A DNA stretch of 42,144 nucleotides, taken from the NCBI GenBank assembly GCA_015063035.1, contig SUTG01000012.1, positions 1 to 42,144 of the forward strand, read 5' to 3'. A program made the position numbers and the translations under genes. The notes under the pieces were generated by a model. It saw nothing but the letters and a program-made list of their open reading frames with translations, ran no database searches and was not told the origin of the DNA. Of this stretch, positions 1-42,144 are shown in pieces. This DNA comes from Methanobrevibacter olleyae. Lineage in GTDB: Archaea > Methanobacteriota > Methanobacteria > Methanobacteriales > Methanobacteriaceae. Within the stretch, counting starts at the first letter, position 1, and each line of letters begins with the position of its first letter.

Positions 1-104
1 TGATTTTGAATTTTAAATTTGAATAATAAATTGATAAATATAATTTTAAGTTCATTTGATTTTGAATTTTAAATTTGAATAATAAATTGATAAATATAAT
101 TTTT
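1..104. repeat. Direct repeat pair, about 47 bp
   Basis: Two near-identical AT-rich copies lie at 1-47 and 58-104; each begins with tgattttgaattttaaattt and ends in an aatttt run. They are separated by about 10 bp and sit just downstream of ehaG, in what should be the ehaG-ehaH interval of the operon. No coding potential is visible. Confidence 0.8.
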
Positions 105-149
105 GAATTTTTTAAATTTTTATCTGATGGTCAATATCAGAAATAATTA

Positions 150-827
150 TCATTTTCTTCCGTATTCCTCTCTCATCAGTATTCCAATCAATCCAATCTT
201 GGAAGCCACTTTCAAGAGCAATCCTAAAGCAGCCAGGAATAAGCTGAGCAACCAATATTCAGGCAAGATAAAGAAGAACAGGAATCCAATGATCCATAAG
301 CACCAAGAGATACCGGATATTGCTCCAACTCCATCAAGAACAACTATTGGCAATCCTCTTACCTTTCTGCTCAATACATAAATTACAATACCTCCACCAG
401 CTACTGCACCACCAGTAAAACCGGATAGGAAGACACCATATCCTATCAACAATAATGCAATGAAATTAGGAGCGGTTGTCATAATCTCCATATCTATATT
501 CAAAGGCATTGGTGCAAAAGAGGTATCTACATCCTTCTTTCTCATTTCACGAGATATTAGAATCTCAGATATAGCCATGATCTCTGCCAATTCGACTACT
601 AGACCTGGAAGAATCAATGCTTCAGACAAATCAGTTCCCACTGCAGCCACTACAATAAGCATGGCCAAACCGACAATGTCAGTTAAGATAAGAACTTGAA
701 TATCCCTTTTCTCCATTGCAATTCCCATCAAGCCAATGAAAGCTACAATCAAACCGCCGTATAAAGCTGTGGAATACATTGAGCTATAGAATGCAGGAAC
801 AAATTGTGGAATTATACTTGCAACCAT
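150..827 (-). CDS. ehaG: Energy-converting hydrogenase A subunit EhaG
   Basis: This is a polytopic membrane subunit (225 aa) of the Eha [NiFe] hydrogenase, which couples ion flux to ferredoxin reduction with H2 in Methanobacteriales. Several hydrophobic helices are visible, with a central charged loop around 'REMRKKDVDTSF'. A longer frame opens at 863, but I start at 827 because AGGTGATTCG directly precedes that ATG and leaves a 4-bp gap to ehaF instead of an overlap. It is the last eha gene in the window; the hydrogenase catalytic subunits lie beyond the left edge. Identification rests on the ordered set of seven small membrane genes and on subunit size, not on an active-site motif. Confidence 0.82.
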   Translation of the reverse strand: MVASIIPQFVPAFYSSMYSTALYGGLIVAFIGLMGIAMEKRDIQVLILTDIVGLAMLIVVAAVGTDLSEALILPGLVVELAEIMAISEILISREMRKKDVDTSFAPMPLNIDMEIMTTAPNFIALLLIGYGVFLSGFTGGAVAGGGIVIYVLSRKVRGLPIVVLDGVGAISGISWCLWIIGFLFFFILPEYWLLSLFLAALGLLLKVASKIGLIGILMREEYGRK

Positions 828-831
828 CGAA

Positions 832-1437
832 TCACCTGAACTCCTTTTTAGCTTGTTTTTCACGAGCTTTGCGATTGCTCATCTCAACTTCACTAGCTAT
901 CTTGTCAGAACTTGCAATAGCTCTTTTTACATCTTCCTTAATGTCCCCTTTACCTTTTTCCTCCTTTCTATCCATAGTGAAGTTAATGGCAAGCCATGAT
1001 GCAATGATGAATGCCATCATAAGAATGGAGGATTCCAATATAGTGTCAAAACCTCTTGTATAGTAAAGGATTTCATCTATCACTCCACCTGGGGATGCAC
1101 AGATACTTGTTCCAAAGTATGGGGAAATACCTTTTAGCATTTCAGCGATTGGAGTCATATATGAATTGATCCAACCCAGATTTTGTGAATTCTCAGGATA
1201 TTGGGCTTCAGTAACACCAGGACTTTCCAAAATCTCCCCTCCTCTATCATATGGAGCAATAGCCAATCCTGCATCCATTTGACTTTGAGGAGCTGGACGA
1301 GTGTAGATTTGATCGGTATCCAATCCGATAGGAATAAGGAATCCGGCTATTAGGAGCAAACCTAAAATTAGAGCGAACAATCTAGGAATATTCTTCGGAT
1401 TTGCTAATTTATTCCATAATTTAGCTATTTTAGGCAT
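832..1437 (-). CDS. ehaF: Energy-converting hydrogenase A subunit EhaF
   Basis: This is a 201-aa membrane subunit of Eha. An N-terminal hydrophobic helix (about residues 18-37, rich in L/I/A) is followed by a long extracytoplasmic loop. A second hydrophobic segment lies around residues 130-155 ('ILMMAFIIASWLAINFTM'), and the tail is strongly charged (K/E/R). GGAGGAAACCAAA precedes the ATG, a strong ribosome site. It follows ehaE after 42 bp and precedes ehaG by 4 bp, so translation is probably coupled. The assignment comes from position in the conserved eha order and from length. Confidence 0.82.
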   Translation of the reverse strand: MPKIAKLWNKLANPKNIPRLFALILGLLLIAGFLIPIGLDTDQIYTRPAPQSQMDAGLAIAPYDRGGEILESPGVTEAQYPENSQNLGWINSYMTPIAEMLKGISPYFGTSICASPGGVIDEILYYTRGFDTILESSILMMAFIIASWLAINFTMDRKEEKGKGDIKEDVKRAIASSDKIASEVEMSNRKAREKQAKKEFR

Positions 1438-1479
1438 TTTGGTTTCCTCCAGGCATTAAGTTTAATAAATCAATAAGCA

Positions 1480-1740
1480 TTATACATCAGCCCCTATCTC
1501 TTCTAAACGAGAAATAGCTCTAAATAATATCAATGTCACAATAATTGTAGTTGCAATTAAAGTCAAAAGAGCTAATGTAGAATTGTAAGTAAGTAAAATC
1601 AATGAAACTCCTACAGATGCCACTTCAGTATTGATGGTTCTTATGATTGGGTCTTTCACTCCAGGACCCCAAACGGTAGCTAGACTTCCAAAAATGGCAA
1701 GTGCCAAGCCTACATAAACCCAAAGAGCAAGATTGAACAT
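1480..1740 (-). CDS. ehaE: Energy-converting hydrogenase A subunit EhaE
   Basis: This is a small 86-aa membrane protein with three predicted helices, including '[15 protein letters not shown]' near the start and '[16 protein letters not shown]' near the end. It fits EhaE of the Eha hydrogenase. Its start codon overlaps the stop of ehaD (TAATG), the hallmark of translational coupling between subunits made in fixed ratio. Such small hydrophobic Eha subunits resemble the antiporter-type membrane subunits of other group 4 hydrogenases; a specific role in ion translocation is inference. Confidence 0.82.
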
Positions 1741-2066
1741 TATTTACCACCTTCAGAGTTTCTTGTTTCATTTTCAGTGCTTTGAATCATTTTAGGAAGT
1801 GTGGAATAATCTTTTAATTTTGATTTGCGCACTTCATTTATCTTAATTAAAGCAAGTAAAAATACAATAATAGATAATGGATCAAGAACAGCAGTTAAAA
1901 AAGCAACATCCAAATATTTAAAGCTGACAATAGCTAAAAACAAGCCTGCTTCCAAGATTGAAACCATTATAACCTTATCCAATGGTTTCTTTAATAGGAC
2001 AACTCCAATGGCACCTATTATCATCAAAGCAATTGATATTGTTGTCAAATCTAAAAATTCCAACAT
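1740..2066 (-). CDS. ehaD: Energy-converting hydrogenase A subunit EhaD
   Basis: This 108-aa membrane subunit has three hydrophobic helices in the first 75 residues, then a polar tail with K/E/N-rich composition. The arrangement resembles NuoK/MnhC-like antiporter subunits, as expected for EhaD. GGGATTCAA lies before the ATG. About 100 bp of AT-rich DNA separate it from ehaC upstream, and that gap contains short repeats of taagtataattttt near 2115-2155. It overlaps ehaE by one base. Confidence 0.82.
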
Positions 2067-2165
2067 TTGAATCCCATTTCTATTATTTTAAAAATAATGA
2101 TAATTATAATCTTTAAGTATATTTTTAAGTATAATTTTTAAGTATAATTTTTAATTTTATTTAAT

Positions 2166-2441
2166 TTAGTTTTCCTTATGCTCTTCCATATCCCGATCAT
2201 ATGTGATTTCATCTTCCAAATCCTTTAAGCTGTAAGCAATTGCATTTGCACCAATTGTAGAAGAGATAAAGAAAGTTGCAGCTAATACAAGACCAAATGG
2301 AGTTTGAATATACAATGCAATGAGTGCAGAAACACAGAATCCTATTACATTTATGTAAAGTAATTTTTCTGCTCTGTCTTTGGTTATTACAGCTCTTAAA
2401 GCCATTAGAATTGCAATAACTCCTATAATTTCAATAAACAT
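2166..2441 (-). CDS. ehaC: Energy-converting hydrogenase A subunit EhaC
   Basis: This 91-aa membrane subunit has three helices: an N-terminal 'MFIEIIGVIAILMALRAVI', a middle 'LYINVIGFCVSALIALYI' and a third around residues 50-70. It ends in an acidic tail. Size and position between ehaB and ehaD identify it as EhaC. AAGGTTAGATC precedes the ATG. The 93-bp gap to ehaB and the 99-bp gap to ehaD are wider than in compact eha operons, but no promoter is convincing in either. Confidence 0.8.
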   Translation of the reverse strand: MFIEIIGVIAILMALRAVITKDRAEKLLYINVIGFCVSALIALYIQTPFGLVLAATFFISSTIGANAIAYSLKDLEDEITYDRDMEEHKEN

Positions 2442-2534
2442 GATCTAACCTTGTATCTTTAATTAATTCATTCTATATTGATTTAAATCATTGATTGAAC
2501 AAATAATAAAAATCAATATCTTTTTTCATTTTAA

Positions 2535-3035
2535 TTATTCATATTTAGTATATCTGCCAAATGATTTTGCTATTTTCCCAATTAATCTTGAACTTGTAGG
2601 ATGGTGAATTCCCTGAATAGTGAATATCGCAATTACCATACCGCAAATGAACATCTCTGGAGTGATTCCAATGAATGAGAAGATGAATATGAGCAATGTC
2701 ATGGTCAAAGCGCCGGTTGTTCCAGCATAACCTGGATCTGCACATAATCTGTTTCCAATGTAAACAAGCAATGCAGCTATTAAACCTCCTTGAATTCCAA
2801 GAATGTAAACTCCAATAGAAGCAATCAATGTTCCTGCTGATGCATCTGGAGAGCATAAGATGTTTCCCTGGAAGAATCCTCCTGCCAAATCCCCTTTCCT
2901 ATTTTTTATGGAATATCCTACAGTCTCTGCCCCTTTAACACCTGGAGCTTCAGGAAGACCAAGGAATGTATCCACTATCACAAAATTAAGCCAGGAGATG
3001 ATGGTTGCTAAAACCAAGCCAACTATTAGTTCCAT
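2535..3035 (-). CDS. ehaB: Energy-converting hydrogenase A subunit EhaB
   Basis: This 166-aa membrane subunit has hydrophobic helices at the N-terminus ('[20 protein letters not shown]') and several more through about residue 150. Gly-rich loops such as '[21 protein letters not shown]' lie between them, a typical EhaB pattern. The start overlaps the ehaA stop (TAATG), so the two are translationally coupled. A second open frame on the same strand (2545-2856) is a shadow of this gene. Confidence 0.84.
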
Positions 3036-3349
3036 TATTTGCTACCTCCTTGAGGGCTTGGGAAAACATAATCGAATAGATACTTGACAAAAACAGCTGA
3101 AAACACTCCCACTATAATTGCAATTAACAATCCATTATAAATCCAAAACACATTTAATGAATAAAAGATAGCCAGTATTCCCATAGCGAATACAGGAGTA
3201 GGGAATAGTGCACTTTTGGTCCAGGAAAATCGGATTGGTTTTTCTGGAAGAAGAGGCAATTTTAAAGCTAGCACTAAGGCTATTGCTACTAAAATAGCCA
3301 CCATATAATTCACAAATAATTGAAATCCATTAGCACCTATACTAATCAT
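3035..3349 (-). CDS. ehaA: Energy-converting hydrogenase A subunit EhaA, first gene of the eha operon
   Basis: This 104-aa membrane protein has three helices: near residues 8-28 ('[19 protein letters not shown]'), around 50-70, and 72-92. It opens the operon. No Shine-Dalgarno sequence precedes the ATG, and a TATA box lies about 30 bp upstream, so the mRNA is probably leaderless or nearly so. EhaA is a membrane component of Eha; its individual role is not established. Confidence 0.82.
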
Positions 3350-3365
3350 AGTTAATTATATGTTA

Positions 3366-3386
3366 TAATATAATATATATCTTTTA
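3366..3386 (-). promoter_or_regulatory. Probable TATA/BRE promoter of the eha operon
   Basis: On the minus strand, AATAAAAGATATATAT reads as a purine-rich BRE followed by a TATA box centred near 3377. Archaeal initiation about 26 bp downstream would fall near 3351, two bases before the ehaA ATG. This agrees with the absence of a ribosome site there. Confidence 0.5.
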
Positions 3387-3738
3387 TTACTTATCGACAA
3401 GCCGAAAAAATAGGACAAATATAAGATTATTTTTAAAATCGAAAAGAAATAAAAGAAATAATACAAAATAAAGAATTATTATTAACAATCATTGGAAAAC
3501 AAGGCATAAGAATGGATAAAAATTTAGGCACTCCTAAAAATTAAAATTCTTTTCTTTTCAAACCTCCCAATGAATTAGATTAATATGAACTTACAAAATA
3601 TTCAAATAGTATTAAAATTATAAATTTATACTAATATAGAAAATAAATTAAATCATTCATATAAAATCATGGAAATTAATCATTGAATTGGATCAGTGAT
3701 TGAATCATTTTACATTATAAATAAAAGGACCAGATATA
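3387..3738. other. Divergent intergenic region, eha / epimerase
   Basis: About 350 bp lie between the divergent eha operon and the epimerase gene. No convincing gene is present; the longest ATG frame near 3512 is 10 codons. A TATA-like ttataaata at 3715-3723 and AAAGGACC just before 3739 probably serve the epimerase. The small less AT-rich patch near 3391-3412 (atcgacaagccg) is unexplained. Confidence 0.5.
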
Positions 3739-4677
3739 ATGGAAAATAAAGAAATTGTAGTTACTGGAGGATGCGGATTTATAGGTTCACATATTGTTGA
3801 AGAGCTATTGAAAGACAATAAAGTGACAGTTATAGACAATTTGTCCTCTGGAAAAATTGAAAACCTGGAAAATCCGAATCACAAAAACTTAACTTTAATT
3901 GAAGAGGATCTTTTAGACTGTGATTTAGATGAGATTTTAAAAGGAAAGGATTATGTTTTCCATCTTGCAGCGAAGGTAAGCGTACCTGGAAGTGTGGCAG
4001 AACCATTAAATTACAATGAAACAAACATTGACGCAACCTTGAAATTGCTTATAGCCTGTAAAAACAACGATATTGAAAAGATCGTTTTCTCATCATCCTC
4101 TGCAGTTTACGGGGAAAATCCGAACATGCCTTTGAAGGAAAGTGAACTTCCTATGCCTTCCTCCCCTTATGCCGCTCAAAAGGCCAGTGGAGAATTATAC
4201 TTGAAATCATTCTATGAAAGCTATGGATTGAATTATGTAGCATTAAGATACTTCAATGTCTTTGGTCCTAGACAAGATGAAAACTCACCTTATGCTGCAG
4301 TGATTCCTAAATTCATTTCTGCAATCCTAAAAGGGGAAAGCCCTATAATTTATGGAGATGGAGAGCAAAGCAGAGACTTTATCTTTGTAAAGGAAATTGC
4401 TAAAGCAAATATTGCAGCATGCGAATCTGACTACAATGGAGTGGTCAATGTTGCATTAGGCAAATCAATGACCATAAACCAGTTATTTGATATTGTCAGT
4501 GATGTTTTGGAATCTGAATTGGAAGTTAAATATCTAGATGAACGTCCAGGAGACATTAAACATTCATTAGCAGATATCAGCAATCTTAAAAACATAGGAT
4601 TCAAGCCAGAAGAGGATAAATTTGAAGAGCAATTAAGAGAAACTGTAGAATGGTTTAAAGAAGAAATGGAAAAATGA
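3739..4677 (+). CDS. NAD-dependent epimerase/dehydratase, probable UDP-glucose/GlcNAc 4-epimerase
   Basis: This 312-aa extended short-chain dehydrogenase acts on nucleotide sugars. The Rossmann dinucleotide motif is at residues 9-16 (TGGCGFIG), with Asp33-Asn34 after beta-2. The catalytic set is a Ser-rich strand at 118-125 (SSSSAVYG) and Tyr144-x3-Lys148 (YAAQK). 'GDGEQSRDFIFV' in the C-terminal half is the usual substrate-loop motif of GalE/WbpP-like epimerases. Length is normal for the archaeal family. It stands alone between eha and the citramalate synthase gene, so the exact sugar cannot be read from context. A role in cell-surface polysaccharide or glycoprotein precursor synthesis is inferred. 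Confidence 0.85.
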   Translation: MENKEIVVTGGCGFIGSHIVEELLKDNKVTVIDNLSSGKIENLENPNHKNLTLIEEDLLDCDLDEILKGKDYVFHLAAKVSVPGSVAEPLNYNETNIDATLKLLIACKNNDIEKIVFSSSSAVYGENPNMPLKESELPMPSSPYAAQKASGELYLKSFYESYGLNYVALRYFNVFGPRQDENSPYAAVIPKFISAILKGESPIIYGDGEQSRDFIFVKEIAKANIAACESDYNGVVNVALGKSMTINQLFDIVSDVLESELEVKYLDERPGDIKHSLADISNLKNIGFKPEEDKFEEQLRETVEWFKEEMEK

Positions 4678-4779
4678 TCATCATCAAATAAAAATAATTT
4701 AAATTAAGTAAAAAAAAAAAATAATTTAAAAAAACAATTATACGCATACTAATATTATTTAATCAAAAGAAGTGGAAAA

Positions 4780-6321
4780 ATGAAAATAGAAGTATTGGAC
4801 ACCACATTAAGAGATGGGGAACAAACACCTGGAATCTCTTTAAATGCAGTGAAGAAATTAAGAATAGCTACCAAACTGGATGAAATAGGCGTAAACTCCA
4901 TTGAAGCGGGATCGGCCATAACATCTGAAGGTGAAAGGGAAGCTATAAAATTGATTACATCACAAGGTTTTAATGCAGAGATTGTAAGCTTTTCAAGAAC
5001 ATTGGTGAAGGATGTTGATTACTGCTTGGAATGTGATGTTGACGCTGTGAATGTAGTGGTTCCCACTTCCGATTTGCATTTGAAATATAAGCTTAAGAAA
5101 TCACAAGAGGAAATGCTTGAAGACGCGGTAAAAGTTGTCGAATACGCTAAAGACCATGGGCTTGCTGTAGAGCTTGCAGCTGAAGACTCTACAAGAACAG
5201 ATGTTGAATACTTAATGAAAATATTCAGGGCAACTATAGATGCAGGGGCAGATAGAATCTGTCCATGCGACACTTTAGGTATGCTTACACCTCTTAAATC
5301 ATTTAATTTCTATAGGAAATTCACTGATTTAGGAGTTCCTGTTAGTGCTCATTGCCATAATGACTTTGGTCTTGCTGTAGCAAATACACTATCCGCTATT
5401 GATGGAGGAGCTAGCAGATTCCATGGAACCATCAATGGTCTTGGTGAAAGAGCTGGAAATGCCGCCATTGAAGAGGTTGTTGTATCATTGGACACATTAT
5501 ACAAATACAGTGACGATGATGAAAGCAAATACACCACTGACATTAAGATAAACCAACTTTACAGCACATCCAAATTGGTTTCAAGATTAAGCAATGCTTA
5601 TCTTGCTCCAAACAAGCCTATAGTAGGTGAAAATGCATTTGCACACGAATCTGGAATTCATGCAGATGGAGTCATTAAAAACAGCGCTACCTACGAACCT
5701 ATCATGCCAGAGCTCGTAGGCCATAGGCGTAAGTTTATTGTCGGAAAGCATGTTGGAACCAAAGGTTTGAACAATAGATTACATGAATTAGGCATTGAAG
5801 TGAACAGTGAACAATTGAATGAAATATTCCTTAAGGTAAAGGACCTTGGAGACAAGGGAAAAACCGTTACAGACACTGATTTGGAAGCTATTGCAGAGCA
5901 TGTCCTAAACATTGAGCAGGAAATGAAAATAAACCTTGATGAAGTTACAATCGTTTCAGGAAATAAGATCAGACCAACCGCTTCAATTAAGATGAACATT
6001 GAAGATAAGGAAGTTATAGAGGCAGATGTTGGTATAGGTCCTGTTGATGCGGCAATCAATGCAGTGAATAAGGGAATCAAGAACTTTGCAGACATAAAGC
6101 TTGAGGAATACCACGTAGATGCAGTTACAGGAGGTACAGATGCTTTGATTGAAGTAATCGTAAAGCTTAGTTCTGGAGATAAGATCATTTCTGCAAGAGC
6201 AACTGAACCTGACATTATCAATGCAAGTGTAGAGGCCTATATTGACGGTGTAAACAGATTGCTTGAGAACAAGCAGTTTTCCTTGGATAAAAAGCAAGGA
6301 AAGAAAAGCAAGAAAAACTAA
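4780..6321 (+). CDS. cimA: Citramalate / 2-isopropylmalate synthase family (probably CimA)
   Basis: This 513-aa enzyme condenses acetyl-CoA with a 2-oxoacid: pyruvate to citramalate for isoleucine, or 2-oxoisovalerate to isopropylmalate for leucine. The TIM barrel starts with the signature DTTLRDGEQTPG (residues 7-18). Metal-binding HCHNDFG is near residue 192, and GLGERAGNAAIEEV follows. 'ENAFAHESGIHADG' marks the subdomain after the barrel. From about residue 385 there is a full LeuA-type allosteric domain with 'GIGPVDAAI'. The sequence resembles Methanocaldococcus CimA closely, but archaeal LeuA and CimA are hard to separate by eye. AGAAGTGG precedes the ATG. The C-terminus ends in a short Lys-rich tail. 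Confidence 0.85.
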   Translation: MKIEVLDTTLRDGEQTPGISLNAVKKLRIATKLDEIGVNSIEAGSAITSEGEREAIKLITSQGFNAEIVSFSRTLVKDVDYCLECDVDAVNVVVPTSDLHLKYKLKKSQEEMLEDAVKVVEYAKDHGLAVELAAEDSTRTDVEYLMKIFRATIDAGADRICPCDTLGMLTPLKSFNFYRKFTDLGVPVSAHCHNDFGLAVANTLSAIDGGASRFHGTINGLGERAGNAAIEEVVVSLDTLYKYSDDDESKYTTDIKINQLYSTSKLVSRLSNAYLAPNKPIVGENAFAHESGIHADGVIKNSATYEPIMPELVGHRRKFIVGKHVGTKGLNNRLHELGIEVNSEQLNEIFLKVKDLGDKGKTVTDTDLEAIAEHVLNIEQEMKINLDEVTIVSGNKIRPTASIKMNIEDKEVIEADVGIGPVDAAINAVNKGIKNFADIKLEEYHVDAVTGGTDALIEVIVKLSSGDKIISARATEPDIINASVEAYIDGVNRLLENKQFSLDKKQGKKSKKN

Positions 6322-6422
6322 TCTTAAAATTATTATTTTAATTTTAATCATTATATTTTAATAATTTTAAATTTTAATATTATATTTTAATAATTTTAAA
6401 TTTTAATCAATAGAGCGATAAA

Positions 6423-6950
6423 ATGAAAGAATACAATAAGGAATTAGCTAATTTGGATAATGTTGAAATATTAGGATTCAGTGGAGAAATAGAAAGCATT
6501 CCTAAAACATTGGAACAAGTTGAAAAGATTAGAAACAGCTGTTGTGATGTTGGCATTATTCAGCTTATGAATGCCGATGCAATTGCTGGAAAGGAGCATC
6601 TCAAGCAAGGTGTCATCCATGCAATCAATACATTCAAAAGAGGGGAAAACTTGGCTAAGGATTTAGGTATTGAAATTCTCATTAGAACTTCTACTCAAAG
6701 ACAAATTTCCAAGGCATTTGACATACTTGGCCTTAAGGAAGGGAAGATGAATATAGCGGTTGTTCTAATCGATTGTCCAGATTACTTTATCGATGAATTA
6801 TCTGATATGTTTGTAAGAAATGATGCTGTTTTAGAAGCTGATAAATCAATATTAATAAACTTATATGATATTCCTGAAAAAGAGTTAAAGAACATGCATA
6901 TAACAGACATATTAATTGATAAAACTACTCGATTAATAGTAGATCAATGA
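6423..6950 (+). CDS. cgi121: KEOPS complex subunit Cgi121
   Basis: This 175-aa protein matches the Cgi121/TPRKB family. KEOPS makes the t6A modification at position 37 of ANN-decoding tRNAs, and Cgi121 binds tRNA and stimulates the Bud32 kinase. Diagnostic parts are 'NADAIAGKEHLKQGVIHAI' (about residues 51-69), 'FKRGENLAKDLGIEIL' and 'TSTQRQISKAFDILGL'. Length is slightly above the usual 145-170 because of an N-terminal extension and a tail after residue 150. It follows cimA after about 100 bp of AT-rich DNA on the same strand. No other KEOPS gene is in the window. Confidence 0.85.
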   Translation: MKEYNKELANLDNVEILGFSGEIESIPKTLEQVEKIRNSCCDVGIIQLMNADAIAGKEHLKQGVIHAINTFKRGENLAKDLGIEILIRTSTQRQISKAFDILGLKEGKMNIAVVLIDCPDYFIDELSDMFVRNDAVLEADKSILINLYDIPEKELKNMHITDILIDKTTRLIVDQ

Positions 6951-6974
6951 AAAAAGAGAGTAAAGAAGTTTTAA

Positions 6975-7164
6975 AAAAACTATTTTTAATTAACTTCAAA
7001 ATAATTTAATTAAAAAAAAAACTACTTTTAATTAACTTCTAAAGACTTTAATTAAAAAAAACTATTTTTAATTAACTTCAAAATAATTTAATTAAAAAAA
7101 ACTATTTTTAATTAATTATCAAAACATTTTTATTTAAAAAATCTATTTTTAATTCTATTTTTAA
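6975..7164. repeat. Tandem AT-rich repeat, about 40-bp unit, between convergent genes
   Basis: Four to five imperfect units begin near 6979, 7021, 7061, 7101 and 7143, each with a core like actatttttaattaacttc. Units 4 and 5 also repeat the end of the adjacent minus-strand gene (ttaattaattatcaaa). On both strands the units provide T-runs, so the block may act as a bidirectional transcription stop for the convergent genes; that is inference. Confidence 0.75.
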
Positions 7165-8178
7165 TTAATTATCAAAGCACTTTAAAGTTTTGATGATTTC
7201 ATCCAAATTATCTTGGCTTAAACATTCAATGTCCAAATTCTTGATTTCCAAAGCAACTGCATTTTCTTTCAATCTATTGTAATTAGGACATTTGGTAATC
7301 ATTCCATGACTGTCTAAAACAAATTCCTGACGTAACTTATAGGATAATGATTTAGGGTCTTCTGTTTCTAAGATGACATTGATTCCCCTTTTATCCTTGT
7401 GGAATACATTGAAACTTGTTTTTTCTTCAATAGCTTCCTTAAGGTATAGGCATGCATCAACAGTCTTTTTAAGGTTGTCCTTAGCGAAATCCAGTTCATT
7501 GTAGATTCCACAGGCAGTGATATTGCTTGCCTTATTTGCTTTCAAAAGGAGCTTTGACTTTTCAAATACTGAATTATTGTTAGTTGTTATGAATCCTCCA
7601 TCTTCAACATTGACTATTTTTGGAGAGCCTGTAGACCCTATTATGATGTCTGAATAACTTCCATTTGACAATCTGTTCTCATAATCTCCAATAGCTCCTG
7701 AAGCATCTTCCACAACAAGAATATTGTTCTTATGGACAAAATCACAAATTGCCTTCAAATCCTGCTCAGCAGTATAAGCAGCAAAGCTTGTCAAAAATAG
7801 AGCAGATTTATTGTTTTCATCATCTAAATCTATAATATTATTCTCAGATGAGGATAATATAGATTCATTGAGCTCATCTAAATCAATTAATCCCTTATTA
7901 GTCTTTACGGTAATTAAATCCTTATTTAAGAAATTAGCTATTTGCTTAAAGCCGTTCCATGCTCCTTGGTCTGGAATTAAAATAGCACCATCAATAGAAT
8001 TCATTGCAGCAAGAATGGAGGAATTTCCACTATTCAGCAATTTAGCATATCTATGATCAGTGATATTGGCTAATTTCCCTTCAGCCAAACTGTGATAATC
8101 CTGATTATCATCACCACTTGCCACCTTAGACATAGCCATTTGAGTTTCCTTTGATGGTTTTTTAAATTTGAGATTCAT
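7165..8178 (-). CDS. PLP-dependent aminotransferase-fold enzyme, role unknown
   Basis: This 337-aa fold-type I PLP enzyme resembles DegT/DnrJ and SelA/SepCysS-like families. The cofactor site is recognisable: a Gly/Ser turn at 'LNSGNSSILAA' (48-58), Asp158 in 'VVEDASGAIG' to pair with the pyridine N, and the likely Schiff-base Lys187 in 'GSTGSPKIVNVEDGGF'. The 'SPK...DGG' arrangement is DegT-like. The protein is short for a full aminotransferase. A Glu/Asp/Asn-rich stretch near residues 105-125 looks like a lineage-specific loop. It is 64 bp downstream of nreA on the same strand and may be cotranscribed, but the substrate is unknown. AGGTAAAAAT precedes the ATG. Confidence 0.7.
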   Translation of the reverse strand: MNLKFKKPSKETQMAMSKVASGDDNQDYHSLAEGKLANITDHRYAKLLNSGNSSILAAMNSIDGAILIPDQGAWNGFKQIANFLNKDLITVKTNKGLIDLDELNESILSSSENNIIDLDDENNKSALFLTSFAAYTAEQDLKAICDFVHKNNILVVEDASGAIGDYENRLSNGSYSDIIIGSTGSPKIVNVEDGGFITTNNNSVFEKSKLLLKANKASNITACGIYNELDFAKDNLKKTVDACLYLKEAIEEKTSFNVFHKDKRGINVILETEDPKSLSYKLRQEFVLDSHGMITKCPNYNRLKENAVALEIKNLDIECLSQDNLDEIIKTLKCFDN

Positions 8179-8242
8179 ATTTTTACCTAATAATTCAATT
8201 AATTTAATTTTAAAAAAAATCCTATATGATTTTTATATTACC

Positions 8243-9439
8243 CTATTGTTGCAAATCTGGGGATTTCTTGAAGAAGGAATCCAATGTTGTCTGCTTTGAA
8301 TGCAATAATTCATTTAGCAAATTGCTTTGCTTCACATATTTGCTGATTGGAATCTGCAGTTTGGTTCCACAATAAACAAGAGCTTCCTTCAATGATTCAA
8401 ACTCCTTATAGTCTCCATCCATTGCATATTTGATATTCTCCCTTACATTGAACACTCCAAGGGGAACATATCCGGAATAAGCTTCCCTAAGTATGATGAC
8501 ACCAGATTGAAGCTTAAGCTTAGCCAATTTATCCAATACTGCCATTTTAGCGGTGTAATAACATCCGCCTACACAGGAATACTCTGTTTTGTCAGTGTTT
8601 GTTTCATAGTCGGAGAAAATAATTTCCTCTTTGCCAAGGATCTTAATAAATGCCTCAAACCATTCGTATTGCCATTCAGTAGGTGTTAGGATAATTGCAT
8701 AATAATTTTTCAAGCTTGAGAACTCATAAACCCTATAAGAGTCCATTATATCATAATGTCTGACTTCCTTCAATAGATTATCAGCAATAGTGCTGTCACA
8801 AGCAGTAATTGACCATCTTGTTGGAACCAATTTTCGGTTCTTTTTAAGGCCAAATGCTCCAACAGAGAAAGCCTTTTGCATAGCTGAAAATGGAACATCC
8901 TTATTGTGAAGATTCATTACAGCTTCACGAGCCTTCAAATCAGTATCATAAAAGCTTTTTTCAAGCTGCTTATCCCATTTGACTGCATCAATGTCAAATT
9001 TTTCTATCAAAGCGCTTGGACCATGAGGTGTGCTTTCTTCACTGAACATTGCACCGCTTGGCCTTGATCCAAAAGTGGCTTCGCTATCTATGGATTTAGA
9101 TGCAAGGGATATGTCCTGAAGCTTTTCGACAAATGGATTCTCCAAATCCTTAATGTCAATCAATTGCTTGCCTCGGACAAGATTCAACCTATAGCCAATA
9201 ATGTCTTCCTGAGTTTTATTTTCACCTATCCACTGCTCTGGAGAGTCCATAATGTATGTGTCTCCAAGTTGAGGAACCATCATTGGTCCAGCATACACTT
9301 TAGGATAGCTCCAACGGCCTATAAAAACAGATGGTGGTGTGCTCCCATCTAAATCCTTTCCAACATCAACTGATCTCATCTGTATATTCTCAGTTAATTT
9401 GGCTAAATAAGCATTCTTAGTAGTTTTAGATGTTCTCAT
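8243..9439 (-). CDS. nreA: Archaeal DNA repair protein NreA with C-terminal PIP box
   Basis: This 398-aa protein matches the archaeal Nre family (two domains, N- and C-terminal), implicated in DNA repair. Recognisable blocks are '[19 protein letters not shown]' near residues 35-53, '[18 protein letters not shown]', '[11 protein letters not shown]' in the middle, and '[19 protein letters not shown]' with '[18 protein letters not shown]' in the C-terminal half. The last 20 residues carry QTTLDSFF (383-390), a textbook PCNA-interacting peptide (QxxLxxFF). This suggests recruitment to the sliding clamp. I see no Cys cluster at the N-terminus. AAGGT lies before the ATG. Confidence 0.88.
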
Positions 9440-9568
9440 AATAATACCTTAAATAAAATAAATGATGATGATTGCTAAATAAGTATGATGAAAAATAAAA
9501 TAGTTAAAATTAGTTTTAAAAACTAATTTAACTTAAATTAAGAGAATTACAGTTAATTAATTAGATAA

Positions 9569-10495
9569 TTAACAGAATTCGATGGTACTAGGTGGCTTGT
9601 CACTAATGGATAAAGCGACATGAGTAACTTCAGAAACTTCAGAAGTGATTCTTCTGGAAATGGTTCTGATAACATCCCAAGGCATTTCAGGAACGGTTGC
9701 AGTCATTGCATCAATGGAACTGATCAATCTGATTACAATGAGATAACCAAAGTCTCTTTCATCACCTTTAACACCAGTAACCTTAGTGTCAGTAAGCACG
9801 GCGAAATATTGCCATAATTCCTTATCCAAGCCAGCTTTTTCAACTTCTTCCCTTACGATAGCATCTGCAGCTCTGCAAACAGCCAAATTATCTCTTGTTA
9901 AAGCTCCAACTACTCTTACACCAAGTCCAGGACCTGGGAAAGGCTGTCTTTGCACGATGCTGTCTGGAAGACCTAATTCAGTACCGACTTCTCTTACTTC
10001 ATCCTTGTATAAGTCTCTTACAGGTTCAACTACTTTTAAAACCATACCGCTTGGCAATGCCATGTTGTGGTGAGTCTTGATTTCCCCTTCAGTTTCAATC
10101 CAATCAGGAGCAATGGTACCTTGAACCAAGTATTTAGCATCAACTGCTTGTGCTTCTCTTTCAAAGACTTCAATGAATACTCTTCCAATGATTTTCCTTT
10201 TCTCTTCTGGGTCATCAACACCTTCAAGTTCGGATAAAAATTCATCAGATGCATCAACATACTTGAAGTTTAACCTTTCTTCGAAAACCTCACAAACCTG
10301 TTCTGCTTCTCCTTCTCTAAGCAATCCATGGTTAACGAATATTGCAGTTAAATTGTCACCAATAGCCTCTTGGGTGAGAACTGAACAGACAGAACTGTCA
10401 ACTCCTCCAGATAATGCTATAATGGTTTTTTCATCACCAATTTCATCTTTGATTTTAATAATAGCATCTTCAATAAATTCTTTTGGGTTTAACAT
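9569..10495 (-). CDS. guaAb: GMP synthase subunit B (ATP pyrophosphatase)
   Basis: This 308-aa subunit adenylates XMP and aminates it with ammonia supplied by GuaAa. The PP-loop SGGVDSS is at residues 29-35 and 'FVNHGLLR' follows. The C-terminal GMP-synthase dimerisation domain has '[12 protein letters not shown]' and ends in '[11 protein letters not shown]'-like sequence (here [10 protein letters not shown]). Archaea split GMP synthetase into two proteins, and length matches the B subunit. AAGGTATTTTT precedes the ATG. An 80-residue protein separates it from guaAa in the same operon. Confidence 0.96.
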
Positions 10496-10600
10496 AAAAA
10501 TACCTTAAAAAATTATTTAAAAATTATTGTTCCAATAAAGCTTGTTTCAATAAATTCAATAATTGAAATTATGAAAAACAATATGCAAAAAATTCCAGAT

Positions 10601-10843
10601 TTATTCGAAATCTTCGATAAATTCCATAATGATAGCTTCTAAACCTTCGTCTTTGCCATCCATTACAGCATCCATAATATCTTCATATTTGACATATTTT
10701 TCAATTTTAATAGCTTTTTCACCAATACCGGTGATTCTGAAATCTTGTTCGCCATCACCAATAGGAATACTGATGTTTTTGAATTTTAAGTTAGCTTTAT
10801 TGTCAATTGCTTTTTTCTTAAAGTCATCTAAGTTATCAAACAT
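10601..10843 (-). CDS. Conserved small protein of unknown function in the GMP synthetase operon
   Basis: This 80-aa acidic soluble protein is one I do not recognise. It has alternating Lys/Ile/Phe strands ('NLKFKNISIPIGDGEQDFRI'), a turn with 'GIGEKAIKIEKYVKYED', and a helical acidic C-terminus ending FIEDFE. No Cys, membrane segment or nucleotide motif is present. A strong ribosome site (AAGGGTTGATAAA) precedes the ATG. It lies between guaAa (64 bp upstream) and guaAb (105 bp downstream), all on the minus strand, which implies coexpression. A regulatory or assembly role in GMP synthesis is possible but unproven. Confidence 0.75.
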   Translation of the reverse strand: MFDNLDDFKKKAIDNKANLKFKNISIPIGDGEQDFRITGIGEKAIKIEKYVKYEDIMDAVMDGKDEGLEAIIMEFIEDFE

Positions 10844-10907
10844 TTTATCAACCCTTTTGTAAAATTAATTAAAAAATAAATATAATCTAAATCTTTTTCT
10901 TTTTAAT

Positions 10908-11477
10908 TTACTCATTTTTATAATTCTGACAAATCTCATAAAAATTCTTAAAGATGAATTCCCCTTTAGGAGTGTGATGAACCTCTGGATGGAATTGAAT
11001 TCCATAGATCTCTTTTTCCTTATGTTTCATAGCTTCTATATCACAAAGAGAGGAACTTGCAATAATGTCAAATTCTTCAGGAAGAGTGTGAACTTCATCT
11101 TTATGAGAGCTCCAAACATCAAGAGGAGATTCAAGACCTTTAAATAGATTGGAAGTATCTAAAAGATTAATTTTCACTTGAGCATAACTTTCAGTATCGG
11201 AAGTTGAAACTTCACCACCAAAGGTTTTAGCTATTAACTGATGACCTAAACAAATGCCAAGAATAGGAATATCAAAGTGCTTGATGAATTCAGGAGCATT
11301 TCCCACATCATCAATGGAAGGGCCTCCACCTAAAATCAAGCCAATAGGCTCTTTTGCTTCAATCTCTTCAATGGATAGTTGATTGCTAAGCAATTGGGAA
11401 GGAATCTTAAGATATTGTAAGCTTCTTTGAATCCTATGGTTGTATTGTCCCTTGTTATTAATAACTAAAATTGTCAT
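10908..11477 (-). CDS. guaAa: GMP synthase subunit A (glutamine amidotransferase)
   Basis: This 189-aa class I amidotransferase hydrolyses glutamine and channels ammonia to GuaAb. Nucleophile Cys76 lies in '[17 protein letters not shown]', the oxyanion strand is '[12 protein letters not shown]' (47-58), and the catalytic His/Glu pair is in '[13 protein letters not shown]'. I start at 11477 ([10 protein letters not shown]), not at the upstream ATG at 11495. Archaeal GuaAa proteins begin with this strand, and GAGAG lies 7-11 bp upstream. First gene of guaAa-X-guaAb. Confidence 0.95.
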
Positions 11478-11537
11478 ATAATCTCTCAAAATCATTTTTA
11501 CGAATAAATCTAGTATAATATTACATTTAAAGCAAAA

Positions 11538-11566
11538 AATTAAATGCTTGTAATTAAATGCTTGTA
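11538..11566. repeat. 14-bp direct repeat upstream of guaAa
   Basis: Two adjacent copies of aattaaatgcttgta-like sequence, period 14 bp, lie about 65 bp upstream of the guaAa start. A TATA-rich stretch (11577-11615) is just beyond. This could be an operator or chance in AT-rich DNA. Confidence 0.35.
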
Positions 11567-11701
11567 TAATGTATAATATTATATTAATTTAATATATATT
11601 TAATATAATATATAAATTTAATACATTAATTTACTATTTTTTTAAACTTAAATTAAACAACTTAAATAAATTTAAATACTATTAAAAGGTAAAATAGAAC
11701 T

Positions 11702-11848
11702 ATGAAAATCGATGAATTAATAACCTATTTAATAATTATTATTGTAGTGGCAGCTTTAATTAAAGTGTTTGCATGGTTATTACCTATCTTCGTAGTATTG
11801 GCAATAGCTTATGTATTATACATTTTCATAACTGAAAAGGAATATTAA
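11702..11848 (+). CDS. Small membrane protein, 48 aa
   Basis: An ATG frame of 48 codons ends in TAA at 11846-11848. It has a short polar N-terminus (MKIDELITY) and two hydrophobic segments: Ile/Val-rich at residues 10-22, then 'VFAWLLPIFVVLAIAYVLYIF' after a single Lys. A charged tail (TEKEY) follows. AAAGGT lies about 12-17 bp upstream, a weak and distant ribosome site. It is isolated between guaAa (divergent) and the secreted peptidase gene 131 bp downstream. The amphipathic layout suggests a real two-helix membrane protein; the function is unknown. Confidence 0.55.
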   Translation: MKIDELITYLIIIIVVAALIKVFAWLLPIFVVLAIAYVLYIFITEKEY

Positions 11849-11979
11849 CTTTAGATATCTTTAGTTATTTCATTTTTCATTTATTCTTTCTTATTTTTTG
11901 ATTAATGATTATTTATAAAATTAGGTTAATTAAAATCAGACTTTTTAGAATTATTTTAACTCCCAAAAGGAGGTATTGA

Positions 11980-13416
11980 ATGAATAAAAAAATGTTCATA
12001 TATTTTAGTGCCATATTGATTTTTCTTTTTATAATCAACATAGGCATCATATCTGCAAGTGAAATTGATCAAAGCGCAGATGCTTTTTCAAATCAAATTT
12101 TAAGTGATGACACTGGAGTGAATGAAATTCTCACTGATGAAACAGAGGGATGCTCAACAGAGACCGCTCCTGAAGAGACAGAGGGCACAGAAGGTGATAC
12201 AAATCCAACACCTGAAGTTACAGATCCAACTGACCCAATAGTAGAGGAAGCTCAGGAAGTGATATTGGAAAAAACTACCTTAAGCTCTGCAGATTATGTC
12301 ATAAAAAATAATTATTTAAACGTTTATTTGAAAGACAGTTCCAAAAATGCTATTTCAAATGAAAAAGTTACACTTACAATTAACGGCAAGACCCTTTCTG
12401 CTACAACAAATAGCAAGGGAATGGCTAAATTCAATATAACAAATGCAGCTAAAACATATCAGGTTACATTGAATTTTGAAGGGGATGACAAATACGAGTC
12501 CTCATCAAAAACATTGGATTTAAGAGTTATTGCAAAGCCAATCTATACTAAAATGACCATTGCACAATATGGAATATTCAAAGGCAATTGCTTGAATGTT
12601 TACTTGAAAACAAGCGAAGGAAAGGCAATAGCAAATCAAGCTCTTAAAATAACAATCAATGGAAAAACCTATACAAGAATAACAAAAAAGAACGGTTTAG
12701 CTAAATTGAAAATTAGCTTAAAATCCAACATCTATAACGTTACCATCAAGTATGCTGGAAAAGGCAATTACATACCTGTAAGCAAAAGCACTAAAGTCAA
12801 TGTGCTAACAAGCAAGCTTATAGGAAAAACAAGCTATGGAAAAGTATACTTCATTGGAGCTATTGGAAACCGCAGCTCTAAATATAAAATAGCTTATGTT
12901 GTTGGAGTGCATTCAATGGAACATCAAATTCATGATTCACTTTATAAAATCATTAAAAATAAAGTGGAAATGAAATATAAGTATTATGTTTACAGAATCG
13001 TTTTAACCAAAAAGAAAGGATCATATTCCACCTTAAGAATGAGAGGTCAAAAGCTTGCTAAAAAATATATAGTCCCTCATGCCAAAAAGCAAAACTTTGA
13101 TTTGGTGGCTGACATTCATTCCACATCCGGAATAACCTATAAGCAAACTTACTTTATACATGTTCCAAAGAATCAGCATGCTCCTTCAATGAAATTGGCT
13201 AAAAAGACCATTAAAATAATTAAATCAATTGAAAACAATTCTAAGATGTTATACTGGTCTCCTCCAACTCAAACAAGTCCTCCTTATATTCACTTACCAT
13301 TGATTAAGGCAGGAACACCTACATTCGTATTTGAGACTTGGAGCTATGAGAAAAAATCTCAAAGTGATAAAAGAGCAAAAATCTTAATTCAAGCAATCGA
13401 TAAGGTATTTGATTAA
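11980..13416 (+). CDS. Secreted Ig-like-module protein with M14-type zinc peptidase/amidase domain
   Basis: This 478-aa exported protein has a signal peptide at residues 1-27 (cleavage near SAS-E) and an acidic Thr/Glu/Pro-rich linker to about residue 95. Two Ig-like modules follow (about 98-184 and 190-275), each with 'TINGKT' and 'K-N/S-x-G-x-A-K' signatures. From about 285 a metallopeptidase-like domain follows: His311-x2-Glu314 in GVHSMEH, His380 in 'VADIHST', and a candidate catalytic Glu452 in 'FVFETWSY'. This H-x2-E...H...E layout is that of M14 carboxypeptidases and aspartoacylase relatives. In a pseudomurein-walled methanogen the likely substrate is wall peptide or surface protein, but this is inference. 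AGGAGG precedes the ATG. Confidence 0.7.
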   Translation: MNKKMFIYFSAILIFLFIINIGIISASEIDQSADAFSNQILSDDTGVNEILTDETEGCSTETAPEETEGTEGDTNPTPEVTDPTDPIVEEAQEVILEKTTLSSADYVIKNNYLNVYLKDSSKNAISNEKVTLTINGKTLSATTNSKGMAKFNITNAAKTYQVTLNFEGDDKYESSSKTLDLRVIAKPIYTKMTIAQYGIFKGNCLNVYLKTSEGKAIANQALKITINGKTYTRITKKNGLAKLKISLKSNIYNVTIKYAGKGNYIPVSKSTKVNVLTSKLIGKTSYGKVYFIGAIGNRSSKYKIAYVVGVHSMEHQIHDSLYKIIKNKVEMKYKYYVYRIVLTKKKGSYSTLRMRGQKLAKKYIVPHAKKQNFDLVADIHSTSGITYKQTYFIHVPKNQHAPSMKLAKKTIKIIKSIENNSKMLYWSPPTQTSPPYIHLPLIKAGTPTFVFETWSYEKKSQSDKRAKILIQAIDKVFD

Positions 13417-13515
13417 ATAATTAAATATCTTATTTTATTTTTTTTGGAAAAAATTAATGATTCGTTAAAATACGAATAAAAAAGAATTTTAAAAAAGCAA
13501 TACGAAAAAAAAAAA

Positions 13516-13565
13516 ATAAAATAAAATAAAATAAAATAAAATAAAATAAAATAAAATAAAATAAA
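13516..13565. repeat. 5-bp microsatellite (ATAAA)10
   Basis: Ten perfect copies of ataaa follow an A-run in the region between the convergent peptidase and trxB genes. The tract is prone to slippage, so length may vary between strains. The rest of 13417-13641 is A/T-only spacer with T-runs on both strands. Confidence 0.95.
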
Positions 13566-13641
13566 AAAAGAATTTTAAAAAATGTAATTTATAAAAAATA
13601 AATTAATTAAAAATAAAATTATTAAAAATAAAAAAGAATTA

Positions 13642-14580
13642 TTAAAGATTTAAATAATTATAAGCGGAAATAGCAGCAACTGCTCCTTCACCACAAGCTA
13701 CAATCCACTGTTTAACTCCACCGGTAATGTCTCCTGCAGAATAAACTCCATCTACATTTGTAGCCTGATTCTTATCAGTGATGATATATCCATCATCATC
13801 AAGGTCCACTCCCAATTCATTAGCCAGGTCATTGGAAGGATCATCACCAATAGCAACAAAGACAGCATCTGTTTTGAAATCCTCTTTTTTGCCATCCCTT
13901 AAGAGAGTAACTGAATCAACAGCCATATCACCTTTAATCTCTTCAATTGTTGAGTTCCAAAGGACTTCTATACCATTTTCATTTAAGGCATTTTGAAGAT
14001 GATGCTCACATCTCAACTCATCTCTTCTGTGAACCAATTTCACATTGCAACCAAGATTGTTAAGGTATAATGCCTCTTGAGCAGCACTGTTTCCTCCACC
14101 TACCATAAGAACATCTCTTCCAATGAAAAACATTCCATCGCATGTTGCACAGTATGCCACTCCACGACCTAAAAACTCTTCCTCACCTGGAACATTTAAA
14201 TGCCTATGAGATGCTCCAGTAGCTAAAATGATGGTTTTGGTAAAGAATTCCTTTTCATTCAAATCATCTGATGTCATCAATAAAGGAGAATTTTTAGTCT
14301 TTAATTTGAAACCGCCTTCTGTTTTTTCTATTGATTCAATTACGGTGTTTTCCAATATTTCACAATAATTTTCACTTTGAGCCTTCATCTTTTGAATGAG
14401 TTCCATTCCAGCAATCAAGTCAAATCCAGGGTAATTCTGCATCATAGGCACTTCCAAACCTAATCCTCCAGCCATTCCCTTATCAATCACTAAAGTTTTT
14501 GAGTTTTGTCTTCCGGCATACATTCCTGCAGTCAATCCAGCAGGACCTGCACCAATAATTATAATGTCATAATTCTCCAT
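13642..14580 (-). CDS. trxB: Thioredoxin reductase (flavoprotein)
   Basis: This 312-aa FAD protein reduces thioredoxin-like proteins. The FAD Rossmann motif is at residues 9-15 (IGAGPAG), the redox disulphide is Cys144-Ala-Thr-Cys147 (CATCDG), and the second nucleotide fold is 'MVGGGNSAAQEAL' followed by 'VHRRDELR', which favours NADPH. The C-terminal FAD motif is 'GVYSAGDITGG'. I place the start at 14580 because GGTG lies just upstream; the longer frame from 14598 adds only MFNGVN. Length is typical. It is transcribed alone and convergent to the peptidase gene. Confidence 0.94.
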   Translation of the reverse strand: MENYDIIIIGAGPAGLTAGMYAGRQNSKTLVIDKGMAGGLGLEVPMMQNYPGFDLIAGMELIQKMKAQSENYCEILENTVIESIEKTEGGFKLKTKNSPLLMTSDDLNEKEFFTKTIILATGASHRHLNVPGEEEFLGRGVAYCATCDGMFFIGRDVLMVGGGNSAAQEALYLNNLGCNVKLVHRRDELRCEHHLQNALNENGIEVLWNSTIEEIKGDMAVDSVTLLRDGKKEDFKTDAVFVAIGDDPSNDLANELGVDLDDDGYIITDKNQATNVDGVYSAGDITGGVKQWIVACGEGAVAAISAYNYLNL

Positions 14581-14694
14581 ATTAACACCATTAAACAATG
14601 ATTTAAAGTTTTATAAAATATTTAAAGTCTATAAAATTGGCCATTTTTAAAAATTGATAATAATCCATTTAAAAAAAAAAAAAAAGAACAAAAC

Positions 14695-16632
14695 CTATAA
14701 TAGGTTTTGAATCTCTTCCCTAACTATTCTGTTTACTAAACTACCATCTGCCTTTCCTTTAAGCTTTTTCATGCTCATTCCCATTAAAGGACCCATAGCA
14801 CCCATCTGGCGTTCCTTAATCATTGCCTCATTTTGGACAGCTATCTCATGGATAATGTCTTTAACTGCATCTTCACTTAAAAGAGTCAAATTAGCCTCTT
14901 CAGCAATATCACTTACATCAGCATCTGGCTTTTTGCTAACTGCGACCATCAAGTCCTTGATAGCATCTTTAGAGATTTTTCCCTCTTCAAGAAGTGAGAA
15001 TACTTCAACCAATTTATCCTCATCGAAGATTGAAACATCAATTCCTTCCCTTCTTAAATCCCTTAAATCAGAAACAAGTACAGAAGCAACGGTTGTTGGA
15101 TCCACTTTAACTTTAGATAATAATGATTCAAAGGTATCTCCAAGCAGTCTTCTGACTATTTGGCTAGCTAAATCTTCACTTAATTTGTATTCCTTTTTGA
15201 TTCTTTCCTTCTTCTCATCAGGAAGTTCAGGAAGGTTGTTTTTAATAGGTTCAACCATGTCATCGGTGATTTGGAACAATGGAATGTCAGTTTCAAGGTA
15301 CATTCTGTTTGCAGTCGGAAGAGGTCTCATATATTCGGTATTTCCATCATCCAATGCTTTTCTTGTCTCTTCAACAACTCCATCGAATGCCATGTTTGCT
15401 CTTCTTATGACTTCATTCAATGCATTCACTGCTACATCCTCATCGTGAGCCACAATTATGATTGCATCTTGAGGACCTATCTTCAGGAACTCTTTCATGG
15501 CATTGACTTCATCTTCCTGAATACCGTATGCAGGCAATTCATCTGTGTGGAAAAGTCCTGAAACTCCCATTTTCTTAGCATAGCTGGACAATTCAGTACC
15601 GAATCTTCTGCCAAGCTGAATCTCTTTACCGATAAGGCCATCAAATCCTCTTAAGATAATACCTTTAATGCTTGCTGCAGATGATAAAATCTTAGAGGAA
15701 GTGTCTTTGAATACTTCATCAAGGTCATAAATGGTATCTTCAACACTTGCATTTCTTTTAATGAGCTCATCTTTAATGTCTGCAAGAGCCAATTGCCTTT
15801 GAACCTCTCTTTCTACAATTTCAGGCATTAAATCAAGGTCTTGCACACCTTTAATTTCCACTCTTGCACCTCTTGTAATGGAGATGTTTACATCCTGACG
15901 GATTGTACCGATTCCCCTTTTTACATTAGTGCTTCTCAATACCTGACCAATCATATAAGCAACTTCCTTGATTTGCTCTGGATGGTGCATTGAAGGGTCT
16001 GTAGTGATTTCTGCAAGAGGGATTCCCAATCTGTCAAGACGGAATTCAGTAAATTCATCATCGGAATCTATCCTTCTTGCTGCATCCTCTTCAAGCCCTA
16101 ATGATTCAATAGCCACTCTACCATATGGAGTGTCCAAGTAACCGTCAGTAGCTGCAAGACCGGTTCTTTGGAAACCTCCTGTGTTACTGCCGTCAATGAC
16201 CTGTTTTCTCATTGTATGGAATTCATCCACCATTCTCATGTTTAAAAGTGAAGCTATTGTAATGCAGATGTCCAATGCTTCCCTATTCAATGCATGTGGC
16301 GGTTCATCATCAGTTTCAACAAGGCAGGTGTGATTGTTGAATGACTCATATTTAAATGTCATGTCCCTTAAGGATTCCTGCAATGCAGCCCTGTCTATTT
16401 GACCTAATTCACTTTGAGTTGGCCTTAAGTTTCTTATGATTCCATCATCAAACTCATCATCAATAAGTTCAGTTGAACATGGACAGAAAAGCTTATGCCT
16501 TGTATTTAATTGTTGGTGAATTTCAAGACCCATCATAAGTCCAAGCTCTTCCCAATTTCTTTCAATCCTAGGAGTTTCAGACTTTTTGCTTTTGTTTCCT
16601 TTGTTTCCTTTTTTAGATTTGTTTTTAGCCAT
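14695..16632 (-). CDS. gatE: Glutamyl-tRNA(Gln) amidotransferase subunit E
   Basis: This 645-aa subunit is the kinase/transferase half of archaeal GatDE. It phosphorylates Glu-tRNA(Gln) and aminates it to Gln-tRNA(Gln). A Lys-rich N-terminus (residues 1-20) precedes the GatB/E core: '[14 protein letters not shown]', '[15 protein letters not shown]', '[11 protein letters not shown]' and '[18 protein letters not shown]'. An AspRS-like insert lies at about 285-400, and a tail domain ends in '[16 protein letters not shown]'. AGGAGGGT lies before the ATG. It starts 11 bp after gatD, so the pair is one operon. Confidence 0.97.
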
Positions 16633-16643
16633 TTTTTACCCTC

Positions 16644-17951
16644 CTAATTCAAGAAATATTTAAGTGAAGAACTTTCATTCAATTCTCCAGCAACATTGGT
16701 TTGAATAATATCTTTAACTTCATCCAAGTCTTCAGTCTGTCCTAAAGCCCATGCCAATTTTACATAAGCGGTTTCAGGAGTCATGTCCATACCGGAAATT
16801 ACACCAGCATCCTGCAATAGCCTTCCTGTACTGTAAACATTCATGTTTATAGTTCCGTATAAGCATTGGGAAGTCATTACAACAGGTATGCCTTCATCGT
16901 TAGCTCTTTGAAGTGCATCAACCATATAATCCGGAACATGTCCAAGACCTGTTCCTTCTATAAGCAATCCTTTGTATCCTTTGTCAATGTGATAATCAAT
17001 GATATCAGAGCTAATTCCAGGGAATGATTTTATCAAAGCCACTTTGCTTTCAATGGCTGTATTCAATTCCAATTCATTTTCTCCACGTTTTGTATATGGG
17101 AGATTGACTGATTTCACTTTACCATCTCTTAAAAGAGCTATAGGTTCTGAGTCAATGCTTCTGAAAGTGTCTCTCCTGCTTGTATGCATCTTACGCACTT
17201 TAGTACCTTTATGAAGTGCGCAATCACCATCATTCAATGTATTGTGCATTAGGACTGTAACTTCTGCAATGTCTGACAATGCAGCACCGCAGGAATTGTA
17301 AATGTTTAAAAATGCATCAGTTGAAGGCCTGTCTGAACTTCTTTGTGCACCTGTAATCACAATAGGAACCGGTGTTTTGACCATAAAGCTCAATGCTGCT
17401 GAAGTGTAATGCATGGTATCTGTACCATGAGCAATCACTATTCCATCAGCGCCATTATTGATATCATCAGCAATGGACTCTGCTGCCTTTACCCAATATT
17501 CTGGCTGCATATTTTCAGATAAAATGTTGTATAAAGCCTTCACATCATAATTTGCAAGATCCAAAAGTTCTGGGTTTGCCCTCAATAAATCCTCTGCAGT
17601 GAATTTAGGATGTACAGCTCCTGTCTTGTAATCTATAATGGAGGATACTGTACCACCAGTGGATATGATTGAGATGTTTTGTTTGTTAGGGTCTTTTTCT
17701 ATTTTATCCCCTTCAAAACCTATTTTTGGCTTGTCTCCCTTTTCAATAAGTTCTATCTTTGCAGATTCAATGTTTACTCCTACATTGTATCCGCTATAAA
17801 GTTTAATTACAATATAAGCGTCTTTTGCATCTTCAGATCTGTCAAGCAATATTCCCTCATAGGAAATATCTTCCTTTGTTACCTTAATTGTATCACCAAT
17901 GGTAACATTAGCCTTATCTAAAAACTCTTTGGAAATTTCTTTATAAGTCAT
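16644..17951 (-). CDS. gatD: Glutamyl-tRNA(Gln) amidotransferase subunit D
   Basis: This 435-aa asparaginase-like subunit releases ammonia from glutamine/asparagine for GatE. An N-terminal beta-barrel domain spans about residues 1-85. The amidohydrolase then opens with '[20 protein letters not shown]', where the first catalytic Thr is in STGGT. The second catalytic Thr-Asp is in '[16 protein letters not shown]', with Lys in '[18 protein letters not shown]'. The C-terminal domain has '[12 protein letters not shown]'. AGAGGAATCAA precedes the ATG. First gene of gatDE. Confidence 0.97.
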
Positions 17952-18120
17952 TTGATTCCTCTTGATTCGTTTTATAAATTATTTTAAAATATCAGTATCA
18001 TGAAAATAGATTTGTAATCATTTAAAAATCTATATTATATTAAAATATATTTATTAAAGTATATAATATTTAGTTAATATTAAATTAATGTTCATTTAAT
18101 AATCCGTTAATATTCAACTA
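17952..18120. other. Divergent spacer upstream of gatD
   Basis: This AT-rich DNA holds no gene. A TATA-like tttataaatt near 17971-17980 could direct gatD transcription, though it lies close to the start codon. The repeat array and palindrome that follow (18121-18243) belong to the other side of the divergent region. Confidence 0.4.
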
Positions 18121-18220
18121 ATCTCAACTAATCTAAACTAATCTCAACTAATCTCAACTAATCTCAACTAATCTCAACTAATCTAAGTTAATCTAAGTTA
18201 ATCTAAGTTAATCTAAGTTA
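18121..18220. repeat. Ten-unit tandem repeat with 10-bp period
   Basis: Ten contiguous 10-bp units lie here. Six are of the form atct(c/a)aacta (18121-18180) and four are atctaagtta (18181-18220). A partial unit (ttcaacta) precedes them. The period is about one DNA helical turn, so every unit presents the same face. The array sits between gatD and hxlR and ends four bases before a perfect palindrome. It is too short in unit and lacks spacers, so it is not CRISPR. Confidence 0.95.
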
Positions 18221-18223
18221 ACC

Positions 18224-18243
18224 TAGTGGCATTTTTGCCACTA
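18224..18243. promoter_or_regulatory. Palindromic operator candidate upstream of hxlR
   Basis: TAGTGGCA-TTTT-TGCCACTA is a perfect inverted repeat with 8-bp arms and a 4-bp centre. It is the only GC-containing patch in this spacer. It lies about 10 bp upstream of the TATA box of hxlR, the position of an activator or autorepressor site. HxlR proteins are dimeric winged-helix regulators that bind such dyads, so autoregulation is a reasonable inference. Confidence 0.65.
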
Positions 18244-18252
18244 AAAACTATT

Positions 18253-18262
18253 AATTTATAAA
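18253..18262 (+). promoter_or_regulatory. TATA box of the hxlR operon
   Basis: aatttataaa matches an archaeal TATA element. Initiation about 25 bp downstream falls at or next to the hxlR ATG (18279). The gene has no Shine-Dalgarno sequence, so a leaderless transcript is likely. Confidence 0.5.
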
Positions 18263-18278
18263 AAACAAATAATAAATC

Positions 18279-18668
18279 ATGGTTCTGGAAGAAAAACTCT
18301 ATGGGAATCAATTTGAAAGAAACATTGTAGGTAGTGCAATTAAATCTATAAGCAATAAATGGACATTTTACGTTTTAAAAGATTTATTCTTGGGAAAAAA
18401 TCGTTTCACACAATTTCAGGAAAATCGTCCAAATTTAGATAATAAATCTCTTACAAGATGTCTAAAATCAATGGAAAAGAACAATCTAATAGAGAAAACT
18501 ATAAAAAATAATGAAACTGAATATTTATTAACTCCAAAAGGAATAAAATTAAATAAGGTATTATATGAATTGATAATTTTTGCTTTAGATACCCATGAGG
18601 AAGATTTTTACACAGATGAGGAAATTAATTTCATAAAAGAAACTTATATTGATATTCTTAAATTATAA
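18279..18668 (+). CDS. HxlR-family winged-helix transcriptional regulator
   Basis: This 129-aa DNA-binding protein has the HxlR pattern: an N-terminal 'AIKSISNKWTFYVLKDLFLGKNRFTQFQ' region split over residues 19-46. A recognition region follows, 'NKSLTRCLKSMEKNNLIEK', and then a wing with 'TEYLLTPKGIKLNKVL'. Unlike many redox-sensing HxlR members, it has no N-terminal Cys; its only Cys is in the recognition region. It is followed within 12 bp by an exported protein gene and probably heads a three-gene operon. The palindrome and the 10-bp array upstream are its likely targets (inference). Confidence 0.85.
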   Translation: MVLEEKLYGNQFERNIVGSAIKSISNKWTFYVLKDLFLGKNRFTQFQENRPNLDNKSLTRCLKSMEKNNLIEKTIKNNETEYLLTPKGIKLNKVLYELIIFALDTHEEDFYTDEEINFIKETYIDILKL

Positions 18669-18680
18669 TCGGTGATTGAA

Positions 18681-19832
18681 TTGTTAGATAAAAGGATTGC
18701 TTTAATATTAATTTTCATTATAGGAATATTGAGTATTTCGGCTGTTAATGCAGTTGAAAATGGTGGAGATTCATATATTGGTGAGGATAGTTCCATTATA
18801 GTTGAAAGTGAACAAGAAGCAAATGCATCTAATCTTAGCATAAATGGTAGTGCAGAAACAACATTGACCAAAAACGCATCCACTGGACCTAAATCAGTCA
18901 CATTAAGTCCTTCAAAATTATCAACAACATACAGATCAGGCAAATATTTCAAGGTAAAAGTGATTGACAGTAAAACTAAAAAACCTGTAGCGAAGGTAAA
19001 GCTTATCTTAAAAGTATATACTGGCAAAAAATATAAGAAATTCATCAAAACAACTGATGCCAAGGGAATTGCGAAATTATATGCGTCTACTTTAAGCATT
19101 GGCAGCCATAAAGTTACAATCAATGTTAAGGATTCAAAACTGTATATCTCAAAGAAGAAAACAAGCTATATAAAAATTTCAAAAGCGAAACCGATAATTT
19201 CTGCCTCAAATAAAACAAGCTATTACAAGGAAAGTAAAAAATACAAGATAATAATTAAAAATAAGGAATCTAAAAAACCGATGAAGAATATTAAAGTATT
19301 AGTAAAAGTTTACACAGGCAAGAAATATAAAAAGTATTCCTTGAAAACAGACGAAAATGGAACTGTTGGTTTCAACATGAAATCATTGAATAAAAGCAAA
19401 CACAAGGTTGTTATAACTATTAAAGCGACATCAAAGGTTAAATCAGCCTCTAAAATAAGATATATCAAAACAGTTGCTCGCCCAAATATAATAAAACTTA
19501 AAGTCAATGATCATGTCTTTAATGTGAAATTGGAAAGTAATTCAGCAGCAAAAGCATTGATGAACAAGTTAAAAAAAGGAAAAATTACAATCAATGCTGA
19601 AGATTATGGAAACTTTGAAAAAGTGGGACAATTAGGATTTTCACTTCCAAGAAGCGATAAGTACATTACCACATCCGCTGGAGATATTGTGCTTTATAAT
19701 GGGGATGAAATTTCCCTTTTCTATAACCAAAATTCATGGTCTTATACAAAATTAGGCAAAATACAAAATACAAAGGACTTAAAAAAGATTTTAGGAACTG
19801 GAGATGTGACATTAGTCTTTAGTTTAAAATAA
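18681..19832 (+). CDS. Exported Ig-like-repeat protein with C-terminal cyclophilin-like domain
   Basis: This protein is about 383 aa. I choose TTG at 18681 because GGTGAT (18671-18676) is spaced like the ribosome site of the next gene; a GTG at 18672 would sit inside that site. An N-terminal hydrophobic signal sequence (to about residue 25, SAVNA) is followed by an acidic linker. Two Lys/Tyr-rich Ig-like modules have the repeated signature 'VYTGKKYKK' and 'TDAKG/TDENG'. The last 115 residues form a cyclophilin-like barrel of the bacterial Cyclophil_like2 type: 'KVNDHVFNVKLESNSAAKAL', 'GFSLPRSDKYI', 'AGDIVLYNGDEISLFYNQNS', 'YTKLGKI', 'GTGDVTLVF'. The ligand is unknown. The next gene is a stand-alone copy of this domain. 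Confidence 0.75.
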   Translation: MLDKRIALILIFIIGILSISAVNAVENGGDSYIGEDSSIIVESEQEANASNLSINGSAETTLTKNASTGPKSVTLSPSKLSTTYRSGKYFKVKVIDSKTKKPVAKVKLILKVYTGKKYKKFIKTTDAKGIAKLYASTLSIGSHKVTINVKDSKLYISKKKTSYIKISKAKPIISASNKTSYYKESKKYKIIIKNKESKKPMKNIKVLVKVYTGKKYKKYSLKTDENGTVGFNMKSLNKSKHKVVITIKATSKVKSASKIRYIKTVARPNIIKLKVNDHVFNVKLESNSAAKALMNKLKKGKITINAEDYGNFEKVGQLGFSLPRSDKYITTSAGDIVLYNGDEISLFYNQNSWSYTKLGKIQNTKDLKKILGTGDVTLVFSLK

Positions 19833-19863
19833 AAAAACGTTATATGTTTTTCGAGGTGATGGA

Positions 19864-20301
19864 ATGTCCTTCATTAAAAAAATTTGTTTTTTACTTGTAT
19901 TGAGTTTAGTTGCTTGCACTGCTGTTAGTGGGGATGATAATATGGATGATACAGTTAAAGTCAGAATTAATGATGAAGTGTTCAATGTTGTATTGGAAAA
20001 TAATTCCGCTACAGAAGAACTCATTAAAGCATTGGAGAAAGGAAATGTCACTGTAAATGCAACGGAATATGGAGGCTTTGAAAAAGTAGGGGAATTAGGA
20101 TTTTCACTTCCATCATATGATGAAAATATCAATACAGAACCTGGAGATATTGTCTTATATCAACAAGATAAAATATCATTGTTTTATGGCTCACATTCAT
20201 GGAGCTATACAAAATTAGGTAAAATAGATAATATTAGCTCCAATGAGCTAAAAGAAGTTCTAGGACCTGATAATGTAACCTTAGTTTTTAGTTTAGAATA
20301 A
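19864..20301 (+). CDS. Exported cyclophilin-like domain protein (possible lipoprotein)
   Basis: This 145-aa protein has a signal sequence ending 'LSLVACTAVSG'. LVAC fits a lipobox, with cleavage before Cys18; signal peptidase I cleavage after SG is the alternative. The mature part is a single cyclophilin-like domain with the same landmarks as the end of the preceding protein: 'GFSLPSYDENI', 'PGDIVLYQQDKISLFYGSHS', 'YTKLGKID', 'LGPDNVTLVFSLE'. The ribosome site GAGGTGAT is strong. It follows the previous gene by 31 bp and is clearly its domain paralogue. No peptidyl-prolyl isomerase active-site set is recognisable; the function is unknown. Confidence 0.78.
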   Translation: MSFIKKICFLLVLSLVACTAVSGDDNMDDTVKVRINDEVFNVVLENNSATEELIKALEKGNVTVNATEYGGFEKVGELGFSLPSYDENINTEPGDIVLYQQDKISLFYGSHSWSYTKLGKIDNISSNELKEVLGPDNVTLVFSLE

Positions 20302-20741
20302 ACATATGAAATAATGCCTAATTGAAAAGATTGCAGAATTTTATAATGAAAAATTTGTAATTACTTTAAATGGTAAGTATTTCCTCTTTTTTCTTTTTTA
20401 TTTGCAAATAACATTTAATATTTTTTTTATTATACTTTCTTATTAACTATATTTTCTATACACTTTAACATTTTTTTTATTTTACTTTCTTATTAAATAT
20501 ATTTTCCATACACTTTAACATTTTTATTTTACTTTCTTATTAAATATATTTTCTTTACACTTTTTGTGAAACTTAAATATCGTTCACATCAGTCAAATGA
20601 GCAGATTCATTAGCAATCTACTTGAAATAATTCTTGTGCAATAATGCATTATCTTATCACTGAAAATGACTGGATTAGTGGAACAAATTAAGCAAATATA
20701 AAACAGTACCTATAAAAATAAAGAAAAATAAAGATTTTATT
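20302..20741. other. Intergenic region with 50-bp repeats and a less AT-rich island
   Basis: This 440-bp region has no convincing gene. Three imperfect copies of a 47-50 bp unit (core tactttcttattaaatatat) lie at about 20421-20565, T-rich on the plus strand and probably a transcription stop. A more mixed-composition patch at 20571-20695 contains only 15-codon frames and could be a gene remnant. A TATA-like tataaaaat near 20711 precedes the next gene by about 30 bp, which suggests another leaderless start. Confidence 0.5.
20421..20565. repeat. Tandem T-rich repeat, three copies of about 50 bp
   Basis: The copies start near 20421, 20471 and 20521 and share tttactttcttattaaata followed by tattttct(a/t)tacacttt. 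The period is 50 then 47 bp. T-runs on the plus strand follow the cyclophilin-like operon, consistent with termination. Confidence 0.75.
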
Positions 20742-22337
20742 ATGAAAAAAATATTTTTATTGGCTATTTTCACTTTTTTGATACTGTCCATGACTGCCGT
20801 TTCAGCAGATGATAATCTTATGGCATCTGCATATGAAAATGCAATTTATGAAGAGCAGGAGATTCTAAGTGAAGATCAAGCCATATATGAAAATAAGGAA
20901 GAGATAATTGCTGAAAATCCAACTGATGCACTTCTTGAAGACACAGCAGATAACAACAATAATGAGGAAGAAGAGATTGTAGAAGAAAAGGCAAATTCCA
21001 CAATTATCTCCTCAGATGTTAAAGGGTATGAGTCATTTACAACTACAATAAGCATCAAATTAACAGCAAACAATACCTCTTTATCTTCAAAACCAATTCA
21101 AATTGACTTAAATGGAATCACTTATAATAAAACCACTGATGCGAATGGTGAAGTCAAGTTGAATGTCAAATTGAATAAGGGAATCTATTATGCTGAAATA
21201 ACTTATTTAGGTGATGATTTAACAAGCGAAGCAAGTGAAACCTGTAAGGTAACTATCGCATCTCCAATTAAAACCAAATTAAGAATTGGAGATAAATACA
21301 TCAATTATCGTCAAGGATCCAAATGCTTGTTTTATGTGAAATTGCTTGATGCAAAAAACAATACATTAAAAAATCAAAAAGTAACTATTAAGGTTGCAGG
21401 AAAATCCTATACTGTTTTAACCAATAGCTTAGGCAATGCTAAAATCTATTTAAACCTTAAAAAGGGAACATATAAAGTGAAATATTACTTTTATAAAAAG
21501 GATGCTCCTTATTTAGCTTCAAACGGTTCTTTTAAAATAAAAGTCAAACCTAAAATGACTAAAGGGAATGGATATTGGCTATGGTCCAACCATATGAAAA
21601 AAGTGAATCTTAAAAGCCTTGCAAAAAGAGGCACCAAACACATTTTCCTACATGTTCATGCAATAGCAATATACGGCAAATCAGGTGTCGCTTCATTTAT
21701 CAAAAAAGCTCATAAGCGTGGAATTAAAGTACATTTATGGATGCAAGTCTGCTATAGAGGGGGAAAATGGGTTAGGCCTATCGATAAAAATAACAAAATC
21801 AAGTATTCATTCTTAAATAAAAGAATCAGGGAAGCTAAGAGCTATGCAAAGATTAAGGGAGTGGATGGCATTCACTTTGATTATGTCCGTTTCGGAGGCA
21901 CTGCACATTTATATAAGGATCCTAATCGTGCAGTAAACTACTTCATGAAAAAAGCTTCAACTGAAGTCCGTAAGGTCAAACCTAATTGCATTGTTTCAGC
22001 TGCAATTATGCCTGAACCAAGTGCGATGACCTCTTCCTTTGGTCAAGACGTATCAACAATGAGCAGATACGCCGATGTGTTGACACCAATGGAATATAAA
22101 GGCAATTACAATAAAAAAAGGGCATGGCTCACTTCTGTAACAAAAAAATTCGTTAGCCAATCAAATGGAGCTCAAATTTGGGTTGGTCTTCAATCATACC
22201 ATTCAGATAAGAATGCTAAAAAATTAAGCCACACAGCTCTTCTAAAAGATGCAAAAGCAGCTATGAAAGGAGGAGCAAAAGGAGTTTTATTATTTAGAAT
22301 TGGCATAAGTTGCAATTTAAATTTCAAAAAGGTTTAA
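20742..22337 (+). CDS. Secreted Ig-like-module protein with glycosidase-like TIM barrel (GHL10/DUF4015-like)
   Basis: This 531-aa exported protein has a signal peptide at residues 1-23 (AVSA-D), an acidic Glu/Asn linker to about 85, and two Ig-like modules (about 88-175 and 180-268; 'DLNGITYNKTTDANGEVKLN' and 'TIKVAGKSYTVLTNSLGNAK'). From about 275 a TIM-barrel domain follows: 'GTKHIFLHVHAIA', 'AHKRGIKVHLWMQVCYRG', 'KGVDGIHFDYVRFGG' with candidate catalytic Asp380, 'VSAAIMPEP' and 'GAQIWVGLQSYH'. The HFDYVRF strand is the signature of glycosyl-hydrolase-like families such as GHL10 and DUF4015. A role in remodelling pseudomurein or surface glycans is inferred. It shares module architecture with the exported peptidase at 11980. 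Confidence 0.72.
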   Translation: MKKIFLLAIFTFLILSMTAVSADDNLMASAYENAIYEEQEILSEDQAIYENKEEIIAENPTDALLEDTADNNNNEEEEIVEEKANSTIISSDVKGYESFTTTISIKLTANNTSLSSKPIQIDLNGITYNKTTDANGEVKLNVKLNKGIYYAEITYLGDDLTSEASETCKVTIASPIKTKLRIGDKYINYRQGSKCLFYVKLLDAKNNTLKNQKVTIKVAGKSYTVLTNSLGNAKIYLNLKKGTYKVKYYFYKKDAPYLASNGSFKIKVKPKMTKGNGYWLWSNHMKKVNLKSLAKRGTKHIFLHVHAIAIYGKSGVASFIKKAHKRGIKVHLWMQVCYRGGKWVRPIDKNNKIKYSFLNKRIREAKSYAKIKGVDGIHFDYVRFGGTAHLYKDPNRAVNYFMKKASTEVRKVKPNCIVSAAIMPEPSAMTSSFGQDVSTMSRYADVLTPMEYKGNYNKKRAWLTSVTKKFVSQSNGAQIWVGLQSYHSDKNAKKLSHTALLKDAKAAMKGGAKGVLLFRIGISCNLNFKKV

Positions 22338-22525
22338 TACCTTTTTAATTTTCTTTTTTTTTTAACCTATACTTTTTTATTCGTTTTTTTATCCTATTTC
22401 CTTCTTCTGTTTTCTTCTATTTTAAAAAAAGTATTATCTATTTTTATTATTTAACAATTATAACTTATTTTAGAAACCTTAAGCTAATAATAAAAAGCAA
22501 AAAAGAAAGAAGAAAAAAATAGAAG

Positions 22526-22598
<73 letters not shown>

Positions 22599-22690
22599 AC
22601 AAGATTTAATTAATTTTAATTTAATTTAATCATATTTAATTTAATTAAAATTATTTAATAGAATTAATTAAATTAAAAAAAGAATTAAAG

Positions 22691-22717
22691 AATTAAGTTT
22701 TTTTAAAAAACTTAATT
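22691..22717 (-). terminator. Perfect 13-bp palindrome, terminator-like
   Basis: AATTAAGTTTTTT and its reverse complement flank a single T. On the minus strand it is followed by a T-rich tract. It lies between the small membrane reading frame (22802-22891) and tRNA-Ala, so it may end the transcript of the former. Confidence 0.45.
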
Positions 22718-22801
22718 GAAAAACAAAATAAAAATAACAGTTACATCTATTATTTTATTGATACATTGCACATTGTGCAAGAAAGTATTATTATATAGTG
22801 C

Positions 22802-22891
22802 TCATATATAATCGAGGATAATATCTCCCTCGTTTAGGAATATTAACATTCCCAAAAATACTAGGAAACTAAAAAATACAGTCATAAACAT
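22802..22891 (-). CDS. Predicted 29-residue hydrophobic membrane peptide
   Basis: ATG at 22891 opens 29 codons ending in TGA (22804-22802). GGAG at 22902-22899 lies exactly 7 bases before the ATG, an ideal ribosome site. The peptide starts MFMTVFFSFLVFLGMLIFL, a single transmembrane helix rich in Phe, and ends with an acidic amphipathic tail (NEGDIILDYI). The minus strand carries a consensus TATA (TTTATATA, 23003-22996), so the transcript should begin near 22973 and carry two hairpins before the ribosome site. A terminator-like palindrome lies downstream at 22717-22691. Size and layout resemble bacterial type I toxins or small membrane regulators; that is inference. GC is higher than in the flanking spacer. 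Confidence 0.5.
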   Translation of the reverse strand: MFMTVFFSFLVFLGMLIFLNEGDIILDYI

Positions 22892-22911
22892 TTAGCGACT
22901 CCATTTTTAAA

Positions 22912-22969
22912 GTTCTATATTAAATAGAACATAAAATTCTATATGATTTTGGAAATTGAAAAATCATAT
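22912..22969 (-). promoter_or_regulatory. Double-hairpin 5' leader of the 29-residue peptide
   Basis: Two perfect inverted repeats lie between the predicted start site (about 22973) and the GGAG. ATATGATTTT/AAAATCATAT (22941-22969) has 10-bp arms and a 9-nt loop. GTTCTAT/ATAGAAC (22912-22930) has 7-bp arms and a 5-nt loop. The first would form at the extreme 5' end of the RNA and could protect it; the second ends about 10 bases before the ribosome site. Confidence 0.5.
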
Positions 22970-22995
22970 ATTATTTACTATTATAAAAAAACTGG

Positions 22996-23003
22996 TATAT
23001 AAA
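22996..23003 (-). promoter_or_regulatory. TATA box upstream of the 29-residue peptide
   Basis: TTTATATA on the minus strand is the exact archaeal consensus, placed about 105 bp before the ATG at 22891. The same bases read tatataaata on the plus strand, so the element could also act in the other direction, toward the hairpin at 23024. Confidence 0.5.
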
Positions 23004-23023
23004 TACATACTATTTAATCCTCG

Positions 23024-23060
23024 GATTGTTCGTATTTTCCAATATAAAGTACGAACAATC
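23024..23060 (+). other. 11-bp-arm hairpin followed by a T-tract
   Basis: GATTGTTCGTA (23024-23034) and TACGAACAATC (23050-23060) are perfect complements around a 15-nt loop, followed by ttttatttta. It lies between the TATA elements and the vsr stop. On the plus strand it looks like a factor-independent terminator or a short structured RNA; on the minus strand no T-run follows. The remaining DNA up to 23165 is plain AT spacer. Confidence 0.55.
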
Positions 23061-23165
23061 TTTTATTTTAGAAAAAAATCGTGTTAAATCATTATAAATA
23101 ATTATAAATCGTTATAAATTATTACAAAAGATAAAAAATTAGATGAAACTGTAATAATTTTCCTA

Positions 23166-23594
23166 TCATTCGTTATCTTGGGAGGTTATTCTATCATATA
23201 ATATTTCAAGTGTCTCTTCACGTTTGTCCTTTTTTAATTCGCACTCCCATACTGTAAGGACAGTCCATCCCATCGCTTTAAGCTCTTCCTGATTACGGGC
23301 ATCACGTTCCCTGTTCCTATAGAGTTTCTTCTCCCAATATTCAACATTGGATTTAGGCATTTTAGCATACTTGCATCCTTCATGAAGATGCCAGAAACAG
23401 CCATGAACAAAGACAGCAGTCTTGTATTTTGGAAGCACAACATCAGGACGTCCAGGATACCTTTTATCATTCTTTCGAAATCTAAGCCCCCTAGCAAATA
23501 GGTACTTTCGAACAAGAATTTCGGGCTTGGTGTCCTTGCCTCTAATCCTTGACATGATGTAACTGCGGGTCTCCTTGCTAAATTTGTCAGCCAT
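23166..23594 (-). CDS. vsr: Very short patch repair (Vsr) mismatch endonuclease
   Basis: This 142-aa endonuclease nicks 5' of T in T:G mismatches formed by deamination of 5-methylcytosine. It is full length and has the family blocks: 'MSRIRGKDTKPEILVRKYLF' with the metal-site Asp/Glu, 'RYPGRPDVVLPKYKTAVFVHGCFWH', Zn-type Cys/His (HGCFWHLHEGC) and 'NRERDARNQEELKAMGWTVLTVWECEL'. GATGATTTC precedes the ATG. In bacteria vsr usually adjoins a cytosine-5 methyltransferase; none is visible here, so this is an orphan copy. Lateral acquisition from bacteria is likely. Confidence 0.95.
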   Translation of the reverse strand: MADKFSKETRSYIMSRIRGKDTKPEILVRKYLFARGLRFRKNDKRYPGRPDVVLPKYKTAVFVHGCFWHLHEGCKYAKMPKSNVEYWEKKLYRNRERDARNQEELKAMGWTVLTVWECELKKDKREETLEILYDRITSQDNE

Positions 23595-23691
23595 GAAATC
23601 ATCTCAAAAAAAACATCGAATAGACGAATATTCAAATTATCATTTTATACTAACTTAATAAAAAAAAGAAAGAAAAGAAAATAAAGTAAAA

Positions 23692-24411
23692 TTATCTATA
23701 TTTGAAACTTGGCATCAATTCCAACTTGAATTTATTCAATTCATGGAGGTGATCAATTCTTTCTTTTGTCTTTTTATCACTAATTTCACCAGTTCGTATA
23801 TACTTATCCAATACATCATAAGTAAATCCAAGCTTCTCTTCATCAGATTGATTGGAGAGTCCATCAGTTGGTACTTTATCCACTAACTCCATCGGTAAAT
23901 TAAGGCTTCTTCCTATTTCCTTAACTTCAGTTACAGTTAGGTTTGAGAGTGGACTGAAATCTCCAGCACCATCACCATATCTTGTTGAATAGCCGACCCA
24001 ATCTTCAGATAAATTGCAATTGTTCGCCACCCTTCCATTATTGGATTGGGAAACTGCATACAAAACAGACATACGTATTCTAGGAGGGAGATTTATAGTG
24101 GTTTGCTCGCTAATTTCAATTCCAGACAATTCCATTTGATCCAATACACCATTTACAGCATCTTTTACATTGATTATATAATGCTTTAAGTCTAAATGAT
24201 TGACAAGTAGTTTGGCAAAATCAATGTCAGATTGAACATCATTTGGCATGAGGACTCCAATAACTCTTTCTTTTCCAAGAGCTTCCACACATAGTGCAGC
24301 AACAACAGCACTATCCTTACCTCCAGAGATGCCTACAATTGCATTGCATCCTTTTCCGTTTTCCTCAAAAAAGTCTTGAATCCATTTAACACATTGTTCC
24401 TTTACTTCCAA
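23692..24411 (-). CDS. nadE: NAD synthetase, ammonia-dependent, bacterial-looking
   Basis: This protein of at least 239 aa adenylates deamido-NAD and aminates it. The PP-loop is SGGKDS at 29-34, and 'YSTRYGDGAGDFSPL' and 'KVPTDGLSNQSDEEKLGFTYD' mark the deamido-NAD site. It lacks a glutaminase domain. The wording 'FFEENGKGCNAIVGISGGKD' recalls gut Firmicutes/Bacteroidetes enzymes more than other methanogen NadE, so transfer is suspected. The given start is a TTG (24411). The frame is open upstream ('NYNFNA' before LEVK), as in homologues that begin a few residues earlier, and AGAGGAGAT lies at 24450-24442. The true start may therefore be an in-frame ATT (24441) or ATC (24438). Confidence 0.9.
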   Translation of the reverse strand: MEVKEQCVKWIQDFFEENGKGCNAIVGISGGKDSAVVAALCVEALGKERVIGVLMPNDVQSDIDFAKLLVNHLDLKHYIINVKDAVNGVLDQMELSGIEISEQTTINLPPRIRMSVLYAVSQSNNGRVANNCNLSEDWVGYSTRYGDGAGDFSPLSNLTVTEVKEIGRSLNLPMELVDKVPTDGLSNQSDEEKLGFTYDVLDKYIRTGEISDKKTKERIDHLHELNKFKLELMPSFKYR

Positions 24412-24631
24412 TGCATTAAAGTTGTAATTATTAGTGATAATATCTCCTCTTATATTTTTAATTAGATTCCTTTAAATAATAATTTAATTTTTTATATAAT
24501 AAATCTTTTTAAAAAGATAAAAATAATAAAATAAGTAAAAAGTCAAAAACAACTAAAAAGTATTAAAAATAGAAAATAAGTAAAAAAATAAAAAAAAGAA
24601 TTAAAGAAAGAAAAATAATAAAAGAGAAAAT

Positions 24632-26125
24632 CTAATGGTTTTCCCTTAACCATTTAGCTCCAGCATCTAAAACTTTGAGGTTTATGTCAATAAGTTTTGG
24701 TTTAGCTGCAAAAGTTTCTTTGATTCCTTCTGCAAAAGCGTCTTGAGACAATATTGGACTGTCCTTACCAAGTTCCATCAACGCTCCTAAAATAGCAGTG
24801 TTCATAGCTCTTGCATTTCCCATTTCAGTAGCTATTTCCCTTGCAGGAATGGAAATGATTTCAACATTGTCCTTTACATCAAGATTGCCATTGCTATATT
24901 CTCCTGCTCTTGCATCATAGAGAATGGTCCCACCCTCTTTTACATCAATGGAATACTTTTCAAGGGATGGCTTGTTCATTGCAATCAACACATCACATTC
25001 TTCCACAACAGGAGAACCAATGGTTTTAGCTGAAATGGTTACGGAACAGTTAGAGGTTCCTCCTCTTTGTTCAGGACCATAACTTGGGTACCAAGACACT
25101 TCCTTACCTTCGGAACATGCTGCTTGAGCTAATGTAAGACCTGTACTTAATACACCTTGACCTCCAAAACCAACAACCTTGACTTTGCAATCTTCAAAGT
25201 CCTCTTCAAGCTTAACTATTTCCTTATTTCTGTCTACACCAAATACTTCATCTAATGATTCGATTGAAAAATCACTGACTGGCCTTTGTTTAGGTTCCCT
25301 TTCTTTAGATAAATCCCTAAATCTTTTTACAGGGAATTCCTTACCCATTTCATTAATCAAGAAGTCTTCCACACCTTTTACATCTCTTTTAATATTTGTT
25401 GGACATGGTGACAAGACTTCAACGAAAGAGTATCCTTTTCCCTCTTTTTGAACCATCAAAGCTTTTTTAATAGCTATTTTAGCTTTTCTGATGAGTTTTG
25501 GGTTAGCAAGAGAAACCCTTTCAATAAAGACAGGTGCCTTAAGGTTATCTACAAGTTCACACATATGCAATGGATAACCTGCGAAATCAGCATCCCTACC
25601 ATTTTGACAGGTAACAGTCTTCTCACCAATCAATGTAGTTGGTGCCATTTGACCACCGGTCATACCATAAACAGTGTTGTTTACAAAGAAAACTGCAATT
25701 TTCTCTCCACGGTTTGCTGCTTGTAATGTTTCATTCAAACCAATAGAGGCCAAATCACCGTCACCTTGATAACTCATTACAATAGCATTGTCTTCAGCTC
25801 TTGAAATACCTGTTGCAACAGCAGGAGCCCTTCCGTGGGCAGTCTGTACATTACCTGCATTGAAATAGTAATAATTGAATACTGAACATCCTACAGGAGA
25901 AATCATAATGGATCTTTCCTGAATATCCAATTCATCAATTACCTCTCCAATCAACTTAAGAAGAATACCATGACCACAACCAGCACAGAAATGAGTATTA
26001 TAAATATCATTTCCTTTTCTAGGATAGCTATCATTTAAGGATTTTGGATTCTTAAGAACTTTTTCTTCTATTTCACTTTTTTGAACTTTCTCAGTATTTT
26101 CATCACTAACTCTTATATTATCCAT
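24632..26125 (-). CDS. vorA: 2-ketoisovalerate:ferredoxin oxidoreductase, fused beta/gamma subunit VorA
   Basis: This 497-aa subunit belongs to the enzyme that interconverts branched 2-oxoacids with acyl-CoA, CO2 and reduced ferredoxin. The beta part has Cys47/Cys50 in CAGCGHG, a TPP motif '[19 protein letters not shown]' and '[14 protein letters not shown]'. From about residue 330 a gamma domain follows, with '[20 protein letters not shown]' and '[13 protein letters not shown]'. This fusion matches VorA of Methanothermobacter. I start at 26125 because AGGAGGTGA sits right before that ATG; an upstream frame to 26173 runs back into vorB. The first 35 residues are a variable, charged extension. 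Last gene of vorCBA. Confidence 0.88.
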
Positions 26126-26138
26126 CTTTTTCACCTCC

Positions 26139-27305
26139 TTAATCAACCACCCTATGGTTATGATAGTTGTCATTATCTAATTCATCTTGATAATCCTTAT
26201 CAGACAAGTAGGAAGCATCAAAGTCCTTTTCTTCACTTTGCACCTTGTGACGTTCATCACTGCCTACCATCTCATAGATTTCATTAAGGATATCCTTAAG
26301 TTCAATTAATTTTCCACCCATCCGGTTTACCAAATGGACTTCATCATAGCCAGCAGCCATTTTTACATCTTCTCTCAATTGGCCATTACTCATTTCAACT
26401 GAAACGAATTTGACTCCTTTCTCTGCTAATTCTCTGATTCTTTTCTCTGGGAATGGGAATAATGTAATTGGTCTTAAGAGTCCTAATTTAATGCCTTTTT
26501 CTCTTGCAACATCAACAGCGGTTCTTGATAATCTGCTACTTGTCCCATAGGATACAAGTACAATTTCAGCATCTTCAACCATATACTCTTCATAAATAAC
26601 TTCGTTTTTCTTAATTTCTTCGTATTTTTCCTGAAGTTCAAAGTTAAAATCCTCCAATTGCTCAAAGTCCAAGAAAATTGAAGTGACTAAATTATCCATA
26701 GTCTCCTTATTTCCCCTAACAGCCCATGAATCGTCAATTGTTGGTTCAATAGCTTCAGTTGGGAAGGTTAAAGGTTCTGCCATTTGACCAAGTGTACCAT
26801 CAGCAAGTACCACTACAGGGTTCCTGTATTTTGTTGTAAGTTCAAATGCCTTCATGGTGAAGTCACACATCTCTTGAACACTGTTAGGTGCCAATACAAT
26901 ATTCCTATAGTTTCCATGACCTCCACCTTTTACGATTTGATTATAATCTCCCTGTTCAGGACCGATATTACCTAAACCAGGACCTGCTCTCATAATGTCT
27001 ACAATTACAGCAGGCAATTCTGCACCTGCTAAAAAGGTGAATCCTTCTTGCATTAAGCTGATTCCAGGTCCAGATGATGCACTCATTACTCTGTGACCAG
27101 TTGAAGCTCCACCATAGATCATGTTTACAGAAGCCTCTTCACTTTCAGCCTGTACAAATTTTCTTCCTACCATTGGGAAATATTTGGATGCCTCATGGAG
27201 AATCTCACTTGCAGGGGTGATCGGATATCCGAAGAAACAATCACAGCCTGCATATAATGCTCCAATGATTACAGCTGTATTCCCTTTTACGATTTGGTTA
27301 CTCAT
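26139..27305 (-). CDS. vorB: 2-ketoisovalerate:ferredoxin oxidoreductase alpha subunit VorB
   Basis: This 388-aa alpha-type subunit has a pyrimidine-binding domain starting '[30 protein letters not shown]'. It continues with '[30 protein letters not shown]' and '[18 protein letters not shown]', all standard in alpha subunits of 2-oxoacid:ferredoxin oxidoreductases. A C-terminal domain carries '[19 protein letters not shown]' and '[14 protein letters not shown]'. The final 40 residues are acidic and poorly conserved. GGAGAT inside the end of vorC is its ribosome site, and vorC stop and vorB start are adjacent. Thirteen bases separate it from vorA. Confidence 0.92.
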
Positions 27306-27560
27306 TTAAGCATCTCCTTTAGGTTTTCTAGTCCTTCTAGGAATATGAACTTCAATAGCTAATGGTTCAGGACAAGTGTAATAACAATCTCCACAACCAA
27401 TACATCCTTCTCCAGTATATTCTGCATATTGATATCCGCTATCATTAATCTCTTCACTTAATTTAAGGCACTCCTCTTTGCAAGCGCTTATACATCTTAA
27501 ACATGCCTTACAATTGTTTTTGCTAATGATAGGATATGGTTTTATTTGATTTACATTCAT
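27306..27560 (-). CDS. vorC: 2-ketoisovalerate:ferredoxin oxidoreductase ferredoxin subunit VorC
   Basis: This 84-aa subunit carries two [4Fe-4S] clusters: Cys17-x2-Cys20-x2-Cys23-x3-Cys27 and Cys53-x2-Cys56-x2-Cys59-x3-Cys63-Pro. It is the delta-type electron carrier of the VOR complex. The C-terminus is basic ([10 protein letters not shown]). First gene of vorCBA. A tandem duplication and a short upstream reading frame lie in its leader. Size agrees with VorC of related methanogens. Confidence 0.92.
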
Positions 27561-27572
27561 TTATTCACTATC

Positions 27573-27679
27573 CTATAATAAATTTAATTTTTGAAATTTA
27601 TAATTTAATAAGATTGATTTGTGCTCCTTTAAATTTTGAAATTGCATAATTTAATAAGATTGATTTGTGCTCCTTTAAA
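27573..27679 (-). repeat. 46-bp tandem duplication and 24-codon upstream frame in the vorC leader
   Basis: Two copies of a 46-bp unit lie at 27588-27633 and 27634-27679. They share aatttaataagattgattt followed by gtgctcctttaaa and differ by about two bases. On the minus strand each copy contains AAAGGAG. An ATG frame at 27647-27573 (24 codons) ends 12 bases before the vorC ATG; about a third of its codons are Leu or Ile. No ribosome site is at the proper distance from that ATG. Confidence 0.6.
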
Positions 27680-27736
27680 CTTAATCAGATTATTAATTAA
27701 AAGTTTTAAAAAAAAAATAAAGAAGAGAAATAATTA

Positions 27737-29404
27737 TTAAAGTTTATTCTCATCTTCAGTTCTGATTATTTTTCTTTGAATCTTACCACTGATTGTTTTA
27801 GGCAATTCTTCAACGAATTCAATCATTCTTGGATATTTATAAGGAGCGGTTTCATGCTTTACATGATTTTGAATATCCTTTTTAAGCTCTTCACTTGGCT
27901 CGAACCCTTTTGCAAGAACGATTGTTGCCTTAACGATTTGACCTCTCAATTCATCAGGAACACCAGTGATTGCACATTCCAAGACTGAAGGGTGGGAAAT
28001 AACTGCATTTTCCACTTCGTAAGGTCCAATACGGTAACCTGAAGACTTGATTATGTCATCATTTCTTCCAACAAAGGTGTAATAACCATCTTCATCAACG
28101 TATGCTGTGTCTCCACAGTGGTAATAACCATCATGGCACACTTCATCAGTTTTCTCTTGGTTTCTGTAATATTCCTTAAATAAACCCACAGACCTTTCTC
28201 CAGTAATATCAAAACAGATTTCTCCTTCAGAACCGATATCGACAGTGTTGTGTTCAGAATCTAAAAGAGTCACTTTAAATGCAGGAGACGGTTTTCCTAC
28301 AGATCCTGTTTTTGATTCCATCCAAATGAATGTTGCCAATGAAAGAGTGGTTTCAGTTTGACCGAATCCTTCTTTAATCTCCAAGCCAGTGAATTCCTTG
28401 AATCTTTTAAATACCTCTGGAGGCAATGGTTCTCCTGCAGTGGTTGCATATTGAATTTCTGAAAAGTCAAATTGGGATAAATCCTCTTTAATCAGGAATC
28501 TGTAGATTGTTGGAGGTGCACAGAAGGTATTTACCTTGTTTTCAATGATCTTTTCCATTAAATCCAAACCATTGAATCTTACATAATCATAGATGAATAT
28601 TGCAGCACCGGCAATCCATTGGCCATAATAATTACCCCACACTGCCTTACCCCATCCAGTATCAGCAGAAGTGTGGTGAACACCGTCTTCCACAACATTA
28701 TGCCAGTATTTTGCAGTGATCAAGTGTCCAATTGCATAAGTGTGAGCATGCGCAACCATTTTAGGGTTTCCAGTGGTACCGCTTGAGAAGTAAATGAGGA
28801 AAGTCTCATCCTCGTGAGTTGCATCCTCTCCCCTTAGCCTTTCGAATTCATCACTCATTTTAGCTATTTCATTATGGAAATTAAACCATCCATCCCTATA
28901 GCTATTGACTAAAACCTTTTTCAGCTCTATTCCCAATTCCTCTTCGCAGGCTTCGAAATCCGGAAGCAATTGGTCTTCTTCAACAGATACAACCATTTTG
29001 ATGCTAGCATTTTCAACCCTATAGATTATATCATGAAGCTTAACCATATGGGTTGTTGGAATAGCTATTGCACCAATTTTGTGAAGTGCAGTCATGCAAA
29101 TCCAAAATTCATATCTGTTCTTTAAAGTGAGCAATACTGCATCACCCTTATTGATTCCTTGAGACTTAAAGAAGTTTGCAGCTTGATTTGATAATTTTTT
29201 CATATCTAAAAATGTGAAGACTTTCTTTTCAAAATCGTCACACCAAATCAAAGCCTTTTTCTCAGGATCTATTCTTGCATACTCGTCAACTACATCAAAA
29301 CCAAAGTTAAAGTCCTTTGGCACATTAAATTCAAAATTATCGTAAAAATCCTTATAGGATTTAAAATCAACTCTGTTTACGAAGTTTCCTATTAAAGATG
29401 TCAT
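27737..29404 (-). CDS. AMP-forming acyl-CoA synthetase
   Basis: This 555-aa ANL-superfamily ligase makes an acyl-CoA from a carboxylate, ATP and CoA. The P-loop is '[20 protein letters not shown]', with 'GFGQTETTL' in the A5 region, '[35 protein letters not shown]' split over the hinge, and the catalytic C-terminal Lys in '[16 protein letters not shown]'. It is closest in style to medium/branched-chain acyl-CoA synthetases (ACSM-like), not canonical acetyl-CoA synthetase. It lies 176 bp upstream of vorC on the same strand, so it probably activates short or branched fatty acids (for example isobutyrate or 2-methylbutyrate) that VOR then carboxylates. Substrate is inference. Confidence 0.88.
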
Positions 29405-29489
29405 TATATCACTCTATTTTAACCTTAGCCAATATTCCCCTTGAATATTGCACTTATCCTTCTTATTTTATTGTAAGTTTTTCTCATTA

Positions 29490-29570
29490 TAATCTGTTAA
29501 ATATTCATTATTTCAAAATATCTGTTAAATATTGATTTAATATTCATTTAAATATTCATTTAAATATTTT
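29490..29570. repeat. Short direct repeats in the acyl-CoA synthetase upstream region
   Basis: tctgttaaatatt occurs at 29493 and 29521 (28 bp apart), and tattcatttaaa occurs twice between 29540 and 29565. They lie between the regulator stop and the synthetase start (29404) and could be operator copies. AT bias makes chance possible. Confidence 0.35.
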
Positions 29571-29575
29571 TTTTA

Positions 29576-30127
29576 TTACATAATTACAGCTAAAAATTTA
29601 GCCTTTTCATCATTTAAAGCAATCATTGCATGTTCACAAGTTGCATCAAAGAATATAGAATCTCCTTCATTTAAAATAATCTCATTGTCTTTAATGAATA
29701 TTTTAACAGTTCCTTCAAGAATATAGTTAAATTCCTGACCTGCATGTGAATTCAAAGAAGGAATAGCATCTTCTTTAGGATCAACAGTCACAATAAACAT
29801 TTCAGCTTTTTTATGAACAAATTTCTTACATAAGTTTTCATACTTATATTCTTTCCTTCTGTCAACAGCAAAACCTTTGTCTGCTCTTGTCACATCAAAA
29901 TAAGTCATACGAGTTTCTTCACCAGTAAGAATCAAAGCTAAATCAACATTGAAAATCTGTGCAATTTGGTATAAGAAACTAGCTGGAATGTCAATAATAC
30001 CATTTTCATATGAAATATAAGTTTCTTCGTCTACATCAAGTTCCTTAGCAATTTCTTCTGTTGTAATATCGGACAACTCTCTTAATTCCCTAATTCTCAT
30101 TCCGATATCTTTGTTTACGTCACTCAT
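29576..30127 (-). CDS. XRE-cupin transcriptional regulator
   Basis: This 183-aa protein has an N-terminal Cro/C1-type helix-turn-helix ('[20 protein letters not shown]', then '[34 protein letters not shown]') over residues 5-65. A C-terminal cupin barrel covers 105-183, with '[18 protein letters not shown]' and '[20 protein letters not shown]'. Such proteins sense small molecules through the cupin. It lies 171 bp upstream of the acyl-CoA synthetase on the same strand and probably controls the synthetase-vorCBA unit. I start at MSDVNK; a longer frame from 30160 is possible. AT-rich TATA elements lie near 30200-30220. Confidence 0.85.
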
Positions 30128-30563
30128 TTTAACCATCTTTTGATTTTTGTTTTGTTTCAAATTGTTTTTGTTTTTTAAATTTTTTTTAACTATGCTCTAT
30201 TATATAAATATATTATATAATACATAGCATTATGTAAATATGTAATTAAACTAATATAAATATTATGGTAAAAACTACTTTAAAACTATAAAAAATAATA
30301 AAATTAGAAAATATTCCTTAATTAACTAAATTAAGATAATTATTCAAGCATTATTGAAATAAAAACTTAATATGGTTATATTTACTGAAATTAAAGAAGA
30401 ATTTTACTCCATTTCAACAAAACTAAATGAAGGAAAAATGATTTTTATAAAAAAGTTTATATTAAATAAAACAATAATAATAAACTAAATATAAAGAATT
30501 TTGAAAAATTACATTATACTGACAAATACATTAAACTAATGAGAAATAAATGGAGGGACTAGT
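30128..30563. other. Divergent intergenic region, regulator / unknown protein
   Basis: This 436-bp spacer contains several TATA-like elements. The palindromic tattatataa series at 30199-30222 is at the right distance for the regulator, and gtttatatta near 30455 suits the gene at 30564. A 38-codon ATG frame (30372-30488) has no ribosome site or TATA at leaderless distance and is not annotated. Confidence 0.4.
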
Positions 30564-30932
30564 ATGGTAAATAGAGAAGAATGCGTAATATTTAAACAGG
30601 AATACGGAAATGAACTATTAGTTAACCAAGCACACGTTGGAATCAGAACAAAAGAAGATGGAATGATGTCCTTTAACCTTAGAGTTCCTAAAGATCAAAT
30701 CTCTGATATTGAATCATACTTTAAAGGATTTAAGATCCCTGAGCCAATACTCATTGACATTGCATGCACTGGAAATATCCACTGCTACTTTAAAGGGATT
30801 TCACCAATCATTGAAAAACCTGATTATTCCTTTATTTCAGTGACTGTTCAAGAATTAAAACAGGAAATAGTGGATGAAGAACAGGAAATCGGCATTCCCG
30901 CACACGAATGTGTTGGTTGCGGTTTACACTAG
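30564..30932 (+). CDS. Conserved protein of unknown function with C-terminal CxxC
   Basis: This 122-aa soluble protein is one I do not recognise. It is predicted mostly beta ('EDGMMSFNLRVPKDQISDIESYF' then 'PILIDIACTGNIHCYFKGIS'). It has five Cys: Cys7, a pair in the middle strand 12 residues region (ACTGNIHC), and Cys116-x2-Cys119 in the tail HECVGCGLH. The His/Cys-rich ending suggests metal binding. TGGAGGGACTAGT gives a strong ribosome site. It stands alone, divergent from the XRE-cupin regulator and convergent with the MATE gene. Confidence 0.7.
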   Translation: MVNREECVIFKQEYGNELLVNQAHVGIRTKEDGMMSFNLRVPKDQISDIESYFKGFKIPEPILIDIACTGNIHCYFKGISPIIEKPDYSFISVTVQELKQEIVDEEQEIGIPAHECVGCGLH

Positions 30933-30959
30933 TTCCGTCATTTGAACTTTGATTAAACC

Positions 30960-31125
30960 TTAACCCAACTTTACTTTTTTTTACTTTTTTTACTTTTTTT
31001 TACTTTTTTCTTTTACTTTTTTAGTTTTACTTTTTACTCTTTAACTTTTTAATCTTTAACTTTTTTTCTTTTTTACTTTTATTAACTTTATTATTATTTT
31101 TTTAATTTTTGAATAAAATTTCTAT
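30960..31125. repeat. T-rich degenerate repeat (ttactttttt) between convergent genes
   Basis: About 165 bp are made of variants of ttacttttttt, on the plus strand after the gene at 30564. The long T-tracts should end plus-strand transcription; archaeal terminators are often bare T-runs. Confidence 0.7.
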
Positions 31126-31127
31126 TT

Positions 31128-32501
31128 TTATACAGCTGTCTTTTCACACACTTTTTTAAATTTCCTTTCATAGATTTTTATGCATGCAAATCCTATGAAG
31201 CATCCTAAAATCATACCTATTACTGCACCGAAATAAACTCCATATATACCCATTTGAAGTGGAATTGCAAATAGATAAGCAAAGAAAACACTTAAGATCA
31301 ATTCCCTTAGAATTGTCAAAGCCAATGACTTGAATCCAGAGCCGACACCTTGATAAACATATGCTGCAGTTGCTCCAAATGGTATGAATAGATTATAGAA
31401 AACCATTATTCTAAGGACCTCTGCAGTTCTTGCAATCATTTGAGGATTTCCATTAATGAAATTGAATCCCTCTGAAATTGGATATGCAAAGACAAAGAAA
31501 ATATTGCAAATCAACAAAGTTATAAGAAAACTTATAAATGTTGAATAATTGACGGTTGTCTTGAAGTTTTGATGATTTCTAGCCCCATATGCAATTCCTG
31601 AAACTGTTATAGTAGACACTCCAATAGCTATGCAAGGTAGGAATCCAATGGAAACAAACCTCCAGACAACAGTGAAAATAGCCACCTCCATTGTTCCAGC
31701 AGTTATAAAAATCAAATAATTGAAGCAAATGGCTACAATTGAATAAATCACTTCTTCACAACTTGCAGGCAAACTTACCAAAAGAATTTCCTTATAGATT
31801 TCCCACTTCCTGCGGTAATACCTTAAGCTTAATTTTAGGAAAGTGTCCCTTTTGATTAGATACCAGTAGAGCATAATAATCAAGTTTGCAAGTGTGGACA
31901 GTACTGTTGCAATAGCTGCCCCCTTTATGCCCCAATTAAAGTAATAAATGAAAATGGGATCCATTATGATGTTCAACATTGCATTGACAACTAAAGGCAA
32001 TGTAGCTCTTTTAATATCCCCTTCTGCTCTAAAAAGGCTGGAAACCACTGCTGGAAAGAGAATTACATAACTTATTAAAAAGATGATTGTCCCATAATCC
32101 ATTGCAAAATCAATTACTTCGCCAGCCCCAAAAATGATAAGCAAATCCCTTAAAAAGAAAACGCCAATCAACAAAATAAGAATTGATACAATTGATGCAA
32201 TTACAATACTGTGAATAGCTGCATTATTGGATTCCTCATATTGTTTGGCACCGATCAATCGTGAAATCAAAGAATTGGCACCTGCACCAATTCCTACACC
32301 AAAACCAATAATAACCAGGTACAATGGAGACATGAATCCTAAAGCTGCAAGTGGACCAGATCCAAGCCCGCTTACCCACATGCTGTCAATTAGATTATTT
32401 GCAAACATCAGCAACATAGACAATATTGTTGGGTAAGCCAATCTATTAATTGCTTTTTTAGGGTCTCCGATAATTGACTCAATATTCTTATTGGTTTCCA
32501 T
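31128..32501 (-). CDS. MATE-family multidrug/metabolite exporter
   Basis: This 457-aa integral membrane protein has twelve predicted helices in two similar halves. The first half opens with 'KAINRLAYPTILSMLLMFANNLIDSMWVSGLGSGPLAALGF', the canonical MATE N-terminus, followed by 'GVGIGAGANSLISRLIGAKQ'. The second half has the matching 'IGVSTITVSGIAYGARNHQNF'. It should use an H+ or Na+ gradient to export cationic or other small compounds. The C-terminus is Lys-rich and cytoplasmic. Single gene, 187 bp from trmG10. Substrate not predictable. Confidence 0.92.
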   Translation of the reverse strand: METNKNIESIIGDPKKAINRLAYPTILSMLLMFANNLIDSMWVSGLGSGPLAALGFMSPLYLVIIGFGVGIGAGANSLISRLIGAKQYEESNNAAIHSIVIASIVSILILLIGVFFLRDLLIIFGAGEVIDFAMDYGTIIFLISYVILFPAVVSSLFRAEGDIKRATLPLVVNAMLNIIMDPIFIYYFNWGIKGAAIATVLSTLANLIIMLYWYLIKRDTFLKLSLRYYRRKWEIYKEILLVSLPASCEEVIYSIVAICFNYLIFITAGTMEVAIFTVVWRFVSIGFLPCIAIGVSTITVSGIAYGARNHQNFKTTVNYSTFISFLITLLICNIFFVFAYPISEGFNFINGNPQMIARTAEVLRIMVFYNLFIPFGATAAYVYQGVGSGFKSLALTILRELILSVFFAYLFAIPLQMGIYGVYFGAVIGMILGCFIGFACIKIYERKFKKVCEKTAV

Positions 32502-32688
32502 AAGAATATATTGTGTTCTTATAGTATAAAAAATTAAAAATAGGCAAATAGGATAAAAATATGTGGAAATGGAAAATAAATTTAGAAAAATAAGAGAAAA
32601 AATGAAAAAATTATTTAAAAAGTAAAATGTTTACTATTAAAAGTACATCATAAACTAAATATTAAATGAAAAAAATAAATGATTTAAT

Positions 32689-33723
32689 TTAATGAATTTT
32701 AGCTATCACAGAAATGATACGAGTTAAGCTTCTATGCATTTTAATCTCATACCTTTCCAATAATTCGAACCCTACATCATTGAGCAGTGAATCGATATCC
32801 AATGTATGTGGACTGGCCATCACTAAAAGTGCATCTTTCTTCATACTGTGTTCAATTGATTCCAGAAATTCACTGAATATTCCAGAAGCCCCCTCACCGC
32901 AAGTGGTGGTGGAAATTCCATAAGGGGGATCTGTAACAACTGCATCAACCTCTTCATACATCTCAAGCTCACGGACATCAACAACATGAGTCTTATAGTC
33001 AGTGACTCCTGCATATTCCAAATTGGTTGCAGTTCCCTTTTTCATTTTCCAGTCAATGTCACAGCCGATTACCTTACATCCTATAAGGCCTGCTTCAATA
33101 AGGATTCCTCCAGTTCCACAGAAAGGATCAAGAACAGTATCTCCTTCCTTGACTCTGGCCAAATTAGCCATGCATCTTGCAAGTTTAGGACTCATGCAAC
33201 CGGGATGGAAGAATGGTCTCTTATGAGGTTTCATCTCTTCAAAATACTTCTTATTGAGTTGATACTTACCGAAACACAAATAGACATGACTATGATGGGC
33301 TACAACTCTAATGAATGATTTCGGGTTGGATAAGTTAACTGAAATATTCTCAGTGCTTGTTAAAATCAAATGGCCCACTCGCCTTTCAGTAGCTACCGTA
33401 TCTATTTCTGTGTTGAATCTTTTCACTCTAACGGCAAAGTTCTCATCAACATATTCTGACCAGTCAATAGCCTTGACAGCACTATCCAAATCCTCATAAT
33501 CACATTCATCTATCAATTGATGAACCTCATGAGTGTAACCTAACCTTTTTACAAAGATTCTGTAGTAATCATCAAAAACATCTTCATCAAGATTTCTTAA
33601 GATAATCAATCCTGGACAAACTATTTCCATTTCTGTCTCTATCTCCTCAATTTCCAAAACTGCTCTAAGTTCAGCTAATGGTAGTTTGTCATGTTCCTGT
33701 GATAAGATTAACAATAAATCCAT
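32689..33723 (-). CDS. trmG10: tRNA (guanine10-N2)-dimethyltransferase
   Basis: This 344-aa archaeal Trm-G10 enzyme methylates G10 of tRNA at N2. The N-terminal part is a THUMP-type domain (to about residue 150). The Rossmann methyltransferase has 'VLDPFCGTGGILIEAGLIG' as the SAM site, 'GCDIDWKMKKG', and the catalytic 'VTDPPYGIST' (N-methylase DPPY). 'HPGCMSPKLARCMANLA' between them is also family-specific. Length is normal. Transcribed alone or with the flavoprotein gene upstream (90 bp). Confidence 0.93.
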   Translation of the reverse strand: MDLLLILSQEHDKLPLAELRAVLEIEEIETEMEIVCPGLIILRNLDEDVFDDYYRIFVKRLGYTHEVHQLIDECDYEDLDSAVKAIDWSEYVDENFAVRVKRFNTEIDTVATERRVGHLILTSTENISVNLSNPKSFIRVVAHHSHVYLCFGKYQLNKKYFEEMKPHKRPFFHPGCMSPKLARCMANLARVKEGDTVLDPFCGTGGILIEAGLIGCKVIGCDIDWKMKKGTATNLEYAGVTDYKTHVVDVRELEMYEEVDAVVTDPPYGISTTTCGEGASGIFSEFLESIEHSMKKDALLVMASPHTLDIDSLLNDVGFELLERYEIKMHRSLTRIISVIAKIH

Positions 33724-33813
33724 TTTTTATCTCCAATTTCTAAATCATAAATATTTAATAAGCATAAATCTTAACTTTAAATCGAATATAAGTACTAATA
33801 ATCATTATAACCA

Positions 33814-35049
33814 TTATAATAACCAAATTTTAGCCAACTTCTTTTTATGAATGGATGGCAATAATGATAGAACCAAACCTCTTTTCAAGAATTCCTTAAC
33901 AAGTATTGATTGATTATCCATATCTCCATATTCAGATATCAATTTATCCGCTTCCTTTTCATTTAGCTTTTCAAAGAAATAATCCAAATCATCATCTGAC
34001 AATGTGGATAAAGTTTTTTGAACCTTAAACTGGTAGGAAAATTCCTTTAGGAATCTTTCTTCAAAATCCTTTTGATAAGATTTGAGACAATCCCTTAATA
34101 TCTTGCTGTCATCATGAGTCTCATTTTCAAGGTTTATCAAATTGAAATCCTTTGAATTCAAAGCTTTAAGAATGGCATTTTTAGCCATTTCCACCGCTTC
34201 AAATCCTATTAACAGGCCTCCACCAGTAGTCGGCTTAATCTGTGAAGCAGCATCACCAATAAGCAAAGCCCTGTTTTTAAACAATTTATTATCCTTATTG
34301 TAAATGGGGATCTTTCCCTTGTACTTTTCAATGATTTCATAATCATCAAATTTAAAATCATTTTCTAAAAAATCATCCAGAATTTCATTTTGCCTTTTAT
34401 AATCATGATTGGAAAACAATCCAATCCTATAAATGTTCTTATCAACTGGAATCTGCCAAATGAATCCTGGGAATAAATCCCCATAAGCGTATAGATCTAC
34501 AAAGGGCATATTATTGTTGTCTTCATTTACCTTTACCAAATATTGACTTGCACAATAAAACTTTAAATCATTTCCAATTGCTGAAGAGATAATTGAAAGA
34601 GGGCCATCAGCACCAACAATAATCTTGGATTTGATGCTTTTTTCAGTTGATTCATTTTGAAATGAAACCTTCCCTTCCATATCATCAATAGCTACAACCT
34701 TAGAGGACAAATGGAAATGGGCACCGTTTTCAATAGCTCTGTTGAATAGGAATTGGTCCAATGCAACCCTATCGATTATTAATGCTTGGTCTTCCTCTTT
34801 GGAAACGCTTAAGCTATGATTTTTACTGTGTAAAACAGCGCCTTTAACTTTATTTAATATTAATTCCTCAGGAAATTGATTGATGTCCAATACTCTTTTA
34901 TTGATTATGCCTGCACATTGCAATGGCAAACCTATTAATTTCTTCTTATCGATTAGGCAGACATTAACGTCTTCTTTAGACAATTCATATGCTAAAGTAG
35001 AACCAATAGGACCTGCTCCAATGATAGTGACATCATAATCAAAACTCAT
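33814..35049 (-). CDS. Geranylgeranyl-reductase-family FAD oxidoreductase
   Basis: This 411-aa flavoprotein has the FAD motif 'DVTIIGAGPIGSTLAYELSK' at the N-terminus and 'LIDKKKLIGLPLQCAGIIN' with the conserved Cys used in geranylgeranyl reductases. 'KSKIIVGADGPLSIISSAIG' and 'NRALLIGDAASQIKPTTGGG' mark the second FAD region. Members saturate isoprenoid chains of archaeal ether lipids or related polyprenols. The last 100 residues are more divergent and charged than in the main digeranylgeranylglycerophospholipid reductase, so this may be a paralogue with another isoprenoid substrate. Confidence 0.82.
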   Translation of the reverse strand: MSFDYDVTIIGAGPIGSTLAYELSKEDVNVCLIDKKKLIGLPLQCAGIINKRVLDINQFPEELILNKVKGAVLHSKNHSLSVSKEEDQALIIDRVALDQFLFNRAIENGAHFHLSSKVVAIDDMEGKVSFQNESTEKSIKSKIIVGADGPLSIISSAIGNDLKFYCASQYLVKVNEDNNNMPFVDLYAYGDLFPGFIWQIPVDKNIYRIGLFSNHDYKRQNEILDDFLENDFKFDDYEIIEKYKGKIPIYNKDNKLFKNRALLIGDAASQIKPTTGGGLLIGFEAVEMAKNAILKALNSKDFNLINLENETHDDSKILRDCLKSYQKDFEERFLKEFSYQFKVQKTLSTLSDDDLDYFFEKLNEKEADKLISEYGDMDNQSILVKEFLKRGLVLSLLPSIHKKKLAKIWLL

Positions 35050-35143
35050 AGTTAACCCACATAATTGAAATAAAAGAGCTTAACATAATAAAATTAAAAA
35101 ATAAAAATCAAAAAAGAATTAAAATTAATAAAAGCAATGAAAA

Positions 35144-36880
35144 TTATCTCCTGAATTTTCTGGAATGCTTTTCAAAGAGATCATCTGAAGTCTTGTTTTT
35201 ACTATCCTTTCCAGATGACTCCCCATCAGATTCGTCCCTATAGTGATTATAATCATCATAATGAGAACTGGAATTGCGCCCAGCCCTTTTTCTGGATTCC
35301 CTAGGACTCATATACTTATAATCTATCTCACCATCACCAGAGTAAGTTCTGGTATGATTTGCATCATAATGAGAATTTGCACCATAATTTGGACTTCTTG
35401 AATTAGATTTCCTATAATTCTCATTTTGCCTATAATCCCTTTGGTTATAACTGTCATGACGATTATCATAATGATTAGGATTATTATAATTGTCTCTTAA
35501 TGGTCTAGAATCTTGATATCTGTGGGAATTAGCATTTCTATCAGAGTAATCATCATAGTATCTGTCATCATACCCATCATAATTTCTATCATAGGCTCTA
35601 TCATGCCCTCTAGATCCATGATTATAATCATCTCTAAAGCGATTATCATTAGATGGTTGGAACTTAATGTTATCATCCATATCATGCATAGCCTGGTTTA
35701 TAGTGGTATCAAACTCTGCATCAGATATGTCTTCAAAATCATCCTTGTTATCCTTACTGCTTGAAAAAGGATTGAATCGGGAAAGGCCTTTGGATTTCTT
35801 TTCTACCTTTGGAGGCTCTTGATAATAATCCTCACCAAACTGGTTTCCACCTTGAATCTGATTATCATAACTCCTGAGAGCATCTAAATTGTTTTGATGA
35901 AATTCCTCATAATTGTTTGCAAAGTATTTATCAGGATTTCGTGAATAGGAATCTTTGATGGCTCCAGAATACTGATGATGCTGTGAATCTGGTCTCCTTC
36001 TGGCACCATAATGATCATTGTAATTTTCCCTAGGAGCTCTGCTTTCCCTATAGTTCCTATCTCTTGAATAATCACCATAATCATAGCCCCCATAATCATT
36101 ATAGGAGTCATAATCATCATAATAAGGTTCATTAGAGCCATGAGATGCATTATAGTTTGGGTTATAATTTGGATTGTTTCTGGATTGTTTAGCTTGACGT
36201 CTTATTTCTCTAAGCTGTCTTTTACGCTCTTTAACATCAACCAATTCCAAATCATCCAAATCTTCCATACGCCTATAATGGCCAGGCTCCTGATTTGGCC
36301 TTATTGGATTGAAACTGGAATTGAAATCATCATCATAAAAATTGCGAGACCTTAGATGGGTTCCTCTTATATTCTCAAATATGATGTCTTCAATCTTTTT
36401 AGGACTGGAAACATCCTTTAATTCAAGGTCCTTTCCATCATAAGCACTGTATAATGTTATGGTGCCTACTGAAAATATCTTTCCTAAAAGACTTTGGGAA
36501 CGGCTAACATCCTGAATAGTGTTGAATGGCATGTAATTTTTCTTTTGCAAGAGTATGCCCTTTTCAACAATGACTCTGCTTTCAGTAATTGTATACTTGA
36601 TTGAAGTCCATATTAAAAGCTTTAATATGATGTATAGCAATACGATCATTATCAAGATAAACACAGCTATTGCAAAATAGCGTGTCATTGGAACTTTGGT
36701 TGATTCAATCAAATAGACATTCATGTTCCCAATATATTGAATACCAGCAGAATACAAGAAAAATAAAAATCCCAACACAAACATTGATATTAAAATCCCT
36801 TTTGAATAGACAAAGATATTAGGTTGTGCCTCATATAATATTTTCTCATGAAATTCTTCTTTTTTATCTTTACCAAACAT
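35144..36880 (-). CDS. bPH2 (YdbS-like) membrane protein with long disordered tail
   Basis: This 578-aa protein has two transmembrane helices (about 27-50 and 66-92), followed by a bacterial-PH-like domain to about 175 ('YTITESRVIVEKGILLQKKNYMPFNTIQDV', 'LLGKIFSVGTITLYSA'). From about residue 200 to the end it is low complexity, dominated by Asp, Asn, Tyr, Arg and Ser, with motifs such as YDDYxDY and NYNPNYN; no fold is evident. Ordinary YdbS-like proteins end near 180 residues. The tail's skewed composition gives the DNA a taatcatcata-like texture and many spurious frames. It could be a phase-separating or scaffold region; this is inference. Confidence 0.8.
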   Translation of the reverse strand: MFGKDKKEEFHEKILYEAQPNIFVYSKGILISMFVLGFLFFLYSAGIQYIGNMNVYLIESTKVPMTRYFAIAVFILIMIVLLYIILKLLIWTSIKYTITESRVIVEKGILLQKKNYMPFNTIQDVSRSQSLLGKIFSVGTITLYSAYDGKDLELKDVSSPKKIEDIIFENIRGTHLRSRNFYDDDFNSSFNPIRPNQEPGHYRRMEDLDDLELVDVKERKRQLREIRRQAKQSRNNPNYNPNYNASHGSNEPYYDDYDSYNDYGGYDYGDYSRDRNYRESRAPRENYNDHYGARRRPDSQHHQYSGAIKDSYSRNPDKYFANNYEEFHQNNLDALRSYDNQIQGGNQFGEDYYQEPPKVEKKSKGLSRFNPFSSSKDNKDDFEDISDAEFDTTINQAMHDMDDNIKFQPSNDNRFRDDYNHGSRGHDRAYDRNYDGYDDRYYDDYSDRNANSHRYQDSRPLRDNYNNPNHYDNRHDSYNQRDYRQNENYRKSNSRSPNYGANSHYDANHTRTYSGDGEIDYKYMSPRESRKRAGRNSSSHYDDYNHYRDESDGESSGKDSKNKTSDDLFEKHSRKFRR

Positions 36881-37062
36881 TAGTTTATATTTATAATTTT
36901 TATTTTAAATATAGTTTGTGTATATTAATATAATTTATATAAAATTATAAGCGAAAATAGCTAAAATGATAAATTGGGTTAAAAACTATTAAAAAAGTTA
37001 AAATAAAGAAAATTAGTAAAAATAAGTAAAAAAAGAAATAGAAAAAAGAAAAGTAAATTTTT

Positions 37063-37359
37063 TTAAAGATCAACTGCATTTGCATCGAATACATCGATAA
37101 TTAAATCAGCAGCCACTAGATCTTTAATGTTGTCTCCAAATCTGATGAAGTGATCAGTTTGTAAATGTGAACCTAATATTTCTACAGATTCCCATTGTTC
37201 AACGAATAATAATGTTCCGTCACCAGTGTTGGAATATAAATTGTAATCTATGTTTCCTTCTTCTTTTTTAGTGTTTTCAATTAAATCTTGTGCGAATTCT
37301 ACAATTTTTTTACATGCATCTTCATCTTTAGGAATCGCTTTAGCTAAAACTAATATCAT
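37063..37359 (-). CDS. Antibiotic biosynthesis monooxygenase (ABM) domain protein
   Basis: This 98-aa single ferredoxin-like ABM domain has 'ILVLAKAIPKDEDACKKIVE' as the first strand and helix, 'KKEEGNIDYNLYSN', 'LLFVEQWES', and 'HLQTDHFIRFGDNIKDLV' with the family His. Such dimeric proteins act on small quinone-like or heme-like substrates or as stress proteins. I start at 37359 because GGTGATTAAT lies directly upstream. It is 256 bp downstream of npdG on the same strand; co-transcription is unclear. Confidence 0.85.
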   Translation of the reverse strand: MILVLAKAIPKDEDACKKIVEFAQDLIENTKKEEGNIDYNLYSNTGDGTLLFVEQWESVEILGSHLQTDHFIRFGDNIKDLVAADLIIDVFDANAVDL

Positions 37360-37371
37360 ATTAATCACCAA

Positions 37372-37627
37372 TTTAATAGTTTTAAATAAATATATACATT
37401 TTAATGAATAAAAACATACCGAATAAAGATTAAATCAAATTATTGAATAAAATCAAATTTGTTAGGAGAAGGAAAGTTAAATATTATTGAATTGAGATAA
37501 GAGGCGACTAATTCAAAATATTTAACTGGGTTGAGAAAAAATACCTATCAATAAAAAATATGCTTTATCAAACCATATATAATTTATTTAAAACCTGTTT
37601 TCCCTATAAACCAAAGAAAAGATTAAA
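37372..37627. other. Spacer between ABM gene and npdG
   Basis: This 256-bp AT-rich spacer has no gene seen. It includes short A/T inverted stretches but no clear promoter or terminator. Confidence 0.35.
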
Positions 37628-38311
37628 TTAATCTTCAAATTGAGGAATTCCGGTAATTCTGAGTCCACCATAATGGGATCTGTATTTAATGTTTAATCCA
37701 ATAAGGAGTGGAGTGATCTTTTCAATAACTCTTGATTTCTCTAGAATTCCTGTATCAATAGTTCTAACTCCTGGGAGTTTATCGATAAGTTCAGTAGCAA
37801 TTTCTTTCGCTTCTTTATCATCTCCTGCAATCAAGCAGTCACAATCAATATCATTTGGAATATTTGATAAGTGAGAGTTACTTATATTACAGAATGCGCA
37901 GATTACCTTTGCACCGGTTCCATCTAAAATCTTTGCAGTTCTTTCAGCTGCTGAACCTTCCATTAAGTCAATGAAACGGAATGGTTTTCCACCGATAGCG
38001 GTTTCAAGTGGTACAGTTGCATCAAGAACTATCTTATCAGCACAGAATTCTTTAATCCCTTCAAGTGTAGGTTTTTGAGCTGCAAGAGGTACAGTGAGGA
38101 TTAAAATGTCCCCTGCTTTTGCTGCATCTTCATTTGCCATACCGACAATGTTCAAATCATAATCCTTTAATTCCTCGATTGTTTCTTCTACAACAGTTAA
38201 AGCCTTTTCTTCCTTACGAGAACCTACAATAACTTCAACGCCTTCAATTGCAAATCTCTTTGCAATTCCTAAACCTTGCGGACCAGTTCCGCCAATTACT
38301 GCAACTTTCAT
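37628..38311 (-). CDS. npdG: F420H2:NADP oxidoreductase (F420-dependent NADP reductase)
   Basis: This 227-aa enzyme transfers hydride between F420H2 and NADP+. The N-terminal dinucleotide fold is 'MKVAVIGGTGPQGLGIAKRF', and 'GSRKEEKA' supplies the Arg/Lys that bind the NADP 2'-phosphate. 'ILTVPLAAQKPTLE' and 'VICAFCNISNSHLSNIP' are family landmarks of Fno. ATAGGAGGAAAAAG precedes the ATG, a strong ribosome site. It follows the NADP-type alcohol dehydrogenase, an arrangement known in alcohol-using methanogens: Adh makes NADPH, NpdG passes electrons to F420. Confidence 0.95.
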   Translation of the reverse strand: MKVAVIGGTGPQGLGIAKRFAIEGVEVIVGSRKEEKALTVVEETIEELKDYDLNIVGMANEDAAKAGDILILTVPLAAQKPTLEGIKEFCADKIVLDATVPLETAIGGKPFRFIDLMEGSAAERTAKILDGTGAKVICAFCNISNSHLSNIPNDIDCDCLIAGDDKEAKEIATELIDKLPGVRTIDTGILEKSRVIEKITPLLIGLNIKYRSHYGGLRITGIPQFED

Positions 38312-38330
38312 CTTTTTCCTCCTATAATTA

Positions 38331-38410
38331 AAAATAATTAGAAATAATTATAAATAATTAGAAATAATTAGAAATAATTAAAAATAATTAGAAATAATTA
38401 GAAATAATTA
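38331..38410. repeat. Eight-unit tandem repeat, 10-bp period, between adh and npdG
   Basis: Eight contiguous units of (g/a/t)aaataatta fill most of the adh-npdG gap (176 bp), ending 20 bp upstream of npdG. Like the array at 18121 it has a helical-turn period. In the transcript it would be an unstructured A/U-rich stretch just before the npdG ribosome site. Confidence 0.95.
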
Positions 38411-38487
38411 GAATGGTTTTAAAAAAAAAGTAATGGAAATTAATCCATTACTTTTTCAACATCCATTTTTTTAGGCAATTAGTGAGC

Positions 38488-39564
38488 TTAGTCAAGATCT
38501 AACATTACAACAGGTTTGATTAAGTCTTTAGGTTTTTCTTTCATTAAGTAAAGAGCATCTTCGATTTTTTCAAGACCTTTGAATTTGTGGGTAACTAATA
38601 ATTCAGGATCTTGTCTACCGTATAATGCTAAATCAGCAAGTCTTTGCATTCTTACTGCTCCACCTGGACATAAACCGTTCTTAATGTTGATGTTGGACAT
38701 ACCGCAACCCCATTCAACACGAGGGACTAATACGTTATCAGCACCACTTAAGTAGTTTACGTTAGAAACTGTTCCTCCTGCTTTTGCTGAAGCGATTGCT
38801 TCTTTCCATGTGTTTTCTAAGTTACCACCAGCAATAACTACAGAGTCCACACCTGCACCATCGGTAAGTTCTCTTACTTGCTCATCGATTGCTCCGTTTT
38901 TATAGTTGATGATATCAGTTGCACCGTATTTTTTAGCAACTTCCACTGAAACAGGACGAGTACCTGCAGCGAACAATCTTCCTGCACCTAATAATTTTGC
39001 ACCTGCAATAGCTGAAAGACCTACTGCACCAATTCCGATAACAAGTACGGATCCACCTAAAGGAATGTCAGCGTTTTCTGCACCCATCATACCAGTAGAC
39101 CACATGTCTACCAACATACAAGCACCTTCATCTGATAATCCTTCTGGCATTAATAATAGGTTTGCATCAGCCATGTTTACATGGAATCTTTCACCAAATA
39201 CACCATCTTTGAAGTTGGAGAATTTCCAACCACCGAGAGGTTCCATGGTTTGTGAAGGGAATCCTCTTTGAGCAGCTTCATCATCCCAGTCAGGAGTAAT
39301 AGCAGGAACAATTACTTTGTCACCAGGTTTGAAATTTTTAACCATGCTACCTACTTCAACAACTTCACCAACAGCTTCGTGACCTAAGATCATGTCTTTT
39401 CTGTCACCGATAGCTCCTTCCCATACTGTGTGAATATCTGAAGTACATGGGGATACACAAGTTGGTTTAATGATAGCGTCCATTGGTCCGCATTCAGGAA
39501 CTTCTTTTTCTACCCATCCAGTTTCATTGAGTCTTTTCATTGCAAATCCTTTAAAAGTTGCCAT
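38488..39564 (-). CDS. adh: NADP-dependent zinc secondary alcohol dehydrogenase
   Basis: This 358-aa medium-chain dehydrogenase is very like the Thermoanaerobacter/Clostridium secondary ADH. The catalytic zinc ligands are Cys40 (SPCTSDIHT), His62-Glu63 (ILGHEAVGE) and the Asp in 'MLVDMWSTG'. NADP choice is shown by 'GTRPVSVEVAKKYGATD', where the GxR motif replaces the acidic residue of NAD enzymes. The structural-zinc Cys cluster is absent, as in that subfamily. I start at 39564 (MATFKGF) because GAGGTGA lies just before; a GTG at 39573 falls inside it. Oxidises ethanol/2-propanol-type alcohols; lies directly upstream of npdG. Confidence 0.93.
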   Translation of the reverse strand: MATFKGFAMKRLNETGWVEKEVPECGPMDAIIKPTCVSPCTSDIHTVWEGAIGDRKDMILGHEAVGEVVEVGSMVKNFKPGDKVIVPAITPDWDDEAAQRGFPSQTMEPLGGWKFSNFKDGVFGERFHVNMADANLLLMPEGLSDEGACMLVDMWSTGMMGAENADIPLGGSVLVIGIGAVGLSAIAGAKLLGAGRLFAAGTRPVSVEVAKKYGATDIINYKNGAIDEQVRELTDGAGVDSVVIAGGNLENTWKEAIASAKAGGTVSNVNYLSGADNVLVPRVEWGCGMSNINIKNGLCPGGAVRMQRLADLALYGRQDPELLVTHKFKGLEKIEDALYLMKEKPKDLIKPVVMLDLD

Positions 39565-40240
39565 TTCTTTCACCTCAAAAAATTAGAAACATTTATAAAA
39601 AATCTATTTTAAAAAAATTAAGATCCGTGTTAAAGTTTTAAAAACAGCAAAAAACCTTATAAGAATCAAGATTTAAAACTGTTTAATCCGATATTTTCTA
39701 AAAAAACATGATAAAATTAAGTTAATTTAGAAACCAATAGATTTAATATAAATAATCTCTGAATAAAGATTTAAAATATTGAATATATAAAATTTACTAT
39801 TTTTTTATAGATTAAATTCAAATTAAAGGAATTATATTGAATTAATAAGAAAAATAAGGTCAATTGATAATTTTTCATTCATATGATAAGAAAATTATTT
39901 CATATCGAAAAATGATAAAAAAAGGATAAAAATTTTATATGACCATCAAATTTAAAAACAAAAAAATTAAATCAAAATTGAAGTGAAAAAATACTATTTA
40001 TTCAGAAAAGTAATACTACTTTAGAAAAAATTAATAATAAAAATTAAAAAACAAAGTTATGATAAAAAAAACAATACTGCGATAAAATTTATAGTCAATG
40101 ATAAAATTATTAAAAAAAAAGAATTATCCCTATCAATTAATCAAAATGATGCAAATAAAATAAGAAAAAATAAAGGGAATTGGATTAAAAATAACAAGAT
40201 AGAAAAAATAAATAAAAAAAGGAAATTATATGAAAATTAA
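39565..40240. other. Long AT-rich intergenic region upstream of adh
   Basis: About 680 bp lie between adh and the regulator gene, both on minus. TATA-like elements on the minus strand occur near 39786-39795 (ttttatata) and 39592-39599. An imperfect dyad, tttttcattcatatga versus tcatatcgaaaaat, lies at 39871-39914 and could be an operator. A Lys/Asn/Ile-only open frame without ATG at 40025-40240 is compositional noise. Confidence 0.45.
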
Positions 40241-40333
40241 TTATTTCAATAATTCTTTCTTGAAATACCTATAGAACCTATAAGAAATTATTTCAATAAT
40301 TCTTTCTTGAAATACCTATAGAACCTATAAGAA
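40241..40333. repeat. 46-bp tandem duplication of a gene's 3' end
   Basis: 40241-40286 and 40288-40333 are identical over 46 bp (ttatttcaataattctttct and onward). The right copy is the last 15 codons plus stop of the regulator at 40288; the left copy lies outside the gene. On the minus strand the gene ends at the first stop, and the second copy is untranslated. Confidence 0.9.
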
Positions 40334-41124
40334 TCATTTAAAGAAGATTTTTCTTCTAAGAAAAGCATTTCAGAATTATCAAACACCACATCATCAAAGA
40401 AAAGGAATAATGAAGCAAAAACATCTGAAACTGTAAAGAAGATGTTAGGCAAATCATCAACAATATAGAAAAATATTTTCTTGTCCCTTACCAATGCCTT
40501 AATAACATTATCCGAATCGGATTTTGCAACCAAATCATAAATGTTTTTAGTGGTTATGATATCCAAATACCCATCATGACTGATTAATGCCTCTGCAATA
40601 GCATCCATAAAGATTTTAGAGAAGACAGGCAATATGATGCAGATATATGTGGAATTTTTAATATTATCCAAGTATACATTTATAGGCTTAGCAAATTCTG
40701 TAATAGTTGATTTAACTATTGAAGCGCTATTGAAAATAGACAATTCCTTTAAAAATTTATTTGGAATGGATCTTATTGAATGATTTTCCCAGAATTCCCC
40801 ATTTGCATCAACAGATTCCAAATTATACATTAGATTTTCTAGATTCTTTGCAAGTAAAAAACCAATAGAGGATACTGTATAAAGTTTATTCGGGAACTTT
40901 TGAATCAATTTACAGGATTTCAACTCATTTAAACCTCTGGAAATATTTCCCGGTTTTCTATTAAATTCAGATTCCAATTCCTTTATTGTTTTACTGGACT
41001 CATATAAGCTAAACAATAACTTCAATCTTAATTCAGAAGTGACAATGAACTTCAATAAGTTGAAATCATCCAAATCATTTATTCCATCAAAATACTCAGA
41101 CTTAATGATTATCCCCCCTTCCAT
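40288..41124 (-). CDS. FilR1-like winged-helix regulator (paralogue 1)
   Basis: This protein is about 278 aa. An ArsR-type winged helix (about residues 20-90: 'FIVTSELRLKLLFSLYESSKTIKELESEF', 'NISRGLNELKSCKLIQ') is followed by a DUF1724/FilR1-type middle domain with 'NVYLDNIKNSTYICIILPVFSKIF'. The family is common in methanogens and includes methanogenesis regulators. It overlaps the upstream gene by 23 bp if ATG 41124 is used. An in-frame ATT at 41106 that overlaps the upstream stop and has GGGGGGAT six bases before it may be the real start. The open frame back to 41184 lacks support. Its last 46 bp are duplicated downstream. Possible regulator of adh-npdG (inference). Confidence 0.8.
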   Translation of the reverse strand: MEGGIIIKSEYFDGINDLDDFNLLKFIVTSELRLKLLFSLYESSKTIKELESEFNRKPGNISRGLNELKSCKLIQKFPNKLYTVSSIGFLLAKNLENLMYNLESVDANGEFWENHSIRSIPNKFLKELSIFNSASIVKSTITEFAKPINVYLDNIKNSTYICIILPVFSKIFMDAIAEALISHDGYLDIITTKNIYDLVAKSDSDNVIKALVRDKKIFFYIVDDLPNIFFTVSDVFASLFLFFDDVVFDNSEMLFLEEKSSLNDSYRFYRYFKKELLK

Positions 41125-41968
41125 TAGGATATATGATGTCCTCGAGTGAAACATAGTCTCCACACAATTCCTCATATTCCTCAAAAAGCTTCAAACCGAA
41201 TTTTATAGCCTCTTCATTGGTAGAAACCAATACACTATTTTGATTGAACTGATGGTTTTTAGTGTAAAAAGCCGCTACAAAACATTTATCTGAAACTGTG
41301 AAGGCAAATTCAATATTATGGTCATTAGGTTTTAATTTAACAGACTTATTCTTAATTCCAGGACTTTTAGGCACATAATCTATTATGAAGTTTTTTACAG
41401 CTTCAGAAACTTCATCCGGAAGTATCAATTCAACAGTACAGTCGTTATCCACCCAATAGCTAATGATATCATCATGGTTTGGATGGAAATAAGGAAAAAT
41501 GCCCTTTAAAAATTTAAAGCCCATCAAGGAACGCTGAAAAGTTTCAGTAGCTTTAAATAAATCCACATTATTTGATTCAATTATTTCAGAACCATCTAGA
41601 GAGGACAAATCTTTTAATGTATCAATATGAATATCTAAAAGAGATTGATTGAGAAAATCTGATTTTTCTCTTAAAAACTTAGCAGATTTGTTAAAATAGA
41701 GAATATTAGTTAATTTCAGCCTTGTTTTATTATATAAATAAAATTTATCCTCTATATTATAAATAAAATTTTTTTGCTCTAGCTTATTGATATTATCTAG
41801 AATTGAACTGTAACTATAACTTGTCTTCTCTTCAATTTGCTTTATTGAAGCAGCTGAATTAAATAAACAGCCTAAAATTTTTAAACGAATCTCAGAGTTG
41901 ATTAAGAAGCGGATATCCTCTTGAAACTCAAGAAAATTTTCTTCAGTATATGGAATTGTCAAATTCAT
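41102..41968 (-). CDS. FilR1-like winged-helix regulator (paralogue 2)
   Basis: This 288-aa protein has the same architecture as its neighbour. The winged helix at about 18-85 is 'FLINSEIRLKILGCLFNSAASIKQIEEKTSYS' split over two helices, with recognition part 'SILDNINKLEQKNFIY'. The DUF1724-like domain contains 'WVDNDCTVELILPDEVSEAVKNFI' and 'HNIEFAFTVSDKCFVAAFYT'. 'INSEIRLKIL' matches 'VTSELRLKLL' of paralogue 1, so this is a tandem duplication. GAAGGAGGTATG gives a strong ribosome site. First gene of the pair; TATA-like elements lie near 41990-42010. Confidence 0.85.
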   Translation of the reverse strand: MNLTIPYTEENFLEFQEDIRFLINSEIRLKILGCLFNSAASIKQIEEKTSYSYSSILDNINKLEQKNFIYNIEDKFYLYNKTRLKLTNILYFNKSAKFLREKSDFLNQSLLDIHIDTLKDLSSLDGSEIIESNNVDLFKATETFQRSLMGFKFLKGIFPYFHPNHDDIISYWVDNDCTVELILPDEVSEAVKNFIIDYVPKSPGIKNKSVKLKPNDHNIEFAFTVSDKCFVAAFYTKNHQFNQNSVLVSTNEEAIKFGLKLFEEYEELCGDYVSLEDIIYPNGRGDNH

Positions 41969-42144
41969 ACCTCCTTCAATTAAATAATATTTATATAGGA
42001 AAATATATTTAAACTTTTTAATTGTTCAATAATATAGAAATAAATAGCCAATTATTTTAGCTTTTTAGACTAAAAGAATTTTAATTAGGGTTTTTTAAAA
42101 AAAGTGCACAATTAAAAAAAAAAAAACACCATTAAAAAAACACC
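41969..42144. other. Right-edge spacer
   Basis: AT-rich DNA upstream of the regulator pair, with TATA-like aatatttatatagg near 41985. A short direct repeat (ttaaaaaaa followed by caccat/cacc) ends the window. No gene is visible. Confidence 0.4.

Follow-up and report, generated by a model that had tools for sequence, protein, structure and literature searches.

What is encoded by the very short transcription unit that lies on the minus strand at positions 23003–22675 of a 42,144-nucleotide stretch of Methanobrevibacter olleyae DNA (hereinafter, the window), and in which processes may its product take part? In the initial annotation, the unit was described as a compact gene for a 29-residue membrane peptide resembling a type I toxin, with a small membrane regulator proposed as a fallback. 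Methanobrevibacter of the rumen produce methane on a major scale, and, to our knowledge, the oxygen response of these strict anaerobes is poorly known. A membrane peptide tied by its promoter to a redox regulon would give a defined, testable target in this respect.

The peptide gene, its frame and its carriers

All the parts listed initially (TATA box, both leader hairpins, GGAG-ATG spacing, 29-codon frame, 13-bp palindrome with T-tract) are found in the sequence, and their succession from leader through ribosome-binding site (RBS) and frame to the palindrome is borne out on the minus strand, where TTTATATA is followed by the leader hairpin, the 7-bp hairpin, GGAG, ATG, 29 codons, the stop codon, more hairpins, the palindrome and T7. 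The features of the unit are as follows.

22996–23003, minus: TATA box TTTATATA, same position and same letters in 11 of 12 genomes, poor BRE
22940–22970, minus: hairpin by the predicted RNA 5' end with 11-nt arms (22970–22960/22950–22940), compensatory changes UA/CG/GC
22912–22930, minus: 7-bp leader hairpin GUUCUAU/AUAGAAC, 96% of cells paired, one pair changed on both sides
22872–22908, minus: RBS-sequestering hairpin AAAAAUGGAGUCGCUAAAUGUUUAUGACUGUAUUUUU covering GGAG and AUG, predicted in all genomes folded, nearly invariant
22899–22902, minus: Shine-Dalgarno-like GGAG, 7 nt 5' of the ATG, mostly base-paired
22802–22891, minus: 29-codon ORF MFMTVFFSFLVFLGMLIFLNEGDIILDYI, ATG at 22891, one predicted membrane span and an acidic tail, conserved in 12 genomes
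22833–22856, minus: hairpin within the ORF, UUURGGA/UCCUAAA, nearly invariant, synonymous sites included
22813–22832, minus: hairpin within the ORF, CGAGG/CCUCG, little variation, no compensatory changes
22790–22812, minus: hairpin over the stop codon; in two genomes, the 3' arm compensates for a TAT/TAC change at Tyr28
22766–22780, minus: 3' UTR hairpin UUGCAC/GUGCAA, three of six pairs doubly changed
22732–22755, minus: 3' UTR hairpin AAAUAAUAG/CUGUUAUUU, two doubly changed pairs
22675–22717, minus: perfect 13-bp palindrome (arms 22691–22703/22705–22717), then T7; conserved in all but one of the 12 genomes and likely to mark the 3' end of the transcript

Transcription is predicted to start at 22973 on the minus strand. 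The BRE ahead of the TATA box was poor in a BRE/TATA matrix scan, and the T7 run lies about 10 nt past the palindrome. Another frame, of 14 codons and preceded by GAGG (GAGG...ATGTATTTATATA, window 22966–23010), overlaps the TATA box; it stays free of stops in the genomes scored, but by eye the codon changes in it seem to be non-synonymous, and it was not adopted, being probably not coding.

The 29-codon frame was recovered from 12 of 19 Methanobrevibacter genomes without stops or frameshifts, and none of its 90 alignment columns is gapped, versus 18 of 118 in the leader and 20 of 128 on the 3' side. Variable columns at codon positions 1, 2 and 3 number 7, 3 and 12, half of the codon changes are synonymous (13 of 26 versus 7.0 expected, p = 0.002), and the replacements are conservative by BLOSUM (p = 1e-4), while all five other frames of the same alignment are devoid of a coding signal. 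The stop codon keeps its position and switches between TGA and TAA among the carriers, and the peptides are 83–100% identical across the 12 genomes. Conservation of the frame with a synonymous bias was precisely what the initial annotation had suggested looking for. The observation is sound and the peptide gene is genuine; the comparison supports a compact structured transcript that would encode a translated single-span membrane peptide.

The peptide contains one hydrophobic stretch (19-residue mean KD 2.56), that is, one span, and has a net charge of −3, no basic residues and hydrophobic moments of 0.04–0.11. Its likeness to TisB, as proposed initially, holds for length; the charge, the missing basic residues and the almost absent amphipathic moment leave length as the only likeness that can be demonstrated.

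Searches with the transcript (82–96% DNA identity to the window) and with the protein gave the same 12 genomes. In the other genera of the family (17 genera sampled, protein profile and covariance model), neither the peptide nor the transcript was found; covariance-model matches in G053 and G054 (E 0.13) were dismissed as lying inside a protein gene. All named genome records with the gene belong to Methanobrevibacter. The gene is single-copy and occupies one fixed place, between nadE (upstream) and gatD (downstream) on every contig of sufficient length, in a comparison of loci that leaves out G005, G009 and G018. In G013, nadE and gatD are 345 bp apart and the peptide gene is absent. A Vsr-like DNA nicking endonuclease (window 23166–23594, PADLOC Vsr, E 3e-32) adjoins the peptide gene on the nadE side in most carriers, not in all.

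In the gatD tree, all carriers whose gatD was usable fall into one clade (support 98/95), which we take to be the M. ruminantium clade; G013/G018 and the group of G008–G010 and G012 fall outside it. One gain followed by stable inheritance would be the simplest reading. Virus contigs and plasmids yielded no homologue encoding the peptide, and a DNA search of phage records was also empty. Since the carriers form one clade and none was found outside the genus, the gene seems to be a stable possession of the clade and not a mobile module.

The promoter dyad and a possible redox control

In 12 of 12 genomes, conservation reaches some 140 bp beyond the TATA box on its upstream side, which was missed in the initial annotation. 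Two elements are located there.

23024–23060, unstranded: operator-like dyad GATTGTTCGTA-N15-TACGAACAATC with MsvR-box half-sites TTCGTA/TACGAA at 23029–23055
23085–23128, unstranded: array built of AT-rich 10-bp units (ATAAYNATTT), conserved, on the upstream side of the dyad

G004 and G001 have a degraded dyad, and in several other genomes the left arm is degraded. Its half-site TTCGTA/TACGAA is identical to the published box of MsvR, the methanogen redox regulator; the M. acetivorans protein must be reduced to bind TTCGTA-N4-TACGAA (PMC3729527). The spacing inferred for the M. acetivorans protein is 7–9 nt from TTCG to CGAA (PMC3729527), against N19 at the peptide promoter; the msvR and fprA promoters of the genus itself also depart from it.

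A V4R (MsvR-type) protein is encoded in 18 of the 19 genomes, and in that of the window (G000:C32:160029, 265 aa) its gene adjoins fprA. The 12-mer TGTTCGTATTTT, chosen after it had been seen at the peptide gene and msvR, occurs six times in this genome versus none for the reversed control: twice in the msvR promoter, once at fprA (oxygen detoxification), once at the peptide gene and twice with no clear link. Over the 19 genomes, 45 sites were counted versus 14 for the reversed control. About 800 kb of genome stretches underlie the promoter statistics. Inverted TTCGTA/TACGAA pairs no more than 80 bp apart number three in a 157-kb intergenic sample versus 0.46 in shuffled sequence, two of the three being the peptide locus in two genomes. 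The half-sites are separated by 4 nt in the published msvR box, 15 at the peptide gene, 26 at msvR of G002 and 59 in most fprA promoters; it was noticed afterwards that these values differ by multiples of 11, a suggestive regularity that would keep the half-sites on one helix face.

The dyad could also be read at the RNA level. Arm matches were scored in 10 of the 12 carriers (without G000 and G006), and in six of the seven genomes scored for wobble, with G004 as the exception, the arm differences are wobble-compatible on the sense strand; the dyad could therefore belong to a longer transcript and form a hairpin in its RNA instead.

Related boxes and arrays were noted elsewhere. Of the fprA promoters of the genus that were examined, most have TTCGTA or a near match 17 bp ahead of the TATA box, with TACGAA on its far side, about 59 nt apart (L257:2203-2214; G000:C32:157702). 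An inverted repeat TTCGTA-N21-TACGAA lies between aspartokinase-like and dapA-like genes (L161:18467-18499; G000:C52:18467-18499), with similar sequences in seven other genomes of the genus, and the 12-mer TGTTCGTATTTT stands upstream of a small 84-aa gene in G001 and G014 (L215:1501, L227:1501). The window contains two more arrays of tandem 10-bp AT-rich units, similar in period to that of the peptide gene and possibly representing phased regulator or histone sites: TCAACTAATC at 18114–18216, just upstream of a 129-aa gene that looks like an HxlR-type regulator, and ATAATTAGAA at 38324–38413, just upstream of a 227-aa gene that looks like an F420H2:NADP oxidoreductase. Besides, a perfect 47-bp tandem duplication (40239–40333) overlaps a 298-aa gene at its 3' end, and 6973–7154 is taken up by a 40-bp repeat array.

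In our opinion, the best explanation, to which we give about an even chance, is a single-span membrane peptide under redox control, with an MsvR-restrained promoter and translation gated by the RNA, acting in the membrane under redox or oxygen stress. Reduced MsvR would bind the TTCGTA dyad upstream of the TATA box and keep the promoter low; because MsvR of Methanosarcina binds its boxes only when reduced, oxidation would free the promoter and lift the repression. We know of no peptide gene described as a member of the MsvR regulon.

A possible but rather doubtful alternative is a small membrane protein that has no redox tie and serves housekeeping or some other kind of regulation, the TTCGTA boxes being coincidental or belonging to another regulator. 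It would agree with the clade-fixed inheritance of the gene and with an N15 spacing unlike that of the studied MsvR sites, but it leaves unexplained why the box is common to the msvR and fprA promoters and is conserved along with the peptide gene.

RNA structure and the toxin question

The transcript folds with z = −5.1 versus shuffled sequence (−2.5 to −6.7 over the ten genomes folded), and the RNAalifold consensus of the alignment is a chain of hairpins in which 95.0% of alignment cells are paired. Doubly changed pairs number 12 (4.9 ± 1.4 in shuffled alignments, no more than 8 on sliding); for the covariation score, the values are 0.121 observed, 0.079 shuffled and at most 0.053 slid. The clearest covariation belongs to the first leader hairpin, the two 3' hairpins and the hairpin over the stop codon, where the tyrosine change is synonymous. 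The RNA is structured on through the coding region and the 3' end, a point absent from the initial annotation. The synonymous difference in the peptide frame is 0.122 versus 0.316 in gatD of the same genomes, and no 28-codon window of gatD is as low (minimum 0.130); synonymous sites so unusually conserved suggest an extra constraint at the RNA level beyond coding.

Base-pairing of GGAG (unpaired probabilities 0.01/0.98/0/0) had also been missed. The RBS hairpin is predicted even in G001, where the alignment misplaces it; being nearly invariant, it gains no support from covariation and is not contradicted by it either. Such conservation is compatible with a translation gate, which it does not prove; such a hairpin over GGAG and the start codon would hold translation low unless opened. 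The gene also provides a covariation-supported archaeal example of an mRNA whose structure appears to conceal the ribosome-binding site, the RBS hairpin itself being supported by prediction and invariance. Read on the sense (minus) strand, G-U cells number 48 versus 6 A-C cells, a count biased to this strand because the structure was predicted on it. The flanks of the TATA box fit either direction; the ORF and the G-U excess point to the minus strand.

A short hydrophobic peptide and a folded mRNA with a buried RBS in a compact unit are also what would be expected of a type I toxin-antitoxin-like unit, in which the peptide harms the membrane and a cis or trans antisense RNA blocks the structured mRNA; pairing between RNAs would also be in keeping with how strongly the start region is conserved at the nucleotide level. 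The partner was sought on both strands with a fixed consensus matrix for the archaeal BRE/TATA (an EM-derived matrix converged on T-tracts). By this prediction, no opposite-strand site that is both good and conserved would transcribe across the gene, and the opposite strand is devoid of a consistent conserved TATA. The candidate past the stop codon (reverse complement AAAGTATYATTATATATAGC) was rejected, since its score is weak and two genomes carry within it a compensatory change that keeps the hairpin paired. The genome contains no second stretch resembling or complementing the start region, the matches being AT-rich 3'-end stretches only.

As to known toxins, the peptide has no match to TisB or other small-toxin families in NCBIfam, PHROGs or PADLOC and none above the cut-off in Pfam. 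The best Pfam match, DUF5976 (E 0.022, 15.1 of 25 bits), is below the cut-off; this domain was found in 0 of 139 genomes, and control genomes gave no signal either.

With no conserved antisense promoter, second copy or plasmid or virus homologue found, the type I reading appears to lack its defining partner, and the gene itself is single-copy, syntenic and vertically inherited. A 2025 paper states that no more than a few bacterial phyla are known to have type I systems (PMC12390103); an archaeal example would therefore be a novelty. We consider this reading unlikely and the label of a type I toxin unit unsupported: of the initial proposal, the comparison backs the membrane peptide on a compact structured transcript, and not the toxin analogy. 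A better fit is a small membrane protein related to stress, which comes close to the fallback offered there.

A bolder variant, the first archaeal stress-induced and RNA-restrained membrane-toxin unit, would combine MsvR derepression on oxidation, an RBS-closing hairpin replacing or standing beside an antisense RNA, and a membrane peptide that halts growth; this is quite unlikely. Finally, it is very unlikely that the RNA, structured non-coding or dual-function, is the functional product and the peptide secondary, since the covarying hairpins in the leader, stop region and 3' UTR and the low synonymous divergence, which would favour it, are set against a strong frame-specific coding signal, conservative replacements, a fixed stop and no Rfam match.

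Comparison with known systems

With bacterial type I toxins of the TisB, Hok and BsrG classes, the gene shares a very short hydrophobic peptide and an mRNA that folds over its RBS. It differs in having a single locus in an archaeon, no antisense RNA found, no profile match to a known toxin family, and a non-amphipathic peptide with a charge of −3 and no basic residue.

The MsvR regulon (msvR/fpaA of Methanothermobacter and msvR of M. acetivorans) is similar in having TTCGTA/TACGAA boxes by the TATA, and here the same 12-mer stands at msvR and fprA; the half-sites of the peptide gene are, however, 15 nt apart instead of the published 4.

Under the redox-controlled reading, the peptide would enter the membrane in redox or oxygen stress and most likely bind and tune a membrane complex, depolarisation or ion leak being less likely. 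Two small proteins of Methanosarcina mazei act on the Mtr complex: MtrI, which is oxygen-responsive and reported only within Methanosarcinales (PMC12774963), and MtrR, which has 49 aa and is H2-responsive (PMC13370731). No homology of either to the 29-residue peptide was shown; the likeness consists in a short ORF, a methanogen host and a probable membrane site, to which MtrI adds a redox link. With both proteins known in Methanosarcina, tuning of a membrane complex by the peptide would be a reasonable mode of action.
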